From Dehalococcoidia bacterium (GTDB taxonomy: Bacteria; Chloroflexota; Dehalococcoidia; SM23-28-2; HRBIN24), in NCBI GenBank assembly GCA_032249735.1, contig JAVVHA010000007.1, positions 1 through 64,000 of the forward strand: 64,000 bases of DNA, read 5' to 3'. Under the pieces are notes generated by a model that was not told the origin of the DNA, searched no databases, and saw nothing but the letters and a program-made list of their open reading frames with translations. Within the stretch, counting starts at the first letter, position 1. Each line of letters opens with the position of its first letter. A program made the position numbers and the translations under genes. Below are positions 1 through 64,000 of the stretch, in pieces.

Positions 1-454
1 CGGAGGCGAACACAGGCACCCCCTCCTCCAGCACCACCTCCATCTGCCGACGGATGAAGTCGGGCCCGAAGCGCACGGGTGGCTCCCTCTCCTCCACCTC
101 TGGGAGCTCCCACTGCCTCTTCAGCTTTTCCACAAACTCCCTTTGCTCCTTGGGGAAGAGCTGACGGATGTCCCGGCCCTGGATGACTCCCTGGGGGACG
201 TCGGGGAGCTGCCCCATGGTGGGGAGGAGGAGGTCTACGCCGAAGGGCTTATCGGTGAGGTCGCGCACCTTGCGGATCTCGCGTCGCAGCTCATCTGGGG
301 GCATGACGGCGGCGCCTATGACCCCGAGGCCCCCAGCGTTGGAGACGGCGGCCACCAGCTCGGCCCTGGCCACCCCACCCATGCCCGCCAGGATAACGGG
401 GTACTCGATGCCCAACATCTCGCACAGCTTGGTCCTGAGGACGGGCCTCGGCAC
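1..454 (-). CDS. Nitronate monooxygenase (2-nitropropane dioxygenase family), N-terminal part
   Basis: FMN-dependent TIM-barrel enzyme that oxidises alkyl nitronates, or an enoyl-reductase relative of the same fold. About 151 N-terminal residues are visible; the rest lies before base 1. The N-terminus reads LGIEYPVILAGMGGVA, then SNAGGLGVIGAA and KPFGVDLLLP, the flavin-phosphate-binding beta strands typical of this family. The start is GTG at 454, chosen because GGGAGG lies 6 nt upstream and the family motif begins at once. It is divergent from polA, and a good minus-strand promoter lies at 497-526. The exact substrate cannot be inferred, because family members include nitronate monooxygenases and FabK-like reductases. 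Confidence 0.8.
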   Translation of the reverse strand, partial: MPRPVLRTKLCEMLGIEYPVILAGMGGVARAELVAAVSNAGGLGVIGAAVMPPDELRREIRKVRDLTDKPFGVDLLLPTMGQLPDVPQGVIQGRDIRQLFPKEQREFVEKLKRQWELPEVEEREPPVRFGPDFIRRQMEVVLEEGVPVFAS

Positions 455-496
455 GTCGCACCTCCCTAGCGCATATGGGACCTCGGGATCGTAGCC

Positions 497-526
497 ATTA
501 TAGGCGTCAGTTGACGTATACGGCAA
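497..526 (-). promoter_or_regulatory. Promoter of the nitronate monooxygenase gene
   Basis: On the minus strand TTGCCG (526-521) is followed after 18 nt by a perfect TATAAT (502-497). This leaves a leader of about 35 nt that carries the GGGAGG ribosome site. It is a sigma-70-type layout read by eye. Confidence 0.55.
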
Positions 527-546
527 GGTCGGCCCGCCAAGCAGGG

Positions 547-555
547 TGCTATAAT
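547..555 (+). promoter_or_regulatory. Extended -10 promoter directly in front of polA
   Basis: TGC-TATAAT is an extended -10 element; the -35 region (527-532) is poor. Only 7 nt separate the -10 box from the polA GTG at 563, so transcription would be expected to begin at or next to the start codon. There is no Shine-Dalgarno sequence. This is one of several such arrangements in the window. Confidence 0.55.
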
Positions 556-562
556 CCTCACC

Positions 563-3352
563 GTGGGGGAGAAGACGCAGCTGCTAGTCCTCCTGGACGG
601 CCACGGTATCATCCACCGCTCATATCATGCCATGAAGGAGCAGCCTCTCACCGTGCGACGCACGGGAGAGGTAATAAGCGCCGTATACGGATTTGCCAAC
701 ACCCTGCTTTCGGTCCTGCAGGAGCTGAAGCCCACCCATGTAGCGGTGGCCATGGACAAGGGGCGGACCACCTTCCGCCACCGGCTGGACCCCCATTACA
801 AGGCCCATCGGGTGGAAACGCCCGACGAACTGCGCGATCAGATAGCGCGGTGCCGCCAGATCATCGAGGCCTTCGGCATCCCCATCTACGAATACGAAGG
901 CTACGAGGCCGACGACATCCTGGGGACCTTGGCCCGCCAGGCATCGGCCATGGGGGTGGAGACCTACCTGGTGAGCCTGGACTCGGACATCGCCCAGCTG
1001 GTGGGCGATGGCGTACGCCTCTGGCTCTACCGCCCCTACCAGCGGGACTCAGTGGTATACGCTAGTCCCGAGGACGTGCGCCTCCGCTACGGCGTCCTGC
1101 CCCGTCAGCTCCCCGACCTGAAGGCCCTCAAGGGGGACCCCACTGATAACATCCCGGGCGTGCCGGGGATCGGAGAGAAGACGGCTGTGCGCCTCCTGCA
1201 GAAGTTCGGCTCCATCGAGGCCATATATGAGAATCTGGAGCAGGTGGAACCCCCTAAGCTCCGGGAGGCCCTCCGCCAGCATGAGGAGCAGGTGCGGAGG
1301 GCCAAACTGCTGGCCACCATCGTCACCGACGTCCCGGTGACTCTCGACCTGGAGGCGGCTGACTTCCGTGCCCACTACCGGCGCCAGCGTGTCCTAGAGA
1401 TCTTCCGCGAGCTGGAGTTCCGCAGCCTGGTGCCCCGTCTCCCGCCCGACCAGGAGACAGGGCCTCAGCTCCCCCTTCTGGAGGAGACGTCGGTGGCTGT
1501 GGAGAGGGCGGCGGTGGCCGAGGGTTACCAAGTGGTGAGGGATGAAGGCCTTTTGTCCCACCTGGCCCGACGGCTGGAGCGGGCTGGCCGCTTCAGCTTC
1601 GATACGGAGACCACCAGCCAGGAGGCCATGCGTGCCCGCCTGGTGGGCCTCTCCTTCGCCCTCCCCGGTGGCGAGGCCTACTACATCCCTGTGGGCCACC
1701 AGAGCGATGCTTATCAGCTGCCTTTGGGCCTGGTCCTGGAACGCCTCCGCCCCCTCCTGGAGGACGAGAGGGTCAAGAAAGTAGGGCACAACGCCAAGTA
1801 CGACATCATCGTCTTGGCCCAGGAAGGGGTGTGGGTGCGGGGCCTGGAGTTCGACACCATGATCGCCGCCTTCCTGCTGGGGGAGGGAGGGGGTGGCAGC
1901 TATCGCCCTGGCGAGGGCGCTCTGAGCCTCAAGTGGCTGGCCTCCCGCCTCTTGGGCGTGGAGATGACAGAGATAAGCCAGCTCATAGGCAAGCCGGGCA
2001 AGGGCCAGATCTCTATGGCCCAGGTGCCTGTGGAGGCCGCCGCCCGTTACGCCTGCGCCGATGCCGACATGGCCCTGCGCTTGAGCGAGGCCCTGGCCTC
2101 CCGTCTCCGGGAAAAGGGTATGGAGAAGCTCTTCCACGAGATCGAGATGCCCCTGGTGCCGGTGCTGGCCCGCATGGAGCTCAACGGGGTGGCCGTGGAC
2201 GTGGGTGTCCTAAGGGAGATGTCCGGGGTGCTGGCGGAGGAGATCGGCAAGGTGGAGGAGGAGATCTTCCGAATGGTGGGCCATCGCTTCAACATATCCT
2301 CCCCCCAGCAGTTGAGCCGTGTCTTGTTCGACGAGCTCCGCCTCCCTAAGACCCGAAAGCTCAAGTCCGGCATCTACTCCACCGATGCCCAGTCGCTGGA
2401 GGACTTGCGGGGTGCCCATCCCGTCATCGACCTTATCTTCGAGCACCGGGAGTTGACCAAGCTGAAGAGCACATATGTGGACGCCCTGCCGGCCCTGGTG
2501 AACCCTCGCACCGGCCGCATCCACAGCGAGTTTAACCAGACGGGGGCAGCCACCGGCCGTATCACCTCCAGCAACCCCAACCTGCAGAACATCCCGGTGC
2601 GCACGGAACTGGGAGCCCAGATCCGCCGCGCCTTTGTGGCCCGGGACGTGGGGCCCGACCCATACCTGCTGGCAGCCGATTATTCCCAGATCGAGCTGCG
2701 TATCATGGCCCATCTATCCCAGGACAAGACCTTGGTGGAGGCCTTCCTGCGGGATGAGGACATCCACGCCTCCACCGCCTCCCAGGTCTTCGGTGTCCCT
2801 CTGGACCAGGTGACCCCGGCCATGCGGCGGCGGGCCAAGGTGTTTAACTTCGGCGTGCTGTATGGCCTTTCGGACTGGGGGCTCTCGGTGCGGGAACGCA
2901 TCCCGAGGGAGGAGGCGGCTGAATTCATCCGCCGCTACTTCGAGCGCTACCCCGGCGTGCGCCGCTACATCGACGAGACGGTACAGAGGACGCGGGAGCT
3001 GGGCTATGCCGAAACCCTCTTCGGCCGCCGCCGCTACCTGCCGGACATCAACTCCCCCAACCAGAATGTGCGCCAGGCGGCTGAGCGGGCGGCCATCAAC
3101 ATGCCTGTGCAGGGGACCACCGCCGACATCATGAAGCTGGCCATGAACCGCATCTATGCTGAGATGGAGCGCCGCCGTATGCGCTCCCTCATGATCCTGC
3201 AGGTGCACGATGAGCTCATCTTCGAATGCCCAGCCCAGGAGCTGGAGGAGATGCGGGCCATCGTCTTGGACGTAATGCCATCTGTGGCCCAGCTCTGCGT
3301 CCCCCTCAAGGTGGATGTGAAGGTGGGTAAGAGCTGGGGAGAGATGGAGTAG
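563..3352 (+). CDS. polA: DNA polymerase I
   Basis: Family A polymerase for Okazaki-fragment maturation and repair synthesis; 929 aa, the usual length for the three-domain form. Residues ~1-290 form the 5'-3' nuclease domain (LVLLDGHGIIHRSYHA, EADDILGTLA). Residues ~335-510 form a 3'-5' exonuclease that looks active: D347 and E349 in FDTETT, HNAKYD, and YACADAD. The polymerase domain has motif A DYSQIELR (D706), O-helix KVFNFGVLYG and motif C VHDE (882-884). Start GTG 563 has no ribosome site but sits 7 nt after a TATAAT, suggesting leaderless translation. mutM follows after 12 nt, forming a likely repair operon. Confidence 0.97.
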   Translation: MGEKTQLLVLLDGHGIIHRSYHAMKEQPLTVRRTGEVISAVYGFANTLLSVLQELKPTHVAVAMDKGRTTFRHRLDPHYKAHRVETPDELRDQIARCRQIIEAFGIPIYEYEGYEADDILGTLARQASAMGVETYLVSLDSDIAQLVGDGVRLWLYRPYQRDSVVYASPEDVRLRYGVLPRQLPDLKALKGDPTDNIPGVPGIGEKTAVRLLQKFGSIEAIYENLEQVEPPKLREALRQHEEQVRRAKLLATIVTDVPVTLDLEAADFRAHYRRQRVLEIFRELEFRSLVPRLPPDQETGPQLPLLEETSVAVERAAVAEGYQVVRDEGLLSHLARRLERAGRFSFDTETTSQEAMRARLVGLSFALPGGEAYYIPVGHQSDAYQLPLGLVLERLRPLLEDERVKKVGHNAKYDIIVLAQEGVWVRGLEFDTMIAAFLLGEGGGGSYRPGEGALSLKWLASRLLGVEMTEISQLIGKPGKGQISMAQVPVEAAARYACADADMALRLSEALASRLREKGMEKLFHEIEMPLVPVLARMELNGVAVDVGVLREMSGVLAEEIGKVEEEIFRMVGHRFNISSPQQLSRVLFDELRLPKTRKLKSGIYSTDAQSLEDLRGAHPVIDLIFEHRELTKLKSTYVDALPALVNPRTGRIHSEFNQTGAATGRITSSNPNLQNIPVRTELGAQIRRAFVARDVGPDPYLLAADYSQIELRIMAHLSQDKTLVEAFLRDEDIHASTASQVFGVPLDQVTPAMRRRAKVFNFGVLYGLSDWGLSVRERIPREEAAEFIRRYFERYPGVRRYIDETVQRTRELGYAETLFGRRRYLPDINSPNQNVRQAAERAAINMPVQGTTADIMKLAMNRIYAEMERRRMRSLMILQVHDELIFECPAQELEEMRAIVLDVMPSVAQLCVPLKVDVKVGKSWGEME

Positions 3353-3364
3353 GCCGCTGCCGCT

Positions 3365-4183
3365 GTGCCCGAGCTCCCCGAGGTAGAGACCATTCGGCGC
3401 CAACTCCATCCGCTGGTGGTGGGGAGGTGCATTCTCGAGGCCTGGCTCGCTCCCCAGGCCTCCCGTCTAGCCGTCTCGCCTTCCGATCCTCAGGCCCTGG
3501 CGCGTGGCCTGCAAGGGCGGCGCATCCTAGACCTAGGCCGCCGTGGCAAGTTCCTTCTCTTCGCCCTCGATGATGGGCGCACGTGGGTGGCCCACCTGCG
3601 CATGACGGGCTCCCTCGTCCACCGGCCAGGGCTATGCCAGGGGGCCTTTCTACGGGCTGCCTTGGCCCTGGACGACGGTTCCCACCTCTGTTACCACGAC
3701 CAGCGCAAGCTGGGGTGCATGTGGCTGGTGGACGACCCCTCCCAGGTGGTGGGCCACCTGGGGCCCGAACCTCTGGACCCGGCGTTAACCCCCGAGGGGT
3801 TGTGGGGGCGCCTGAGAGGCAGGCGGACGGCCATCAAGGCTGTGCTGCTAGATCAGAGGGCCCTGGCTGGGGTGGGCAATATCTATGCCGATGAGGCCCT
3901 CTTTGCGGCGGGCATCCATCCCCGTCGCTCTGCCTCATCCCTCACGCTGGAGGAGGCGGAGCGTCTGTTGGTGGCCCTGAGGGTGGTGCTGGAGGGGGCC
4001 ATACGCCACGGCGGCACCACCTTTCTGACGTATTTGGATGCTACCGGTGCCCCTGGCTCCCATGGGGAGCATGTGCGGGTCTTCCGGCGGGAGGGGAAGC
4101 CCTGCCCGCGGTGCGGAGGGCCCATAGCCCGCACCAAGTTAGGGGGCCGCACCACCTATCTCTGCCCGGCCTGTCAGCAGTGA
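3365..4183 (+). CDS. mutM: Formamidopyrimidine-DNA glycosylase
   Basis: Bifunctional glycosylase/AP lyase that removes 8-oxoguanine and formamidopyrimidines; 272 aa, full length. The mature N-terminus PELPEVETIRR supplies the catalytic Pro2 and Glu3. The helix-two-turn-helix region reads LAGVGNIYADEALF. The C-terminal zinc finger has Cys pairs CPRC and CPAC, with the lesion-capping GRTTYLCPAC context. The GTG start at 3365 is fixed by the requirement for proline at position 2. It lies 12 nt after polA and is probably cotranscribed with it. It ends 26 nt before the convergent sortase gene. Confidence 0.97.
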   Translation: MPELPEVETIRRQLHPLVVGRCILEAWLAPQASRLAVSPSDPQALARGLQGRRILDLGRRGKFLLFALDDGRTWVAHLRMTGSLVHRPGLCQGAFLRAALALDDGSHLCYHDQRKLGCMWLVDDPSQVVGHLGPEPLDPALTPEGLWGRLRGRRTAIKAVLLDQRALAGVGNIYADEALFAAGIHPRRSASSLTLEEAERLLVALRVVLEGAIRHGGTTFLTYLDATGAPGSHGEHVRVFRREGKPCPRCGGPIARTKLGGRTTYLCPACQQ

Positions 4184-4209
4184 GCTGGGGGCGAGAGGCC
4201 ACATGGACC

Positions 4210-4941
4210 CTATTGGGAGGCCGATGAGGCGGCCTGCACCGATAGCAGCGTGGCCCGCACCACGACGCGGTCGGTGTATTCACCCCCATAAGGGTCGTTG
4301 CGGTTGGGTATGAAGGTGCCGCCACAGGTGATGATCGTGATGGTGTCCTCCTTGGTAGGCCCCATGACCTTGACAGCCTCCGGGTCATTAGGGTCGACGG
4401 TGAAGTTGTCTACCACCCGGTATATAAGCTCCTTCCCTTCTTGGGTGAGGACGGAGATGGTGTCGCCCGGGGCCAGTTGGCTGAGGCTCCAGAAAACGGC
4501 AGGGGCCTTATCCCAAGTTACGTGGCCGGCGAAGACAGCATTGCTACCTTGCCCTGGCAGGGCGGAGAAGTCGTACCAGGCCACCACCCACCCAGGGCGC
4601 TTGGCGTTGGTCCAGTCAGGCACCAAGGGTACCCCGTTCCTGTCCATGCCCAGGACGATAACTGGGGCGTCCACGCCTATGGATGGGATGCGCATGCGTG
4701 TGGGGGGTGTCTCGTTGACTTTTACGGGGGTGGGTGTGGGGGAGGGTTGGGCAGTGACCTCGGGGGTGACGGTGGCCACATAGGCCAGGGGTGGCCTGGG
4801 GGCCTGGGGGGTGGCGGCCTTGCTGCCAGTGCGTCCCGTAAGGGAGAGGGCCACAAGGGCCAGGCCTGCCGCCGCCAGCAGCCCTGCCGCCGCCCATGCC
4901 CATAGCAGCCGCTTATGCCGGAGAGTGAGGCCCCTCTTCAC
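4210..4941 (-). CDS. Class E-type sortase
   Basis: Membrane-anchored cysteine transpeptidase that would attach LPXTG-like proteins to the cell wall; 243 aa. It has a basic N-terminus and one membrane segment (~13-34), then a Thr/Pro-rich linker (~50-80) and the sortase beta-barrel. Catalytic residues are visible: His140 in FAGHVTWD, Cys206 in ITIITCGG and Arg225 in YTDRVVVRA. The start is GTG 4941; TATACT lies 11 nt upstream (4953-4958), so the leader must be very short. No pilin, LPXTG substrate or second sortase is nearby, so the substrate is unknown. Divergent from the P1 peptidase gene. Confidence 0.88.
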   Translation of the reverse strand: MKRGLTLRHKRLLWAWAAAGLLAAAGLALVALSLTGRTGSKAATPQAPRPPLAYVATVTPEVTAQPSPTPTPVKVNETPPTRMRIPSIGVDAPVIVLGMDRNGVPLVPDWTNAKRPGWVVAWYDFSALPGQGSNAVFAGHVTWDKAPAVFWSLSQLAPGDTISVLTQEGKELIYRVVDNFTVDPNDPEAVKVMGPTKEDTITIITCGGTFIPNRNDPYGGEYTDRVVVRATLLSVQAASSASQ

Positions 4942-4952
4942 CTCGAGAGCCT

Positions 4953-4958
4953 AGTATA
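4953..4958 (-). promoter_or_regulatory. -10 box of the sortase gene
   Basis: TATACT on the minus strand lies 11 nt before the GTG start. It sits within CTAGTATACTAG, a perfect 12-nt palindrome at 4951-4962, so the same site could also serve the divergent gene. No convincing -35 element is seen. Confidence 0.4.
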
Positions 4959-5015
4959 CTAGCGAGGGCCCCAGGAGCCTAGGGGCTGGCACCTCTAGGT
5001 TGGGAAGGGCGTAAG

Positions 5016-5987
5016 ATGGAAAGTCGTATGGAAGGGCCTGAGCCGCCCAAGGGCATTTTGGTGGGCCATTGGACCCATCGGGAGGCGTGCACCGGGTGCA
5101 CCGTCGTCCTCTGCCCTCAGGGGGCGGTGGGGGGCGTGGCTGTGGCTGGCGGAGCGCCGGGCACACGCGAGACAGACCTCCTGCGCCCTGGCTTCTTGGT
5201 GGAGAAGGTCCATGGCATCCTCCTCACTGGTGGCAGCGCCTTTGGCCTCGATGCCGCAGGGGGAGTCATGCGGTGGCTGGAGGAGCAGGGGGCGGGTTTC
5301 GTGACGCCGGCGGGGGTGGTGCCCATCGTGGTGGGGGCGGTGATATATGACCTATCCCTAGGGCGTTCGGACCTACGGCCCGACGCCGCCGCTGGCTATG
5401 CCGCCTGCCAGCAGGCTGGGCCTGGCCCCGTGGCCCAGGGGAGCGTGGGCGCTGGCACAGGGGCCTCCGTGGGCAAGGCCTTGGGGCTGCAGTGGGCCAC
5501 CAAGGGAGGGCTAGGTGTCCATCTGGAGGCGGTGGCTGGGGGGGCACAGGTATGGGCCCTGGTAGTGGTCAACTCCTTCGGCGAGGTGGTGGACCCGGAG
5601 ACTGGCGAGGTGGTGGCCGGAGTGCGCAGGGAAGGGGGCGGCTACACGCTCACCCTAGAGCTCCTGAAGATGGGGAGAGGCCTTCGTCCCTTCCCCGCTA
5701 CCAACAGCACCATCGGAGTGGTGGTGACGGACGCTCCTTTGGACAAGGCCGCCTGCCAGCGGCTGGCGGAGATGGCCCACGATGGTATGGCTCGGGCTGT
5801 GCGGCCCTGCCATACCCAGGTGGACGGAGACGTCATCTTCGCCCTGGCCACGGGAACAGGGCCAGCAGCAGACCTGACCGTACTGGGAGCCCTGGGGGCG
5901 CGGGCGGTGGAGAGGGCCATAGTGCGGGCGGTGGAGGAGGCTACCTCTTTGGGGGGGCTCCCGTCCAGCCGCGAATGGCCGCGTTGA
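5016..5987 (+). CDS. P1-family (DmpA-like) aminopeptidase / amidase
   Basis: Ntn-like, self-processing hydrolase of the S58 (P1) family, whose members act as L-aminopeptidases, D-amidases or beta-peptidases; 323 aa. Diagnostic features are GILLTGGSAFGLDAA near residue 70, GSVGAGTGASVGK near 145, and ATNSTIGVVVTDAPL near 227-241. The last contains the autocleavage site and the new N-terminal nucleophile (Ser/Thr). There is no signal peptide, so it is probably cytoplasmic. The ATG start has weak GGGAAGGG upstream; an internal ATG five codons later is also possible. The substrate cannot be predicted. Confidence 0.88.
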   Translation: MESRMEGPEPPKGILVGHWTHREACTGCTVVLCPQGAVGGVAVAGGAPGTRETDLLRPGFLVEKVHGILLTGGSAFGLDAAGGVMRWLEEQGAGFVTPAGVVPIVVGAVIYDLSLGRSDLRPDAAAGYAACQQAGPGPVAQGSVGAGTGASVGKALGLQWATKGGLGVHLEAVAGGAQVWALVVVNSFGEVVDPETGEVVAGVRREGGGYTLTLELLKMGRGLRPFPATNSTIGVVVTDAPLDKAACQRLAEMAHDGMARAVRPCHTQVDGDVIFALATGTGPAADLTVLGALGARAVERAIVRAVEEATSLGGLPSSREWPR

Positions 5988-6013
5988 AGGCCTCGGCGCC
6001 GGCGTGATATCAT
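5984..6013 (+). promoter_or_regulatory. Promoter of the uracil-DNA glycosylase gene
   Basis: TTGAAG (5984-5989), 18-nt spacer, TATCAT (6008-6013), then 11 nt to the ATG at 6025. The -35 box overlaps the stop codon of the preceding peptidase gene. The predicted leader is about 5 nt or less. Confidence 0.45.
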
Positions 6014-6024
6014 TCGGCCAGGGC

Positions 6025-6630
6025 ATGAGCGAACTGGAAGCTCTGCATCAGCAGATCCGGCGCTGCACGGATTGCCCCCTGAGCCAGACCCGCACTCAAG
6101 CTGTGCCTGGCGAGGGCCCCGAGAAGGCAGAGGTGATGTTCATCGGGGAGGGGCCCGGCTTCCACGAGGATCGGCAGGGCCGGCCCTTCGTGGGGCCGGC
6201 GGGGCGCTTCCTCGATGAGCTGTTGGCCTCCGTGCACCTGCGGCGGGAGGAGGTTTACATAACCAACGTGGTCAAGTGTCGGCCGCCCAACAACCGCGAC
6301 CCCTTGCCGTCGGAGGTTCAGGCCTGTCGCAAATATTTGGAGCAACAGCTGGCCATTGTCCGGCCGCGGGTGGTGGTGACCTTGGGGCGCCATTCCCTGG
6401 CCTGGTTCTTCCCCAAGGACTCCATCACCAAGGTACACGGGCAAGTGCGGGTCAAGGACGGCGTCTTCTTCCTGCACCTGTACCATCCGGCGGCCGCTTT
6501 GCATCTGCCGGCCATGCGCCAGACCATCGAAGAGGACTTCCGCCGCCTGCCGGAGGTGCTGGCCCAGGCCCGCCGCGCTCCTCAAGCCGCGGAGCCGCCT
6601 CCCTCCGCAGAGCAGATGCGTCTTTTCTAG
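6025..6630 (+). CDS. Uracil-DNA glycosylase, iron-sulfur (type 4-like) family
   Basis: Removes uracil from DNA produced by cytosine deamination; 201 aa. The N-terminal CTDC pair, KCRPP and QACRKYL give the four-cysteine [4Fe-4S] set of type 4/5 enzymes. Motif 1 is GEGPGFHEDRQGRPFVGPAG and motif 3 is LYHPAAAL. These thermostable-type enzymes are common in thermophiles, fitting the inferred lifestyle. An in-frame GTG at 6004 would add seven residues, but it overlaps the predicted -10 box, so ATG 6025 is preferred. The rnj gene follows after 9 nt. Confidence 0.92.
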   Translation: MSELEALHQQIRRCTDCPLSQTRTQAVPGEGPEKAEVMFIGEGPGFHEDRQGRPFVGPAGRFLDELLASVHLRREEVYITNVVKCRPPNNRDPLPSEVQACRKYLEQQLAIVRPRVVVTLGRHSLAWFFPKDSITKVHGQVRVKDGVFFLHLYHPAAALHLPAMRQTIEEDFRRLPEVLAQARRAPQAAEPPPSAEQMRLF

Positions 6631-6639
6631 GGGTGTGCC

Positions 6640-8286
6640 ATGGCCCAGAAGCTGCGTGTTGTCCCCTTGGGAGGGCTAGGGGAGATAGGGAAGAACATGA
6701 TGGCCCTGGAGCTGGAGGACGACCTTCTAATCATCGATGCTGGCGTCATGTTCCCTGAGGAGGAGATGCTGGGCATCGACCTGGTGATCCCTGATGTGAG
6801 CTATGTGGAGCGGAGGAGGCACAAGCTGCGGGGCATCATCATCACCCATGGCCACGAAGACCACACGGGGGCCCTGCCATATGTGTTGCCCAGGATCCCC
6901 GCCCCTATATACTGCACCCGCCTAAGCCGTGGCCTTATCGCTGTCAAGCTGCGAGAGCACGGCCTCCTGGAGCAAGCCGACCTGCGAGTTGTCAACTACG
7001 GGGAGCGCATAAGGCTGGGTGCCTTTACCGTGGAGTTTGTAAGGGTGACCCACAGCATACCCGACTCAGCGGCCCTGGCCATCGAGACGCCCCTGGGTCT
7101 TGTCTTCCACACCGGCGACTTCAAGCTGGACCACACGCCGGTGATGGGCCTGCCCACCGACCTGCAGCGCATCGCCCAGCTGGGGCGGCAGGGCGTCCTC
7201 CTGATGCTATCCGATTCCACCTATGCCGATGTGCCGGGATACACCCCCTCGGAGCGCATTGTGGGGGAGACGTTGTGGAAGATCATGGCCACCTCCCCGG
7301 GGCGGGTCATCGTGGCCACCTTTGCCTCCCTCATCTCCCGCGTGCAGCAGGTGGTGGATGCCGCCACTGCCTGCGGCAGGCGGGTATTCGTCACCGGACG
7401 CAGCATGCTGGAGAACGTGGCCATGGCCCTGGAGCAGGGATACCTGGAGACGGACCAGGACCTCCTGGCGCCCATGGAGCGGATGCGGGGCCTGAAGCCC
7501 CATCAGGTGGTCATCGTCACCACGGGGGCTCAGGGAGAACCCACCTCCGCCCTGGTGCGCATGGCCAACCGTGACCACCGCTTCGTGGAGATACAGCCTG
7601 GCGATACCGTCATCCTCTCATCGTCTCCCATCCCCGGCAACGAGGTGCTGGTCAACCGCACCATCAGCAATCTGTACCGGCTTGGAGCACGGGTAGTGCA
7701 CAGTCGTATGGCCGATGTACACGTGCGGGGCCACGCCGCTCAGGAGGAGCTGAAGCTCATGCTAGGGCTGGTGCGACCCCAGTTCTTCGTGCCCATACAT
7801 GGAGAGTACCGACACTTGGCCCAGCACGCCGAGCTGGCCCGCCTCATGGGAGTAAAGGCCGAGAACGTCTTCATCTTGGAGGACGGCGACATCCTGGAGA
7901 TCGATGGCAGTGGGGGGCGGGTGGTGGGCCGCGCCCCCGCTGACCTGGTATATGTGGATGGCCTGGCCGTGGGGGTGGGACATGTGGTCCTGCGGGACCG
8001 TCGTCACCTAGCGAGCGACGGTATCCTGGTGGCGTTGGTGACGGTGGACAAGCACACGGGTCGCCTCCTGGGCCCGCCCGACTTGGTGTCGCGGGGATTT
8101 GTAGAAGATCTCTCCGGCCCCTTGCTGGAGAAGGCGCGGCGGGTGGTCATGGAGGCAGTCGCCAGCCGCGAGGGGGCCATCGATCGGGCGGAACTCGCAT
8201 CCCGTCTGCACGATGCCCTCCTTGCTTTCCTTTACAATGAGACACGCCGGCGGCCCATGATCCTGCCCCTGACGGTGGAGGTGTGA
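6640..8286 (+). CDS. rnj: Ribonuclease J
   Basis: Metallo-beta-lactamase/beta-CASP nuclease with 5'-3' exonuclease and endonuclease activity on mRNA and rRNA precursors; 548 aa, normal length. The N-terminus GGLGEIGKNMMALE leads to the zinc motif HGHEDHTG (~70-77). HTGDFKLDHTP follows, then the beta-CASP part with SDSTYADVPG. PIHGEYRHLAQHAELA carries the C-terminal conserved histidine, followed by the RNase J-specific C-terminal domain. ATG 6640 is preceded by a weak AGGGG. The gene ends three nucleotides before the preferred ftsK start, suggesting coupled translation. Confidence 0.96.
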   Translation: MAQKLRVVPLGGLGEIGKNMMALELEDDLLIIDAGVMFPEEEMLGIDLVIPDVSYVERRRHKLRGIIITHGHEDHTGALPYVLPRIPAPIYCTRLSRGLIAVKLREHGLLEQADLRVVNYGERIRLGAFTVEFVRVTHSIPDSAALAIETPLGLVFHTGDFKLDHTPVMGLPTDLQRIAQLGRQGVLLMLSDSTYADVPGYTPSERIVGETLWKIMATSPGRVIVATFASLISRVQQVVDAATACGRRVFVTGRSMLENVAMALEQGYLETDQDLLAPMERMRGLKPHQVVIVTTGAQGEPTSALVRMANRDHRFVEIQPGDTVILSSSPIPGNEVLVNRTISNLYRLGARVVHSRMADVHVRGHAAQEELKLMLGLVRPQFFVPIHGEYRHLAQHAELARLMGVKAENVFILEDGDILEIDGSGGRVVGRAPADLVYVDGLAVGVGHVVLRDRRHLASDGILVALVTVDKHTGRLLGPPDLVSRGFVEDLSGPLLEKARRVVMEAVASREGAIDRAELASRLHDALLAFLYNETRRRPMILPLTVEV

Positions 8287-8288
8287 GG

Positions 8289-10460
8289 ATGCCACAGCGG
8301 GCCCGCAGGCGCCGTGGGCGGGTGGCCCGCCGCGGCCGGAGACGTGGGTTTCCCCGTTGGCTGCTGCGGCTGGGGGGCGCCCTGGCCCTTGGGGGAGGCC
8401 TCTCCTTCTTTTTATGGTGGGCCCTGCCGTGGCTTCTGGAGGCCTTGGGCCTAGGCCTGGCTTTGGTGGCCCTGGTCCTGGCGATAGACGTATGGGTGCT
8501 GGCGCAGCGTCCCCGTCTCAGCATGGGGGTGTGGCGTTGGTGGGGGGCTGTGCATCTGGCGGCTGTGGTGGCCTTAGGCGTGCTAGGGCAGGTGCGCCCA
8601 TCTCTCGCCTGGCGGGGCGTCTCTTGGGAAGAGGTCTCCTTTGGCGGGAAGGTAGGCGAGTTCTTGTCCGCAGAGCCATGGGGGGTGGCGGCCCTAGTCC
8701 TGCTAGCCGTGTTGGCGGTGGTCCTCACCTGGCCCCCTCTCGCCCGTACCCTTTGGCTGGGGCGACACTCGGTGTGGGCTTTCGGCCGCGGATGGGAGGC
8801 GTTGCGGCATCTCCTGATGGGACGGCGGCCTGTCGCTCCGCTGGACGAGCCGCCACCGGCAAGCCAACGCCGAGACGAAACCCCTCCCTTCCTCGCCCAT
8901 TGGGACGAGGAGTGGCCAGCTCCCGCGGCGGCCGAGACGGAGGAGGCAGTGGTTCTGGCTGCCCCCTTGAAGGATGGGTGGGAGCTGCCGCCTATGGATC
9001 TTCTGGAGCGTTCGCCGGAGGAGGGACGGCCCCCCGACAACGAGGCGCGGGCTCGCCTCATCGTGGAGACGCTGCGCAGCTTCGGGGTGGACGCCAAGGT
9101 GGTCTCCATTCAGCAGGGGCCCACCGTCACCCAGTTTGGTATCGAGCCGGGCTGGGAGGTGAAGACGCGCCAGGTGCCGGAGCGGGACGAGAAAGGGCGC
9201 ATCGTTGGCTACCGCACGGAGGTGGTATCCAGGACCAGGGTGCGGGTAAATCGTATCACGGCCCTGGCCAACGACCTGGCGCTGGCCCTGGCCGCCCCAA
9301 GCATCCGCATTGAGGCGCCGGTGCCTGGGCGACCCATCATCGGCATCGAGGTGCCCAACGTCTCCCCCTCGGTGGTGAGCCTGCGCAGCGTTATGGAGAG
9401 CCAGGCCTTCCAAAGGGTGGCGGCCCGCTCCCGTCTGGCCCTCGCCCTGGGCAAGGGAGTATCGGGGGAGCCTGTGGCCGCCGATCTAGCCAAGATGCCC
9501 CACCTGCTCATCGCTGGCGCCACTGGCTCCGGCAAGAGTGTGTGTATCAACTCCATCATCACCTGCCTGCTCATGCGCAACACGCCGGAGGAGGTGCGGC
9601 TGGTGCTCATCGACCCCAAGAGGGTGGAGCTGACCCCCTTCGCCTCCGTGCCCCATCTGGTGTTTTCCCATGTCATCGTGGAGGTGGACGAGGTGCCGGC
9701 GGTGCTGGCGGCCGTCATCCGGGAGATGGAGTCACGATATCGGGCCTTCGCCTCCTTGGGGGTTCGTAACATCGATGGGTATAACCAGAGCCCCCGCGCT
9801 CAGGAGAAGATGCCTTACTGGGTAGTGGTCATCGACGAGCTGGCTGACCTGATGCTCTCTGCCCCATACCAAGTGGAGAAGGCGCTGGTACGTCTGGCCC
9901 AGCTAGCGCGGGCCACGGGCATCCACCTCATTGTGGCCACCCAGAGGCCCTCGGTGGATGTGGTGACGGGGCTCATTAAGGCCAACTTCCCCACCCGCAT
10001 CGCCTTCGCTGTCAGCTCTCAGGTGGACTCCCGCACCATCCTGGACATGGCAGGAGCGGAGAAGCTTTTGGGGCGGGGCGACATGCTCTATATGCCCACC
10101 GATGCCTCGCAGCCGCGGCGCATCCAGGGGTGTTACGTCTCCGACGCAGAGATAGAGAGGGTAGTGAAATGGTGGGCCGATGAGCGGTTCAGCCACCTGC
10201 GGCCGCCGCCCATGGATCACCTTCTGGAGGAGACCGCGGTGGAGGATGTCCCCGAGGAGGACCCACTATTGGAGGCCGCCCGCGACCTGGCCATGCTCCA
10301 CCGCCGCATCTCGCCCCGCCTGCTGCAACGACGGCTGAACATCGGCCGTGAGCGGGCGGTGCGGCTCATACAGGCCCTGGAACGGGCAGGCATCGTGGCC
10401 CATGCCGACGACCCCATGGCCTCTCGTCGCGTCCTTGTCCATCACGACGAGGTGGTATGA
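8289..10460 (+). CDS. ftsK: DNA translocase FtsK/SpoIIIE
   Basis: Septum-anchored hexameric motor that clears chromosome DNA at division; 723 aa. The basic N-terminus (MPQRARRRRGR) is followed by roughly three to four membrane segments up to ~160, then a short acidic linker. The alpha/beta motor has Walker A GATGSGKS (~410) and Walker B VVVIDELADL (~512). The C-terminal gamma winged helix (LLQRRLNIGRERAVRLIQAL) would read polar KOPS-type sites. ATG 8289 is chosen because GGAGGTG lies 7 nt upstream; GTG 8283 overlaps the rnj stop. The short linker is as in SpoIIIE-type translocases. Confidence 0.96.
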   Translation: MPQRARRRRGRVARRGRRRGFPRWLLRLGGALALGGGLSFFLWWALPWLLEALGLGLALVALVLAIDVWVLAQRPRLSMGVWRWWGAVHLAAVVALGVLGQVRPSLAWRGVSWEEVSFGGKVGEFLSAEPWGVAALVLLAVLAVVLTWPPLARTLWLGRHSVWAFGRGWEALRHLLMGRRPVAPLDEPPPASQRRDETPPFLAHWDEEWPAPAAAETEEAVVLAAPLKDGWELPPMDLLERSPEEGRPPDNEARARLIVETLRSFGVDAKVVSIQQGPTVTQFGIEPGWEVKTRQVPERDEKGRIVGYRTEVVSRTRVRVNRITALANDLALALAAPSIRIEAPVPGRPIIGIEVPNVSPSVVSLRSVMESQAFQRVAARSRLALALGKGVSGEPVAADLAKMPHLLIAGATGSGKSVCINSIITCLLMRNTPEEVRLVLIDPKRVELTPFASVPHLVFSHVIVEVDEVPAVLAAVIREMESRYRAFASLGVRNIDGYNQSPRAQEKMPYWVVVIDELADLMLSAPYQVEKALVRLAQLARATGIHLIVATQRPSVDVVTGLIKANFPTRIAFAVSSQVDSRTILDMAGAEKLLGRGDMLYMPTDASQPRRIQGCYVSDAEIERVVKWWADERFSHLRPPPMDHLLEETAVEDVPEEDPLLEAARDLAMLHRRISPRLLQRRLNIGRERAVRLIQALERAGIVAHADDPMASRRVLVHHDEVV

Positions 10461-10489
10461 GGGGAATAGCCCAGCTGTCCTCCGGCATC

Positions 10490-10518
10490 TTGACACCACT
10501 GGCGGGCCATGCTATATA
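10490..10518 (+). promoter_or_regulatory. Strong sigma-70-like promoter of the 10.5-kb RNA unit
   Basis: A perfect TTGACA (10490-10495), an optimal 17-nt spacer and TATATA (10513-10518). This is the best -35/-10 pair in the window. Transcription is expected to begin near 10525, 30 nt after the ftsK stop region. Confidence 0.65.
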
Positions 10519-10540
10519 GGAGGTGAAAGGAGGTGAGGCC

Positions 10541-10630
10541 GTGACCAGGCTGCACAAGCTGGTTGCGGTGCTCCAAGTGGAGATAGGAAGGCCCCGTGGA
10601 GGGACCACGGGGCAGCCCGGCGGCGCCTGA
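10541..10630 (+). CDS. Possible 29-aa leader peptide
   Basis: A GTG at 10541 follows two GGAGGTG-like sites (10519-10525 and 10529-10535), the second 5 nt away. It opens a 29-codon frame (MTRLHKLVAVLQVEIGRPRG..., ending in TGA 10628-10630). The ORF starts about 16 nt after the predicted transcription start and its second half lies in strong RNA hairpins, as in translated attenuator leaders. No run of one amino-acid codon is present, so no amino-acid sensing role is suggested. It could equally be a chance frame in a structured RNA. Confidence 0.3.
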   Translation: MTRLHKLVAVLQVEIGRPRGGTTGQPGGA

Positions 10631-10729
10631 CTGCCGCTCGAACGGTGAAGCCGGCGAAGGGATGAGCTGCCGGGATGTCCAGGCGGGCAAGCCGCCGAAA
10701 CTGGGCGGCGGTTGGGAAGCGAGGAGAAC

Positions 10730-10768
10730 AAAGGGGGCCCCGGTCAAAAGGCCGGGGCCTTTGAGTTT
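10730..10768 (+). terminator. Intrinsic terminator ending the 10.5-kb RNA
   Basis: GGCCCCGG (10736-10743), 8-nt loop, CCGGGGCC (10752-10759), flanked by AAA and followed by TTTGAGTTT. It is a strong GC stem with a broken T-tract, and the only convincing intrinsic terminator in the window besides the hairpin before icd. Confidence 0.65.
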
Positions 10769-10789
10769 CCATAATGGGCCCATCCCCCC

Positions 10790-10818
10790 TGGACGGGGCA
10801 GGGAGGCGTGGATAAAAT
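10790..10818 (+). promoter_or_regulatory. Promoter for the small membrane protein gene
   Basis: TGGACG (10790-10795), 17-nt spacer, TAAAAT (10813-10818), about 36 nt before the ATG at 10855. This lets the downstream gene be expressed even when the preceding RNA terminates. Confidence 0.4.
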
Positions 10819-10854
10819 GGGCCTGCAGTATTAAGCGAGCCGGGGTCGGGGCTC

Positions 10855-11241
10855 ATGTCGGACAAGCTTTGGCGGGAAGTCCAGGAGATCCTGGAACGGG
10901 CGGAGAGGGAGAAGCCCCCCCTCAGACGGCGCTTGCGATGGCATAAGCCACATCTGTCGTTGCCCAGAGTGTCCCTTCCCAAGCCCACCTTTGGGCAGAT
11001 GCTCCTTTTGGCCCTGGGCATCATCGTGCTGGGCTATGTCTTGGGCTCCCTGGGGGACGTGGCAGGCCGGGTGCTGGTGTTAGGGGGCCTCGGGGCTTTT
11101 GCCCTCATCTTCTTCCTCTCCCTGCGGCGGGTAGGCCAGCCCCCTGAGAAGAGGTGGCGGGGCCAGCCTCTGGACCTGGGGCGTCCCAGCGTGGGGCGGC
11201 GGTTCCTGGGCTGGCTGGGAAGGTGGCGGGGCCGCCGCTGA
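10855..11241 (+). CDS. Small membrane protein of unknown function
   Basis: 128 aa. A charged N-terminal ~40 residues (SDKLWREVQEILERAEREKP, then Arg/Lys-rich) precede two adjacent membrane segments (~44-60 and ~68-84), and a basic Arg/Gly-rich tail ends in GRWRGRR. No family signature recognised. It is preceded by the structured RNA unit and its own promoter and followed by a LysM lipoprotein gene, so a cell-envelope role is possible but unproven. The ATG 10855 start has only a weak purine-rich stretch upstream. Confidence 0.65.
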   Translation: MSDKLWREVQEILERAEREKPPLRRRLRWHKPHLSLPRVSLPKPTFGQMLLLALGIIVLGYVLGSLGDVAGRVLVLGGLGAFALIFFLSLRRVGQPPEKRWRGQPLDLGRPSVGRRFLGWLGRWRGRR

Positions 11242-11288
11242 GGCCCGGGTGCCGCTGGGCCTCGTGTGCTGTGGGGGCTCACAGTCCC

Positions 11289-11317
11289 TTGCCCGTGCAG
11301 GACCTACCTGGTAACAT
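11289..11317 (+). promoter_or_regulatory. Promoter of the LysM lipoprotein gene
   Basis: TTGCCC (11289-11294), exactly 17 nt, TAACAT (11312-11317), then 9 nt to the ATG. No ribosome site fits in the gap, so the mRNA would be leaderless or nearly so. Confidence 0.45.
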
Positions 11318-11326
11318 CGGGCTGAC

Positions 11327-11728
11327 ATGCGCCGGTGGGCAGGTTGGTGGGGTGGGGCCCTCGTGGTGGCCCTCCTATTGGCAGCTTGCCGGGGCGGGGG
11401 GGACAAGGAGCCATCGCCCCAGGCAGGCCGCATCTCCCTCACGGACCCCCGCGCCGTGCCCACGGCCGAACCATGGTCCCAGCCTCCCCCTGTCCGCTAC
11501 TTGGAGGGTGGCCCGTTGGAGGGCAGCCCAACGCCCACGGCCACTGCCGAGGAGGGAGGGACGGCTCCTCAGGAGTGCGGCGACGTCTACGTGGTCCGGC
11601 CTGGCGATACCCTTGGCAGCATCGCCGCCCGTTGCCAGGTGGACCTTAAGAAGCTTATCGACGCCAACCCGGACATCCAGGACCCCAGCCGTATCTTCCC
11701 CGGCCAGCGGATCCGTATCCCGCGTTAG
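11327..11728 (+). CDS. LysM-domain lipoprotein
   Basis: 133 aa. The N-terminal signal peptide has a lipobox LLAAC with the lipidated Cys at residue 21. A Pro/Thr/Ser-rich disordered stretch (~25-82) follows, then one LysM domain (~88-132: VYVVRPGDTLGSIAARCQV, ending IFPGQRIRIP). LysM domains bind the glycan backbone of peptidoglycan, so this protein probably tethers the membrane to the wall or scaffolds a wall enzyme. There is no catalytic domain. ATG 11327 lies 9 nt after a TAACAT box and has no ribosome site. Confidence 0.85.
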   Translation: MRRWAGWWGGALVVALLLAACRGGGDKEPSPQAGRISLTDPRAVPTAEPWSQPPPVRYLEGGPLEGSPTPTATAEEGGTAPQECGDVYVVRPGDTLGSIAARCQVDLKKLIDANPDIQDPSRIFPGQRIRIPR

Positions 11729-11812
11729 TGCCGGCGTTCACAATCCCTCTCATAGGTCGTTGCGTCCACGGGATCCTCTATGTTAGCATGGCCCCGAAGG
11801 GGGGAGACCTCC

Positions 11813-13375
11813 ATGGCAGTGGAAGAGCGCAGGCTAGCTCAGAAGCTGGAGGAACTGCAGAGGTTAAAGGAGCTCTCCCGTCAGGGCGGGGGGCCGGAGC
11901 GTATAGAGGCTCAGCATCGTCGTGGCAAGCTCACTGCCAGGGAGAGGCTGGACATCCTGTTGGACCCAGGGAGCTTCGAGGAGCTGGACGCCCTGGTGGT
12001 GCACCGGTCCACGGAGTTTGGGCTGGACAGCCAGCGGTTCTATGGCGACGCCGTGGTGACGGGCTACGGCACCATTGACGGCCGCCTGGTATACGTCTTT
12101 TCGCAGGACTTTACCGTGCTGGGGGGGTCCCTATCGGAGGCGGTGGGGGAGAAGATATGCAAGGTGATGGACCTGGCCCTTAAGAACGGGGCGCCCATCA
12201 TCGGCATTAACGATTCAGGCGGCGCCCGCATCCAAGAGGGAGTGGTGTCGCTCAAGGGGTACGGGGAGATATTCCTGCGCAACACCCTGGCATCGGGGGT
12301 CATACCGCAGATATCGGTTATCATGGGGCCGTGCGCTGGAGGGGCCGTCTACTCCCCAGCCATCACCGACTTCATCTTCATGACCAGCTCCGCCTACATG
12401 TACATCACAGGCCCAGATGTGGTGAGGGCGGTGACCCAGCAGGAGGTGACGCACGAGGGGCTGGGCGGGGCCCAGATCCACGCCACCAAAAGCGGGGTGG
12501 CCCACTTCGTCCTGGACAGCGAGGAGGAGTGTCTGCGGGAGGTGCGCCGCCTCCTCTCATTCCTACCCTCCAACAACATGGAGGACCCTCCAAGCCTGGA
12601 GCCCACTGACGACCCCATGCGCCGTTGCGACGACCTGCTGGACATCGTGCCTGAGGACCCGGCCAAGCCCTACGACATGCATGAGGTGATATATCGCATC
12701 GTGGACGATGGGGACTTCCTGGAGGTGCACCCCTATTGGGCCCAGAGCATCGTGGTGGGCTTCGCCAGGATGAACGGGCGGCCAGTGGGGATAGTGGCTA
12801 ATAACCCAGCGGTACTGGCGGGGGTGCTGGATATCGCCTCCTCTCGCAAGGCGGCCCGCTTCGTCCGCTTCTGCGACGCCTTTCATATACCCATCGTCAC
12901 CCTGGTGGACGTGCCTGGCTACTTGCCGGGGGTGGAGCAGGAGCAGGGGGGCATCATCACCCACGGCGCCAAGCTGTTGTACGCCTATTCGGAGGCCACG
13001 GTGCCCAAGGTCACCTGCATCCTGCGCAAGGCCTATGGCGGCGCCTATCTGGTGATGGGGTCCAAGCACCTGCGGGCCGATATCAACTACGCCTGGCCCA
13101 CGGCGGAGATCGCCGTCATGGGGCCGGAGGGGGCGGTCAACATCGTCTTCCGCCGGGAGCTGGAGCAGGCGCCCGACCCCGAGGCCCGGCGGCGCGAGCT
13201 GGTGGAGGACTACCGGCGTCGCTTCGCCAACCCCTATGTGGCCGCTGCCCGTGGCTTCATCGACGACGTCATCGACCCCCGCGACACCAGGGCCAAGATC
13301 ATCAAGGCCCTAGAGATGCTCAAGAACAAGACGGATACCAACCCGCCCAAGAAGCATGGCAATATACCCCTATAG
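11813..13375 (+). CDS. Acyl-CoA carboxyltransferase (propionyl-CoA carboxylase beta / transcarboxylase 12S type)
   Basis: Transfers carboxylate between biotin and an acyl-CoA (propionyl/methylmalonyl-CoA likely); 520 aa. Both crotonase-like halves are present. The N-terminal half has [31 protein letters not shown] and [13 protein letters not shown] (oxyanion glycines). The C-terminal half has [13 protein letters not shown] and [15 protein letters not shown] start at ATG 11813 is favoured by GGGGAGA upstream and by family length; the in-frame ATG at 11780 overlaps a likely -10 box (TATGTT, 11779-11784). The next two genes encode a pyruvate-type carboxyltransferase and a biotin carrier, as in methylmalonyl-CoA:pyruvate transcarboxylase. 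No biotin carboxylase is present. Confidence 0.92.
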
Positions 13376-13396
13376 AGCCAGAGAGGTGGTGCCGAT

Positions 13397-14872
13397 ATGG
13401 GTGTCCGCATCACCGATACGACCCTTCGTGATGCCCACCAAAGCCTCCTGGCCACCCGCATGCGCACGGAGGACATGCTCCCCATCGCCCCCCTTATGGA
13501 CGAGGTGGGCTTCCACAGCGTGGAGGTGTGGGGTGGGGCTACCTTCGACACCTGCTTGCGCTTCTTGCGGGAGGACCCCTGGGAGCGGCTGCGCCAGCTG
13601 AAGAAGGCCTTCCGGCGCACCCCCCTGCAGATGCTCCTGCGGGGGCAGAACGTGGTGGGCTACCGCCATTACGCTGACGACGTGGTGGAGAAGTTCGTGG
13701 AGCTGGCAGCCAAGAACGGCATCGACATCTTCCGCATCTTCGACGCCGTCAACGACCTGCGCAACCTGGAGACGGCCGTGCGGGCGGCCAAAAGGGTGGG
13801 GGCGCACGTACAGGGCGCCATCTGCTACACCATCAGCCCTGTCCACACCCTGGACCTCTACGCCCGCCTGGCGCGACAGCTGGAGGAGATGGGGTGTGAC
13901 TCCATCTGCATCAAGGACATGGCTGGCCTCCTCCACCCCTATGACGGTTATGAGCTGGTGCGTCGCCTTAAGGAGACGGTGCGTGTGCCCATTCAGCTAC
14001 ATGCCCACTGCACTGCTGGCCTGGCCCCCATGACAGTGTTGAAGGCCATCGAGGCCGGGGTGGACGTGGTGGACTGCGCCGTCTCCAGCATGGCCCTCGG
14101 CACGTCCCAACCCCCTTGCGAGCCTCTGGTGGCCACTCTGCGGGGCACCCATTACGACCCTGGCCTGGACCTGGAGCTCCTGAGCCGCATATCTGACTAC
14201 TTCGCTCAGGTGCGGGAGAAGTACGCCGCCTTTGAGGGGGGCGTAATGGTGGACGTAGGGGTGCTGGTGCACCAGGTGCCTGGTGGCATGGTCTCCAATC
14301 TCGTATCCCAGCTGCGGGAGCTGGGGGCTGCTGACCGCCTCAAAGAGGTCCTGGCAGAGATCCCCCGCGTGCGGGCCGATCTAGGCTACCCACCCCTGGT
14401 GACGCCCACCAGCCAGATAGTGGGCATCCAGGCCGTCCTGAACGTCCTGGCCGGCCAGCGCTACAAGCAGGTGACCAAGGAGACCCGTGCCTACGTCCAA
14501 GGCTACTACGGGGCACCGCCGGGCCCTGTCCATCCTGAGGTGAAGGCCCAAGTGTTGGGCGATGCCCAGGAGATCGTCGGCCGGCCCGCCGACCATATCC
14601 CCCCTGAGCTGGAAAAGGCGCGCCAGGAGATAGGCCATCTGGCCCAGAGCGAGGAAGACGTGGTGAGCTACGTCCTCTTCCCTCAGGTGGCGCGGGAGTT
14701 CTTCGAGTGGCGGGCGCGGGGCTCCCCCTTGGAGGAGGAGGTGGTGGCGGCCATCGCTGCCGCCCTGGTGCAGCACGGGCCGCCACCGGCGCCTGCGGCG
14801 CCCACGCACCCTCCATCGTGGTGGAAGATGGCCGGCCGACAGCGTCTCCTCCATAGGATGGGCACGCCATGA
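13397..14872 (+). CDS. Pyruvate/oxaloacetate carboxyltransferase (transcarboxylase 5S / OadA type)
   Basis: DRE-TIM barrel carboxyltransferase that moves CO2 between carboxybiotin and pyruvate/oxaloacetate; 491 aa. ITDTTLRDAHQS opens the barrel. The metal and catalytic residues are in CIKDMAG (carbamylated Lys) and HAHCTAG (metal His pair). The conserved carboxylase domain runs from ~300 to the end. It has no biotinyl domain; that is supplied by the next gene. Preceded by GAGAGGTGGTG and placed 21 nt after the acyl-CoA carboxyltransferase. Alternatives: pyruvate carboxylase subunit B (needs a separate biotin carboxylase) or decarboxylase alpha subunit (needs a sodium-pump beta subunit); neither partner is here. 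Confidence 0.92.
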   Translation: MGVRITDTTLRDAHQSLLATRMRTEDMLPIAPLMDEVGFHSVEVWGGATFDTCLRFLREDPWERLRQLKKAFRRTPLQMLLRGQNVVGYRHYADDVVEKFVELAAKNGIDIFRIFDAVNDLRNLETAVRAAKRVGAHVQGAICYTISPVHTLDLYARLARQLEEMGCDSICIKDMAGLLHPYDGYELVRRLKETVRVPIQLHAHCTAGLAPMTVLKAIEAGVDVVDCAVSSMALGTSQPPCEPLVATLRGTHYDPGLDLELLSRISDYFAQVREKYAAFEGGVMVDVGVLVHQVPGGMVSNLVSQLRELGAADRLKEVLAEIPRVRADLGYPPLVTPTSQIVGIQAVLNVLAGQRYKQVTKETRAYVQGYYGAPPGPVHPEVKAQVLGDAQEIVGRPADHIPPELEKARQEIGHLAQSEEDVVSYVLFPQVAREFFEWRARGSPLEEEVVAAIAAALVQHGPPPAPAAPTHPPSWWKMAGRQRLLHRMGTP

Positions 14873-15378
14873 AGCTGGTGGTGGACGGGCAGGAGTTCGA
14901 TGTGGACCCCCAAGGGGAGGTGGTGCGGGTAGGGGGGCGGGAATACTCGGTGCGCGTGCAGCGCATGCGGGACATCGTCACCGTCTATGTCAACGAGAGG
15001 CCCTACCGCATCCAGATCCTAGAGGAGAACCCGTGGTCGGGGGACGCCTTCAAGGTGCTGGTGGATGCCCGCTATCATCAGGTGGCCATAGTGGGGAGGG
15101 CTGTCCAGCGCCCTCGCCCTGTGCACCCCCCACAACGCCGTCCCATGGCCCCTGAGGGCCCTGGGGCAGTGACGGCCCCCGTGGCGGGCAGGGTGGTGAG
15201 CGTGCACGTTCAGCCGGACCAGGAGGTGGAGGAGGGGGATCTCCTACTCATCATCGAGGCCATGAAGATGGAGAACGAGATACGCGCCCCCTTTAAAGGC
15301 CGGGTAAAGGAGGTGAAGGTGCAAGCCGGGGCGCGGGTGGCCGAGGGGGAGGTGCTGGTGGTCCTGGAGCCCATCTAG
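14869..15378 (+). CDS. Biotin carboxyl carrier protein
   Basis: 169 aa. The C-terminal ~75 residues form a biotinyl/lipoyl domain (VTAPVAGRVVSVHVQPDQEV) with the biotinylation motif EAMKMEN; the acceptor is Lys133. The N-terminal ~80 residues are a small beta domain (VVDGQEFDVDPQGEVVRVGG), resembling the extra domain in 1.3S/decarboxylase gamma-type carriers, joined by a Pro/Arg linker. The ATG overlaps the preceding TGA (ATGA), so translation is coupled. The TAG stop is shared in a CTAG with the convergent Lrp-domain gene. It should carry CO2 between the two carboxyltransferases encoded upstream. Confidence 0.94.
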   Translation: MKLVVDGQEFDVDPQGEVVRVGGREYSVRVQRMRDIVTVYVNERPYRIQILEENPWSGDAFKVLVDARYHQVAIVGRAVQRPRPVHPPQRRPMAPEGPGAVTAPVAGRVVSVHVQPDQEVEEGDLLLIIEAMKMENEIRAPFKGRVKEVKVQAGARVAEGEVLVVLEPI

Positions 15379-15611
15379 AGCTCAGGGAGGGCCACCAAGG
15401 AGGTGGTGCTCTGGATCCCCTCGATCTTGCGGATGCGCTCCCCCAGGATAGGCGGGATATCGGTGAGGTTCTCCACCTCCAGCTCGGCCACGATATCGTA
15501 AGGGCCCATCACCTGGTGGGCCTCCACCACCTGGGGGATGCGCTTGATCTCCTCTGCCACCTGGCGCGTATGGGCGGGGTCCACCACAATGAGGACGTAG
15601 GCCTTGATCAT
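15375..15611 (-). CDS. Stand-alone Lrp/AsnC ligand-binding (RAM) domain protein
   Basis: 78 aa, consisting only of the alpha-beta effector domain of Lrp/AsnC regulators (IKAYVLIVVDPAHTR, then VVEAHQVMGPYDIVAELEV); there is no helix-turn-helix. Such stand-alone RAM proteins form small-molecule-binding oligomers of mostly unknown function. ATG 15611 is chosen because AGGAGG lies 8 nt upstream; nine further in-frame codons extend upstream but lack a ribosome site. Its promoter (15638-15666) is divergent from korA. The stop overlaps the biotin-carrier stop by 4 nt. Confidence 0.85.
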   Translation of the reverse strand: MIKAYVLIVVDPAHTRQVAEEIKRIPQVVEAHQVMGPYDIVAELEVENLTDIPPILGERIRKIEGIQSTTSLVALPEL

Positions 15612-15637
15612 GGCATCGCCTCCTGTCGCCGTCCTCA

Positions 15638-15666
15638 ATTATAAGTAGCGCGTGGAGGCGAGGGAA
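15638..15666 (-). promoter_or_regulatory. Promoter of the Lrp-domain gene
   Basis: Minus-strand TTCCCT (15666-15661), 17-nt spacer, perfect TATAAT (15643-15638), then a leader with AGGAGG. Confidence 0.5.
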
Positions 15667-15731
15667 CTTGGGGCGCTCGTTAAAAGCATCTTCTTTTCAC
15701 CCTGCAGCCACTACCCATCAGGTCATCTTTG

Positions 15732-15740
15732 TGCTACCAT
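15732..15740 (+). promoter_or_regulatory. Extended -10 promoter of korAB
   Basis: TGC-TACCAT lies 41 nt before the korA ATG. The leader holds a GGGGGAGAGGGG ribosome site. No clear -35 box. Confidence 0.35.
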
Positions 15741-15781
15741 AGAAAGGGCTTAGGTCTGCTCGAATATGGGGGAGAGGGGTC

Positions 15782-17512
15782 ATGCCCAGGGATGACTTTG
15801 TGATCCGCATCGGTGGCGATACAGCTCTGGGCGGCATCATTAGCACCGGCGAGAACTTCACTCTGGCGGCGGCGCGCTTCGGCTTCCACACCTTCACCTT
15901 TCGCACCTATCCGGCGGAGATCAAGGGCGGCCATGCCTGGTTCCAGGTGCGCATAAGCCATCGCCCCGTCATCTCCCTGGGGGACGGGTGCGACATCCTG
16001 GTGGCCTTCGACCAGGAGGCATACGAGCTCCACCGGGAGGACCTCAACCCATACGGCGTCCTCATCTACGACTCCGACCTGGTGCATCCCCAGGAGGACA
16101 AGGGGATCACCTTGTATGGGGTGCCGTTCCAAAGGCTGGCCCGCCAGGAGCTGGAGTTCGTGCGGGGCACCAACACCCTGGTGCAGGGGCTGTTGGCGGG
16201 CCTCTTCGGCCTGCCCCTGGTGGCTCTGGAGGAGATCGCTCGCCAGCGGTACCGCCGCCGCCCTGAGATCTTGCAAAAGAACATCGAGGCCTTGCGCTTC
16301 GGCTACGAGTACGTCAAGCGGCTGGAGAAGAGGGATGGCTTCTGGCTGGGGGCGGCGGACCGGGTGGCCCGCCTGGTCATGAGCGGCAACGAGGCCATCG
16401 TAGCTGGGGCGCTTCATGCTGGGTGTCGGTACTTCGCCGGTTATCCCATCACCCCTGCCTCGGACATCCTCGAGGCCATGGCTGCCGAGCTCCCTCGCCT
16501 GGGAGGTGTCTGTGTGCAGACGGAGGACGAGATGGCGGCCTTGGCATCGGCCATTGGCGCCTCTTATGCTGGCGTCAAGGCTATGACAGCCACCTCAGGC
16601 CCCGGTCTGAGCCTCATGACGGAGCTCCTAGGCCTGGCCTCCATGGCTGAGATCCCGGTGGTTATCGTGGATGCCCAGAGGGCAGGCCCCAGCACAGGCA
16701 TGCCCACCAAGCTGGAGCAGGCCGACCTCTTCCATGCCCTCTACGGTGGACACGGCGACTTCCCGCGTATCGTGGTCGCCCCGGGCTCGGTGGCCGATTG
16801 CCTGCGCATGACGGTGGAAGCCTTCAACCTGGCGGAAAAGTACCAGTGCCCCGTCATCCTCCTCTCCGACCAGTCCCTCTCCCACCGCACCGAGACGTTG
16901 GAGATGCCGGACGTGGCGGCCCTGCCGGTGGTGGATCGCCTCCGCCCGGAGGGCCTTGCCCCTGAGCAGTACAAGCGGTATGAGGATACCGAGAGCGGCG
17001 TTTCGCCCATGGCTGTGCCAGGGCTGGACCGCCACACTTATGTGGCTCCTGGCCTGGAGCATGATGAGCATGGACACCCCGTCCTTATCCCCTCGGTGCA
17101 TGTGCAGATGACCCACAAGCGGTTCCGCAAGCTGGAGAGCTGCCGACGGGAGGTCGACGGGCCCGAGTTCGCCACCCGATATGGGGACGACAAAGCTACT
17201 CTGGGCCTTATCAGCTGGGGAGCTGTGGAGGGTTCGGTGCGGGAAGCGGTGGAGAGGGCCCTGGCCAAGGGATATCGGGTGGCCGCCCTCCACCTGCGGG
17301 TCCTGAACCCCCTACCCCTTGAGACCATCCGGGACTTCTTGCGCCGGGTGCGCAAGGTGATGGTGTTGGAGGTCAATTACCAGGGCCAGCTGGCACATCA
17401 CCTGGCAGCGGAGGTGGGCATAAGGCCTATCCGTGTAAACAAGATCGGTGGTTTGCCCTTCACCCCTGGTGAGGTGTTGGCCAAGATCGAGGAGGTCGTG
17501 AATCATGGCTGA
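15782..17512 (+). CDS. korA: 2-oxoacid:ferredoxin oxidoreductase, fused gamma-alpha subunit
   Basis: With KorB, oxidises 2-oxoglutarate (or a related 2-oxoacid) to the acyl-CoA while reducing ferredoxin; the reaction is reversible. 576 aa. Residues ~1-190 are the gamma domain (IRIGGDTALGGIISTGENF, YPAEIKGGHAWFQVR). Residues ~205-576 are the alpha domain (FAGYPITPASDILEAMA, ATSGPGLSLMTELLGLA). GA-fused two-gene enzymes are usually annotated as 2-oxoglutarate oxidoreductases, and the location beside icd supports this, although a branched-chain or pyruvate substrate is not excluded. GGGGGAGAGG precedes the ATG. It overlaps korB by 8 nt. Confidence 0.9.
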   Translation: MPRDDFVIRIGGDTALGGIISTGENFTLAAARFGFHTFTFRTYPAEIKGGHAWFQVRISHRPVISLGDGCDILVAFDQEAYELHREDLNPYGVLIYDSDLVHPQEDKGITLYGVPFQRLARQELEFVRGTNTLVQGLLAGLFGLPLVALEEIARQRYRRRPEILQKNIEALRFGYEYVKRLEKRDGFWLGAADRVARLVMSGNEAIVAGALHAGCRYFAGYPITPASDILEAMAAELPRLGGVCVQTEDEMAALASAIGASYAGVKAMTATSGPGLSLMTELLGLASMAEIPVVIVDAQRAGPSTGMPTKLEQADLFHALYGGHGDFPRIVVAPGSVADCLRMTVEAFNLAEKYQCPVILLSDQSLSHRTETLEMPDVAALPVVDRLRPEGLAPEQYKRYEDTESGVSPMAVPGLDRHTYVAPGLEHDEHGHPVLIPSVHVQMTHKRFRKLESCRREVDGPEFATRYGDDKATLGLISWGAVEGSVREAVERALAKGYRVAALHLRVLNPLPLETIRDFLRRVRKVMVLEVNYQGQLAHHLAAEVGIRPIRVNKIGGLPFTPGEVLAKIEEVVNHG

Positions 17513-18374
17513 TAGCGCCACCACAGCCCAGAGGCCTCTGGAGGCCCTTACTGCCAAGGACTATCGCAGCGATGTGAAACCTGTATGGTGTCCTGGCTGT
17601 GGGGATTTCGGGGTCCTGAGTGCCACCTTTAAGGCTCTGGCTGCCCTGCAGATACCCAAGCACCAGGTGGTGGTGGTATCGGGCATAGGCTGCTCCAGCC
17701 GTTCCCCCTATTTTATGAGCACTTTTGGCCTGCATGGGGTACATGGGCGAGCATTGCCCATCGCCACCGGCGTCAAGCTGGCCCGTCCCGACCTGACGGT
17801 GCTAGTGATGGGGGGCGATGGCGACCTCATGGCCATCGGCATGGGGCACTTGCCCCACGCTGCTGCCCGCAACATCGACATCACCTGCATCATGATGGAC
17901 AACCAGACCTATGGCCTCACCAAAGGCCAGGCTTCGCCCACGTCCTTCTTGGGCCACAAGGCCAAGTCCACGCCTTATGGTGTGTTTGCGCGGCCCATAA
18001 ACCCGGTGCTCATGGCCCTGGCGTCTGGGGCCACCTTTGTGGCGCGTGGCTATTCGGCGCGGCCCAACCAGCTAGCCCAGCTCATTGTGGAGGGTATTAA
18101 GCACCGGGGGTTCTCCTTCATCCACGTGCACAGCCCGTGCGTGGAATTCTACAACACCTATGATTACTATGATGAGCGGGTGACGGACCTGCCCCCCGAT
18201 TGGGATCGCCACAACCTCAAGGCGGCCATGGAGCTGGCCCTCACCGAGACCCAAGTTCACCTAGGCATCTTCTACCAGGAGGAGACGCCGGCCTATGATG
18301 AGCGCCTGCGCCAGGCGGCCCCGGAGCGCAAGGAGTTCGACCTACGGCGGTTCCTGGAGGAAAAGCATATGTAG
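17505..18374 (+). CDS. korB: 2-oxoacid:ferredoxin oxidoreductase, beta subunit
   Basis: Thiamine-diphosphate and [4Fe-4S]-binding catalytic subunit; 289 aa. Cluster ligands are visible in WCPGCGDFG, GIGCSS and HSPCVEF. The ThDP/Mg motif is GGDGDLMAIG...DNQTYGLTKGQASPTS. It has no separate 8Fe ferredoxin domain, as usual for the two-subunit enzymes. The start overlaps the korA stop by 8 nt. After its stop, a possible promoter and hairpin separate it from icd. Confidence 0.93.
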   Translation: MADSATTAQRPLEALTAKDYRSDVKPVWCPGCGDFGVLSATFKALAALQIPKHQVVVVSGIGCSSRSPYFMSTFGLHGVHGRALPIATGVKLARPDLTVLVMGGDGDLMAIGMGHLPHAAARNIDITCIMMDNQTYGLTKGQASPTSFLGHKAKSTPYGVFARPINPVLMALASGATFVARGYSARPNQLAQLIVEGIKHRGFSFIHVHSPCVEFYNTYDYYDERVTDLPPDWDRHNLKAAMELALTETQVHLGIFYQEETPAYDERLRQAAPERKEFDLRRFLEEKHM

Positions 18375-18422
18375 CGATGCGTGGGCCAGCTCAGGGCCTA
18401 TGGGGACTGCTATCGGGCAGAC

Positions 18423-18489
18423 TATAATGGGCATAGGCGGCTGTCTGGAAGGTGGAAAGGGCGGGCCCTTAGCAGGCCCGCCTTATTAT
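18423..18489 (+). promoter_or_regulatory. icd leader: TATAAT box followed by a terminator-like hairpin
   Basis: TATAAT (18423-18428) lies in the korB-icd gap. About 30 nt later GGCGGGCC (18460-18467), a 7-nt loop and GGCCCGCC (18475-18482) form a perfect 8-bp stem followed by TTATTAT. The icd ribosome site GGAGGG (18495-18500) comes directly after. It could terminate korAB transcription, attenuate icd transcription, or both. No -35 box is evident. Confidence 0.45.
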
Positions 18490-18505
18490 GAGATGGAGGG
18501 TTCAG

Positions 18506-19627
18506 ATGATGGTGACTCTACAACGTCATGATCTACGGCCACCTTACCGCATCACCCTCATCCCGGGCGATGGCACGGGGCCTGAGATCACCGAGGCCAC
18601 CGTGCGAGTGGTGGAGGCCACGGGCGTCCCCATCGAGTGGGAGGTGCACGAGGCGGGCATCAACGCCCTGGAGAAGTATGGCAGCGTTTTGCCCGAGACC
18701 GTCCTGGAGTCGGTCCGGCGCAACAAGGTGGCCCTTAAGGGGCCCATCACCACCCCGCGGGGCGGGGGGTTCCGCAGCGTCAATGTAGCCTTACGCAAGA
18801 TGCTAGACCTCTACGCCTGCGTGCGCCCGGCCAAGTGGTATAAAGGGGTGCGCAGCCGCTACGAGGGCATCGACCTGGTCATCGTGCGGGAGAACCATGA
18901 GGACCTCTACGCCGGCCTGGAGTTCCCCATGGGTCATCCGGCCATCAGGGTCATCTCCGATCTGTGCGTGCAGGATGGTATGGAGCCCATACCGGAGGAC
19001 GCTGGCCTCAGCCTCAAGGTCATCTCTGAGAGGCGCTCAGAGCGGATAGTGCGGTTTGCCTTCGAATATGCCCGCACCTATGGCCGGCGGAAGGTGACGG
19101 CGGTGGCCAAGGACAACATCATGAAGTATACCGATGGCCTCTTCTATGCCGTGGCCCGGCGGGTGGCCGAAGAGTACCCAGACATCCAATACGAGGAGAT
19201 GCTAGTGGACAACATGACTATGCAGCTGGTGCAGCGCCCAGAAGCCTATGACGTGCTGGTGCTCCCCAACCTTTATGGGGACATCCTCTCCGACCTCTGC
19301 GCTGGCCTGGTGGGCGGCTTGGGGGTGGCGCCAGGGGCCAACATGGGAGATGACCTGGCGGTATTTGAGCCCGTCCATGGTAGCGCCCCCAAGTACGCTG
19401 GCCAGAACAAGGTGAACCCCATGGCCATGATGTTCTCGGCGGTGATGATGCTCCGCTATATAGGGGAGGAGGGGGCTGCCGACCGTCTGGAACACGCGAT
19501 AGCTGCTGTCATCGCCGAGGGCAAGTACGTTACCTATGATATGAAGCCCCACCGTGACGACCCCACAGCTGTAGGGACGTCGCAGGTGGCGGATGCCGTC
19601 ATCGACAAGCTGCGCCATATGGACTGA
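18506..19627 (+). CDS. icd: Isocitrate dehydrogenase (decarboxylating dehydrogenase family)
   Basis: Oxidises isocitrate to 2-oxoglutarate; 373 aa, the short homodimeric type related to isopropylmalate dehydrogenase. Substrate loop LYACVRPAKWYKGVRS and VRENHEDLYAG fit isocitrate rather than isopropylmalate enzymes, though the usual Thr in RENTED is His here. The metal/catalytic region is NLYGDILSDLCAGLVGG. The cofactor region GSAPKYAGQNKVNP has Lys-Tyr as in NADP-dependent enzymes, so NADP use is inferred. ATG 18506 is preferred (GGAGGG 5 nt upstream) over ATG 18488, which lies in the hairpin tail. mdh follows after 11 nt. Confidence 0.9.
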   Translation: MMVTLQRHDLRPPYRITLIPGDGTGPEITEATVRVVEATGVPIEWEVHEAGINALEKYGSVLPETVLESVRRNKVALKGPITTPRGGGFRSVNVALRKMLDLYACVRPAKWYKGVRSRYEGIDLVIVRENHEDLYAGLEFPMGHPAIRVISDLCVQDGMEPIPEDAGLSLKVISERRSERIVRFAFEYARTYGRRKVTAVAKDNIMKYTDGLFYAVARRVAEEYPDIQYEEMLVDNMTMQLVQRPEAYDVLVLPNLYGDILSDLCAGLVGGLGVAPGANMGDDLAVFEPVHGSAPKYAGQNKVNPMAMMFSAVMMLRYIGEEGAADRLEHAIAAVIAEGKYVTYDMKPHRDDPTAVGTSQVADAVIDKLRHMD

Positions 19628-19638
19628 GGAGGAGGGCC

Positions 19639-20565
19639 ATGCGCCGCAAGGTTACCGTGGTGGGCGCTGGGATGACGGGTGGCACCATGGCCCAGCGCCT
19701 GGCCGAGACGGGCTATATCGACGTGGTGATGATCGACATCATCGAAGGCCTTCCCCAGGGCAAGGCCCTGGATCTGGCCCAGTCGGCGCCCGTGGTGGGG
19801 TTCGATGCCCGTATCATCGGCACCAACGATTGGCGAGATACCGCTGGCTCCGAGGTGGTCATCGTCACCTCGGGGGTACCCCGCAAGCCTGGCATGACGC
19901 GGGAGGAGTTGCTGAACACCAACGCTGGCATCGTGCGGGAGGTGTGTCAGCGGGCCCTAGAACACTCGCCCGATGCCATCTTCATCATCTTCGCCAACCC
20001 CATGGACGCCATGTGCCATGTGGCCAAGGATGTCACGGGCCTGCCCCGTTCCCGCATCGTGGGGCAGGGTGGTATGCTGGACAGCGCCCGCTACCGCACC
20101 TTTATCGCCTGGGAGGTGGGGTGCTCGGTGGAGGACGTGCACGCCTATGTGCTAGGTGGTCACACGGAGGCCACCATGGTCCCCATCGTCAGCACGGCCA
20201 TGGTGGGAGGCATCCCTTTGACTCACCTCCTGCCTCGCGAGCGCATTGAGGCCATTGTGCAGCGCACTCGTCAGGGTGGGGCAGAGGTGGTGGCCTTGCT
20301 GAAGACGGGCTCTGCCTTCTATGCGCCAGCGGCGGCCACGGTGGCTATGGTGGAGTCCATCCTGCTGGATAGGAAGCGCATCCTGCCCTGCTGCGCATAT
20401 CTAGAGGGGGAGTACGGTATCCATGGGGCCTTCACAGGGGTGCCCGTGAAGCTGGGGGCGGGCGGAGTGGAGGCCATCTATGAGGCCCCCCTGGCTCCTG
20501 AGGAGTTGGAGGGGCTGCGTAGGGCGGCCCAGGCTGTGCAGGAGTTGGTCTCCCTGGTGAGATAA
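19639..20565 (+). CDS. mdh: Malate dehydrogenase (LDH-like type)
   Basis: Interconverts malate and oxaloacetate; 308 aa, LDH/MDH superfamily. Rossmann motif VGAGMTGGTMAQ; Asp after the second strand (MIDII) predicts NAD. Substrate residues: LDSARYR with Asp148 and Arg151. The catalytic histidine loop reads GGHTEATMVP (His175) instead of the usual GGHGDxMVP and is one residue longer, so the active site is slightly atypical. A GGAGGAGGG ribosome site precedes the ATG. The fumarase alpha gene begins within 5 nt of the stop, and fumarase would supply its malate. Confidence 0.9.
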   Translation: MRRKVTVVGAGMTGGTMAQRLAETGYIDVVMIDIIEGLPQGKALDLAQSAPVVGFDARIIGTNDWRDTAGSEVVIVTSGVPRKPGMTREELLNTNAGIVREVCQRALEHSPDAIFIIFANPMDAMCHVAKDVTGLPRSRIVGQGGMLDSARYRTFIAWEVGCSVEDVHAYVLGGHTEATMVPIVSTAMVGGIPLTHLLPRERIEAIVQRTRQGGAEVVALLKTGSAFYAPAAATVAMVESILLDRKRILPCCAYLEGEYGIHGAFTGVPVKLGAGGVEAIYEAPLAPEELEGLRRAAQAVQELVSLVR

Positions 20566-20569
20566 GTTG

Positions 20570-21415
20570 GTGCGAGAGGTCCACGTAGACCTGTTGCGGG
20601 AGGCTGTCAAGAGGCTTTGCCAGCAGGCAGCTTGTGTCCTCCCGCAGGATGTCATGGATGCCCTGCGCTGCGCTCAGGAGCGGGAAGAATCGCCCCTGGG
20701 GCGGCGGGTGCTGGAACAGATCGTCCGCAACGCCGAGCTGGCCCAGGAGGAGATGCTCCCTATCTGCCAGGACACGGGGGTGGCCGTTATCTTCCTCGAG
20801 GTGGGGCAGGATGTGCACCTGGTGGGGGGAGACCTGATGGATGCCCTGAGGCGTGGGGTGAGCGAAGGCTATCGGGAGGGGTACCTACGGGCCTCCATGG
20901 TGGAGCGCCCCTTCTCCGCCCGCATCAACACCAGGGACAATACGCCCCCTATCGTGCACATGGATATAGTGCCGGGCGACCGAGTGCGACTGCGCCTTAT
21001 GCCCAAAGGGGCGGGGTGCGAGAACGTCAGCCGGCTGGCCATGCTCCTCCCGGGGGCTGGCCGGGAGGGCGTCATGCGCTTTGTGACGGAGGCGGTGGAG
21101 GATGCTGGAGGCAAGCCCTGCCCGCCGGTCATCGTGGGCGTGGGGATCGGGGGCACGGCTGAATACGCCATGCTTCTAGCCAAAAAGGCCCTCCTGCGTC
21201 CGGTGGGGCAGCCCCATCCTGACGCCGAGGTGGCGGCTCTGGAGGCGGAGCTGCTGCGGCGGGTCAACGCCCTGGGAATCGGCCCCCAGGGGGTAGGGGG
21301 GAAGGTCACCGCGCTGGCTGTTCATGTGGAGGTGTTCCCCTCCCACATCGCCTCCCTGCCGGTGGCCGTCAACATCCAGTGTCATGCCGCGCGGGTGGCG
21401 GAGGCCGTCGTATGA
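20570..21415 (+). CDS. Class I fumarate hydratase, alpha subunit
   Basis: N-terminal half of the oxygen-sensitive [4Fe-4S] fumarase/tartrate dehydratase; 281 aa. Cluster ligands are in ICQDTG, GAGCEN and NIQCHAAR; RINTRDNTPP and GVGIGGTAEYAM are family motifs. The start is GTG 20570; TTG 20567 is also in frame. Two-subunit forms pair with a beta subunit, encoded next. Tartrate dehydratase has the same layout, but the neighbours icd, mdh and sdh favour fumarase. Confidence 0.92.
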   Translation: MREVHVDLLREAVKRLCQQAACVLPQDVMDALRCAQEREESPLGRRVLEQIVRNAELAQEEMLPICQDTGVAVIFLEVGQDVHLVGGDLMDALRRGVSEGYREGYLRASMVERPFSARINTRDNTPPIVHMDIVPGDRVRLRLMPKGAGCENVSRLAMLLPGAGREGVMRFVTEAVEDAGGKPCPPVIVGVGIGGTAEYAMLLAKKALLRPVGQPHPDAEVAALEAELLRRVNALGIGPQGVGGKVTALAVHVEVFPSHIASLPVAVNIQCHAARVAEAVV

Positions 21416-21452
21416 GGGCGTGGGGCTATGGCCGTGGGCCTGGGAGGTAGGG

Positions 21453-22013
21453 ATGCGGGAGCTCTACATCAACTTGCCGTTGACGGACGAGGCGGTGGCG
21501 CAGCTGCGGGCCGGGGACTGGGTATACCTGACGGGCCCCGTTATTGGCGCCAGGGATGCTGCCCACCGGCGCATGGTGGAGGCCCTGGCCCAGGGGCAGC
21601 CCCTGCCGGTGGATGTGCGGGGGCAGGTCATCTACTACGTAGGGCCCACGCCCACCCCGCCGGGGAGGGTCATCGGCTCCGCCGGCCCCACCACGGCTGC
21701 CCGCATGGACCCGTACACAGTCCCCCTCTTGGAGGCCGGCCTTAAGGGCGCCATCGGCAAGGGGGGACGGAGCCCCCAGGTGCGGGAGGCCCTAAGGCGG
21801 TTCCGGGCTGTATACTTCCTGGCCGTGGGAGGGGCGGGCGCCCTCCTCTCGAAGCACATAAAGGGGATGCAGGTAATAGCCTACGAGGACTTGGGCCCCG
21901 AGGCCATCTTTCTGTTGGAGCTGGACGCCTTTCCGGTGCTGGTGTGCTACGACATCTATGGGGGCGACCTGCTGACAGAAGGCCGGCGCCGCTGGCAGGA
22001 GGTGCTGGCCTAG
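21453..22013 (+). CDS. Class I fumarate hydratase, beta subunit
   Basis: C-terminal catalytic half of class I fumarase; 186 aa. LRAGDWVYLTGPVIGARDAA and YVGPTPTPPGRVIGSAGPTT (substrate-binding region) then KGG and the DLGPEAI motif are typical. ATG 21453 follows GGGAGGTAGG; longer in-frame starts overlap the alpha gene in a different frame and are not family-like. The TAG stop shares a CTAG with the convergent sdhB stop. Confidence 0.93.
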   Translation: MRELYINLPLTDEAVAQLRAGDWVYLTGPVIGARDAAHRRMVEALAQGQPLPVDVRGQVIYYVGPTPTPPGRVIGSAGPTTAARMDPYTVPLLEAGLKGAIGKGGRSPQVREALRRFRAVYFLAVGGAGALLSKHIKGMQVIAYEDLGPEAIFLLELDAFPVLVCYDIYGGDLLTEGRRRWQEVLA

Positions 22014-22804
22014 CTGGCAGCCCTCCGCTCCTCTCGCGGCTTAGGGGCGGGCGTGGGCTGCCTCCTTCCGAACAGACGACTCCAGAGCCAACGGAGGGGG
22101 TCGTAATAGAGGTCAGCCACCCGCTCCTTGAGGGGTATGATGGCGTTGTCGGTGATGCGGATCTCGGCCGGGCACACCTCTGTGCAGCACTTGGTTATGT
22201 TGCAATAGCCTATGCCCGCCTCCTCTCTGATGAAGGGACGCCGGTCGTCGGTGTCCAGGGGGTGCATCTCCAGCTCGGCCAGGCGAACAAACCAACGTGG
22301 CCCGAAGAAGAAGGCCTTGTTCTCGGGATGGTCGCGGATGACGTGGCATACATTTTGGCAAAGGAAGCACTCGATGCACTGGCGGAACTCGCGCACCCGT
22401 TCGATGTCTTCCATGGTCATGCGGTAGGTGCCGTCAGGCCCTGGGGGCCCAAGGCGCAGGGGCGGGATGCGACGGGCCAGCTCATAGTTGAAAGAGACGT
22501 CGGTGACCAAGTCTTTAATGAGGGGGAAGGTCTTGAGAGGGGCCACCGTGATGGGCTGGTCCTCCGGGAAGAGGGAGACGCGGGTCATGCACATGAGGCG
22601 GGGGATGCCGTTGATCTCGGCAGAGCAGGAGCCACACTTGCCAGCCTTACAGTTCCAGCGGACGGCCAGGTCGGGCGCATAGCGAGCCTGGACATTCAGG
22701 ACCACGTCCAGGACCACGTTGCCCTCTTCCACCTCCAGCTGGTACTCCTTGAACTCCCCGCCTTGGGGGGTGCCACGGAAGATGCGGATGGTGCGCAGGG
22801 CCAT
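22010..22804 (-). CDS. sdhB: Succinate dehydrogenase/fumarate reductase iron-sulfur subunit
   Basis: Electron-transfer subunit of respiratory complex II; 264 aa. The [2Fe-2S] ligands are in WNCKAGKCGSCSAEI and the distal PRLMC. The [4Fe-4S] ligands are CIECFLCQNVC, and the third cluster is at CCTEVCPAEI. It is last in the operon sdhC-sdhA-sdhB, 5 nt after sdhA, and ends in a 4-nt overlap with the convergent fumarase beta gene. A C-terminal tail of ~30 basic residues follows the cluster domain. Confidence 0.95.
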   Translation of the reverse strand: MALRTIRIFRGTPQGGEFKEYQLEVEEGNVVLDVVLNVQARYAPDLAVRWNCKAGKCGSCSAEINGIPRLMCMTRVSLFPEDQPITVAPLKTFPLIKDLVTDVSFNYELARRIPPLRLGPPGPDGTYRMTMEDIERVREFRQCIECFLCQNVCHVIRDHPENKAFFFGPRWFVRLAELEMHPLDTDDRRPFIREEAGIGYCNITKCCTEVCPAEIRITDNAIIPLKERVADLYYDPLRWLWSRLFGRRQPTPAPKPREERRAAS

Positions 22805-22809
22805 GGTCT

Positions 22810-24606
22810 TTAAGCCTCCTCGATGATGCGGCGCAGCTCTTCGGGCATGGGCGGACGGGGCTCTTTGCGCAGGCGGAGCTGCCCTTCGGCGTCCCCCGCC
22901 ACCACCAGATTGAAGGAGGCCTGCTCGGGGTCCTCCTTGGGGTAGTCGTCGCGGGTGTGGGCGCCGCGGCTCTCCTTGCGCTCTATGGCGGAGAGAGTGA
23001 TGGCCTCAGCCACTACGAGCAGCGATCCAAGGCTTATGGCCATGTGCCAGCCGGGGTTGTAGAGGAGGTCGCCTGGAGCGGAGACCCTCTTGGCCCTCTC
23101 CCTCAGCTCGCCTATCTTGTGGAGGGCCTGCCTCAGCTCCTCTTCGGTGCGCACGATGCCCACCAGGTCCTGCATGGTCTCTTGCAGCTCCTGTTGGATG
23201 GCGAAGGGGTTTTCCCCCTCAGTGCGGTAGAGGGGCTCCAGGAGCTCGTTGGCTATCGCCTCCACCTCATCGCCGCTGAAGGAGGGGGTCTGAGGGAGGG
23301 AGTTGGCGTAGCGGGCGGCATAGAGGCCCGCCCGCCTGCCGAACACCAGGAGGTCAGATAGGGAATTGCCTCCCAGGCGGTTGGCGCCGTGGAGACCACA
23401 GGCCACTTCGCCGGCGGCATAGAGGCCAGGGACGCAGGTGGCGGCCGTCTCGGGATCCACGCGCACGCCACCCATCATGTAGTGCATGGTGGGGCCCACT
23501 TCCATAGGCTCCTTGGTGATGTCCACGTCGGCCAGCTTATGGAACTGCTCGTACATGCTGGGCAGAAGAAGCCTTATCTCTTGAGGGGTGCGGCGGCTGG
23601 CGATGTCCAAGTAGACCCCTCCATGGGGGGAGCCACGGCCGGCCTTGATCTCGGCGTTGATAGCCCTGGCCACCACGTCACGGGGTAGGAGCTCTGGCGG
23701 CCGGCGGTTGTTGCGCTTGTCGTAGCGCCAACGCTCCGCCTCCTCCACGGTCTCCGCTGTCTCGGCGCGGTAGTAGTCGGGTATGTATTTGAACATGAAG
23801 CGCTCGCCTTTGTTGTTGAGGAGTATCCCCCCTTCGCCCCGGACTCCTTCGGTGACCAGGATGCCGCGCACGCTGGGGGGCCACACCATGCCCGTGGGAT
23901 GGAATTGGACGAACTCCATGTCCATGAGCTCGGCGCCGGCCCACAGGGCCAGGGCCTGGCCATCGCCCGTATACTCCCATGAGTTGGAGGTGACCTTGTA
24001 GCACTTGCCCACTCCTCCGGTGGCCAGCACCACGGCTTTGGCACGGAAGACCAGCAGCTCGCCGCTGTCACGACGATAGGCCAGGGCCCCCGCCACGCGC
24101 TGTCCGTCCCGCAGGATGCGCACCACGGCCGTCTCCATGAACACGTCTATGCCCAGGCTGATGGCCTTCTGCTGGAGGGTGCGGATCATCTCCAGTCCTG
24201 TGCGGTCGCCCACGTGGGCCAGGCGGGCGTAGCGGTGGCCGCCGAAGGGGCGTTGCAGGATACGGCCATCGGGGGTGCGGTCAAAGACCGCCCCCCACTC
24301 CTCCAGCTCCAGGACGCGGTCGGGGGCCTCCTGGGCGTGGATCATGGCCATGCGCCAGTCGTTCATCAGCTTGCCGCCGCGCATGGTGTCCCGGAAATGG
24401 ACCTTCCAGTTGTCCTCAGGGTCCACGGTGCCTAAGGCGGCGGCGATGCCTCCCTCGGCCATGACGGTGTGGGCCTTGCCCAGCAGGGTCTTGCACACGA
24501 TGGCCGTGCGGGCCCCCTCGTGGGCGGAAGCGATGGCGGCGCGTAGCCCAGCGCCCCCTGCCCCTACCACTAGCACGTCATACTCGTATACGCGGTAACC
24601 GGGCAC
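22810..24606 (-). CDS. sdhA: Succinate dehydrogenase/fumarate reductase flavoprotein subunit
   Basis: Catalytic FAD subunit that oxidises succinate; 598 aa. The FAD-binding Rossmann motif is VVGAGGAGLRAAI. HTVMAEGGIAAALG and FVQFHPTGM are present, and the active-site region includes RGEGG. HGANRLGGNSLSDLLVFG holds the conserved capping-domain and FAD contacts. The start is GTG 24606 after GAGGGGGTGAAGG. It lies between the membrane subunit (12 nt upstream) and sdhB. Direction (succinate dehydrogenase or fumarate reductase) cannot be told from sequence. Confidence 0.96.
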   Translation of the reverse strand: MPGYRVYEYDVLVVGAGGAGLRAAIASAHEGARTAIVCKTLLGKAHTVMAEGGIAAALGTVDPEDNWKVHFRDTMRGGKLMNDWRMAMIHAQEAPDRVLELEEWGAVFDRTPDGRILQRPFGGHRYARLAHVGDRTGLEMIRTLQQKAISLGIDVFMETAVVRILRDGQRVAGALAYRRDSGELLVFRAKAVVLATGGVGKCYKVTSNSWEYTGDGQALALWAGAELMDMEFVQFHPTGMVWPPSVRGILVTEGVRGEGGILLNNKGERFMFKYIPDYYRAETAETVEEAERWRYDKRNNRRPPELLPRDVVARAINAEIKAGRGSPHGGVYLDIASRRTPQEIRLLLPSMYEQFHKLADVDITKEPMEVGPTMHYMMGGVRVDPETAATCVPGLYAAGEVACGLHGANRLGGNSLSDLLVFGRRAGLYAARYANSLPQTPSFSGDEVEAIANELLEPLYRTEGENPFAIQQELQETMQDLVGIVRTEEELRQALHKIGELRERAKRVSAPGDLLYNPGWHMAISLGSLLVVAEAITLSAIERKESRGAHTRDDYPKEDPEQASFNLVVAGDAEGQLRLRKEPRPPMPEELRRIIEEA

Positions 24607-24618
24607 GCCTTCACCCCC

Positions 24619-25419
24619 TCACAGACTCCTCCAAGTGTTGGGATCGGTAATGGTGCCGTTGGCCACCAGCCGGATGTAGATGTCGGCAGCGGCCACGCTC
24701 ATAAGGCTGAGCCACGCCCAGAGGGGGTGTCGCAGGTTGAGGCGGGAGACCACGTCCCACCCCCTCTTGCGCAGGCGGTGCCAACGGGAACATGAGAAGC
24801 AGTCGATGCCTCCGCCCACCAGGTGTCGCAGGGCATGACAGGAGAAGAGATAGAGGGAGAGAAGGGCGGAGTCCACCGTCAGGATAATAGACCCCAGACC
24901 CACGCCCCAGCCCTCATCGGGGTGGTGAAAGCTGCGGATGGCGTTGGCCCACTGGAACCAGACCAGCACCAGAGCCACGTACATGAAGTAGCGGTGGAGG
25001 TTCTGCACAATGAGGGGGAAGCGGGACTCGCCCCGATAGCGGGGCAGGGCATCGCCCACAGCGCAGGCAGGCGGGCTAAAGGCCAGCGCCCGGTAGTATG
25101 CCTTGCGGAAGTAATAGCAAGTGAGGCGGAAACCCGCAGGCCCCCACAGGATGACGAAGGCTGGGGAGAGGAACCAGGGGCCGAAGGGCCCGTCCAGCTT
25201 GTCCTCCAGGAGCATGAAAGGCCCTGGCTCGAACACGGGCGAGTAATAGGGGCCGATGTGGAAGGCCCACTGGTCTAGGAAGGCGGAGACGGCCAGGTAG
25301 CCAAAGAGCCCTACCAAACCGGCCATAAATATCAAGGTCTCCAGCCACCATGGGTCTATGCGCAGAGTGGCGGCGAATCCTAAGCGGTGGGGGAGAGACA
25401 CAGCCTGACGTTGTGCCAT
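24619..25419 (-). CDS. sdhC: Succinate dehydrogenase membrane-anchor (cytochrome b-like) subunit
   Basis: 266 aa with about five membrane segments (~25-46, 78-100, 140-160, 170-195, 235-258). Histidines in NLHRYFMYV, FHHPDEG and CHALRHLVGG could bind haem and quinone. It resembles the single large anchor proteins found before sdhA-sdhB in Actinobacteria and Chloroflexota, rather than paired SdhC/SdhD. GAGGTG precedes the ATG; the promoter at 25461-25489 makes this the first gene of the sdh operon. Assignment rests mainly on position and topology. Confidence 0.8.
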   Translation of the reverse strand: MAQRQAVSLPHRLGFAATLRIDPWWLETLIFMAGLVGLFGYLAVSAFLDQWAFHIGPYYSPVFEPGPFMLLEDKLDGPFGPWFLSPAFVILWGPAGFRLTCYYFRKAYYRALAFSPPACAVGDALPRYRGESRFPLIVQNLHRYFMYVALVLVWFQWANAIRSFHHPDEGWGVGLGSIILTVDSALLSLYLFSCHALRHLVGGGIDCFSCSRWHRLRKRGWDVVSRLNLRHPLWAWLSLMSVAAADIYIRLVANGTITDPNTWRSL

Positions 25420-25460
25420 CGTTCACCTCGCACAGCGGAGTCTGTACGGCGCTCAAAAGC

Positions 25461-25489
25461 ATTCTAGCAGGGGGGTATATTTCATTCAA
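25461..25489 (-). promoter_or_regulatory. Promoter of the sdhCAB operon
   Basis: Minus-strand TTGAAT (25489-25484), 17-nt spacer, TGC-TAGAAT (25466-25461), an extended -10. The -35 overlaps the stop of the upstream NUDIX gene. The leader of about 35 nt carries GAGGTG. Confidence 0.6.
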
Positions 25490-26034
25490 GGCGAGTTGAG
25501 GGTGGCAGCCGCCCATAAGAGGCCGATGATGGTCTTGCCGTCCTCCAGTTGGCCGGAGGTGGCCATGGCGATGGCCTCCCGCAGGGAGAGCCAAACGGGA
25601 TGGGTGGCCTCGTCCAGGTCGGGCTTGCTCTGGCCTGGCGTTAGATCGCGGGCCAGGAATATGTGGATGTATTCCGTGCAATATCCCGGGGAGACGTAGA
25701 ACCCGCCCAGGCGGCGCAAGAGGCGGGCCTGGAAGCCTGTTTCCTCCTCGAGCTCGCGGCGGGCCGCCTCCTCTGGCGTCTCCCCAGGGTCGAGGCCGCC
25801 AGCGGGGATCTCCAGGGTGTGACGGCCCAAGGCCAGCCGGAACTGGCGCACCATGAGCACCCTTCCCTCCTCGTCGATGGGCACCACGGCTGCCACCTGG
25901 CCATGCTCCACGATCTCACGGTGAGCGGTGTGGCCCTTGGGCAGGCCGACTATGTCCAGGCGTAGGTTGATGATGCGCCCTCGGTATAGGTAGGAGCTCT
26001 CCAGGACTTGCTCTGGCTGGTCATTGTAGGCCAT
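25486..26034 (-). CDS. NUDIX hydrolase (ADP-ribose pyrophosphatase type)
   Basis: 182 aa. The full Nudix box is GGLDPGETPEEAARRELEEE followed by TGF, binding Mg2+. LEIPAGGLDPGE just before it and a downstream Pro (YVSPGYCTEYIHIF, ~15 residues after the box) are typical of ADP-ribose pyrophosphatases. ATG 26034 is preferred: GGGAGG lies 7 nt upstream and the start overlaps the nadK end by 14 nt. The tlyA-nadK-nudix order suggests a link to NAD(P) turnover, since ADP-ribose is an NAD breakdown product. Confidence 0.9.
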   Translation of the reverse strand: MAYNDQPEQVLESSYLYRGRIINLRLDIVGLPKGHTAHREIVEHGQVAAVVPIDEEGRVLMVRQFRLALGRHTLEIPAGGLDPGETPEEAARRELEEETGFQARLLRRLGGFYVSPGYCTEYIHIFLARDLTPGQSKPDLDEATHPVWLSLREAIAMATSGQLEDGKTIIGLLWAAATLNSP

Positions 26035-26902
26035 GTTCAGCCTCCCATAGAGTTGTGGGCCCCTCGCCTTGCTGAGGCACAGGGTCTCCCAGCGTCCAGC
26101 CCAGGCGGCGAGCAAGGACGAGGTAATCCCGCCAAGGGGGACTCAGGCGGAGGAAGGGGACGGCATAAGGGCTTATGCGCACCTCCAGCCATTCCCCTGG
26201 TGTCAGGGGCTCCTCCTGCTGGCCATCGATGCTATAGTAGGCACCTTGCTCGCCGCGGACGGTGAGGCGGGCGTAGGTGTTGGGGGGGAGGATCAGGGAG
26301 CGGGAGAGGGCCATGTGAGGGGCCACAGGGGTGAGTACCAAGTCGCGGGACTGGGCTGGTAAGACGGGCCCGCCAGCGGAGAGGGAATAGGCGGTGCTGC
26401 CTGTGGCCGTGGCCACGATGACGGCGTCAGCGCGGAACAGGGCTACCACCTGACCATCCAGGGCCACCTCCACGTATATGGGGCGCCCCATGGTGGCCCT
26501 CCCCACCACCACGTCGTTTAGGCCATAGGCGGTGGGGCGGGTAGGGGTCTGGGCCTGGAGGAGCCACCGGTCCTCCAGCCGCCCCTCACCTTTCAGGGCC
26601 TGCTCCAAGCGACGTGGCGCCTCCTCTGCCTCCACCTCCGCTAGGAAGGCAAGGCGCCCCATGCCCACCCCCACCATAGGTATGCGGTGGGGGACCATGG
26701 CCCGGGCGGCCCACAACATGGTGCCATCCCCCCCTATGCACACCAACAGGTCGGTGCCGGGGATGAGGCGGGAGGCGGCGTCATCCCACGCGGTGGCCAG
26801 CCACACCTCCTCCACCTTCCCCTGCAGGAACTCCTGCAGTCGACGGCCCAGCTCGTGGGCTGCCTGCCAGCGGGGATGCACACAGATGCCTACTCGGCGC
26901 AC
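26021..26902 (-). CDS. nadK: NAD kinase
   Basis: Phosphorylates NAD to NADP; 293 aa. The signature GGDGTMLWAARAM (~58-70) carries the catalytic Asp, and TATGSTAYSLSAGGP is the nucleotide-binding glycine-rich motif. LNDVVVGRATMGRPIYVEV is also family-typical. The GTG start (26902) follows the tlyA stop after 2 nt. The gene overlaps the NUDIX start by 14 nt, so translation of the three genes is likely coupled. Confidence 0.95.
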   Translation of the reverse strand: MRRVGICVHPRWQAAHELGRRLQEFLQGKVEEVWLATAWDDAASRLIPGTDLLVCIGGDGTMLWAARAMVPHRIPMVGVGMGRLAFLAEVEAEEAPRRLEQALKGEGRLEDRWLLQAQTPTRPTAYGLNDVVVGRATMGRPIYVEVALDGQVVALFRADAVIVATATGSTAYSLSAGGPVLPAQSRDLVLTPVAPHMALSRSLILPPNTYARLTVRGEQGAYYSIDGQQEEPLTPGEWLEVRISPYAVPFLRLSPPWRDYLVLARRLGWTLGDPVPQQGEGPTTLWEAEHGLQ

Positions 26903-26904
26903 CG

Positions 26905-27627
26905 CTACCTCCGCAGGAGGAAAAAGAACTCCAGGTTGCCCTCAGCCCCGGGGATGGGTGAACGGACAGGGCCCCACACCCGGTATCCCTGGCCTGTGGC
27001 CCAGGCGGCGAACCTCCCCACGATGGTGGCGTGGAGCTGGGGGTCCCTTATGACGCCTCCTTTGGGCACCTCGCGTCGCTGGGCCTCGAACTGGGGCTTG
27101 AGGAGGGCCACCACCGGAGCGCCAGGGCGCACCAACTCCATCACTGCTGGCAAGACCTTGGTGAGGGATATGAAGGATACGTCCACGGTGGCCAGGTCGA
27201 TGGGCTCAGGGAGGGCGGTCAGGTAGCGGGCGTTGACCCCTTCCATGACCACCACGCGGGGGTCTTGGCGCAGCCGGTAGTGGAGCTGGCCCCGGCCCAC
27301 ATCGATGGCGTAGACCTTGCTGGCGCCGTGTTGGAGGAGGCAGTCGGTGAAGCCGCCGGTGCCGGCGCCGATGTCGGCGCATACCAGGCCATGGACATCC
27401 AGGGAGAAGGCCTTGAGGGCGTGCTCCAGCTTCTCGCCTCCGCGGCTCACGTAGCGGCTGGGGGGCAAAAGGGATATAGGGACATCGGTGTCCACCAGGG
27501 TGCCAGGCTTGAGGACAGGGGTCTCCCCCACCATCACCTGGCCGGCCATGATGTGGGCGCGGGCCTTTTCCCGGCTTTCCGCCAGCCCACGCTCCACCAG
27601 GAGCACGTCCAATGGCTTACGGGCCAT
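26905..27627 (-). CDS. tlyA: TlyA-family rRNA 2'-O-methyltransferase
   Basis: S4 RNA-binding domain (~3-65: LDVLLVERGLAESREKARAH) fused to an FtsJ/RrmJ-like SAM methyltransferase (CADIGAGTGGFTDCLLQHGA, catalytic Lys in RGGEKL, ATVDVSFISL); 240 aa. Known members methylate cytidines in 16S and/or 23S rRNA. ATG 27627 has no ribosome site; a TTGAAC-17-TATTCT promoter ends 10 nt upstream, implying a leaderless or very short leader. First gene of tlyA-nadK-nudix. Confidence 0.92.
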   Translation of the reverse strand: MARKPLDVLLVERGLAESREKARAHIMAGQVMVGETPVLKPGTLVDTDVPISLLPPSRYVSRGGEKLEHALKAFSLDVHGLVCADIGAGTGGFTDCLLQHGASKVYAIDVGRGQLHYRLRQDPRVVVMEGVNARYLTALPEPIDLATVDVSFISLTKVLPAVMELVRPGAPVVALLKPQFEAQRREVPKGGVIRDPQLHATIVGRFAAWATGQGYRVWGPVRSPIPGAEGNLEFFFLLRR

Positions 27628-27637
27628 AGGCGCTTAA

Positions 27638-27666
27638 AGAATAGGCCTCAGAAGGCGAAGGTTCAA
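27638..27666 (-). promoter_or_regulatory. Promoter of tlyA-nadK-nudix
   Basis: Minus-strand TTGAAC (27666-27661), 17 nt, TATTCT (27643-27638), then 10 nt to the ATG. Its -35 lies just outside the clpX stop. Confidence 0.5.
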
Positions 27667-27668
27667 GT

Positions 27669-28967
27669 TCAGGCCGTCTCGCTGCGCTGGGCTGTCCACA
27701 GGTCCAAGACCTGGCCGTTGCGTCCGATGAGGATGGGGTGGCGGCGGCCCCGGATAACCTCGGCGTCCACGATGCACTTGGCCACGTCCCTGCGGGACGG
27801 CACCTCGTACATGACATCCAGCATGCAGTTCTCCAGCACGGTGCGCAGGCCGCGAGCGCCCGTCTTAAGGCGCAGGGCCTCCTCAGCGGCCGCCTCTAGG
27901 GCATCGGGGGTGAACACCAGCTCCACCCCGTCCAGGGCCATGATCTGTTGGTACTGCTTGATGAGGGCGTTCTTGGGCTCGGTGAGGACGCGGACCAGCG
28001 CCTCTTTGTCCAGGGAGTGGAGAGGGACAATGACGGGGAGCCTGCCCACGAACTCCGGTATAAGCCCAAACTGCAGGAGGTCGTCAGGGGTCACGTGACG
28101 GAGGAGCTCGTCCTTGACCTTAACGATGTCCCCCTCTTCTCGCTGGGCCTTGAAGCCGATGCTGCGCCGCCCCTTGCCCAGGCGACGATCGATGATCTGG
28201 TCCAACCCCTCGAAGGCGCCCCCGCAGATAAAGAGGATGTTATGAGTGCGTATCTGGATGAACTCCTGATGGGGGTGCTTACGCCCCCCCTGTGGGGGCA
28301 CGTTGGCCACGCACCCCTCTATGATCTTCAGGAGGGCCTGCTGGACTCCCTCCCCAGACACGTCCCTGGTGATGGAGGGGTTATCGCCCGATTTGCGGGC
28401 GATCTTGTCGATCTCGTCGATATAGACGATGCCCTTCTCGGCGCGGGTGATGTCGTAATCGGCGGCCTGGATGAGGTGGAGGAGGATGTTCTCCACGTCC
28501 TCCCCCACGTAGCCGGCCTCCGTCAGGGAGGTGGCGTCGGCGATGGTGAAGGGGACGTCCAGTATCTTGGCCAGGGTACGGGCCAAGAGGGTCTTGCCGC
28601 AGCCGGTGGGGCCGATAAGGAGGATGTTGCTCTTCTCCAGCTCCACGTCCGCCAGTTGGCGCCCGGCAGCGATGCGCTTGTAATGGTTATAGACGGCCAC
28701 CGAGAGCACCTTCTTGGCCAGCTCCTGCCCCACCACGTATTGGCTGAGCTGCTGGTAGATGGCCTTGGGTGGGGGGATGCGGTGGGGGGAAGGCTGGTGG
28801 CGGCGGGCGGCGGCCATGTCCTCCTGAATGACCTCGTAGCAGACCTGGACGCAGCCGTTGCAGATATAAACCCCCTGGGGCCCAGCGATGAGGCGCTGCA
28901 CCTCCCCTTGCCCCTTGCCGCAGAAAGAGCACCGGTAGATGGGCGGCCGCCCTCCCCGCTGGCTCAC
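27669..28967 (-). CDS. clpX: ATP-dependent Clp protease ATPase subunit ClpX
   Basis: AAA+ unfoldase that feeds substrates to ClpP; 432 aa. The N-terminal zinc-binding domain has Cys13, 16, 36 and 39. Walker A GPTGCGKT (119-126), pore loop GYVGED, Walker B VYIDEIDK and sensor 2 GARGLR are present. The ClpP-docking tripeptide IGF lies in RRSIGFKA, so it can partner the adjacent ClpP. The GTG start (28967) sits 2 nt after the clpP stop, within the tig-clpP-clpX operon. Confidence 0.97.
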
Positions 28968-28969
28968 GG

Positions 28970-29611
28970 CTAACTCTTGCCTCCCCCGGAGGCCTCCACG
29001 GGCACCTTAGGGCTAACCAGCACCTCGTCGATGATGCCGTACTCCTTGGCTTGATAGGCGTCCATGAAGAACTCCCGGTCGGTGTCGTGGGCGATCTTCT
29101 CGATGGGCTGGCCGGTGTGGTAGGCCAGGATACGGCGGATGAGCTCGTTGCGGCGGATGACCTCTTTAGCGATGACCTCCACATCGGCCGCCCGGCCAGT
29201 GGCGCCGCCGTGGGCCTGGTGCATGTGGATGGTGGAATGGGGCAGGGCGTAGCGCTTGCCTTTAGCTCCTGCCGCCAGCAACACGGTGGCCATGCTGGCG
29301 CACTCCCCCACACAGATGGTGCTCACATCGCACTTCACCAGCTGCATCGTGTCGTAAATGGCTAGGCCGGAGCTGATGACGCCACCAGGGGAGTTGATGT
29401 ACAGGTAAATGTCCTTATCCGGGTCTTCCCGCTCTAGGTACAGGAGCTGGCAGATGATGAGGTTGGCTATCTGGTCATCGATGGGCCAGCCCAGGAACAC
29501 GATGCGCTCCTTGAGGAGGAGGGAGAAGATGTCGAAGGCCCTCTCCCCCCGGGGGCCTTGTTCGATGACGTAAGGTATGATGGCTCTGGGCACCTCTAGC
29601 TTGGGCTTCAT
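28970..29611 (-). CDS. clpP: ATP-dependent Clp protease proteolytic subunit
   Basis: Serine protease forming the 14-mer chamber; 213 aa. The catalytic triad is visible: Ser106 in [11 protein letters not shown], His131 in HSTIHMHQ and an Asp in [10 protein letters not shown]. The hydrophobic-pocket and handle regions look normal. ATG 29611 overlaps the tig stop (ATGA) with AAGGAGGAGAAGG upstream. A much longer in-frame extension exists but overlaps tig entirely and is low-complexity, so it was rejected. Confidence 0.97.
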
Positions 29612-30906
29612 GTTCCTTCTCCTCCTTCCGGTTGGGCCTTGCCACTGACGATCTCCATTAGGCGGTCGATGGTCTTGCGGGTGAGGAGGGAGCGGCGCAC
29701 CGATTCCATGCCCCGTGGGGTCTGGAGGATGGGCCTTAGCTGGGCGCCATGAGGGCCGGCGGTGAGTCGCTCTATCTCTGCTGCCACCTCCTCGGTGGTT
29801 ACCTGTATATTCTCCAGCTCTGCCAGGCGGGAGAGGGCCAAGGAGCGGCAAAGTCGCCTTCTTGCCCTCTCCTCCAGCTCCTGACGCCGCTGGGCAGGGG
29901 AGCGGCGCATCTCTTGGATGTAGCGGTCCACATCTCTCCCAAGGGCCCTGGCCTCTTCCTCCAAGAGGCGCTCTATCTCCTCCTCCAGCAGCACAGGGGG
30001 GAACCGCAAAACGGGGGCCGATTCCACCAGCAGGTCCACTGCCTGCTCGCGGCGGCGACGAGAGGCCTCCTCCTCCTTTTGCTGGCGGATGTCCTCCTCC
30101 AGACGACGGCGCAGGGCCTCCAGGGTGGGGAAGCCCTCCCCGACCTGGCGCGCGAAGTCGTCGTCCAGGGGCGGCAGCTCCTCCTCCTTCACCTCGTGGA
30201 TGCGGACAGTGAAGGACGCCTGGCGTCCTGCAATCGACCTCCTTGGCCAGTCCTGGGGTATGGTCAGCGTGAAGGTCCGCTCCTCTCCTTTGCGGAGGCC
30301 AATGATGTGATGGGCCAGCCCAGGCACCAGAAGCTCATGCCCCTCCCGCAGCTGCACCTCTATGTCCTCCTCTGTCAGGACGGGGCGTCCGTCCACAAGG
30401 CCCCGCACATCCAACCGGACGATATCCCCCCAGCGAGCAGGGAGGTCCACTGGCTGGCGAAGGGCATAACGGTGGCGTAGCTCTTGCAGGGCGGCCTCCA
30501 CCTCCGCCGGGTCTACCGTCACCTCCTCCTGAGGCAGGCGCAGACTAAGGTAGTCGCCCAAGTCCACCTGGGGGGTCAGGGGGACAGTGGCCTGGATAAT
30601 GGGCGGCTCCTCCTGGACTACCTCCACCAGAGGTCGGTCGTAGGGCTCGATGCCCTGTTCCCGTAGGGCCTCCTGCACCACCTCGGGCACCAATATGTCC
30701 AGGGCCTCGTGTAGTAGGCGGTGACGCCCCAGGTACCGTTCCAGCATGGGCCTTGGTGCCTTGCCGCGCCGAAAGCCTGGCACCTCTGTCCGCTTCACCA
30801 GCCGGTGATAGGCCTTTTGCAAGTAATGCTCCAGGCGTTGCTCATCCACTTCGATGCGGACTATGGCCTGGCAGTCCTCGGTATGTTGCGCGGTGACCTT
30901 CAGCAT
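29608..30906 (-). CDS. tig: Trigger factor
   Basis: Ribosome-associated chaperone and prolyl isomerase; 432 aa. The ribosome-binding signature is PGFRRGKAP (~43-51). The central FKBP-like domain is near 160-240 ([15 protein letters not shown]), and the C-terminal helical domain is rich in Glu/Arg. ATG 30906 gives the canonical N-terminus LKVTAQ. TATAAT lies 30 nt upstream (30942-30937), so the 20-codon in-frame extension to 30966 would start upstream of the promoter and is excluded. First gene of tig-clpP-clpX. Confidence 0.95.
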
Positions 30907-30936
30907 GTGTCCAGTGCGATGGAGGCTCCGTAGCCA

Positions 30937-30979
30937 ATTATACCAGGGCGTGGGATGGCACGCCACGATGTAGGTGGCG
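30937..30979 (-). promoter_or_regulatory. tig promoter with an overlapping inverted repeat
   Basis: A perfect TATAAT (30942-30937) is the tig -10. Just upstream CGCCAC (30961-30966), a 7-nt loop and GTGGCG (30974-30979) form an inverted repeat that lies 5 nt beyond the dppC stop and overlaps the tig -35 position. Without a T-tract it is a poor terminator; it may act as an operator or as a transcript-end stabiliser for the transporter mRNA. Confidence 0.4.
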
Positions 30980-30984
30980 CACCC

Positions 30985-31923
30985 TCAGCGCCGACGAGGG
31001 GACAGCACATCATTCAGGGCGTCTCCCAGGAAGCTGAAGGCCATCAGCAGGCCCCCCACCACTGCTGCCGGGGCGAAGATGAGGTTGGGATGAGCCAGCA
31101 TGTTGCGCGGTCCGGCAGCCTCGAAGATCATGCTGCCGAAGCTGGGGTGAGGGGGCTGGATGCCTATGCCCAGGAAGGAGAGGACCACCTCCGCCCCCGC
31201 TGCCGTGCCCAAGAGCTGGGTGGCAGCCACCACCATGAGGTGGGAGACGTTGGGCAAGAGGTGGCGGAGGATGATGTGGAGGGAAGACGCCCCCAGAGCC
31301 CGCGCCGCCAGGACGTAGTCGCTCTCCCGCAGAGCCAAGACCTGGGAGCGCACGATGCGTGCCATCCCCACCCACCCGAAGAGGGAGAGGGCGGCGAAGA
31401 CCAGGATATAATCGGGTGCACCCGACTCCACAATGCCCCCAAGCCCAGTCCAACGCTCCACATCGCGAAAGAAGTCCGTCACCCGCGGACGCACGGTGGC
31501 CGTGATGATGAGGAGTAAAAGGATATCGGGCAGTGAGAAGAGGATGTCACCCAGCCGCATGATGATGTTGTCCACCCGTCCCCCCAAATAGCCGGCCAAC
31601 AGGCCTAGCCCCGTCCCCCAGACGAGGCCTCCCAATACCAGGGCGGAAGCGCTGACGATGACGGTGGTCTGGGCCGACCACATGAGGCGGCTGAGGACGT
31701 CCCGGCCCAGACGGTCGGTGCCCAAGGGGTGCTCCAGGCTGGGCCCGGCGAAGGTGTTCCCTAGGTCGATCTCGCGGAAGCTGTGGGGTGCTATCCATGG
31801 CGCCAAGAGCCCCGCTCCATATATAAGGAGGATGATGGCCAGGGAGGCCACCGCTAGCCGGCGGCGCAAGAGCCGGCGCCAGGTTCCTGGGGTCGGCACC
31901 ATACCTTCCTGGGCCATAGTCAC
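30985..31923 (-). CDS. dppC: Peptide/nickel-type ABC transporter permease (DppC-like)
   Basis: Inner-membrane permease of the oligopeptide/dipeptide ABC family; 312 aa. There is an N-terminal membrane segment and the OppC_N motif, then HPLGTDRLGRDVLSRLMW. The permease domain carries the ATPase-coupling loop (AARALGASSLHIILRHLLPN, EAA motif), followed by LSFLGIGIQPPHPSFGSM. The GTG start overlaps the dppB stop by 4 nt; ATG two codons later is possible. No ATPase gene follows. Confidence 0.93.
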   Translation of the reverse strand: MTMAQEGMVPTPGTWRRLLRRRLAVASLAIILLIYGAGLLAPWIAPHSFREIDLGNTFAGPSLEHPLGTDRLGRDVLSRLMWSAQTTVIVSASALVLGGLVWGTGLGLLAGYLGGRVDNIIMRLGDILFSLPDILLLLIITATVRPRVTDFFRDVERWTGLGGIVESGAPDYILVFAALSLFGWVGMARIVRSQVLALRESDYVLAARALGASSLHIILRHLLPNVSHLMVVAATQLLGTAAGAEVVLSFLGIGIQPPHPSFGSMIFEAAGPRNMLAHPNLIFAPAAVVGGLLMAFSFLGDALNDVLSPRRR

Positions 31924-32909
31924 GCCTGTGGACTCCCACCCAGCCGCACGCGGGGGTCGATGAAGGCGTACGTGACGTCCACCACCAGGTTGGCCACCAC
32001 GAAGGCGGTGGCCCCCATGAGGACGACGGCCATGATGCCGTCATAATCACGGGCGAACACGGCCTCAAAGGCATAGGACCCGATGCCTGGGATCCCTAAC
32101 ATCGTCTCCAGGATGATGGAGCCGGAGAGGAGGGCGGCCATGGCGAACCCCATGAGGGTCACTAAGGGCAGGAGGGCATTGCGCAGGACGTGCCTCATGA
32201 GCACCATCCGTTCCCCCAGGCCCTTGGCCCTGGCGGTGCGCACATAGTCCTCTCCCAACACCTCCAGGGTCTGGGCGCGGGTGAGGCGGGCTACGCCCGC
32301 TGCCCCAGGCAGGCCCAAGGCCAGCATGGGCAGGACGATGGTCTTGCTGAAGAGCCCCACCTCTAGCCACCCGAAGAACTCCCTGACCTCCCAACCCCCC
32401 GTGGGGAGCCATCCCAGGCGCAGGGAGAAGACGTACTGCAGCAGGGGCACCACTAGCACAGCGGGCAGGGCGGCCAGGGCCAGGAGGGTGCCCATAATAA
32501 GAGGGTCGCGCCATGTCCCCTGCTGGGTGGCCGCCCATACCCCGGCCGGGATGCCTAAGGCGAAGACGAGGACAAGGGCAGCTAGGTTGTACTGGAATGT
32601 CACCCAGAGGCGAGGCAGCACCACCTCCGTCACCGGCAGGCCGTAATACTTGAAGCTGATGCCCAGGTCCCCCCGAAAGATGCCCCTGAGGTAGCGCGCG
32701 TACTGGACGAAGAAGTTATCGTCTAGGCCCCGCTCTTGGCGGATGCGTTGGATGGTCTCCGGATCGGCCCGCTGGCCTGCCAGCACCCGCACGGGGTCGC
32801 CAGGGCCAAAGCGCCCTAGGGCGAAGGTGACCAGGCTGACCGTCAGGAGGATGAAGGGCACCCACAGCAGGCGCCGCAAGATGTAGGACCATAACTGGTC
32901 ACGGCCCAT
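31920..32909 (-). CDS. dppB: Peptide/nickel-type ABC transporter permease (DppB-like)
   Basis: 329 aa with six predicted membrane segments. The N-terminus YILRRLLWVPFILLTVSLVTF is characteristic of DppB/OppB. The periplasmic part has FGPGDPVRVLAGQRADPE, and the EAA coupling loop is RTARAKGLGERMVLMRHVLRN. It lies 6 nt after the binding-protein gene and overlaps dppC by 4 nt, so the three are cotranscribed. The transported solute cannot be deduced. Confidence 0.94.
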   Translation of the reverse strand: MGRDQLWSYILRRLLWVPFILLTVSLVTFALGRFGPGDPVRVLAGQRADPETIQRIRQERGLDDNFFVQYARYLRGIFRGDLGISFKYYGLPVTEVVLPRLWVTFQYNLAALVLVFALGIPAGVWAATQQGTWRDPLIMGTLLALAALPAVLVVPLLQYVFSLRLGWLPTGGWEVREFFGWLEVGLFSKTIVLPMLALGLPGAAGVARLTRAQTLEVLGEDYVRTARAKGLGERMVLMRHVLRNALLPLVTLMGFAMAALLSGSIILETMLGIPGIGSYAFEAVFARDYDGIMAVVLMGATAFVVANLVVDVTYAFIDPRVRLGGSPQA

Positions 32910-32915
32910 CGGGCC

Positions 32916-34565
32916 CTAGCGCTCGAGCCTCACGTACCTCAGGTGCTCCATGACCAACGGGGGCACGAAGTAGCCCTGCACATAGGGCTTCACCACATAG
33001 GCGGAGCGGGGATGTAGCAAGGGGATCCAGGGGGAGTCCTGGACGATGATCTGCTCCGCTTGCTGGTATATGCGGAGGCGGGCCTGGCGAGCCTCCTCGG
33101 TATCGGTGGGCATGGTGCGGGCCTGCTCCAGGAGCCTGTCCACCTCGGGGTTGGCGTAGCCGGTGCGGTTGTCTGGGCTCTGGCTGTGGAAAAGGATGTC
33201 CAGGAAATCCTCCGGGTCCAGATAATCGGCGATCCAGCCCAGGGTCATCATATCGAACTGGCGGCGATCGACCTGCTGGAGGAAGGTGGCGAACTCCACC
33301 TGCTGGACCTGGGGCCGCACCCCCAGGTGCTGCTCCCACATGGCCTGTATGGCCTCGATGACGGGCCCTGGTGTCCCCCCCACGCCCGAGACAAGGAGGC
33401 TCGCATCCCGCAGGATCTCTGGCCCTCCCGCCTCCATAAGGAGCTTGCGGGCCTCTTGGGGGTCAAAGGGCAGGCCCTGAATGTCGGGGTTGTGGCCTGG
33501 GATGCCAGGGGGCAGGATGCCCTTGGCTGGCACCGCCATCTCCCGCAGGACCACCCGCGCCAGGGCATCCTTATCTATGGCCATGGCCAAGGCCCGGCGC
33601 ACGCGGGGGTCATTGAAGGGGGGGCGACGGGTGTTGAAGCCCACGTAGTAAGTAGCCAGCTCTGCTACCTGTTTCATCTCCTTATTAAGGGAGTCGCGAG
33701 GGTCGCGCACCCTCTCTATGTCGTTGATGCCCACAGGGGCCACGTCCACCTCCCCGTTCTCATACATGGTGAGAGGGGAGCCGCCGGCCAGGAGAAAGGT
33801 GATACGGGATAGGGCAGGCTTGGGCTCCAAGTAGTAGTCGGGGTTGGGCTCCAAGACGATGCGCTCCCCCAGGCGCCACTCCCTGAGCTTGAAGGGGCCG
33901 GTGCCGATGGGCTGGCGTGTCCATCCGCGGGGGTTGCCCTCCACCTGTTCCCGTTTCACCACGTAGGCGGTGGGGTAGGTGAGCTTGGCCAAGAAGTAGC
34001 TCTTGGGGGCGTCGATGGTGATCTGTAGGGTGAAGTCGTCGATGACCTTTATGCCCGTCACCTCCTGGGCCCGCCCCCGGGCGAAGTCCCTGGCCCCCAC
34101 GATGTCCCCCAAGTAGGTGAGGGCAACGGTGGAGCCGGTGCGGGGGTTTAGGGCCCGCTCCATGGAGTACTTGAAGTCGTGAGCGGTGACCATGCGGCTG
34201 CCATCGTGGAAGAGAACGCCACGTCGCAGGCGGAAGGTATAGGTGCGGCCGTCGGAGCTCACCTCCCACCGCTCAGCGATGTCGGGGACGATGTTCAGAT
34301 CCTTGTCGAAGGTTACCAGTCCACTGAATATCTCCACGATATAGGTGGCAGAGGCCACATCGGCGGCCAGGGCCGGGTCGAAGGTGATGGGATCGGGCCC
34401 AAAGAGGCGCAGCTCCCCAGCCACTCGCTGCGGCAGGGCCTGTTGTGAGGAAGGACGCCCGCCCCCGCCGCGGCCGATGAAGACGGTGATAACCCCGGCG
34501 GCCACCAATACGGCTAGAGCAGCGGCGGCCAGCAGGACGAAGGTGAGGCGTCGCTCCTGGTTCAC
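32916..34565 (-). CDS. ABC transporter substrate-binding protein, SBP_bac_5 family
   Basis: 549 aa. Peptide/nickel-type binding protein (FGPDPITFDPALAADVASA, then the ERWEVSSDGRTYTFRLRRGV motif of family 5). The N-terminus has one hydrophobic segment (~8-31) but no lipobox cysteine, so it appears to be held by an uncleaved membrane anchor or released, not lipidated. GTG 34565 follows GAGGAGG. It lies 13 nt after aspS and starts the transporter operon segment. Confidence 0.92.
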   Translation of the reverse strand: MNQERRLTFVLLAAAALAVLVAAGVITVFIGRGGGGRPSSQQALPQRVAGELRLFGPDPITFDPALAADVASATYIVEIFSGLVTFDKDLNIVPDIAERWEVSSDGRTYTFRLRRGVLFHDGSRMVTAHDFKYSMERALNPRTGSTVALTYLGDIVGARDFARGRAQEVTGIKVIDDFTLQITIDAPKSYFLAKLTYPTAYVVKREQVEGNPRGWTRQPIGTGPFKLREWRLGERIVLEPNPDYYLEPKPALSRITFLLAGGSPLTMYENGEVDVAPVGINDIERVRDPRDSLNKEMKQVAELATYYVGFNTRRPPFNDPRVRRALAMAIDKDALARVVLREMAVPAKGILPPGIPGHNPDIQGLPFDPQEARKLLMEAGGPEILRDASLLVSGVGGTPGPVIEAIQAMWEQHLGVRPQVQQVEFATFLQQVDRRQFDMMTLGWIADYLDPEDFLDILFHSQSPDNRTGYANPEVDRLLEQARTMPTDTEEARQARLRIYQQAEQIIVQDSPWIPLLHPRSAYVVKPYVQGYFVPPLVMEHLRYVRLER

Positions 34566-34578
34566 GGGGGCTGCCTCC

Positions 34579-36375
34579 TCAGCTTACCTCCTCCTCTTGT
34601 CGCACGCATATATGGAGCTCCTCCAGCTGTGCGGGGCCCACCGGTGCTGGTGCCCCTGTAAGGGGGTCGGTGGCCGACTTGGTCTTGGGGAAGGCGATCA
34701 CCTCACGGATGTCGTCCTGGCCGCAGAGAAGGGCCACCAGGCGGTCAAGGCCTAGGGCGATGCCACCGTGAGGGGGCGCGCCATAGTCCAAGGCCTCCAG
34801 GAGGTGGCCAAAACGGGCCCACGCCTCCTCCGGCCCCATGCCCAGGAGGCGGAACATCTCCTCCTGCAGCTCTCGCCTATGTATTCGGATGGAGCCGCCA
34901 CCCAGCTCCCATCCGTTGCAGACCAGGTCATAGGAGCGGGCGCGCACTCTCCCGGGGTCCCTCTGCAGCAGGGGTATGTCTTCCTCCTTGGGCGAGGTGA
35001 AGGGGTGGTGGACGGCGTACCACCGTCTATCTTCCTCGTCCCACTCCAGGAGGGGAAAGTCCACCACGAAGCAGAAGGCCAAGGTTTGAGGGTCGGCCAG
35101 CCCACGGGTGTGGGCCAGGTGGCGGCGGAGGCCGTCCAGAGACCTATTGATCACGTGGGGCAGGTCGGCCACGAGCAGGAGCATATCCCCGGGGCGGGCG
35201 CCTGCCCGGCGGGCCATGGCGGCCACCTCCTGAGGTCGGAAGTACTTGGCCACAGGCGAACGGAAGTCGTCGGGCCCGAGGGCATCGGCCGCCCCCAGGA
35301 TGGCGAAGGTGACCAGGCCCTTGGCCCCCAACCCTTGCACTAGCTTGGCCAGGTCTTCCACCTGCTTGCGGCTCAGGTCCGCCCCCTGGGGGAGACAGAG
35401 GCCCCTTACTTGCCCTCCCTGGGCCAGCACCTGGCGAAAGATGGCGAACTGGCACTCTTGCAGGAGGTCGGAGAAGTCCACAAGCTCCAGGCCATAGCGG
35501 ATGTCAGGCTTATCGGTACCGAAGCGCCGTAGCGCCTCATCATAGGGAATGCGGGGGAAGGGGCGGGTCACCTTCAATTCAGGACGGAAGGCTGCTACCA
35601 GGGCACACATGAGGTCTTCTATAAGGGAAAGGATGTCCTCCTCCTCAGCGAAGCTCCACTCCAGGTCCAGTTGGGTGAACTCAGGCTGGCGGTCGGCTCG
35701 TAGGTCCTCGTCACGGAAGCAGCGGGCCAATTGGAAGTAGCGCTCGAAGCCGGCTACCATGAGGATCTGTTTGTGCTGCTGGGGCGACTGGGGCAGGGCG
35801 TAAAAGCGCCCCGGATGGAGGCGGGATGGCACCAAGTAGTCGCGGGCCCCCTCGGGGGTGGGGACGGTCAGGATGGGGGTCTCGATCTCGATGAACCCCC
35901 TGTCCGACAGGAAGCGGCGGATGAACTGGGATACCTTGTGGCGGAGGACTATGCGCTGATGGAGACCCTCGCGCCTCAGGTCTAGGTAGCGGTATTTGAG
36001 GCGCAATAGCTCCTCCACCTCCGTCTCCTCGTTGACGTAGAAGGGAGGGGTGCGGGAGGAGTTTAGGATGGTGGCGCGGCGGGCCCGCACCTCTATCTCG
36101 CCTGTGGGCAGGCGGGGGTTTTCGGTGCCCGGGGGGCGCAGGGCCACCACCCCCTGCACCTGCAGCACGTACTCTTGGCGGGCAGCGTCACCCACCGGGA
36201 AGGCATCTGGCCCCTCGTGGGGATGGAACACCACCTGCACGATGCCCTCATGGTCCCGCAGGTCGATGAAGATGAGCCCTCCATGGTCGCGGCGTCGGTG
36301 CACCCAGCCGGCCAACGTCACCTCTTGGCCCACGTGGTGACGCCTGAGCTCCCCGCAGGCGTGGCTCTTTAGCAT
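34579..36375 (-). CDS. aspS: Aspartyl-tRNA synthetase
   Basis: Class II synthetase charging tRNA-Asp (possibly also tRNA-Asn); 598 aa, bacterial type with the GAD insertion. The N-terminal OB-fold anticodon domain is LAGWVHRRRDHGGLIFIDLR. Motif 2 FRDEDLRADRQPEFTQLD is diagnostic, and motif 3 is GIALGLDRL. ATG 36375 gives the conserved start; a 38-codon in-frame extension overlaps the promoter and hemW and was rejected. TATATT ends 10 nt before the ATG with no ribosome site, suggesting a leaderless mRNA. No gatCAB is in the window. Confidence 0.96.
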   Translation of the reverse strand: MLKSHACGELRRHHVGQEVTLAGWVHRRRDHGGLIFIDLRDHEGIVQVVFHPHEGPDAFPVGDAARQEYVLQVQGVVALRPPGTENPRLPTGEIEVRARRATILNSSRTPPFYVNEETEVEELLRLKYRYLDLRREGLHQRIVLRHKVSQFIRRFLSDRGFIEIETPILTVPTPEGARDYLVPSRLHPGRFYALPQSPQQHKQILMVAGFERYFQLARCFRDEDLRADRQPEFTQLDLEWSFAEEEDILSLIEDLMCALVAAFRPELKVTRPFPRIPYDEALRRFGTDKPDIRYGLELVDFSDLLQECQFAIFRQVLAQGGQVRGLCLPQGADLSRKQVEDLAKLVQGLGAKGLVTFAILGAADALGPDDFRSPVAKYFRPQEVAAMARRAGARPGDMLLLVADLPHVINRSLDGLRRHLAHTRGLADPQTLAFCFVVDFPLLEWDEEDRRWYAVHHPFTSPKEEDIPLLQRDPGRVRARSYDLVCNGWELGGGSIRIHRRELQEEMFRLLGMGPEEAWARFGHLLEALDYGAPPHGGIALGLDRLVALLCGQDDIREVIAFPKTKSATDPLTGAPAPVGPAQLEELHICVRQEEEVS

Positions 36376-36385
36376 GGCAATACCC

Positions 36386-36391
36386 AATATA
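36386..36391 (-). promoter_or_regulatory. -10 box of aspS
   Basis: Minus-strand TATATT, 10 nt before the aspS ATG. The -35 region is weak (TGTCCC at 17 nt). Confidence 0.4.
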
Positions 36392-36423
36392 CCGCAGGGC
36401 CCAGCCACGGGACAGGGACGCCC

Positions 36424-36453
36424 TTGACGCCCTCGCCCGACGCCGGGCACTAT
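36424..36453 (+). promoter_or_regulatory. Promoter of hemW
   Basis: TTGACG (36424-36429), 18 nt, CACTAT (36448-36453), then 4 nt to ATG 36458. Divergent from the aspS promoter within 80 bp. Confidence 0.4.
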
Positions 36454-36457
36454 GGGG

Positions 36458-37654
36458 ATGGACGTGCACAGCACCATTTCTTTATACATTCACATCCCCT
36501 TCTGTGAGCAGAAGTGCGGATACTGCGACTTTAACTCGTACGCTGGCCTAGAGGGGCTCATGGTCCCATATGTGGAGGCCCTGTGCCGCGAGCTGGCCAT
36601 CTGGTCCGGCGCTCTAGGCCGGCCGCAGGTGGCGACCGTCTACTTCGGCGGCGGCACCCCTAGCCTCCTTCCCCTTCCCCTTTTAGAGCAGGTGATGGAG
36701 GCGGTGCAGGATGGTTTCCGGTGTGATGGCCTGCGAGAGGTATCCCTGGAGGCCAACCCGGGGACGGTAGACCTGGCTTATCTAAAGGGGTTGAGGGCGC
36801 TGGGGATTAATCGCCTCAGTCTTGGGGTCCAGAGCTTCCATGACGATGAGCTACGGTTCCTTGGCCGTCTCCACTCAGCGAGACAGGCCCAGGAGGCCTA
36901 CGCCTGGGCCCGCAAGGCCGGCTTTGACAACGTAAACCTGGACCTTATCTTCGGCATCCCTGGCCAGGGCCTGCCTCGCTGGCGTAGGAACCTCCGTAAG
37001 GCCATAACCCTGGCGCCCGAGCACCTCTCCCTCTATGCCCTAACGGTGGAGGAGGGGACGCCCCTTGCCCACCAGGTGGCTAGGGGGGATGTTCCCGCCC
37101 CAGACCCTGACCTCCAGGGAGAGATGTACGAGTGGGCGCAGGGGGCTATGGCCCAGGCGGGGTACGAGCATTATGAGATCTCCAACTGGGCCTTGCCGGG
37201 GCGCCGATGTCTCCACAACCTCTCCTATTGGCGTATGCTCCCATATCTTGGGGTGGGCGCGGGTGCCCATTCCTGCCTTTGGGATGGGGAGCGCTATTAC
37301 CGCTTCTGGAACGTCTACTCCCCCCGCAGGTATGTGAGGGCCGTGGGCGGGGCCTGCCCAGATTCCCCCTCCCCTTTGCGAACGTTTCTGGGCCGCCTGC
37401 CCTTCGTGGGAGGGGTGGACGAGGGAGGGCCGCGGCAGGCCCTGGCTGAGGCGGTGATACTAGGCCTGCGCCTCCTAGAGGGGGTGGACATGGGCCAGAT
37501 CCAGAGCCGTTTTGGCCAAGACCTCCGGGAGAGTTACGGCGCTACCATAGATGAGCTCTCATCCCTGGGCCTCTTGCTGGTGGAAGACCACCGCCTGCGC
37601 CTCACCCAGCGCGGGCTTCTCTTAGCCAACGAGGTGATGGCGCGCTTCCTCTGA
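36458..37654 (+). CDS. hemW: HemW-type radical SAM protein (HemN-like)
   Basis: 398 aa. The radical SAM cluster motif is IHIPFCEQKCGYCDF; the four-cysteine pattern FC...KC.YCDF with a downstream Tyr/Asn is HemW-like rather than HemN-like. YFGGGTPSLLPLPLLEQ and LSLGVQSFHDDELRFLGR follow, and the C-terminal HemN domain is at ~300-398. HemW proteins bind haem and act in haem trafficking; coproporphyrinogen oxidase activity is not implied. The start is ATG 36458 or ATG 36452, both immediately after the -10 box. Confidence 0.9.
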   Translation: MDVHSTISLYIHIPFCEQKCGYCDFNSYAGLEGLMVPYVEALCRELAIWSGALGRPQVATVYFGGGTPSLLPLPLLEQVMEAVQDGFRCDGLREVSLEANPGTVDLAYLKGLRALGINRLSLGVQSFHDDELRFLGRLHSARQAQEAYAWARKAGFDNVNLDLIFGIPGQGLPRWRRNLRKAITLAPEHLSLYALTVEEGTPLAHQVARGDVPAPDPDLQGEMYEWAQGAMAQAGYEHYEISNWALPGRRCLHNLSYWRMLPYLGVGAGAHSCLWDGERYYRFWNVYSPRRYVRAVGGACPDSPSPLRTFLGRLPFVGGVDEGGPRQALAEAVILGLRLLEGVDMGQIQSRFGQDLRESYGATIDELSSLGLLLVEDHRLRLTQRGLLLANEVMARFL

Positions 37655-37659
37655 GGGCC

Positions 37660-38691
37660 TTAGAGGGAGTGGGCCCTCTTCACGGCCGCGAGGACAACCC
37701 CTATATCGGGACCGGGGACGTTGGGGCCATCGCCCAAGGGGTCGGGGGTGAAGTCCAGTCCCAAAAGGGCCTCAATACACGCCTGAACGGACCAGGCCAA
37801 GGCAGTCAGATGGTACCCACCCTCCAGGACGAACATGATACGCCCCTGGCATAGCTCCAAGGCCACCTCCTTCAGAATGGACGCCAGCTGATAGTAGCTG
37901 CGGCAGGAGAGGAGCATGTTGGCCAGAGGATCGGCGAAGTGGGCGTCGAACCCGGCGGAGACCAGCACTAACTGGGGGCGGAAGCGCCGCAAGGCCGGGA
38001 CACACACCTCCTCGTAGACGCGCAGATACTCTTGGTGCCGGCACCCCCGGGGCAAGGGGACGTTGATGGTGGTGCCCCGGCCTTCCCCCTCCCCCATCTC
38101 CCCCCAGTAGCCGGTGCCGGGGTAAAAGGGGTACTGGTGGGTGGAGAAGAAGAGGACGCGAGGCTCGGAATAAAAGGCGTCCTGGGTGCCGTTGCCGTGA
38201 TGGACGTCGAAGTCCACGATGGCCACCCTCTCCATCCCTTTCTCCTCTAGGGCCACCTTAGCGGCCACGGCTACGTTGTTGAATAGGCAGAAGCCCATGG
38301 CCTTAGTGGGGGTGGCGTGGTGACCTGGTGGTCGCACCAGGCAGAAGGCGGAGTCCACCGTCCCGTCCACGATGGCGTCCAGGGCTGCCAGGCAGCCGCC
38401 CACGGCCCTTACGGCTGCGTGGTAGGAGGCGGGGCTGACGTAGGTGTCGGGGTCCAGCCAGCCGCCGCCCTCATCCCCCTTGGCCCGCACCTGGGCCACC
38501 AGCTCCCAAGAGTGAACCATCTCCAGGTAACGTGTGGAGGCATCGCGGGCGGGGATGGCCACCATGCGCTTAAGGAGACCCGCCTCCTCCAGCCGCTCCA
38601 TGATGGCCTCCAACCGCTCGGGCCCCTCGGGATGGCCCGGGCTCTGGTGCTCCAGGTAAAGGGGGTCGTAGACGTAGCCCACCTGGGTCAT
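37660..38691 (-). CDS. Histone deacetylase-fold hydrolase (AcuC/HdaH-like)
   Basis: Zn2+-dependent deacetylase family; 343 aa. Substrate and metal residues are visible: RPPGHHATP (catalytic His pair), VDFDVHHGNGTQD (metal Asp/His), SAGFDAHFADPL (metal Asp) and VLEGGYHL (active-site loop; Tyr follows GG). Bacterial members deacetylate acetyl-lysine of acetyl-CoA synthetase, acetoin-linked substrates or acetylpolyamines; the target here is unknown. It is convergent with hemW (5-nt gap) and divergent from selB. A TATCAT box lies 12 nt before the ATG. Confidence 0.92.
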   Translation of the reverse strand: MTQVGYVYDPLYLEHQSPGHPEGPERLEAIMERLEEAGLLKRMVAIPARDASTRYLEMVHSWELVAQVRAKGDEGGGWLDPDTYVSPASYHAAVRAVGGCLAALDAIVDGTVDSAFCLVRPPGHHATPTKAMGFCLFNNVAVAAKVALEEKGMERVAIVDFDVHHGNGTQDAFYSEPRVLFFSTHQYPFYPGTGYWGEMGEGEGRGTTINVPLPRGCRHQEYLRVYEEVCVPALRRFRPQLVLVSAGFDAHFADPLANMLLSCRSYYQLASILKEVALELCQGRIMFVLEGGYHLTALAWSVQACIEALLGLDFTPDPLGDGPNVPGPDIGVVLAAVKRAHSL

Positions 38692-38703
38692 GGCTCGTCT
38701 GCC

Positions 38704-38711
38704 ATGATACT
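38704..38711. promoter_or_regulatory. Overlapping divergent -10 boxes (deacetylase gene and selB)
   Basis: ATGATACT contains TATCAT on the minus strand (38709-38704), 12 nt before the deacetylase ATG. It also contains GATACT on the plus strand (38706-38711), 9 nt before ATG 38721 of the selB frame. A second box TGC-TAGGAT (38728-38736) is better placed for ATG 38751. No strong -35 elements. Confidence 0.35.
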
Positions 38712-38750
38712 AGGGACTCCATGAAGGTGCTAGGATCCTTATCCGAGGCC

Positions 38751-40622
38751 ATGTACACCATCGGCACCGCCGGCCACGTAGACCATGGGAAGTCCACCCT
38801 CATCAAGGCCTTGACGGGCATCGATCCCGACCGCCTGCCGGAGGAGAAGGCGCGGGAGATGACCATAGACCTGGGCTTTGCCTGGCTTCGCCTTCCCTCC
38901 AGTAGGGAGGTGAGCATCGTGGATGTGCCAGGCCATGAGGGGTTCATCCACAATATGCTGGCTGGGGTGGCGGGCATCGATCTGGCTCTTTTGGTGGTGG
39001 CGGCTGATGAGGGGGTCATGGCCCAGACACGGGAGCATGTGGCCATCTTGGACCTGCTGGAGCTCTCCCATGGGGTGGTGGCTATCACCAAAAAGGACCT
39101 GGTGGACGAGGAGACGTTAGAGCTGGTGCGGCTGGAGGTGGAGGAGCTATTGGCCGGCACCAGCCTGGCTGGCTCACCCGTGGTGGTCTGCTCGGCGGCT
39201 ACGGGGGAGGGCTTGCCGGAGCTGGTGGATGCCCTGGAGAGGGAGCTGGCCCAGACACCGCCCAGGAGGGATATAGGGCGCCCTCGCTTGCCAATAGACC
39301 GTGTCTTCACCCTGCCTGGCCTGGGGACAGTGGTCACCGGCACCCTAACCGACGGCTCCCTGGAGGTGGGGGAGGAGGTAGAGGTGGTGCCGGGAGGGCT
39401 GCGGGCCCGAATCCGCGGCATCCACAGCCACGGCCGGGCAGTGGAGAGGGCAATGCCCGGGCGACGCACGGCCCTCAACCTGCCAGGGCTGGAGGTGGAG
39501 GCCATCGAGCGGGGGATGGTGGTCACCAGGCCCAACTGGCTCGTCCCTACCACCGCCGTGGACGTGCGCCTGCGGGTGGTGCCCTACCTGCGACGACCCC
39601 TACGTCACAACATGGGCGTCATCTTCCATGCCGGGACGGCCCGTGTCTCGGGACGTCTCATCCTCCTGGACCGGGACGAGGCGCGGGCGGGGGAGGAGGC
39701 ATGGGCGCAGCTGCGGTTATCGCGTCCTGTGGCAGTGGTGCGGGGCGACCGTTACATCCTGCGGGACCCCAATGATACCTTGGGCGGCGGCACCATCGTG
39801 GACGTACATGCTCCTCGTCACCGTCGTTTCCACCTGCCCACGCTGGTCCGCCTGGAAAGACTGGCCAGCGGCCCTCCCCAACAGCGGGTTCTGGAGCTCA
39901 TGGGTCCCCATGGCCACATCACATGGGGGGAACTGATCGCCCAGGTGGCCATGGCGGAGAGGGAGGCCCGGCAGGTGGTGGAGGGGCTGATAGCCTTGGG
40001 CCAGGTGGTGGCCCTGCCGCCCCAGAGGCTGGAGGCGGATACCACGTTGGCCACCTCCCAGGCCCTGGAACGTTGGTGGAGGGTGGCGGCGGAGGCCCTG
40101 GGGCATTACCATCGCCAGTGGCCCCTGCGGCGGGGGATGCCCCGGGAGGAGCTACGTAGCCGGTTGCACCTGCCGCCCAAGGCCTTTTCTGCCCTCATCT
40201 CCCTCTGGGAGGGGGAGGGGAAGGTGCGGTTGACAGGGGAGGCCGTGGCCCTTTCCTCCCACCGGCCGCAATTGGTGGGGGAGCAGCGTCGGCAGGCGGA
40301 CCTCTTCCTGGAGGCATTGCGCCAGCGCCCTTACGCCCCGCCATCTGCGGGCGCCTTGGACCCTGAGCTTCTCTCCTACCTGGAGGAGGAGGGGCTCATC
40401 GTGAGGGTGGCCCCTGATGTGGCCTTCGCCCGTGAGGCCTACCAGGAGATGGTGGATAAGGTGGTGGCCGCCCTCCAGGTCCAGGGGCGCATCACCCTGG
40501 CCCAGGTGCGGGACATGCTGGGCACCAGCCGCAAGTACGCCCAAGCCCTTTTGGAGCATATGGATCGTTGCCATATCACCATGAGGGTGGGGGACGAACG
40601 CGTCCTGCGGCGGCGGGACTAG
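38751..40622 (+). CDS. selB: Selenocysteine-specific elongation factor SelB
   Basis: Delivers selenocysteyl-tRNA to UGA codons marked by a SECIS hairpin; 623 aa. The GTPase domain has G1 GHVDHGKST, IDLGFAWL (G2), DVPGHEGF (G3) and TKKD (G4). Two EF-Tu-like beta domains follow, then a C-terminal region (~370-623) of repeated winged helices for SECIS binding. ATG 38751 gives the family N-terminus; ATG 38721 would add ten residues. selA, selD and tRNA-Sec are not in the window. Its TAG overlaps the secDF stop in a CTAG. Confidence 0.9.
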   Translation: MYTIGTAGHVDHGKSTLIKALTGIDPDRLPEEKAREMTIDLGFAWLRLPSSREVSIVDVPGHEGFIHNMLAGVAGIDLALLVVAADEGVMAQTREHVAILDLLELSHGVVAITKKDLVDEETLELVRLEVEELLAGTSLAGSPVVVCSAATGEGLPELVDALERELAQTPPRRDIGRPRLPIDRVFTLPGLGTVVTGTLTDGSLEVGEEVEVVPGGLRARIRGIHSHGRAVERAMPGRRTALNLPGLEVEAIERGMVVTRPNWLVPTTAVDVRLRVVPYLRRPLRHNMGVIFHAGTARVSGRLILLDRDEARAGEEAWAQLRLSRPVAVVRGDRYILRDPNDTLGGGTIVDVHAPRHRRFHLPTLVRLERLASGPPQQRVLELMGPHGHITWGELIAQVAMAEREARQVVEGLIALGQVVALPPQRLEADTTLATSQALERWWRVAAEALGHYHRQWPLRRGMPREELRSRLHLPPKAFSALISLWEGEGKVRLTGEAVALSSHRPQLVGEQRRQADLFLEALRQRPYAPPSAGALDPELLSYLEEEGLIVRVAPDVAFAREAYQEMVDKVVAALQVQGRITLAQVRDMLGTSRKYAQALLEHMDRCHITMRVGDERVLRRRD

Positions 40623-43096
40623 GCCTGAGCCGGCGCCGGGCGCCTAGGCATCAGGCGGCGCCACACCTTGCCCAGGTCCCCTTCCTCCCAGGCCACCAGT
40701 AGTTGGCTCGCCACGAATATGGAGCTGTAGGTGCCCGTCACGGTGCCCAAGAGGATCACCAGCACCAGCGTCTGGATGCTCGCTCCCCCCAGCAGGAGGA
40801 GGGCGATGGCCGTCAAGAGAAGGGTGAGGGAGGTGTTCAGGGAGCGGACCATGGTCTCCATGACGCTGGCATTGACTACCTCTGTGAGGGGCGCCTCGGG
40901 ATGCTGACGAGCGTTCTCGCGGATGCGGTCGAACACCACGATGGTATCGTGCACGGAGTAGCCCAGCACGGTGAGGAGGCCGGTAATGAACATGGTGTTG
41001 ACCTCCATGCCCATCACCTTCCCTAGGACGGAGAAGGCGCCCACCACGAACAAGGTGTCGTGCACGAGGGCCAGGACAGCGGCCACCCCATAGCGGTGGG
41101 GTTTGGGCAGATGACGAAAGGACCAAGATATGTACAGGAGAATGGCCATAGCTGCTACCGTCACGGCGATGGCAGCGTTACGAACGATGGCCCGCGATAC
41201 GGTGGCCGAGACCGTCTCGAAGTTCATGATCTGGAAGGGCCCGAACCGCTGCCTGAGCTCCCGCTCCAGGACGTCCCGCTCCGAGGGGGGTGTGGGGCCC
41301 ACAGGAGGCGTGTTGGTGGCCCCTTGCAGCTCGCCAATGCGGGCGATGATATCGCCGTCCTGGCTCACCTGCACCCGGGCCTGCGGGTGGCCGAGGTCGG
41401 CCAGGGCGCTGCGTACGGCCTCTGGGTCCACCTGTTGCTCGAAGCGCAAGGTGAAGGTGGTGCCAGACGTAAATTCGATGCCAGGCTTAAGGGCTGGGGG
41501 CACCATGAGGGATACTATCCCCGGCAAAAGCACCAGGGCCGATATGCCGAAGTAGAGCCAGCGCCGCTCCACCAGGTTCCAGGGCTGATGCGCTTGCCCT
41601 TCGGCCGGGCGTCTCCTACTGAGGCCCCACAGGTAGAGGTATCTGGCCAGGGGAGTGGCGGCTAGGACATGCATGAAGGTTCGCGTAATGACCATGGCTG
41701 TGAACATGCTCACCAGGACGCCGATGGCCAGGGTGAGGGCGAACCCCTTGACTAGGGCGGCGTTGAACTGGTCGCCAAACCACCAGAGGATGCCGCAAGT
41801 GATAAGGGTGGAGACGTTGCTATCGCGGATGGAGGGCCAGGCCCTCCCTACTGCCATCTCGATAGCCGCCAAGAGCCCTCTTCCTGTCCTCAGCTCCTCC
41901 TTAAGGCGCTCAGCGATGAGGATGTTGGCGTCCACCGCCATACCCACCGACAGGACGAAGGCGGCCACCCCGGCCAAGGTGAGGGTTACGGGCCACATCT
42001 TAAAGATGAACAAGACCAGGCTGGCATACATGATAAGGGCGAGAGCCGCTATAACCCCTTGCAGCCGGTAGTAGGCCACCATGAAGAAGAGGACAGCGCC
42101 GATGCCGATGAGGGCCGCCTGAACAGCATGGCGCACGCTGGTGTCGCCCAGGGTGGCGTCTACCTGTGTCTCCTGGATCACCTTCATGGGCACGGGGAGG
42201 GCCCCAGAGTTGAGAAGGACGCTCAGCCGCTTGGCCTCCTCTAGCTTCATAGGGGAGATGATGGCATCGCTGGAGAGCTCCTGCTGGACCACGGGGGCGG
42301 ATATCACCTTGCCATCTAAGGCGATAGCTAGAGGCTTGCCCACCAGCCGGCGGGTGACATCGCTTAGGATGGCAGCCCCCTTTCCTGTGAACTGAAGCGT
42401 GACGGCGAAGCCCCGACCTTGCGGGTCGGGCTCTACCCGCGAGTTGGGCTTAAGGAAGGCGCCGGTGAGGGGCACGCCTCGCACGTCGGCCGGGCACCCC
42501 TCGCGGCAGACGGCCGGCAGCAGCACCAGCTCCCCCTCCTGACCCTCGAGGCCTGTACAGCGAACTACACCGGCCTCCTGGTCTGGGAAGATGAGGCCCC
42601 CCTCCGTGGGCACTGTGAACTCCTCGCCCTCAGGGCTCCGGCAGACCAGACCGGTGGAGTCGGCCTGCTTGGGCTCCAGGAACTCAAGACGGGCCGTGCG
42701 GCCGATGAGCTCCCGCGCCTCCTCCGGCGAGATGCCAGGGATCTGGACGGCCAGCCGGTACTTGCCCTGGCGCTGGATCTCCGTCTCGGCTACGCCGAAG
42801 GCGTTGACCCGCCGCTCGATGGTCTCCTTGACCCCCTCCATGGCAGCATCGATATCGACGCCAGGGGGTATGTGGGCCACGTCGGCCTCCAAGAGGATGT
42901 AACTGCCTCCACGCAGGTCCAGGCCCAGGCGCATAGCGCGGCGGTCGAAGTCGCCCACCTTGAGGCCCTTACCCTTTGGCCACGGTATGAAGTCCGGCAG
43001 GTAACGTTCGGGAGCTCCGGGCCACACCACCACGATGGCTAGGGCGGTGATGGCGATGCTGAGGGCTAATACCACCAGGTTATGCCACCGCTTCAT
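40619..43096 (-). CDS. secDF: SecD-SecF fusion protein, protein export
   Basis: Proton-driven accessory to SecYEG; 825 aa with 12 expected membrane segments. The SecD half (~1-500) has LRLGLDLRGGSYILLEAD and the transmembrane DxxxxANILI stretch (VGMAVDANILIAERLKEE). The SecF half (~520-825) has LKPGIEFTSGTTFTLRF and YSVHDTIVVFDRIREN. Natural fusions occur in Bacillus and other lineages. It overlaps yajC by 17 nt and is last in the yajC-secDF pair. Its stop is shared with selB. Confidence 0.95.
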   Translation of the reverse strand: MKRWHNLVVLALSIAITALAIVVVWPGAPERYLPDFIPWPKGKGLKVGDFDRRAMRLGLDLRGGSYILLEADVAHIPPGVDIDAAMEGVKETIERRVNAFGVAETEIQRQGKYRLAVQIPGISPEEARELIGRTARLEFLEPKQADSTGLVCRSPEGEEFTVPTEGGLIFPDQEAGVVRCTGLEGQEGELVLLPAVCREGCPADVRGVPLTGAFLKPNSRVEPDPQGRGFAVTLQFTGKGAAILSDVTRRLVGKPLAIALDGKVISAPVVQQELSSDAIISPMKLEEAKRLSVLLNSGALPVPMKVIQETQVDATLGDTSVRHAVQAALIGIGAVLFFMVAYYRLQGVIAALALIMYASLVLFIFKMWPVTLTLAGVAAFVLSVGMAVDANILIAERLKEELRTGRGLLAAIEMAVGRAWPSIRDSNVSTLITCGILWWFGDQFNAALVKGFALTLAIGVLVSMFTAMVITRTFMHVLAATPLARYLYLWGLSRRRPAEGQAHQPWNLVERRWLYFGISALVLLPGIVSLMVPPALKPGIEFTSGTTFTLRFEQQVDPEAVRSALADLGHPQARVQVSQDGDIIARIGELQGATNTPPVGPTPPSERDVLERELRQRFGPFQIMNFETVSATVSRAIVRNAAIAVTVAAMAILLYISWSFRHLPKPHRYGVAAVLALVHDTLFVVGAFSVLGKVMGMEVNTMFITGLLTVLGYSVHDTIVVFDRIRENARQHPEAPLTEVVNASVMETMVRSLNTSLTLLLTAIALLLLGGASIQTLVLVILLGTVTGTYSSIFVASQLLVAWEEGDLGKVWRRLMPRRPAPAQA

Positions 43097-43403
43097 CCTC
43101 TCTCTCCGTGGTGGCCATCACCGATGCCGTGTCCAGGCGCTGGACGATGGCGGTGGCCAGGGCCGTCACCTCCACCCCAGGGGCCAGCTCTAAGACCACC
43201 TGGGTGGGCCCTTCCTCGGGCACCACTACCTCCTTGACGGTGGCGATGAGCCCACCTTGGGTGAGGACGCGGTCCCCAACCTTGAGGGATTGGAGGGTCT
43301 GGCGCTGGCGACGGCGCTCTTGCTGCAACGGCCGGTAGAAGGCGAAATAGAAGAGAAGGGCGATGGCTGCCGGATAGGCCAAGGCCATAATGAGCAGGCT
43401 CAT
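43080..43403 (-). CDS. yajC: Preprotein translocase subunit YajC
   Basis: 107 aa. One N-terminal membrane helix (ALAYPAAIALLFYFAFYRPL) and a conserved cytoplasmic domain (LQSLKVGDRVLTQGGLIATVKEV). YajC associates with SecDF in the Sec holotranslocon. ATG 43403 overlaps the cca stop (ATGA), and the gene overlaps secDF by 17 nt, so all three are translationally coupled. Confidence 0.94.
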   Translation of the reverse strand: MSLLIMALAYPAAIALLFYFAFYRPLQQERRRQRQTLQSLKVGDRVLTQGGLIATVKEVVVPEEGPTQVVLELAPGVEVTALATAIVQRLDTASVMATTEREDEAVA

Positions 43404-44899
43404 CTCACCTCAGCCTTCCTCTCGGTCCAGCGGGATAGGAGCCTCCTAGCTAGCTCCAGCGCCTCTTGGCGGGTGCTCACCTGGCCAATGGCCTGGGCCT
43501 CTTCTAGGGCTCGCAGGAGCCTCCCCACCATGGGGCCAGGAGGGATGCCCAAGGCCTCCATAATATCGTGCCCAGATACCAGCCTGACGTGCCCTGCCAT
43601 TCCCCTGGGGCGGGTACTTTCCGTCAGCACGTAGTGTACCAGCTGCACGTGGGAGAGCCACTCCTCCTGACGCAGGCGGGGTCCCACGGTGGCCAGATGG
43701 TCGGCCAAGCTAAGGAGGAGGATGCCATAGGCCGCTTCGCCGCAGTCGCGGAAGAAGCGAAAGATGGCACGGGAGGTGGGCAAGCCCCTGTGGGACATGT
43801 GCATAGGACGCAGATGGGCCCGGACCATGGTGGCTACCAGCTCCCCCTGACGCTTAGAGAAGCGCAGGCGGGCCATGATAGCAGCGGCCACGGTGGCCCC
43901 CGCCTTATCGTGGCCAAAGAAGCGCACACGCCCTTGGGCGTCCACCGTCCTGGTGGATGGTTTGGCCACATCGTGCAGCAAGCCCGCCATCTTCACCAGG
44001 GCCTTGCGGGGATGGCCGGGGGCTGTCTCCTCCGAGAGGTAGCGGCGTACCTCATCTTCTAGAGAGCCCAGGGTCACCCAGAGGTCCTCCCAGAGGCGAT
44101 GAAGGGCGAGGGGCTCGGGGGCCAAAAGCACGTCCAGGTATGATACGGTGGCCAAAAGGTGCCCGAAGACGTCCCAGTGGTGCTCCGGGGGTTGGGGGAA
44201 GCTACGGGTCGGGTCCAGCTCTGGCAGGAGGACCCCTAAGAGCCCCAGCTGGTCCATGAGGGCCAGGCCCTCCCCTGCCCGCTCCGTTGCCATAAGGCGC
44301 ACCAGTTCGTCGCGCTGGCGCTCTGGGGCGGCGAGGGGCAGGCGGTGGCGGTGGGCAGAGATGAGACGTGCTGTCTCTTCTTCCAGGCGGAAGCCCAGCT
44401 CGCAGGCCAGACGGACCCCTCGCAGTAGTCGTATAGGGTCCTGGATTAGGGCATGGGGGGAGGTGAGGCGCACCAGCCCCTGCCGCAGGTCGTCCAGCCC
44501 CCCCAGGGGGTCGATGATGGTGCCATCGGTCCCTTTCCACTGCTGAAGGGGCAGGGCCATGGCGTCGATGGTGTAGTCACGGGAGGCGAGGTCCTCTTCG
44601 ATGGGGCCTTGGAGGGGGTGGAGGTCTACCTGCAGAGTTTCCCCCTGGAAGGGCAAGAAGACACGGCCCATTCCCTGGTGGCCTAAGGGGAAGTAATGAC
44701 CCCCTAGCTGGCGGGCCAGCTCTGGGCCCGCTTCCTGGACAGGGGCGGCTACAGCGAGGTCCAGGTCCTTTATGGGGCGGCCCAGCAGGGCATCCCTTAA
44801 GGCACCTCCTACCAGATATGCGGGGCGGTGGCCGAGGGCACGGGCCAAATGTGGTACCAGGGAGGCCAAGGCCGGAGGAAGGCGCACTACGGGCCTCAC
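43400..44899 (-). CDS. cca: tRNA nucleotidyltransferase / poly(A) polymerase family with HD domain
   Basis: Adds or repairs the tRNA 3' CCA end, or a related function; 499 aa. The class II nucleotidyltransferase head has YLVGGALRDALLGRPIKDLD with the catalytic Asp pair in DLDLAV, then SRDYTIDAMAL and the RNA-binding RLLRGVRLACELGF. A C-terminal HD phosphohydrolase-like domain (MAGLLHDVAKPST) follows. From sequence alone, CCA-adding, A-adding and poly(A) activities cannot be separated. The GTG start overlaps the def stop by 4 nt. Confidence 0.9.
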   Translation of the reverse strand: MRPVVRLPPALASLVPHLARALGHRPAYLVGGALRDALLGRPIKDLDLAVAAPVQEAGPELARQLGGHYFPLGHQGMGRVFLPFQGETLQVDLHPLQGPIEEDLASRDYTIDAMALPLQQWKGTDGTIIDPLGGLDDLRQGLVRLTSPHALIQDPIRLLRGVRLACELGFRLEEETARLISAHRHRLPLAAPERQRDELVRLMATERAGEGLALMDQLGLLGVLLPELDPTRSFPQPPEHHWDVFGHLLATVSYLDVLLAPEPLALHRLWEDLWVTLGSLEDEVRRYLSEETAPGHPRKALVKMAGLLHDVAKPSTRTVDAQGRVRFFGHDKAGATVAAAIMARLRFSKRQGELVATMVRAHLRPMHMSHRGLPTSRAIFRFFRDCGEAAYGILLLSLADHLATVGPRLRQEEWLSHVQLVHYVLTESTRPRGMAGHVRLVSGHDIMEALGIPPGPMVGRLLRALEEAQAIGQVSTRQEALELARRLLSRWTERKAEVR

Positions 44900-45396
44900 C
44901 TACCCTCCCCAATCTTCACTAGGCGGTCAAGGCTCTCCAGGCGGTCGATGTAAAGGATGCCGTTTATATGGTCCACCTCGTGCTCTAGGGCCTGGGCCAG
45001 AAGGGCCTCCCGCTCGTCCCCCCTTTTGGCCGAGGCCTTGATGCGCACCGTTCTCCCCTCAAGGTCCATGCCCCTAGCCACCACGGTCAGGGAGCGGGGC
45101 ACCTCGGCCCGGTAGCCAGGGATGGAGAGGCACCCCTCGTCCACCAGGCGTTGCCCTTCCCGCTTGACGATCTCAGGATTGATGAGGGCGAAGGGCTCTT
45201 CGTCGGGCAGGCCGATGACGATGACCCGCAAGGGGACGCCGATCTGGGGGGCGGCCAGCCCCACCCCATGGGCTGCATACATGCTCTCTATCATATCCTG
45301 CACGAGGCGGCGGATGGACTCGTCGATCTTAGTGACCCGACGGGCCTTCAGGCGCAGGACGGGGTCTCCCAAAAGGCGTATGGGATAGACAGCCAA
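44896..45396 (-). CDS. def: Peptide deformylase
   Basis: Removes the formyl group from nascent proteins; 166 aa. Three motifs are intact: GVGLAAPQIG, EGCLSIPG (metal Cys) and EHEVDHINGIL (metal His pair and catalytic Glu). The start is TTG 45396, selected because GGGAGGTG lies just upstream and the protein begins AVYPIRLLGDPVLR as in homologues. It is followed by cca with a 4-nt overlap, and lies 58 nt after priA. Confidence 0.95.
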   Translation of the reverse strand: MAVYPIRLLGDPVLRLKARRVTKIDESIRRLVQDMIESMYAAHGVGLAAPQIGVPLRVIVIGLPDEEPFALINPEIVKREGQRLVDEGCLSIPGYRAEVPRSLTVVARGMDLEGRTVRIKASAKRGDEREALLAQALEHEVDHINGILYIDRLESLDRLVKIGEGR

Positions 45397-45454
45397 GGCT
45401 CACCTCCCTGGTTCATCGCCTTCAATTCTAGGCCGTGCTGCCCGCTATGGAAAC

Positions 45455-47857
45455 CTAGGCTCCTCCCACTGGGTCCACGTCCACCGTCCACCACCGTGAG
45501 GGGGGCAAGTCCGTCAAAACGGAGTTGGGGTCCTCTCCTTTGATGGTGATGTGCCATCGATAACGGCCGCGAAGGCGCAAGGGATAAGCTGGGGCGGGGC
45601 CCAACACGTCTATGGGACGTCCCAAGGCCTTCTGTCGAAGGCGGGAGGTTAGGGATGTGGCCAAAGCCGCCGCTTCCCTGGGGTTGGGATGAGAGACGGT
45701 GATGCGCACCAGCTCGCCAAAGGGGGGATAGCGGAGGGTCTGGCGGAGGGCCATCTCCTGTCGATATAGGGCCTCGTAGTCGTGGTGGACCAGTGCCTGG
45801 AGGGCAGGATGGGTAGGCCTGTAAGTCTGGACGATGACCCTACCCCCACGGGGGCCACGGCCGGCCCGTCCGGCCACCTGCTCCAGCACCTGAAACACCC
45901 TCTCGCTGCTGCGGAAGTCGGGAGCGTAAAGGCCGATGTCCGCCAGCACCACCCCCGTGACGGTCACCCGGGGTAGGTCCAGCCCCTTGGCCAGCATCTG
46001 CGTCCCCACTAACACTTGGGCCTCCCCCTTTATGAAGGCCTCGAGGAGGCGCTGGTGAGCGGTCCAGTGGCGGGTGACATCCCGGTCCCAGCGGAGGGTG
46101 CGCACACCGGGGAAGATCTGGCCCACCTCCTCCTCCACCCGTTGGGTGCCGATACCAACTGGCCGCAGGGCGTTCTCGCCACAGGCCAGGCAGCGGGGCG
46201 GGATGCGTCGGGAGCGGTTGCAGTGGTGGCAGATCAGGCGCCCCTCGACCCGATGGAAGACATAGGCCACCTGACAGCCGGGGCAGGCCGGCACGTGGCC
46301 ACAGGCGAAGCACTCCACAAAAGAGGCGGCCCCCCGGCGGTTGAGGAAGAGGATCACCTGCTCTCCCGCCTCCAGGGCCTCGGCCATGGCCTCCTTCAGG
46401 CGACGGCTGAAGATGCCCCTATTTCCCTCTTGCAGCTCGCGCCGCATGTCCACCACCTCCACCTGAGGCAGGGAGGCGACCACCGCCCCCCCGCGACCGT
46501 CGGGATGGAGGCGATGGGGTAGACGCAGGAGGTGGTACACACCTGTGCGAGCTCTGTGGTAACTCTCGATAGCGGGGGTGGCGCTGCCCAGCACCAGGAC
46601 CGAACTCGTAAGTCGGCAAAGCTCCTGGGCCACCAGGCGGGCGTGGTAGCGGGGCGGCGGCTCCTGCTGCTTGTAGGCCCACTCATGCTCCTCGTCCATC
46701 ACCACCAGCCCCAGGGCTTCCATGGGCAAGAAGATGGCGCTGCGGGTGCCGATGACCACCCGTCGCTCCCCTTTCCGTACCGCGTGCCAGACGTCGAACT
46801 GCTCTCCCAGGCTGAGGCCGCTATGGAAGACAGTCACCTGGCCTGGGAAGCGGCCGGCGAACCGCATCACCGTCTGGGGGGTGAGGGATATCTCGGGCAC
46901 AAGGACGATGGCCCCTTTCCCTAGGCGGAGGGCCTCCTCGATGGCCGCCAGATACACCTCAGTTTTGCCGCTGCCTGTGACCCCATGTAGGAGGAATGTG
47001 CCACCCCTGCCTGAACGAAGGGCCTTAGCGATGGCCTGGGCTGCCTCCGCCTGGTGAGACGTAAGCGTAGGTGGTGCGGTCGGCGGAGCCTTTATCTCGG
47101 CCAGGGGGTCGCGGGGCACGGGGACCTCCTCCAGGGCTATGACCCCTCCCTCCAGCAAGGGACGCAGATGACGCCTCTTTAGTTTGAAGAGGGAGCAGGC
47201 CTCAACTAGGGGCAGAGGCCCGCGCTCAGCCAAGAGGTCTATCAACCCGGCGAGGCGGGGGCCGGCCCTCTGGCGGGCCTCATGGGCAGGGACCAAAAGG
47301 CGAACATGGGGCACCAGGTGGGGTCGAGCGCGAGGGCGGGCCAGCTCATAGCGGCAGGCCAAGAGACCCTTCCGCACCAGAGAGGCGGCCACCGCCCCCG
47401 CCTGGGGCATGCGCAGGGCCTTCTTCATCTCCTCCGTTTCTGCCCGCCCACGGGCCCGCACGTACTCCCAGACCTGGCGTTGACGGGAGCTCAGGGCATC
47501 GGCAGGCCCATCCCCGAGGGCCACGAAGTAGGTGAGGGGCCTCTGCTGGCTCCCTGGCGGCATCATGGTGGCAAGACACTGGAAGAGGGGGGTTAGATAG
47601 CGGCGGGAGAGCCAGCGAGCCAAGGCCAGCTGGTGGGCAAGGATGAGAGGGCCATCCCCCACCAAGGACTGGATCTCCTTGGCATCGGGATAAGGAGGCA
47701 CGCCCACCTCCATGACCACTCCCTGCAGGACCCGGGGCCCAAAGGGCACATATACCAAGCATCCTGGGCGCACCTCCATGTCCGGGGGGACGCGATAGGT
47801 AAAGGTTTGCCAGGTGGGGAAAGGGCAGTGAACAGCGACTTCAGCGTACAGGGTCAT
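45455..47857 (-). CDS. priA: Primosomal helicase PriA
   Basis: 3'-5' superfamily 2 helicase that restarts stalled replication forks; 800 aa. The N-terminal 3'-DNA-binding domain is ~1-110. Walker A is HGVTGSGKTEVY and the DEAH-like box is VMDEEHEWAYK. Eight zinc cysteines occur in CFACGHVPACPGC, CHHC and CLACGEN. The C-terminal helicase motif VLVGTQMLAKGLDLPRVT is intact. It lies 21 nt after rplS in the minus-strand run. No unusual features. Confidence 0.96.
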   Translation of the reverse strand: MTLYAEVAVHCPFPTWQTFTYRVPPDMEVRPGCLVYVPFGPRVLQGVVMEVGVPPYPDAKEIQSLVGDGPLILAHQLALARWLSRRYLTPLFQCLATMMPPGSQQRPLTYFVALGDGPADALSSRQRQVWEYVRARGRAETEEMKKALRMPQAGAVAASLVRKGLLACRYELARPRARPHLVPHVRLLVPAHEARQRAGPRLAGLIDLLAERGPLPLVEACSLFKLKRRHLRPLLEGGVIALEEVPVPRDPLAEIKAPPTAPPTLTSHQAEAAQAIAKALRSGRGGTFLLHGVTGSGKTEVYLAAIEEALRLGKGAIVLVPEISLTPQTVMRFAGRFPGQVTVFHSGLSLGEQFDVWHAVRKGERRVVIGTRSAIFLPMEALGLVVMDEEHEWAYKQQEPPPRYHARLVAQELCRLTSSVLVLGSATPAIESYHRARTGVYHLLRLPHRLHPDGRGGAVVASLPQVEVVDMRRELQEGNRGIFSRRLKEAMAEALEAGEQVILFLNRRGAASFVECFACGHVPACPGCQVAYVFHRVEGRLICHHCNRSRRIPPRCLACGENALRPVGIGTQRVEEEVGQIFPGVRTLRWDRDVTRHWTAHQRLLEAFIKGEAQVLVGTQMLAKGLDLPRVTVTGVVLADIGLYAPDFRSSERVFQVLEQVAGRAGRGPRGGRVIVQTYRPTHPALQALVHHDYEALYRQEMALRQTLRYPPFGELVRITVSHPNPREAAALATSLTSRLRQKALGRPIDVLGPAPAYPLRLRGRYRWHITIKGEDPNSVLTDLPPSRWWTVDVDPVGGA

Positions 47858-47878
47858 GGGCGTGGCCTAGGGGCTGGC

Positions 47879-48259
47879 CTATTGCTGCCCAGATGCCTTA
47901 GGGGTTACCCGCTGCTCCTTGATACGGGCCGCCCGCCCGATGCGCCCCCGCAGATAGTACAGGCGGGCGCGCCGCACCTTCCCATGCCGGACCACCTCCA
48001 CCTTCTCCAGGAGAGGGGAGTACAGGGGGAAGATCATCTCCACTCCTACCCCGTGGGATACCTTGCGCACAGTAAACGTAGAGTTGAAGCCGCCGCCCCG
48101 CTTGCGGATCACCACCCCCTCAAATATCTGAACCCTCTCCCGGTCACCCTCCCGCTGGCGGAAGTGGACCCGCACCGTGTCCCCTGGGCCAAAGGGAGCG
48201 ATGTTGGGGTTCTCCTTGATGCCCAACAAGGGACGCACATCGATGTCCATGGCAGGCAC
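47879..48259 (-). CDS. rplS: 50S ribosomal protein L19
   Basis: 126 aa; located at the 30S-50S interface. The core reads [34 protein letters not shown] and [20 protein letters not shown], typical of L19. The start is GTG 48259 or ATG 48250 three codons later; neither has a clear ribosome site, which suggests translation coupled to trmD ending 5 nt upstream. trmD-rplS is a widely conserved pair. Confidence 0.96.
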
Positions 48260-48263
48260 CAGT

Positions 48264-48998
48264 TTACATGGTGCCTAAGCGGCGGGCAAGCCATTCTCGC
48301 TCCTCGGGGCTCAGGTTGGCACGGGCCAGGAGGTCTGGCCGCCGCAGGGCGGTGAGGAGGATGCTCTGCCGGCGCCTCCAGCGCGCGATCTCCTGATGGT
48401 TGCCAGAAAGGAGCACCTCGGGCACCCTCCATCCCCGGAACTCGGCTGGGCGGGTATATGGTGGATACTCCAAAAGGCCTTCGGCGAAGGACTCGCACCG
48501 CGCCGATTGGGGGTCGCCCAGGGCTCCCGGCAGGAGGCGGACCACGGCGTCCACCACGACCATGGCTGCCACCTCTCCCCCGGAGAGGATGAAGTCGCCG
48601 ATGCTGATCTCGTCGGTGGCCAGGTATTGGTGGACGCGGGCGTCCACCCCCTCGTAGTGGCCACAGATGATGATGAGGCGGTCCTTCTGCGCCAACTCCT
48701 GGGCCACCTCTTGGGTGAAGGTGCGGCCGATGGGCGTCATGAGGATGATGGGCCCTCGCCGCCCGTCCATGGCCACCACGGCCTCGGTGGCGGCGAAGAT
48801 GGGCTCAGGCTTCATGACCATCCCTGGGCCTCCACCGTAGGGGTAGTCGTCCACAGTGCGGTGCTTGTCGGTGGCCCAGTCCCTTATGTTGTGGACATAT
48901 ATCTCCACGATGCCCCGCTCCCTGGCCCGCTTGATGATGGACTCGTCGAACGGGCCGCGGAAGGCCCCAGGGAATATGGTCAGGATGTCGATGCGCAT
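48264..48998 (-). CDS. trmD: tRNA (guanine-N1)-methyltransferase TrmD
   Basis: Makes m1G37 in tRNA; 244 aa, SPOUT knot methyltransferase. The N-terminus [30 protein letters not shown] and [12 protein letters not shown] (SAM-binding trefoil knot) are all present. ATG 48998 is set by the conserved N-terminus; in-frame GTG codons at 49010 and 49013 are possible because GGGAGG lies just above them. rplS follows within 5 nt. Confidence 0.96.
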
Positions 48999-49031
48999 GG
49001 CCTCTACCACCACCTCCCACCGTTCCCCACT

Positions 49032-49553
49032 TTAGCGGGGCTCATGGGGGGATGGTTCCCCCCGTAGCAGCTCTAGCAGGTGGGGCAAGACGGGCAAAAG
49101 GACCTGCAAGTTCTCCCTCACCCCCTTGGGGCTGCCAGGGAGATTGACGATGAGGGTGCGGCCACGGACGCCAGCCACTGCCCTGCTGAGCATGGCCAGT
49201 GGGGTATGTTTCAGCCCTTCCATTAGCATGGCCACCACCAGTCCTGGCGCCTCCCGATGGATGACCGCCCGGGTGGCCTCGGGGGTCACATCGCGGGGCC
49301 CGAACCCCGTGCCTCCAGTGGTCAACACCAGGTCCAACCCGTCCACGTCCGCCCACCGACACAGGCGATCCTCGATGACCTCACGTTCGTCGGGGACCAC
49401 GTCGTATCGCTCCACCGCCAATCCCAGCCCCAGGAGCGTCTCCTTTATAGCCTGGCCGCTCTCATCGGCCCGCAACCCCCTGGACGCCGAGTCCGATACT
49501 GTCAGCACCCCCACCCGAAACCTCTTCTCACCCTGTGGAAATGATGTGGACAA
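49032..49553 (-). CDS. mog: Molybdopterin adenylyltransferase MogA/MoaB family
   Basis: Adenylates molybdopterin before metal insertion; 173 aa. Motifs: VGVLTVSDSASRG, LVLTTGGTGFGPRDVTPEAT and IVNLPGSPKGVRE. TTG 49553 is the preferred start because GGGGGAGG lies 8 nt upstream; a later in-frame GTG is an alternative. An open frame runs much further upstream but crosses the mraZ promoter and gene on the other strand and is not real. No other molybdenum-cofactor genes are nearby. First gene of the minus-strand run down to secDF. Confidence 0.88.
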   Translation of the reverse strand: MSTSFPQGEKRFRVGVLTVSDSASRGLRADESGQAIKETLLGLGLAVERYDVVPDEREVIEDRLCRWADVDGLDLVLTTGGTGFGPRDVTPEATRAVIHREAPGLVVAMLMEGLKHTPLAMLSRAVAGVRGRTLIVNLPGSPKGVRENLQVLLPVLPHLLELLRGEPSPHEPR

Positions 49554-49592
49554 CCCTGTCGACCTCCCCCCTTGGCCATGGGCGAGGCGTGG

Positions 49593-49624
49593 TATGATGT
49601 GGGAGAAAGTGGGGAAGGGTGGTG
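49593..49624 (+). promoter_or_regulatory. mraZ/dcw promoter with a three-repeat MraZ operator
   Basis: Extended -10 TGG-TATGAT (-10 at 49593-49598) is followed directly by TGGGA (49600-49604), TGGGG (49610-49614) and TGGTG (49620-49624) at exact 10-nt spacing. Known MraZ proteins bind TGGGN repeats separated by 5 nt upstream of mraZ and repress the dcw operon. Here the repeats overlap the expected transcription start, consistent with autorepression. Confidence 0.6.
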
Positions 49625-49692
49625 GCCCTTCCCTCGGCTCCCACGCCCTCCTTGTGCTGTCAATATAGCACAGGGAGGGGCGGCGGTGGGAG
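49612..49692 (+). promoter_or_regulatory. Two hairpins in the mraZ leader
   Basis: Hairpin 1: GGGAAGGG (49612-49619), 6-nt loop, CCCTTCCC (49626-49633). Hairpin 2: 49638-49658 pairs with 49667-49692, including CTCCCAC with GTGGGAG, CTCC with GGAG and TGTGCT with AGCACA, around an 8-nt loop, with a small internal bulge. It ends 4 nt before the GGAG ribosome site of mraZ. No T-tract follows either, so they are more likely leader structures than terminators. Confidence 0.45.
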
Positions 49693-49706
49693 GGACGGAG
49701 AAAGGG

Positions 49707-50129
49707 ATGGTCTTTCGCGGCACTTACGAGTACTCCATGGACGATCGGGGCCGAGTCCCCATACCTGCGCGCTATCGTCATCTCTTTAGCGATGGCCTCA
49801 AGCTGACCCTCAGCCCCGATGGATGTGTAGAGGTGTGGACCAACGAGGGCTTTGAGAGCATGGAGGCACGGGTGATGGCGGAGCCAGCCACCACCCTCAG
49901 GGGGAGGCGCCTTCGCCGCGGCTTCTCCGTCCGCTCTTGGGACGCAGAGCTGGACCGCCAGGGGCGCATTCTTATTCCCCAATACCTGAGGGAGAAGGCG
50001 CAGCTGGAAGGGAACGTCATCGTGGCTGGGCGCATCGAATGCCTCGAGATATGGAACCCTAAGCGATGGGAGGAGGAGATGGCCCAGGTGGAGGCCACTT
50101 ACCGTGAGGAGCTGGAATCTCTGAGGTAG
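49707..50129 (+). CDS. mraZ: Transcriptional regulator MraZ
   Basis: 140 aa; two AbrB/MazE-like swapped-hairpin domains (FRGTYEYSMDDRGRVPIPAR and SWDAELDRQGRILIPQYLR), each with the DxxGR(V/I)xIP DNA-binding motif. Forms a ring-shaped oligomer that represses the dcw operon. ATG 49707 has GGAG 6 nt upstream and matches the family N-terminus; earlier in-frame ATGs lie within the operator. A matching three-repeat operator precedes it. rsmH follows after 13 nt. Confidence 0.96.
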   Translation: MVFRGTYEYSMDDRGRVPIPARYRHLFSDGLKLTLSPDGCVEVWTNEGFESMEARVMAEPATTLRGRRLRRGFSVRSWDAELDRQGRILIPQYLREKAQLEGNVIVAGRIECLEIWNPKRWEEEMAQVEATYREELESLR

Positions 50130-50142
50130 GGGAGGGGAGGAG

Positions 50143-51093
50143 ATGCTTTTGGAGCTAGAGCGCATAGAGTCCGCCACCGGCATCCACGTGCCCGTCATGG
50201 TGGAGGAGGTGCTGGAGGCTCTGGCGGTCATCCCCGGCGGTCGGTATGTCGACTGCACCGTAGGCACGGGCGGACACGCCGAGGCCATCTTGGAGGCCGC
50301 CTCTCCAGGCGGGCTCCTCCTCGGGCTGGACGTGGACGCCGATGCCCTGGAGGTGGCGGCACGCCGGCTGGAGCGCTTCGGGCCGGACGTGCGGCTGGTG
50401 AAGGCCAATTACCGCGACCTCATGGCCGTGTGCCGTTCTTACAACTTCGTGCCCGTGCATGGTGTCCTCTTCGATCTAGGCCTCTCCTCCTTCCAGCTGG
50501 CCCATCCCCAGCGAGGGTTCAGCTTTCAAATGGAGGGCCCCCTGGACATGCGCTTCAACCAGACCCAGGACCTGAGGGCCCATGACTTGGTGAACAAGCT
50601 CCCGGAGAAGGAGCTGGCTGACATCATCTGGCGCTATGGGGAGGAGAGGCAGGCCCGGCGCATTGCCCGGGCCATCGTGCGCGCCCGGCCCATCCATACC
50701 ACCGTGGAGCTGGCAGAGGTGGTGGCGCGGGCTGTGGGGCGGGCTAGCGGCCGCATCCACCCCGCCACCCGTACCTTCCAGGCCCTGCGTATCGCTGTGA
50801 ACCAGGAGTTGGAGAATCTGGAGGTGGCGCTGTACCAGGCCGTGCAGGTGCTGGGCAAGGGTGGGAGGCTGGTGATCATCTCCTATCACTCCCTGGAGGA
50901 CCGGGTGGTGAAGCGGTTCCTGTGGCAGGAGGCCCGCGACTGCATCTGCCCACCCGGCTCCCCCGTCTGCCAATGTGGACACAGGGCCACTTTGCGTGTG
51001 GTGAGCCGTGGGCCTATGCGCCCATCACCCCAAGAGGTGGAGAGGAACCCACGGGCCAGGAGCGCCCGCATGCGAGTGGCGGAGAGGTTGTGA
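50143..51093 (+). CDS. rsmH: 16S rRNA (cytosine1402-N4)-methyltransferase
   Basis: SAM-dependent methylation of C1402 in 16S rRNA; 316 aa. HVPVMVEEVLEAL near the N-terminus, DCTVGTGGHAEAIL (SAM binding), GVLFDLGLSSFQL, RGFSFQMEGPLDMRF and VISYHSLEDRVVKRF are all present. Preceded by GGGGAGGAG. Its TGA overlaps the ftsL ATG by 1 nt. Standard second gene of the dcw cluster. Confidence 0.97.
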   Translation: MLLELERIESATGIHVPVMVEEVLEALAVIPGGRYVDCTVGTGGHAEAILEAASPGGLLLGLDVDADALEVAARRLERFGPDVRLVKANYRDLMAVCRSYNFVPVHGVLFDLGLSSFQLAHPQRGFSFQMEGPLDMRFNQTQDLRAHDLVNKLPEKELADIIWRYGEERQARRIARAIVRARPIHTTVELAEVVARAVGRASGRIHPATRTFQALRIAVNQELENLEVALYQAVQVLGKGGRLVIISYHSLEDRVVKRFLWQEARDCICPPGSPVCQCGHRATLRVVSRGPMRPSPQEVERNPRARSARMRVAERL

Positions 51094-51524
51094 TGGCTAG
51101 CGTGCGCCAACGTGCGCGGGTCCAAGTCCCTTGGCTGCCTCGCTGGTGGCTGGGGGTTCCGGGGGCCATTGTGGCTGCTACCTTGGTGTTGGGGGGAGCG
51201 TCCCTTCTGCCCCTCTCCAGCGTCGTGGGCTCCTCCTCTGCTCGGGGAGAGGTGGAGCGTCTGCGCAAAGAGAAGAGGGAGCTGGAGGCGCAGGTGCAAG
51301 AGCTAGAGGCCCAGGTGGCCTATCTGGCCTCCCTTCAAAGGATAGAGAAGGAGGCCAAGGAGCGCCTCGGCATGGTGCCGCCGGAGGAGGTGATATACCT
51401 GGAGGTGGACGTGCCGGCTCCTCCCTCCCCCGAGGTCCCTCCTCAATTGGCCCCTCGGGTGGAGGAGAAGGGGTCAGGTCGTCCCTGGTGGCATAGGATT
51501 CTGGAGTTGCCCCTCATACGCTAG
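51093..51524 (+). CDS. ftsL: FtsL/DivIC-like septum protein
   Basis: 143 aa. A basic N-terminus (~1-18) is followed by one membrane helix (~22-46) and a Lys/Glu coiled coil (~52-95: GEVERLRKEKRELEAQVQEL), then IEKEAKERLGMVPPEEVIYL, the typical FtsL/DivIC end. A Pro-rich extracytoplasmic tail follows. Position between rsmH and the division transpeptidase gene supports FtsL. ATG 51093 overlaps the rsmH stop by 1 nt and has GGAGAGG upstream. Confidence 0.85.
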   Translation: MASVRQRARVQVPWLPRWWLGVPGAIVAATLVLGGASLLPLSSVVGSSSARGEVERLRKEKRELEAQVQELEAQVAYLASLQRIEKEAKERLGMVPPEEVIYLEVDVPAPPSPEVPPQLAPRVEEKGSGRPWWHRILELPLIR

Positions 51525-51529
51525 GCGCG

Positions 51530-53173
51530 ATGATGCGCCGGCTGGCGCCTCCCTGGCGATTGCACCTCCTGTCTCTTGTGATAGGCCTGGGCTTTGCGGC
51601 GGTGGTAGGGCGGCTCGTGCAACTGCAAGTGTTGGAGCATCAGCAACACGCAGCCCGGGCCCGTCTCTTTTCCCTCACTAATCAGGACTCTCTGACCCTT
51701 AGGGGGGCCATCGTTGACGCTGGAGGGCATCCTCTGGCCATAAGCATTACGTCCTTCGACGTCCTCGTAGAGAAGAGGGCGTGGGAAGACCCTGAGAAGG
51801 CCCTGGCCCATGCCAGCCGGCTGGCCCAGATCGTGGGGGGCGACCCTCGGAGGATGGTAGAGGAGGTGCGCCTTAGCCCAGCTTTCGAGCAAGAGGTGGT
51901 GCGGGGTCTCACCTTGGAACAGGCCAGGGAGGTGGAAGGCCTAAGGCTGCCTGGGGTGAGGCTCCGGCCCAATAGCCGGCGCGTCCACCCCGAAGGCAGT
52001 CTAGCTGCCCAGCTGCTAGGCATCGTGGGCCGGGACGGGTTGGGCCTCAGCGGCCTAGAGGCGGACCTGGACGAGGCCCTGCGCCAGGGTGCCAAGGTGG
52101 TCCTGACCATCGACCGTGTGGTCCAGCGGGCAGCGGAGGAGGCGTTAGACCAGGCTATAAAGCAGCACAACGCCCGGGGCGGCTCGGTGGTGGTGGTAGA
52201 TGCTAAGAGCGGCGCCCTGCTGGCCATGGCCAGCCGCCCTTCCTTCGACCTGGACCGACCGCCTCTGGACGACCCCAAGGCCTTGGATCTGTTCCGGAAC
52301 CCTGTGGTGACCGATACTTACGAGCCGGGGTCCGTGCTGAAGGTGGTGACGGTGGCGGCGGCTATCGACCAGGGGCTGGTGTCCTCCAAGACCGTATGGC
52401 AGGACACAGGGGTGGCCCTGGTGGCCGGCTGGCCCATCTATAACTGGGACTATTCTGCCCGTGGCACGCAGACAGTCACCGACATTTTGGTCAAGAGCCT
52501 GAATACGGGGGCCGTTTGGCTGGCCCGCCTCTTGGGCCCTGAGCGCTTCTACGAATACCTGGGCCGCTTCGGGTTCGGACGCCCAACGGATGTGGGCCTG
52601 GGAGGGGAGGCCTCGGGGCATGTGCGCTGGCCCCAGGACCCCCTCTGGTCGCCGGTGGACCTGGCCACCAACTCCTTCGGCCAGGGCATCGCTGCCACCC
52701 CTCTACAGGTGGCCATGGCCGTGGCCGCCATCGCCAACGATGGCTTGCTCATGCGACCCTATGTGGTGAAGGCTATTGTCACCCCGCAAGAGACTAAGGA
52801 GACGCGGCCACAGGTAGTGGGCCAGGTGGTCTCCCCGGAGACAGCCCGGGTGGTGCGGGAGATGATGGGCGCCGTGGCTGAGAGCATCAGGCCCCCTTGG
52901 CTGGAGGTCCCTGGCTATCGCGTGGGAGGCAAGACAGGCACCGCCAATGTGGTGGAGGGGGGCCTGTATAAGCCGGACGCTTACATCGCCTCCTTTGCCG
53001 GCATCGTGCCCCTAGATGACCCCCGTCTGGTAATATTAGTGAAGATTGACGAGCCAAAAAGCGTGCCCTGGGGGACGGTGGTGGCTGCGCCGGTATTCGC
53101 GAAAGTGGCCAAGACGGCCCTGGCCCACTACCGTGTGCCGCCAGAACCACAGGCCCTCTCCCGAGCGCCATGA
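51530..53173 (+). CDS. ftsI: Septal peptidoglycan transpeptidase (class B PBP, FtsI-like)
   Basis: Cross-links septal peptidoglycan; 547 aa. One N-terminal membrane helix, the pedestal domain (RGAIVDAGGHPLAIS), then the transpeptidase domain with Ser268-x-x-Lys271 (PGSVLK), SLN near 322 and KTGT near 468. No PASTA domains. ATG 51530 lies 5 nt after ftsL; an adjacent ATG at 51533 is also possible. The stop overlaps the murF start by 4 nt. Confidence 0.95.
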   Translation: MMRRLAPPWRLHLLSLVIGLGFAAVVGRLVQLQVLEHQQHAARARLFSLTNQDSLTLRGAIVDAGGHPLAISITSFDVLVEKRAWEDPEKALAHASRLAQIVGGDPRRMVEEVRLSPAFEQEVVRGLTLEQAREVEGLRLPGVRLRPNSRRVHPEGSLAAQLLGIVGRDGLGLSGLEADLDEALRQGAKVVLTIDRVVQRAAEEALDQAIKQHNARGGSVVVVDAKSGALLAMASRPSFDLDRPPLDDPKALDLFRNPVVTDTYEPGSVLKVVTVAAAIDQGLVSSKTVWQDTGVALVAGWPIYNWDYSARGTQTVTDILVKSLNTGAVWLARLLGPERFYEYLGRFGFGRPTDVGLGGEASGHVRWPQDPLWSPVDLATNSFGQGIAATPLQVAMAVAAIANDGLLMRPYVVKAIVTPQETKETRPQVVGQVVSPETARVVREMMGAVAESIRPPWLEVPGYRVGGKTGTANVVEGGLYKPDAYIASFAGIVPLDDPRLVILVKIDEPKSVPWGTVVAAPVFAKVAKTALAHYRVPPEPQALSRAP

Positions 53174-54540
53174 CGGTTGACATCCTTGCCCAGGAGGTGA
53201 TGGAGGACCTGGGCCCCGCCTTGGTGGCCAGGGGCGGCCTCTTACACCGCCGCTTCCGTGGGGTGGCCGTGGACTCGCGCCTGGTGGAGCGGGGCTTCTT
53301 ATTTGTGGCATTGCCTGGCCAGCGTCACGATGGTCACCATTTCCTAGAGGAGGCGGTCTCCCGCGGGGCGTGGGGCGTGTTGGTCTCTCGCCCAACCTAC
53401 GGGTGGGAGGGAGTCACCGTCTTTCATGTGAGGGATACGTTGGAGGGCCTTCAAAGGCTGGCCGCTGGCAGAAGGCGGCGCCATCCCCAACTGACGGTGG
53501 TGGGGATCACCGGCAGCGTGGGCAAGACCACCTGCAAGGAGCTAACGGCAGCGGTGCTGGGACGGCGCTACTCCGTTCTCAAGAGCCCTGGCAACCTCAA
53601 TACGGAGGTGGGGCTCCCTCTGGCCCTCATGGGGCTAGAGGCCCACCACCATGTGGCCGTCCTGGAGATGGGGATGTTCGCTCGGGGGGACATCGCCTTG
53701 CTGTGCCGGCTGGCCAACCCGCAGGTGGGGGTGGTGACCAACGTGGCGCCTGTGCACCTGGAGCGGTTGGGATCCATGGGGGCCATTGCGGCGGCCAAGG
53801 GAGAGCTATTGGAGTCCCTCCCCCGCGAAGGGGTGGCGGTGGTCAACGGCGATTGCCCCTGGACGCGTCGGGTGGCGTCACGCACTCGGGCGCGTGTGGT
53901 CACCTTCGGGTTGGGGCCCACATGTCAGGTGCGAGGCCAGGACGTGCGGGGGGAGGGGTTGGCGGGCTTCCGATTCCGCCTCTGCACTCCCCAGGGGGAG
54001 ATAGACGTGCGCTGCCCCATGCCTGGGCGCCACAACGTATACAACGCCTTGGCTGCTGCTGCCGTGGGCCTATGTCTGGGCATGGAGCTTCCAGAGGTGG
54101 CAACCGCCCTCTCCCAGGCCCGCACCCATCTGCGCTTGCAGGTCCTGCCTGGCCCCCACGGCAGCACCATCATAGACGACTCCTACAACGCCAGCCCTCC
54201 CTCAGTGTTGGCTGCCCTGGCCCTCCTGGCGGAGACGCCGGGGAGGAGGTTGGCACTGCTAGGGGATATGCTGGAGCTAGGGGACTACGATGTGGAGGGA
54301 CACCGGCTGGTGGGGGAGGAGGCGGGCCGGGTAGTGGACGTGTTGGTGGTGGTGGGGGAGAGGGCCCACCTGGTGGCCGCCGCCGCCCGTCGGGGAGGGC
54401 GGGCCAGGGTGATGGTGGTTCGGGATAAGCAGGAGGCCGCCGCCGTTCTGCGAAAGGAGCTAGGGCCGGGCGACCATCTGCTGGTAAAGGGCTCGCGGGC
54501 TTTAGCCCTCGAGGAGGTGGTGGAGGCCCTGCGGTCATGA
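53170..54540 (+). CDS. murF: UDP-MurNAc-tripeptide--D-Ala-D-Ala ligase
   Basis: Adds D-Ala-D-Ala to the peptidoglycan precursor; 456 aa. The N-terminal domain VAVDSRLVERGFLFVALPGQ is shared with MurE. The ATP motif GITGSVGKTTCKE, SPGNLNTEVGLPLALM and DDSYNASPPSVLAAL are MurF-specific. The MurE amino-acid-selecting motif is absent, so this is not a displaced murE. ATG 53170 overlaps the ftsI stop. In most dcw clusters murE lies just before murF; here it is missing. Confidence 0.95.
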   Translation: MTVDILAQEVMEDLGPALVARGGLLHRRFRGVAVDSRLVERGFLFVALPGQRHDGHHFLEEAVSRGAWGVLVSRPTYGWEGVTVFHVRDTLEGLQRLAAGRRRRHPQLTVVGITGSVGKTTCKELTAAVLGRRYSVLKSPGNLNTEVGLPLALMGLEAHHHVAVLEMGMFARGDIALLCRLANPQVGVVTNVAPVHLERLGSMGAIAAAKGELLESLPREGVAVVNGDCPWTRRVASRTRARVVTFGLGPTCQVRGQDVRGEGLAGFRFRLCTPQGEIDVRCPMPGRHNVYNALAAAAVGLCLGMELPEVATALSQARTHLRLQVLPGPHGSTIIDDSYNASPPSVLAALALLAETPGRRLALLGDMLELGDYDVEGHRLVGEEAGRVVDVLVVVGERAHLVAAAARRGGRARVMVVRDKQEAAAVLRKELGPGDHLLVKGSRALALEEVVEALRS

Positions 54541-55496
54541 CCCATGCTCTAGGGGCAGGTGCCATGGCGTTGGTAGCGTCACTGCTTCTGGGGAGGCCTA
54601 TGGTGGGGCTCCTACGCCGTTGGGGCGTGGGGAAAGCTGTGAACCCTTGGGGGCCGGCGTCCCACCGCGTCAAGGAGGGAACCCCCACTATGGGAGGGGT
54701 GCTCATCTGGGGGCCGGCTTTGGTCGTGGCCGGGTTGGAGGCTACCCGCCACTCTGCAGCATCCCTCCCCGCCATCGCCATGGGCGGGCTGGCCCTCCTA
54801 GGTCTGATAGACGACCTGGGCTCCCTGTCTGGGCGAAGGCAGTGGGCTCTCAACAAGCGCCTTAAGCTCTTGGCTCTGGTAGCTGTGGGGCTAGGGGTAG
54901 CCCTGGCCCTGTACCTATGGCAGGGGGTGGACTGGGTTCGGGTTCCTGGCCTGGGTAGGTACGACCTTGGGGCCTGGATCGTGCCAGTGGGGGTCATGGT
55001 GGTAGCCTTGACCGCTGGTGGGGTGGCCGTAACCGATGGTCTGGACGGGCTGGCGGCGGGGCTCTCGGCTGTGGCCTATGCTGCCCTTGGGGCGGTGGCC
55101 CTGGTGCAGGGGCAGGAGGCAGTGGGAGCCTTCGCCTTGGCGGTGGTGGGGGCCTGCCTGGGTTTCCTTTGGTATAACAGCCACCCCGCCCAGGTCTTCA
55201 TGGGCGACACGGGGGCCCTGGCCTTGGGCGGGGGCTTAGCCGCTGTGGCCCTCGTCACGGGGCAGTGGCTCGCCCTACCTCTGGTGGGTATCGTCTTCGT
55301 CCTGGAAGGGGCTTCCGTGTACTTGCAGGTGGCCTATTTTCGGCTCACGGGTGGCAAGAGGATCCTGCGCATGGCCCCCCTTCACCATCATCTGGAAGCC
55401 CTGGGATGGCCGGAGCCCCGGGTGGTGCAAAGGCTTTGGATGTTGGGCGCCCTAGGGGCCATGGCCGGGGTCATCCTCGCCTTGGAGGCGCAGTGA
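54537..55496 (+). CDS. mraY: Phospho-MurNAc-pentapeptide transferase
   Basis: Transfers phospho-MurNAc-pentapeptide to undecaprenyl phosphate, making lipid I; 319 aa with about ten membrane segments. Motifs: SHRVKEGTPTMGGVLI, LGLIDDLGSLSG (catalytic Asp pair), TDGLDGLAAGLSA, FLWYNSHPAQVFMGDTGALA (catalytic Asp) and APLHHHLEALGWPEPRVV. The N-terminus is slightly short for the family. ATG 54537 overlaps murF (ATGA); the stop overlaps murD by 1 nt. Confidence 0.96.
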   Translation: MTHALGAGAMALVASLLLGRPMVGLLRRWGVGKAVNPWGPASHRVKEGTPTMGGVLIWGPALVVAGLEATRHSAASLPAIAMGGLALLGLIDDLGSLSGRRQWALNKRLKLLALVAVGLGVALALYLWQGVDWVRVPGLGRYDLGAWIVPVGVMVVALTAGGVAVTDGLDGLAAGLSAVAYAALGAVALVQGQEAVGAFALAVVGACLGFLWYNSHPAQVFMGDTGALALGGGLAAVALVTGQWLALPLVGIVFVLEGASVYLQVAYFRLTGGKRILRMAPLHHHLEALGWPEPRVVQRLWMLGALGAMAGVILALEAQ

Positions 55497-56884
55497 TGGA
55501 CTTCCGCGGCAAGCGGGTGACGGTGGTGGGCCTAGGCATCGAGGGGGTAGACGGCGTCCGTTTCTTCGTAGGGTGCGGGGCCCACGTTACGGTGACCGAT
55601 GTCAAGCCCGCGGGCCAGCTAGCCCACCGCCTGGCCCAGATCGAGGGCCTGCCCGTCCGCCTCTTCCTGGGAGGCCACGACCCCGCCGCCCTAGAGGGAG
55701 CTGATTACGTCTATGTCTCGCAAGGAGTGCCATTGGACCTGCCCATTATCGATGCCGCCCGCCGAAGGGGAATCCCCATCGTGTCCATGCTTTCGCTGTA
55801 CATGGAGTTGTGCCCAGGGCCCATCGCGGCCATCACGGGCTCCAGCGGCAAGACCACCACCACGGCCCTGGTGGGCCGCATGATGGAGGCCGAGGGGCTG
55901 CCCCACCTGGTGGGAGGCAACATCGGCGTGGGCCTTTTGAGCCAGCTCCCCCGGGTGCGCCCCTACACCTGGTCAATCCTCGAAGTAAGCCATACCCAGC
56001 TGCAGCACCTGCGGCGCAGCCCCCACGTGGGGGCGGTGCTTAACATAACGCCCAATCACCTGGACCGCTTCACCTGGGAAGAGTATAAGGCGCTGAAGGC
56101 TCGGATGGTCTCCTACCTGGGGCCTGGGGACTGGGCCGTCCTGGGGTACGACGATGCGGAGGCGCGGGCCCTGGCGGTCCAGACGGGTGAACGTGCCATC
56201 TTCTTCTCCCTGCGGGGGGAAGTAGAAAGGGGCGTAGGGGTGCGGAAGGGCAAGGCCTGGTGGTTTTGGGACGGACGGGCCGTGCCTCTCTTTGACCTGT
56301 CGTCGGTGCAGCTGCGGGGTGAACACAACCTCCGGAATGCGCTGGCGGCGGCGGCGGTGGCCCGCCTCTGCGGCGTATCTGGCCAAGCCATCGCCTGCGC
56401 CGTGGCCACCTTTCAGGGGGTGGAGCATCGCCTGGAGCTGGTGGCCACCGTAGGTGGCGTGGCCTACTACAACGATAGTATCGCCACCACCCCCCAGCGG
56501 GCCCTAGCCGCTTTGCGCTCGTTCCAGGAGCCCATAGTCCTCCTCTTGGGTGGCAGGGATAAGAACTTGCCCCTGGAGGAGTTGGCCGAGGAGGCCCTGC
56601 GGCGGTGCCGGGCTGTGGTTGTCTTTGGGGAATCGGGCCCCAAGCTGGAGGCTGCCCTGAGGGAGGCCGCTGGGCGGGGCCAAGGGTCTGCCGCCATCCT
56701 GAAGGTGGAGGGGCTTTCGGAGGCGGTGGAGGTGGCGCAGGCCGTGGCCCATCCCGGCGATGTGGTGCTGCTTTCCCCCGCCTGCACCAGCTACGATGCT
56801 TACCAGAACTTCGAGGAGCGGGGGCAGCACTTCCGAGAGCTGGTGGGCCGCTTAGCGCGGGCGGAGGTGGCGGCGTGGCGGTGA
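55496..56884 (+). CDS. murD: UDP-MurNAc-L-alanine--D-glutamate ligase
   Basis: 462 aa. N-terminal Rossmann domain (VVGLGIEGVDGVRFF), ATP motif AAITGSSGKTTTTALVGRM, GGNIGVGLL and NDSIATTPQRALAAL are typical. Two positions are less common: LEVSHTQL where LELSSFQL is usual, and NITPNHLDR where NITPDHLDR is frequent. ATG 55496 overlaps the mraY stop (TGATG). In-frame codons upstream lie in mraY and are not used. The stop overlaps ftsW by 1 nt. Confidence 0.94.
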   Translation: MDFRGKRVTVVGLGIEGVDGVRFFVGCGAHVTVTDVKPAGQLAHRLAQIEGLPVRLFLGGHDPAALEGADYVYVSQGVPLDLPIIDAARRRGIPIVSMLSLYMELCPGPIAAITGSSGKTTTTALVGRMMEAEGLPHLVGGNIGVGLLSQLPRVRPYTWSILEVSHTQLQHLRRSPHVGAVLNITPNHLDRFTWEEYKALKARMVSYLGPGDWAVLGYDDAEARALAVQTGERAIFFSLRGEVERGVGVRKGKAWWFWDGRAVPLFDLSSVQLRGEHNLRNALAAAAVARLCGVSGQAIACAVATFQGVEHRLELVATVGGVAYYNDSIATTPQRALAALRSFQEPIVLLLGGRDKNLPLEELAEEALRRCRAVVVFGESGPKLEAALREAAGRGQGSAAILKVEGLSEAVEVAQAVAHPGDVVLLSPACTSYDAYQNFEERGQHFRELVGRLARAEVAAWR

Positions 56885-58014
56885 TGCTCAAAAGAGAGGC
56901 CCCGTCCCACGGACTCCTTTTGGCCCTCGTCCTGGCCCTTGTGGTGACGGGCCTGTTGGTGAGCTATAGCGCCAGCTTCTGGATTGGGCGCACGGCCTAT
57001 GATGACCCCTATTACTTCATCGAGCGGCAGAGCTTATATGTGGCAGTGGGACTGGTCATCATGGTGGCCCTCATGGCCCTGGACTATCGACGTCTCCGCC
57101 GGTTGAGCTTGCCCCTGATGGTTGTGGTGCTGGCCGGCCTAGCGGCGGTGCTAGTGCCTGGGGTGGGGGTTGTGCGCAACGGCGCCGCCCGTTGGCTGGC
57201 GCTGGGGCCGGTGGAGGTGCAGCCCGGTGAGGGGGCCAAGCTGGCCCTGGTGATGTATATGGCAGCGTGGCTGGCGGGGAGGGGGGAGGAGATCAGGCGC
57301 TTCTCCGTGGGCCTTTTGCCCTTCGCCCTCATCGTAGGGACGGTGGGGGGTCTTATAGTGGCCGAGCCCGATATGGGCACGGCCATCATCGTGGTGGCGG
57401 TGGCCTTGGCGATATTCTTCGTCGCTCGTGCGCCTCTCCTGCACATCCTGGCGGTGGTACTGGTGGGGGCTGCTGCCAGCTATCTCCTTATCTTGTCCCA
57501 GGACTATAGGATGAGCAGGATCCAGACTTTCCTCGCCCCCGACCGTGACCCCCTGGGGGCTGGTTACCAGATGACCCAAATGCTGACGGCCCTGGGGGCC
57601 GGCGGCATGACCGGACTAGGATGGGGTGCCAGTAGACACAAGCTAGGGCTACTACCCAATGCCCACACCGATGGCGTCTTCGTGGTGGTGGGCGAGGAGT
57701 TGGGGCTGGTGGGGGCGTTAGCCATCCTCACGCTGTTAGCCTTGGTGCTGTGGCTGGGCCTAAGGGTGGCCAGGGAAGCTCCCGACAGGCTGGGACAGCT
57801 GACAGCAGCAGGGGTGGTGTCCTGGCTGGGCATCCAGAGCCTGGTGAACTTGGGGGGCGTAACGGGCATCTTCCCCCTTACAGGGGTGCCTTTGCCCTTC
57901 TTCAGCTACGGAGGCTCGGCCATGGTATCCACGTTGGCTGGTGTGGGCCTCCTCCTCAGCGTAGCGCGCAGGATCCCGTTCCACATTCGGGCAGGGGAGG
58001 TGAGGAGGGGGTGA
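56884..58014 (+). CDS. ftsW: Lipid II polymerase of the SEDS family, FtsW
   Basis: Peptidoglycan glycosyltransferase partnering with FtsI; 376 aa, about ten membrane segments. Motifs: NGAARWLALGPVEVQPGEGAK, LIVAEPDMGTAII, LPNAHTDGVFVVVGEELG (catalytic region) and TGVPLPFFSYGGSAM. Position in the dcw cluster next to murD and murG favours FtsW over RodA. ATG 56884 overlaps the murD stop; the murG GTG overlaps its stop by 4 nt. Confidence 0.95.
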   Translation: MLKREAPSHGLLLALVLALVVTGLLVSYSASFWIGRTAYDDPYYFIERQSLYVAVGLVIMVALMALDYRRLRRLSLPLMVVVLAGLAAVLVPGVGVVRNGAARWLALGPVEVQPGEGAKLALVMYMAAWLAGRGEEIRRFSVGLLPFALIVGTVGGLIVAEPDMGTAIIVVAVALAIFFVARAPLLHILAVVLVGAAASYLLILSQDYRMSRIQTFLAPDRDPLGAGYQMTQMLTALGAGGMTGLGWGASRHKLGLLPNAHTDGVFVVVGEELGLVGALAILTLLALVLWLGLRVAREAPDRLGQLTAAGVVSWLGIQSLVNLGGVTGIFPLTGVPLPFFSYGGSAMVSTLAGVGLLLSVARRIPFHIRAGEVRRG

Positions 58015-59114
58015 AGGTCGCCCTGTGTGGGGGAGGCACAGGTGGCCACATCTATCCCGCCCTTAGCATCGTGGCCGCTCTTACGGAGGAGCTGGAGATA
58101 GACGATGTCCAGGTCCTCTATTTGGGCCAGCAGGGGGGGCTGGAAGGGCAGCTGGTGAGTCGGGAGGGCATCCCCTTCGCCCATATACCGTCGGGGCCGG
58201 TCCGGGGGCGCTGGCCCTGGCAGATAGCCCTGAGTCTGGGCAAGATGGGTGTGGGCTTCTGGAAGGCGCGCCGCGCCCTTTTGGGCTTTGGGGCGGACGT
58301 GGTCCTCTCCACTGGTGGCTACGCTGGTGTGCCGGTGGCCGTGGCCGCCCGCAGCCTAGGCATCCCATTAGTGGTGTTCCTGCCCGACGTCCTCCCCGGC
58401 TGGGCGGTGCGGTTCATGTCCCGCCTGGCCACCAGGGTGGCGGTCTCCACCCCCTATACCGTCTCCCGCCTGGCCAATGGGAAGGTGCGGGTGACGGGAT
58501 ACCCCGTAAGGCGCTCCTTCTGGCTGGTCGACAGGGAGGAGGGAAGGCGCCGCTTAGGGCTGGAGATGGAGGAGAGGGTGCTTTTGGTGCTAGGGGCCTC
58601 CCAAGGGGCCCGCCCCATCAACGAGGCCATCGCCCACAGGCTGCGGGAGCTGCTGGAGCTCTGCCAAGTGGTGCACATCAGCGGCCTGGCCCATGAGCCC
58701 CAGCTGCGCACCCTAGCCGATGCCCTTCCCCAAGGCCTGCGCTCCCGGTACCACCTTTACGCCTACATGTACGATGAGATGCCCTGGGCCATGGCCGCCG
58801 CCGACCTGGCGGTATGCCGGGCGGGGGCATCCGTGCTGGGGGAGCTACCAGCTGTCGGCCTGCCGGCCATCCTGGTGCCCTACCCCTACGCCGGTGGCCA
58901 CCAGCGTCACAACGCCCACTACCTGGAGGCGGAAGGGGCTGCTCTGGTCATAGATGAGTGGGAGCTGGGGGACAAGCTCCTGCCCATGGTGGGGCTTCTC
59001 CTGGCCGATACGGCCCGGCGACAGCGCATGGCCAGCGCCATGCGTAGGCTGGCTCGGCCGGACGCCGCTGCCAACGTGGCCCGTCTGCTCTTGGAGGTGA
59101 CTGGCAGGGCATGA
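58011..59114 (+). CDS. murG: Undecaprenyl-PP-MurNAc-pentapeptide GlcNAc transferase
   Basis: Makes lipid II from lipid I and UDP-GlcNAc; 367 aa, GT-B fold. The N-terminus VALCGGGTGGHIYPAL holds the first glycine loop. STGGYAGVPVAVAA and LVLGASQGARPINEAI follow, with the donor-site motif CRAGASVLGELPAVGLPAIL. The usual EQN acceptor motif is FLPDVLPG here. GTG 58011 (GGAGG upstream) overlaps ftsW by 4 nt. Confidence 0.95.
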   Translation: MKVALCGGGTGGHIYPALSIVAALTEELEIDDVQVLYLGQQGGLEGQLVSREGIPFAHIPSGPVRGRWPWQIALSLGKMGVGFWKARRALLGFGADVVLSTGGYAGVPVAVAARSLGIPLVVFLPDVLPGWAVRFMSRLATRVAVSTPYTVSRLANGKVRVTGYPVRRSFWLVDREEGRRRLGLEMEERVLLVLGASQGARPINEAIAHRLRELLELCQVVHISGLAHEPQLRTLADALPQGLRSRYHLYAYMYDEMPWAMAAADLAVCRAGASVLGELPAVGLPAILVPYPYAGGHQRHNAHYLEAEGAALVIDEWELGDKLLPMVGLLLADTARRQRMASAMRRLARPDAAANVARLLLEVTGRA

Positions 59115-60466
59115 AGGGGGGCCATTTCCACCTCATGGGCGTAGGGGGCGTGCACATGTCGGCCATCGCTCACCTGTTGCTGGAGGAAGGGTATAGGGTG
59201 AGCGGCTGCGATGCGTGCCCTACGGAGGCCCTGCGGCCTCTGCAAGAGAAGGGCCTGCGCCTATTCCAGGGTCACAACCCGTGCCACTTGGCGGAGGTGG
59301 ACGTCCTGGTGCATACGGCGGCCATCCGGCAGGGGAACCCCGAGCTGGAGGAGGCACAACGCCGGGGCATCCTCGTCTTGAAGCGGGCGGAGATGGTGGC
59401 CCGTCTGGCGGAGGGGCGTCGCATGGTGGCCGTGGCCGGAAGCCATGGCAAGACCACCACCACCTCCCTGGTGGCCTATATGCTTTGGCGGGCGGGCCTC
59501 TCCCCCACCTTTCTCCTGGGGGGCTATATGGTGGAGATGGACACCAACGTGGCTGCTGGTACAGGCCCCTTCATAGTGGTGGAGGCCGACGAGTTCGATA
59601 GGGCCTTTCTGGCCTACAACCCCTGGCTGGCGGTGGTGACCAATGTGGAGCCTGACCACCTCGACTGCTACGGCACCTTCGAGGCCTTAAAGGACGCCTT
59701 CCGTCGCTTCCTGCACCAGGTACAGGAGGACGGCATCATAGTGGCCTGTGGCGATGATCGCCATGTGGCCTCACTGGTTCCTGGGCTGGGCCCACCGGTT
59801 GTGTCCTATGGATTGGGCAAAGGGGTGGACCTAATGGCCCAGGAGGCAGTGCCCTCCAGCCAAGGATATCGCTTCCGAGCGGTGTGGCGGGGGCAGGACT
59901 TGGGCCTATTTCAGACCCAGCTGTGGGGTCTCCATAACGTGAGCAACTGTCTGGCAGCCCTGGCGGTGGGCCTCGTCCTCGACCTGCCGGTGGATCTGCT
60001 GAGGGAGGCCCTGGCTACCTTCCGTGGGGTGAAGAGGCGCTTCCAAGTGATAGGGGAGGCTAGGGGCATCACGGTAATGGACGATTACGCCCACCACCCC
60101 ACGGAGGTGCGAGCCACCCTGGCGGCCGTTCGCCAGCGTTTCCCAGGGCGCCGCCTGGTGTGCCTATTCCAGCCCCACACCTACAGCCGCAGCCGCTACC
60201 TCCTGGACGGCTTCCTCACTTGCTTCCAGGAAGCAGACCTCCTCTTGGTGGCCGATACCTATGCCGCCAGGGAGAGCCCCCAGGAAGGCATAGATGCCGC
60301 TACCTTGGCTGCCCACATAGGGCCTCATGCCCGTTACGTGGGTAGCCTGGATGATGCTACCCTGGCTGTCCTATCCTCGCTGCGGCCGGGGGACGTTTTC
60401 ATGACCATCGGGGCGGGGGATGTGGACAAGGTGGCCTACAAGGTTCTGGAGGAGTTGGGGGGATGA
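59111..60466 (+). CDS. murC: UDP-N-acetylmuramate--L-alanine ligase
   Basis: First amino-acid ligase of peptidoglycan synthesis; 451 aa. The N-terminus FHLMGVGGVHMSAIAHLLLE, VAGSHGKTTTTSLVAYML (P-loop), EADEFDRAFL, TNVEPDHLDCYG and MDDYAHHPTEVRATL are diagnostic. ATG 59111 overlaps murG and the stop overlaps murB by 4 nt each. Confidence 0.97.
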   Translation: MKGGHFHLMGVGGVHMSAIAHLLLEEGYRVSGCDACPTEALRPLQEKGLRLFQGHNPCHLAEVDVLVHTAAIRQGNPELEEAQRRGILVLKRAEMVARLAEGRRMVAVAGSHGKTTTTSLVAYMLWRAGLSPTFLLGGYMVEMDTNVAAGTGPFIVVEADEFDRAFLAYNPWLAVVTNVEPDHLDCYGTFEALKDAFRRFLHQVQEDGIIVACGDDRHVASLVPGLGPPVVSYGLGKGVDLMAQEAVPSSQGYRFRAVWRGQDLGLFQTQLWGLHNVSNCLAALAVGLVLDLPVDLLREALATFRGVKRRFQVIGEARGITVMDDYAHHPTEVRATLAAVRQRFPGRRLVCLFQPHTYSRSRYLLDGFLTCFQEADLLLVADTYAARESPQEGIDAATLAAHIGPHARYVGSLDDATLAVLSSLRPGDVFMTIGAGDVDKVAYKVLEELGG

Positions 60467-61386
60467 TCACCCGTCGCTTCCTGGAGGAGCTGCGACGCTT
60501 GGGGCCCATCAGGTTCGCCGAGCCCCTCTCCACCCACACCACCTGGGGCGTGGGAGGCCCGGCCGATGTCTACATGACGGCCAAGTCAGGGGAGCAGCTG
60601 CGCAGGGCCTTCGCCATAGCCCGTGAGCACGGCGTTCCCGTGCTGGTGTTAGGGGCAGGCTCCAACATCCTGGTGGGCGATGAAGGGTTCCGGGGACTGG
60701 TCATCGAGAACAGGGCCCGCCAGGTCCAGGGGCCCATCCTCCGCAACGGGATAGCGATAGTGCGAGCCGAGAGTGGAGTCCCCCTCGCCGCCCTGGCCCG
60801 CCGTCTGGGGCGGGCGGGATGGGAGGGGCTGGAGTGGGCCGTGGGCATTCCAGGCACCTTGGGAGGGGGGGTGGTGTATAACGCCGGCGCTTATGGCGGT
60901 TGCCTGGCCGACGTCCTGGTGTGCGCTGTCGTGGGCGATGCTCAGGGCTGCGTGCAGACGTTAAGGCGGGAGGATCTCGCCCTAGGCTATCGTGGCAGTG
61001 CCCTCACCCGCGGCCTATTGCAGGACGTGGTGGTGACGGAGGTGGAGCTACAGGTGTGGCCTGGCCGGCGGCAGGCCCTGGAGGAGCGGATGCGAGAGCT
61101 GGAGGCCCGCAGGCGCGCCTCTCAGCCGCGGGGCCGGAGCGCGGGCTCTGTCTTCAAGAACCCACCCCAACGCCCGGCCTGGTGGTATGTAGACCAGGTG
61201 GGGTTGAGGGGTTACCGCATCGGCAATGCTCAGTTCTCCCTCCATCATGCCAATTTCATCATTAACCTAGGGCAGGCGCGCGCTGCCGACATCAAGGCCC
61301 TCATCGACCTGGCCCGAGGGCGGGTGCGGGAGCGGTTTGGCATCGACTTGGAGCTGGAGGTGGCCTTGGTGGGGGAGGGGTTCTGA
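60463..61386 (+). CDS. murB: UDP-N-acetylenolpyruvoylglucosamine reductase
   Basis: FAD/NADPH enzyme forming UDP-MurNAc; 307 aa. HTTWGVGGPADVYMTAKS and LGAGSNILVGDEGFRGLVI bind FAD, GIPGTLGGGVVYNAGAYGG follows, and the proton donor Ser is in RSAGSVFKNP. It is the shorter type II form. ATG 60463 overlaps murC; the TGA overlaps the ddl ATG by 1 nt. Confidence 0.96.
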   Translation: MITRRFLEELRRLGPIRFAEPLSTHTTWGVGGPADVYMTAKSGEQLRRAFAIAREHGVPVLVLGAGSNILVGDEGFRGLVIENRARQVQGPILRNGIAIVRAESGVPLAALARRLGRAGWEGLEWAVGIPGTLGGGVVYNAGAYGGCLADVLVCAVVGDAQGCVQTLRREDLALGYRGSALTRGLLQDVVVTEVELQVWPGRRQALEERMRELEARRRASQPRGRSAGSVFKNPPQRPAWWYVDQVGLRGYRIGNAQFSLHHANFIINLGQARAADIKALIDLARGRVRERFGIDLELEVALVGEGF

Positions 61387-62468
61387 TGTATCGCCGCCTG
61401 AAGGTGGCGGTCATCTTCGGCGGTCGCTCCGCCGAGCATGAGGTCTCGGTGGTCTCGGCGCAAGGGGTCACCAAGGCCATGGACAGGGAGCGTTTCGTTC
61501 CCCTCCTCATGGGCATCACCAGGGAAGGGGTCTGGCTTACCCCCCAGGAGACGGAGGAGGCGTTGGCAGCAGTGCCCGAGGCTAGCTATCGCCCCTTGCC
61601 ATCGCTGGCGCTAGAGGTGCCTCCCCTGCGGCCGCAGGTGATGGCGGCCCTTTTGGAGGCCGATGTGGTCTTCCCCCTGGTACATGGCCCCCACGGGGAG
61701 GACGGCACCCTGCAGGGGATGATGGAGCTGCTGGGCTTGCCCTACGTGGGGGCTGGGGTGGCAGCAAGCGCTGTGGGCATGGACAAGGCCCTCATGAAGG
61801 CCCTCTTTCGTTTTGCGGGGCTCCCTACTGCCCGCTTCCTCGTGGTGAAGCGGTGGGAATGGCAGGTGGCACCAGGCCAAGTGATGGAGCAGATAAGGCG
61901 GGAGCTGGGCCTCCCCTGCTTCGTCAAGCCAGCGGGCCTGGGGTCCAGCGTAGGGGTAAGCAAGGTTAAGGAGTGGGGGGAGCTGCCCTCCGCCATGGAG
62001 GAGGCTTTCCGCTACGATGCCAAGGCCTTGGTCGAGGAGGCCATCCAGGGGAGGGAGATCGAGGTGGCTGTCCTGGGCAACGACGAACCCAAGGCGTCCC
62101 TGCCGGGGGAGGTGGTACCCCATCGCGAGTTCTACGACTACCGCGCTAAATACTTAGAGGAAGGGACGCAGCTCATCGCTCCCGTCTCCCTCCCTCCGCC
62201 GGTGGAGGCCCGATTGCAGGAGATGGCCGTGCGCGCCTTTAAGGCCATCGACTGCGCGGGCATGGCGCGGGTGGACTTCTTCCTGAGGGGGGAGGAGCTC
62301 GTGGTCAACGAGATCAACACTATCCCTGGCTTCACGCCCATCAGCATGTTCCCCCGCCTATGGGAGGCATCGGGCATCCCTTATCCTCAGCTCATAACCA
62401 TTCTCATCGAGCTGGCCTTGGAGAGACACCGTGAGAAGAAGAAGAGGGTTTGGGCGCCCTCCATTTAG
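61386..62468 (+). CDS. ddl: D-alanine--D-alanine ligase
   Basis: ATP-grasp enzyme supplying D-Ala-D-Ala to MurF; 360 aa. Motifs: IFGGRSAEHEVSVVSA, PLVHGPHGEDGTLQG, FVKPAGLGSSVGVSKV (ATP grasp), ARVDFFLRGEELVVNEINT and PGFTPISMFPRLW. A Lys/Arg-rich tail ends the protein. ATG 61386 overlaps the murB stop. The ftsQ frame begins either 38 nt before its stop or 52 nt after it. Confidence 0.97.
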   Translation: MYRRLKVAVIFGGRSAEHEVSVVSAQGVTKAMDRERFVPLLMGITREGVWLTPQETEEALAAVPEASYRPLPSLALEVPPLRPQVMAALLEADVVFPLVHGPHGEDGTLQGMMELLGLPYVGAGVAASAVGMDKALMKALFRFAGLPTARFLVVKRWEWQVAPGQVMEQIRRELGLPCFVKPAGLGSSVGVSKVKEWGELPSAMEEAFRYDAKALVEEAIQGREIEVAVLGNDEPKASLPGEVVPHREFYDYRAKYLEEGTQLIAPVSLPPPVEARLQEMAVRAFKAIDCAGMARVDFFLRGEELVVNEINTIPGFTPISMFPRLWEASGIPYPQLITILIELALERHREKKKRVWAPSI

Positions 62469-63228
62469 GGCTCAACCTCCCCTCAAGGCTCATGTCCTTC
62501 TGGGGGAGCGGGAGTGGCGGATGGCCACTAGGGCCAGGCGCCGGCGCCTCGTGCTCTGGTTGGGGGTGGTGGCCGCCTTCCTTACCTTCGTGGGCCTTCA
62601 CCTATCACCCCTCTTCCGCGTGCAGGAGGTGGAGGTGGTGGGGGCGCACTATGTGGACCCGCAGGAGGTGAAAGAGGCTGTAAAGCTCAAGGGCCGAAGC
62701 ATCATCGCCCTCCCGTTGGAAGATGCCGCAGACCGGGTGCAGGGACTACCCATGGTTCGAGAGGCCAGCGTCTCCCTCAGGTGGCCTCACCGCCTGGTGG
62801 TGCAGGTAAAGGAGAGGAGCCCATGGGGTTACTGGGTGCGGCATGGCTATGCCTACGTGGTAGACGAGGACGGTGTGGTCCTGGAAGGCCCCATGCCGCC
62901 GCCCGGTGCGCCCAGTATAATCGAGACAAGCGGGGTGGGGCCTCTTCGCCTCGGTGACAGGGTAGATCGGGAGGCCATCGCTGTGGCTAGGCGTCTGCAA
63001 GGGTGGGCGCCTGCTATCTTGGGCACGCAGGTGGCCTCATTTCATTACGATGTGCAGCGGGGGCTATCGGTGGTGACGTCTGAGGGCACGACGGTGGTGG
63101 TGGGTAGGGCGGAGGGCCTTGAGTATAAGCTGGCTGTGTGGGAGGCCCTGGCCCAGAAGTTAGGCCCCAAGGCCCTCGCTGGGCGCATGGTGGACCTGCG
63201 CCCGGGAGGCGGGCCAGCCTTACGGTGA
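62431..63228 (+). CDS. ftsQ: Cell division protein FtsQ/DivIB
   Basis: 265 aa from GTG 62431 (GGAGAG upstream), or 235 aa from ATG 62521 (GGGGGAGCGGGAG upstream). A basic cytoplasmic part is followed by one membrane helix (VLWLGVVAAFLTFVGLHL) and a POTRA domain (FRVQEVEVVGAHYVDPQEVK through VQVKERSPWGYW), then the FtsQ beta domain. It links FtsW/FtsI to FtsA and FtsZ. The longer start would overlap ddl by 38 nt; in this tightly overlapping cluster either is plausible. Confidence 0.9.
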   Translation: MRRRRGFGRPPFRAQPPLKAHVLLGEREWRMATRARRRRLVLWLGVVAAFLTFVGLHLSPLFRVQEVEVVGAHYVDPQEVKEAVKLKGRSIIALPLEDAADRVQGLPMVREASVSLRWPHRLVVQVKERSPWGYWVRHGYAYVVDEDGVVLEGPMPPPGAPSIIETSGVGPLRLGDRVDREAIAVARRLQGWAPAILGTQVASFHYDVQRGLSVVTSEGTTVVVGRAEGLEYKLAVWEALAQKLGPKALAGRMVDLRPGGGPALR

Positions 63229-63232
63229 GAGG

Positions 63233-64000
63233 ATGGCTATGCGGCGGGGTGACATCATCGGTGCCATCGATGTGGGCAGCCATAAGGTGTGCACCCTCCT
63301 AGCGGAGGTCTCTGAGGGGGGCGAGCTGCGCATCGTAGGCATGGGGTCTGTTGCCTCTCAGGGCATCAGGCGGGGCATGGTGGACAACATCAAGCTGGCC
63401 ACGGAGGCCATTGCATCATCGGTGGAGAAGGTGGAGAGGTCCAGTGGCAACCGCTTGCCTCCTGTCCTGGTCAATATCAGCGGTCACCACCTCTCTTCCT
63501 TGAACCACCGGGGGGTGGCCACCATCATGGGGGGGAGGCGGGCCATCCATCAGCAGGACGTGGCGCGGGCCTTGGAGGATGCCCGCGCTGTCCCCATCCC
63601 TTCGGACAGGGAAATCCTGCATATGATCCCGCGGGGCTATGTGCTGGATGGCCAGGAGCAGGTATCGGACCCCATCGGTATGTATGGGCAGCGGGTGGAT
63701 GTGGAGGTGCACCTGGTCAGCGCATCGGCGACGGCTGTGCAGAACTTGGTGCAGTGCGTGGAGGCGGCGGGCCTCAGGGTGGAGGGATTGGTGGCCTCCC
63801 CCCTGGCGGCGGCGGAGGCCGTACTGGAGGAGGAGGAGAAGCAGCAAGGGGTAGTGGTGGTGGACATCGGCGGAGGCACTACCGATGTGGCTGTGTTCTT
63901 GGAGGGGACGCCATACTACACCGCCTGCCTCCCCGTGGGGGGCTACCATTTTACCCACGACCTGGTAGTGGGCCTGCGGGTCCCCTTCTCGGTGGCGGAG
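63233..64000 (+). CDS. ftsA: Cell division protein FtsA, N-terminal part
   Basis: Actin-like membrane tether for FtsZ; 256 residues visible, truncated by the window end. IGAIDVGSHKVCTLLAEV is the phosphate-1 motif. GIRRGMVDNIKLATEAI and the SHS2/1C region (~85-165) follow. VVVVDIGGGTTDVAVF is phosphate-2. ATG 63233 follows GAGAGG, 4 nt after the ftsQ stop. ftsZ would be expected next, beyond base 64000. Confidence 0.95.
   Translation, partial: MAMRRGDIIGAIDVGSHKVCTLLAEVSEGGELRIVGMGSVASQGIRRGMVDNIKLATEAIASSVEKVERSSGNRLPPVLVNISGHHLSSLNHRGVATIMGGRRAIHQQDVARALEDARAVPIPSDREILHMIPRGYVLDGQEQVSDPIGMYGQRVDVEVHLVSASATAVQNLVQCVEAAGLRVEGLVASPLAAAEAVLEEEEKQQGVVVVDIGGGTTDVAVFLEGTPYYTACLPVGGYHFTHDLVVGLRVPFSVAE

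Follow-up and report, generated by a model that had tools for sequence, protein, structure and literature searches.

A predicted stand-alone RNA gene of Chloroflexota combines a micro-ORF, a short conserved peptide core and a hairpin at a set distance

The nearest known kinds of system to the element described here are arrest-peptide leaders, which act in cis, and dual-function small RNAs (sRNAs). To our knowledge, arrest peptides all control a gene in cis, and we know of no described arrest cassette that lacks such a gene. TnaC-type arrest peptides resemble the element in having a very short open reading frame (ORF), conserved C-terminal residues and an RNA structure directly behind, but the known ones act on a downstream gene in cis, whereas the element has none. 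Dual-function sRNAs such as SR1/SR1P (PMC8501984), VcdRP (PMC8672173) and SgrS share with it a stand-alone transcript with a promoter, a terminator and a conserved ORF of approximately 15–40 codons. In contrast to these RNAs, the element has a peptide whose 6–7-residue core lies at a set distance from a hairpin, and it is found phylum-wide in Chloroflexota.

Features of the locus and their conservation

The element occupies positions 10490–10768 of the window, by which we mean the whole 64,000-nucleotide stretch analysed (positions 1–64,000 of the forward strand of contig JAVVHA010000007.1, Dehalococcoidia bacterium assembly GCA_032249735.1). It is single-copy in this genome and lies behind ftsK, whose stop codon is at 10460. 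A preliminary description of the window had identified a non-coding structured RNA here, with a near-consensus promoter, a 9-bp helix and an intrinsic terminator, and had proposed either a new small RNA or a regulated leader. The features now predicted are collected in Table 1.

Table 1. Predicted features of the element, numbered by position in the window.
Feature	Position	Strand	Description	Basis
Promoter	10490–10518	+	-35 TTGACA 10490–10495, 17-nt spacer, -10 TATATA 10513–10518	Sequence and relatives
Shine-Dalgarno (SD)	10526–10535	+	AAAGGAGGTG; perfect; 7 nt upstream of start codon	
Micro-ORF	10541–10630	+	GTG start, 29 codons + TGA (10628–10630); VTRLHKLVAVLQVEIGRPRGGTTGQPGGA	
Peptide core		+	AVLQVE, codons 9–14 of the micro-ORF; Glu codon 10580–10582	
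Hairpin H1	10591–10613	+	9 bp, 10591–10599/10605–10613, inside ORF; starts 8 nt after core Glu codon	
Branched 3' domain	10626–10716	+	P1 10626–10640/10702–10716; P2 10651–10656/10668–10673	Folding
P3	10682–10686/10692–10696	+	GGCGG-GCAAG-CCGCC, 5-nt loop GCAAG	
Terminator-like stem	10733–10768	+	13 bp, 10733–10745/10750–10762; weak T-tract	Folding

The promoter hexamers and their spacing were confirmed in the sequence, and the promoter is conserved: nearly all copies from the window's order have a TTGACA-type promoter at the equivalent place, and a promoter-like site scoring at least 9/12 occurs in 25 of 35 copies compared with 4% of shuffles. This retention in relatives is better support for the predicted promoter than the hexamers alone. 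The SD sequence is also present in other copies. The proposed terminator held up in part: the 13-bp stem is there, but the plus-strand T-tract (TTTGAGTTT) is weak and a terminator consensus scan flagged the stem on the minus strand only. Relatives have terminators at the equivalent place, and approximately 25 of the 35 copies pass a strict terminator search. The predicted transcript is approximately 240 nt long, and a 250-nt region folds better than 200 of 200 dinucleotide shuffles (z = -3.76). The 9-bp helix (H1) described earlier was confirmed. The RNA is structured as proposed but not wholly non-coding, since comparative evidence indicates translation of 10541–10630.

A search of Rfam 15 found no family at gathering score, either in the window or across the 15 related loci examined, and matches to the region in a lenient scan were at chance level. 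The absence of a known RNA family thus stands, as does the proposal of a new small RNA that has a promoter and a terminator of its own, given a single-copy element that is conserved in relatives. Open-access papers on the peptide strings and on structured RNAs of Chloroflexi yielded none on this element, and a Pfam and NCBIfam profile search with the peptide returned zero families, such very short queries having little power.

Micro-ORF, peptide core and hairpin H1

The micro-ORF is the best conserved part of the element. Across 16 copies from the order, mismatch rates by codon position are 0.30, 0.22 and 0.54 (codon counts, like the pair counts below, ignore phylogeny), and third codon positions are the most variable inside each of four subgroups. 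Changed codons in these copies have a mean BLOSUM score of 1.72 in frame, compared with -0.32 and -0.80 for the two remaining frames; permuting columns gave -0.09 ± 0.44, and none of 500 permutations reached the in-frame value. By this comparative evidence the micro-ORF evolves as a protein and is predicted to be translated, and the stretch is very probably a genuine RNA gene, conserved and translated, that carries its own signals.

Peptide length varies from 12 to 38 residues across relatives, of which only approximately 6–7 residues are conserved. The core common to copies across Chloroflexota is G/A-V-W/L-Q-V-D. In most of the distant copies the ORF stops one codon after the Asp (G-V-W/L-Q-V-D-x), while in the window's order it continues for approximately 4–18 codons beyond the core. 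As in arrest peptides, a short translated ORF has conserved residues near its stop, with the window's order running past the core. All 19 copies with a core Gly, which come from GC-rich genomes, encode it by GGA or GGG, and in most copies this codon creates an SD-like GGAG or GGGG 11–14 nt upstream of the Asp codon.

Hairpin H1 follows the core closely. Measured as the longest stacked helix, it starts 5–10 nt (median 7) after the Asp/Glu codon in 31 of 35 copies, compared with 19% in shuffles; this measure was adopted after a first one, which included weak outer pairs, had placed 46% of copies within 5–10 nt and was uninformative. This helix has a mean length of 8.1 bp, compared with 5.4 bp in shuffles. 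The six outer pairs of H1 are kept in 33–35 of the 35 copies with several pair types, although these counts are descriptive because the pairs were picked by folding and H1 was set by hand in four copies. The stop codon varies from 0 to 72 nt from the Asp/Glu codon across the same 35 copies, so the constant spacing indicates that the predicted hairpin is tied to the peptide core and not to the stop.

Distribution and the branched 3' domain

Two clear matches came from a DNA-level search across 100 related genomes, one in the same genus and one in the same family, both behind ftsK and with 84–85% identity over approximately 115 bases comprising the SD sequence, the ORF and H1. The preliminary description had suggested comparing the regions downstream of ftsK in relatives. 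A search with the FtsK C-terminus across 25 genomes of the order showed that the element is conserved there, with an equal layout behind ftsK in the window's family (f1) and in families f4 and f5: promoter, SD sequence, an ORF of 19–33 codons, hairpin, 3' domain and terminator. The element is absent behind ftsK in family f2, where one genome (G012) has it behind a lipoprotein gene, with promoter, SD sequence, VTRLHALYAVLQVDMPSSL and H1. The G012 copies L169 and L171 are near-identical, share the same upstream lipoprotein gene and lie on two contigs; they reflect either a duplication or the presence of strain variants within the assembly. The stop codon differs in L171, whose ORF reads on to 28 codons.

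Peptide profiles A8 and A9 picked up weak matches from further families and classes, which were judged singly. Those inside long ORFs are chance matches, and many others are real, each having an SD sequence and a tiny ORF with a GC-rich hairpin immediately after it. Distant peptides that end at the stop codon include L191 MVRLHKLFGVLQVDR, L183 MQIKLHALYGVLQVDS, L189 MRLHQLYGVLQIES, L205 MAQILYGVWQVDK, L206 MRYRVLLGVWQVDR, L211 MKLREIYGVWQVDS, L212 VSVRVLFGVWQIDR and L219 MTRIDFGVWQVDR. A strict peptide signature occurred 22 times in the 1.06 Mb of DNA examined, and 21 of these occurrences were judged to be family members, which shows that it seldom arises by chance. In total, the element is present in at least about 50 genomes from at least about 20 families across Chloroflexota, a lower bound counted by eye mostly from drafts with short profiles. 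The peptide profiles found no true match in the complete genomes of family f18. Outside Chloroflexota, coverage consisted of one pattern scan of viral contigs; its single IMG/VR hit for the strict DNA pattern fell within a long phage ORF but in a different frame, and this chance match was rejected as a sign of viral origin.

The sequence of the 3' domain diverges fast among relatives. In the window, this domain taken by itself has ordinary stability (z = -1.09); over 35 copies the mean z is -1.8, with 32 of 35 values negative. A covariance model built from six copies (R1) recovered seven copies outside its training set with E-values from 1e-10 to 2e-3. In the resulting 13-copy alignment, 95% of cells pair and 15 of 28 pairs have changed on both sides; the covariation score is 0.393 compared with 0.04–0.13 when partners are slid, for an alignment that was fitted to the structure, which favours this score. 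Covariation was found in families f4 and f5. A second model (R2), searched over 393 genomes of the class, had strong matches only in 14 genomes of these two families and did not recover the window's family; on 501 bases of the window with filters off, it gave a weak score and a different pairing. Model R1 found no convincing match in ftsK neighbourhoods from genome contigs, several of which have the same lengths as those of genomes without the element behind ftsK. The window's family shares with its relatives only the layout, namely H1, P1 as a long closing stem, and P3 with a 5-nt loop. One copy, L194 (genome G430, approximately 1500–1650 on the element's strand), has the micro-ORF and H1 followed directly by a terminator, without the branched domain. 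This single copy suggests that the peptide and H1 may be the heart of the unit.

Proposed function and alternatives

Downstream genes differ between copies and many are convergent (uvrB, an acetyltransferase and others), as judged from crude ORF calling around the relatives' copies. This indicates that the element is a predicted stand-alone gene and not a leader. Control of a downstream gene in cis, by a leader or attenuator, would fit the same-strand membrane-protein gene found downstream in the window's family and had been proposed for this gene and the LysM gene behind it; these two genes follow the element only in that family, relatives have no constant same-strand gene downstream, as would be expected for a cis-acting leader or riboswitch, and the f2 copies lie away from ftsK. 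We consider a leader very improbable. The absence of a constant downstream gene also separates the element from arrest peptides that control genes in cis. The small predicted membrane protein (10855–11241, MSDKLWREVQEILERAER...) is conserved in the window's family and had no Pfam or NCBIfam match; the LysM lipoprotein gene after it is at 11327–11728.

Comparison of the copies thus defines a predicted gene with its own promoter, SD sequence, peptide core, H1, 3' domain and terminator, and no constant neighbour. Our preferred reading, to which we assign a probability of roughly 0.5, is that this gene makes a translated regulatory RNA that acts in trans and in which the peptide core and H1 together form a programmed ribosome pause. 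The stand-alone gene would give a transcript that opens with the translated micro-ORF. By ribosome geometry, a ribosome with the Asp codon in its P site would have H1 at its mRNA entrance. Acting jointly, one from the tunnel and the other from ahead, the core peptide and the hairpin could then pause or arrest it, much as happens in regulatory nascent-chain leaders, and whether the ribosome is paused or released would alter how the 3' domain folds, how stable it is or how available it is. With no gene downstream to act on in cis, this domain would work in trans, as a regulatory RNA or as a sensor of translation. Against this mechanism, the arrest peptides known to us control a gene in cis and the element has none, the 3'-domain model misses the window's family, with which only the layout is shared, the 3' fold of the window copy is not unusual by itself, and H1 might belong to the RNA fold and have no role in pausing.

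A dual-function sRNA of the SR1 or SgrS kind, whose peptide would act as a free small protein with a protein partner while the 3' RNA pairs with target mRNAs, would also account for the stand-alone transcript with its own promoter and terminator, the short ORF translated by comparative evidence, the structured 3' part, the lack of a cis target and a layout like that of SR1 and VcdRP. However, conservation is limited to about 6–7 residues, the fixed distance between H1 and the core is left unexplained, no conserved unpaired seed was found and L194 lacks the 3' domain; this reading is possible but rather doubtful. A plain short mRNA, with the micropeptide as sole product and hairpins that merely protect the transcript, draws on the strong codon-level constraint and the rapid divergence of the 3' domain, but is at odds with the covariation in that domain and the tying of H1 to the core, and seems unlikely. 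The arrangement of GGAG 11–14 nt before and H1 6–9 nt behind the Asp codon recalls the geometry of dnaX frameshifting. Nevertheless, no slippery heptamer was seen, and reading on in the -1 or +1 frame gives mostly short, unconserved stretches, which makes a programmed frameshift into a longer protein highly implausible.

We give equally little credence to a divergent member of a known housekeeping RNA, such as tmRNA or 6S RNA. Like tmRNA (RF00023), the element is a structured RNA that holds a very short reading frame, but its ORF has its own SD sequence and start codon and no tRNA-like part was detected in it. ARAGORN called no tmRNA in the window, and the genome's tmRNA lies away from the element at C1:111927–112278, adjoining smpB, with the tag GERELALAA. 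The Rfam 6S model (RF00013) matches none of the 25 genomes from the window's order, which would leave room for a divergent 6S RNA, although the model also fails on 8 of 14 controls and may have low sensitivity. 6S RNA is unbranched and has no ORF, unlike the element, which also has no Rfam match. The small ORF of L123 contains LQVDKAR, closely resembling the WQVDKAR in the tail of E. coli SmpB (PMC8778911). Mimicry of the SmpB tail was rejected on finding that 12 Chloroflexota SmpB tails lack a W/L-Q-V-D motif, and the likeness is taken as coincidence.

The element is apparently a conserved gene of a large bacterial phylum, with no match in the RNA- and protein-family databases consulted. The shortness of its ORF, 12–38 codons, and the fast divergence of its RNA would explain why it has been missed so far. 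Its signature, G-V-W/L-Q-V-D-x-stop followed by a hairpin that lies 6–9 nt behind the Asp codon, can readily be sought in Chloroflexota genomes and RNA-seq data. More tentatively than the pause itself, we suggest that such elements might be phylum-wide stand-alone 'ribosome-sensing' RNAs, with the arrest-type peptide and entrance hairpin as sensor and the 3' domain as trans output. If the peptide and hairpin do pause ribosomes in a stand-alone transcript, nascent-chain sensing would here be separated from gene control in cis.
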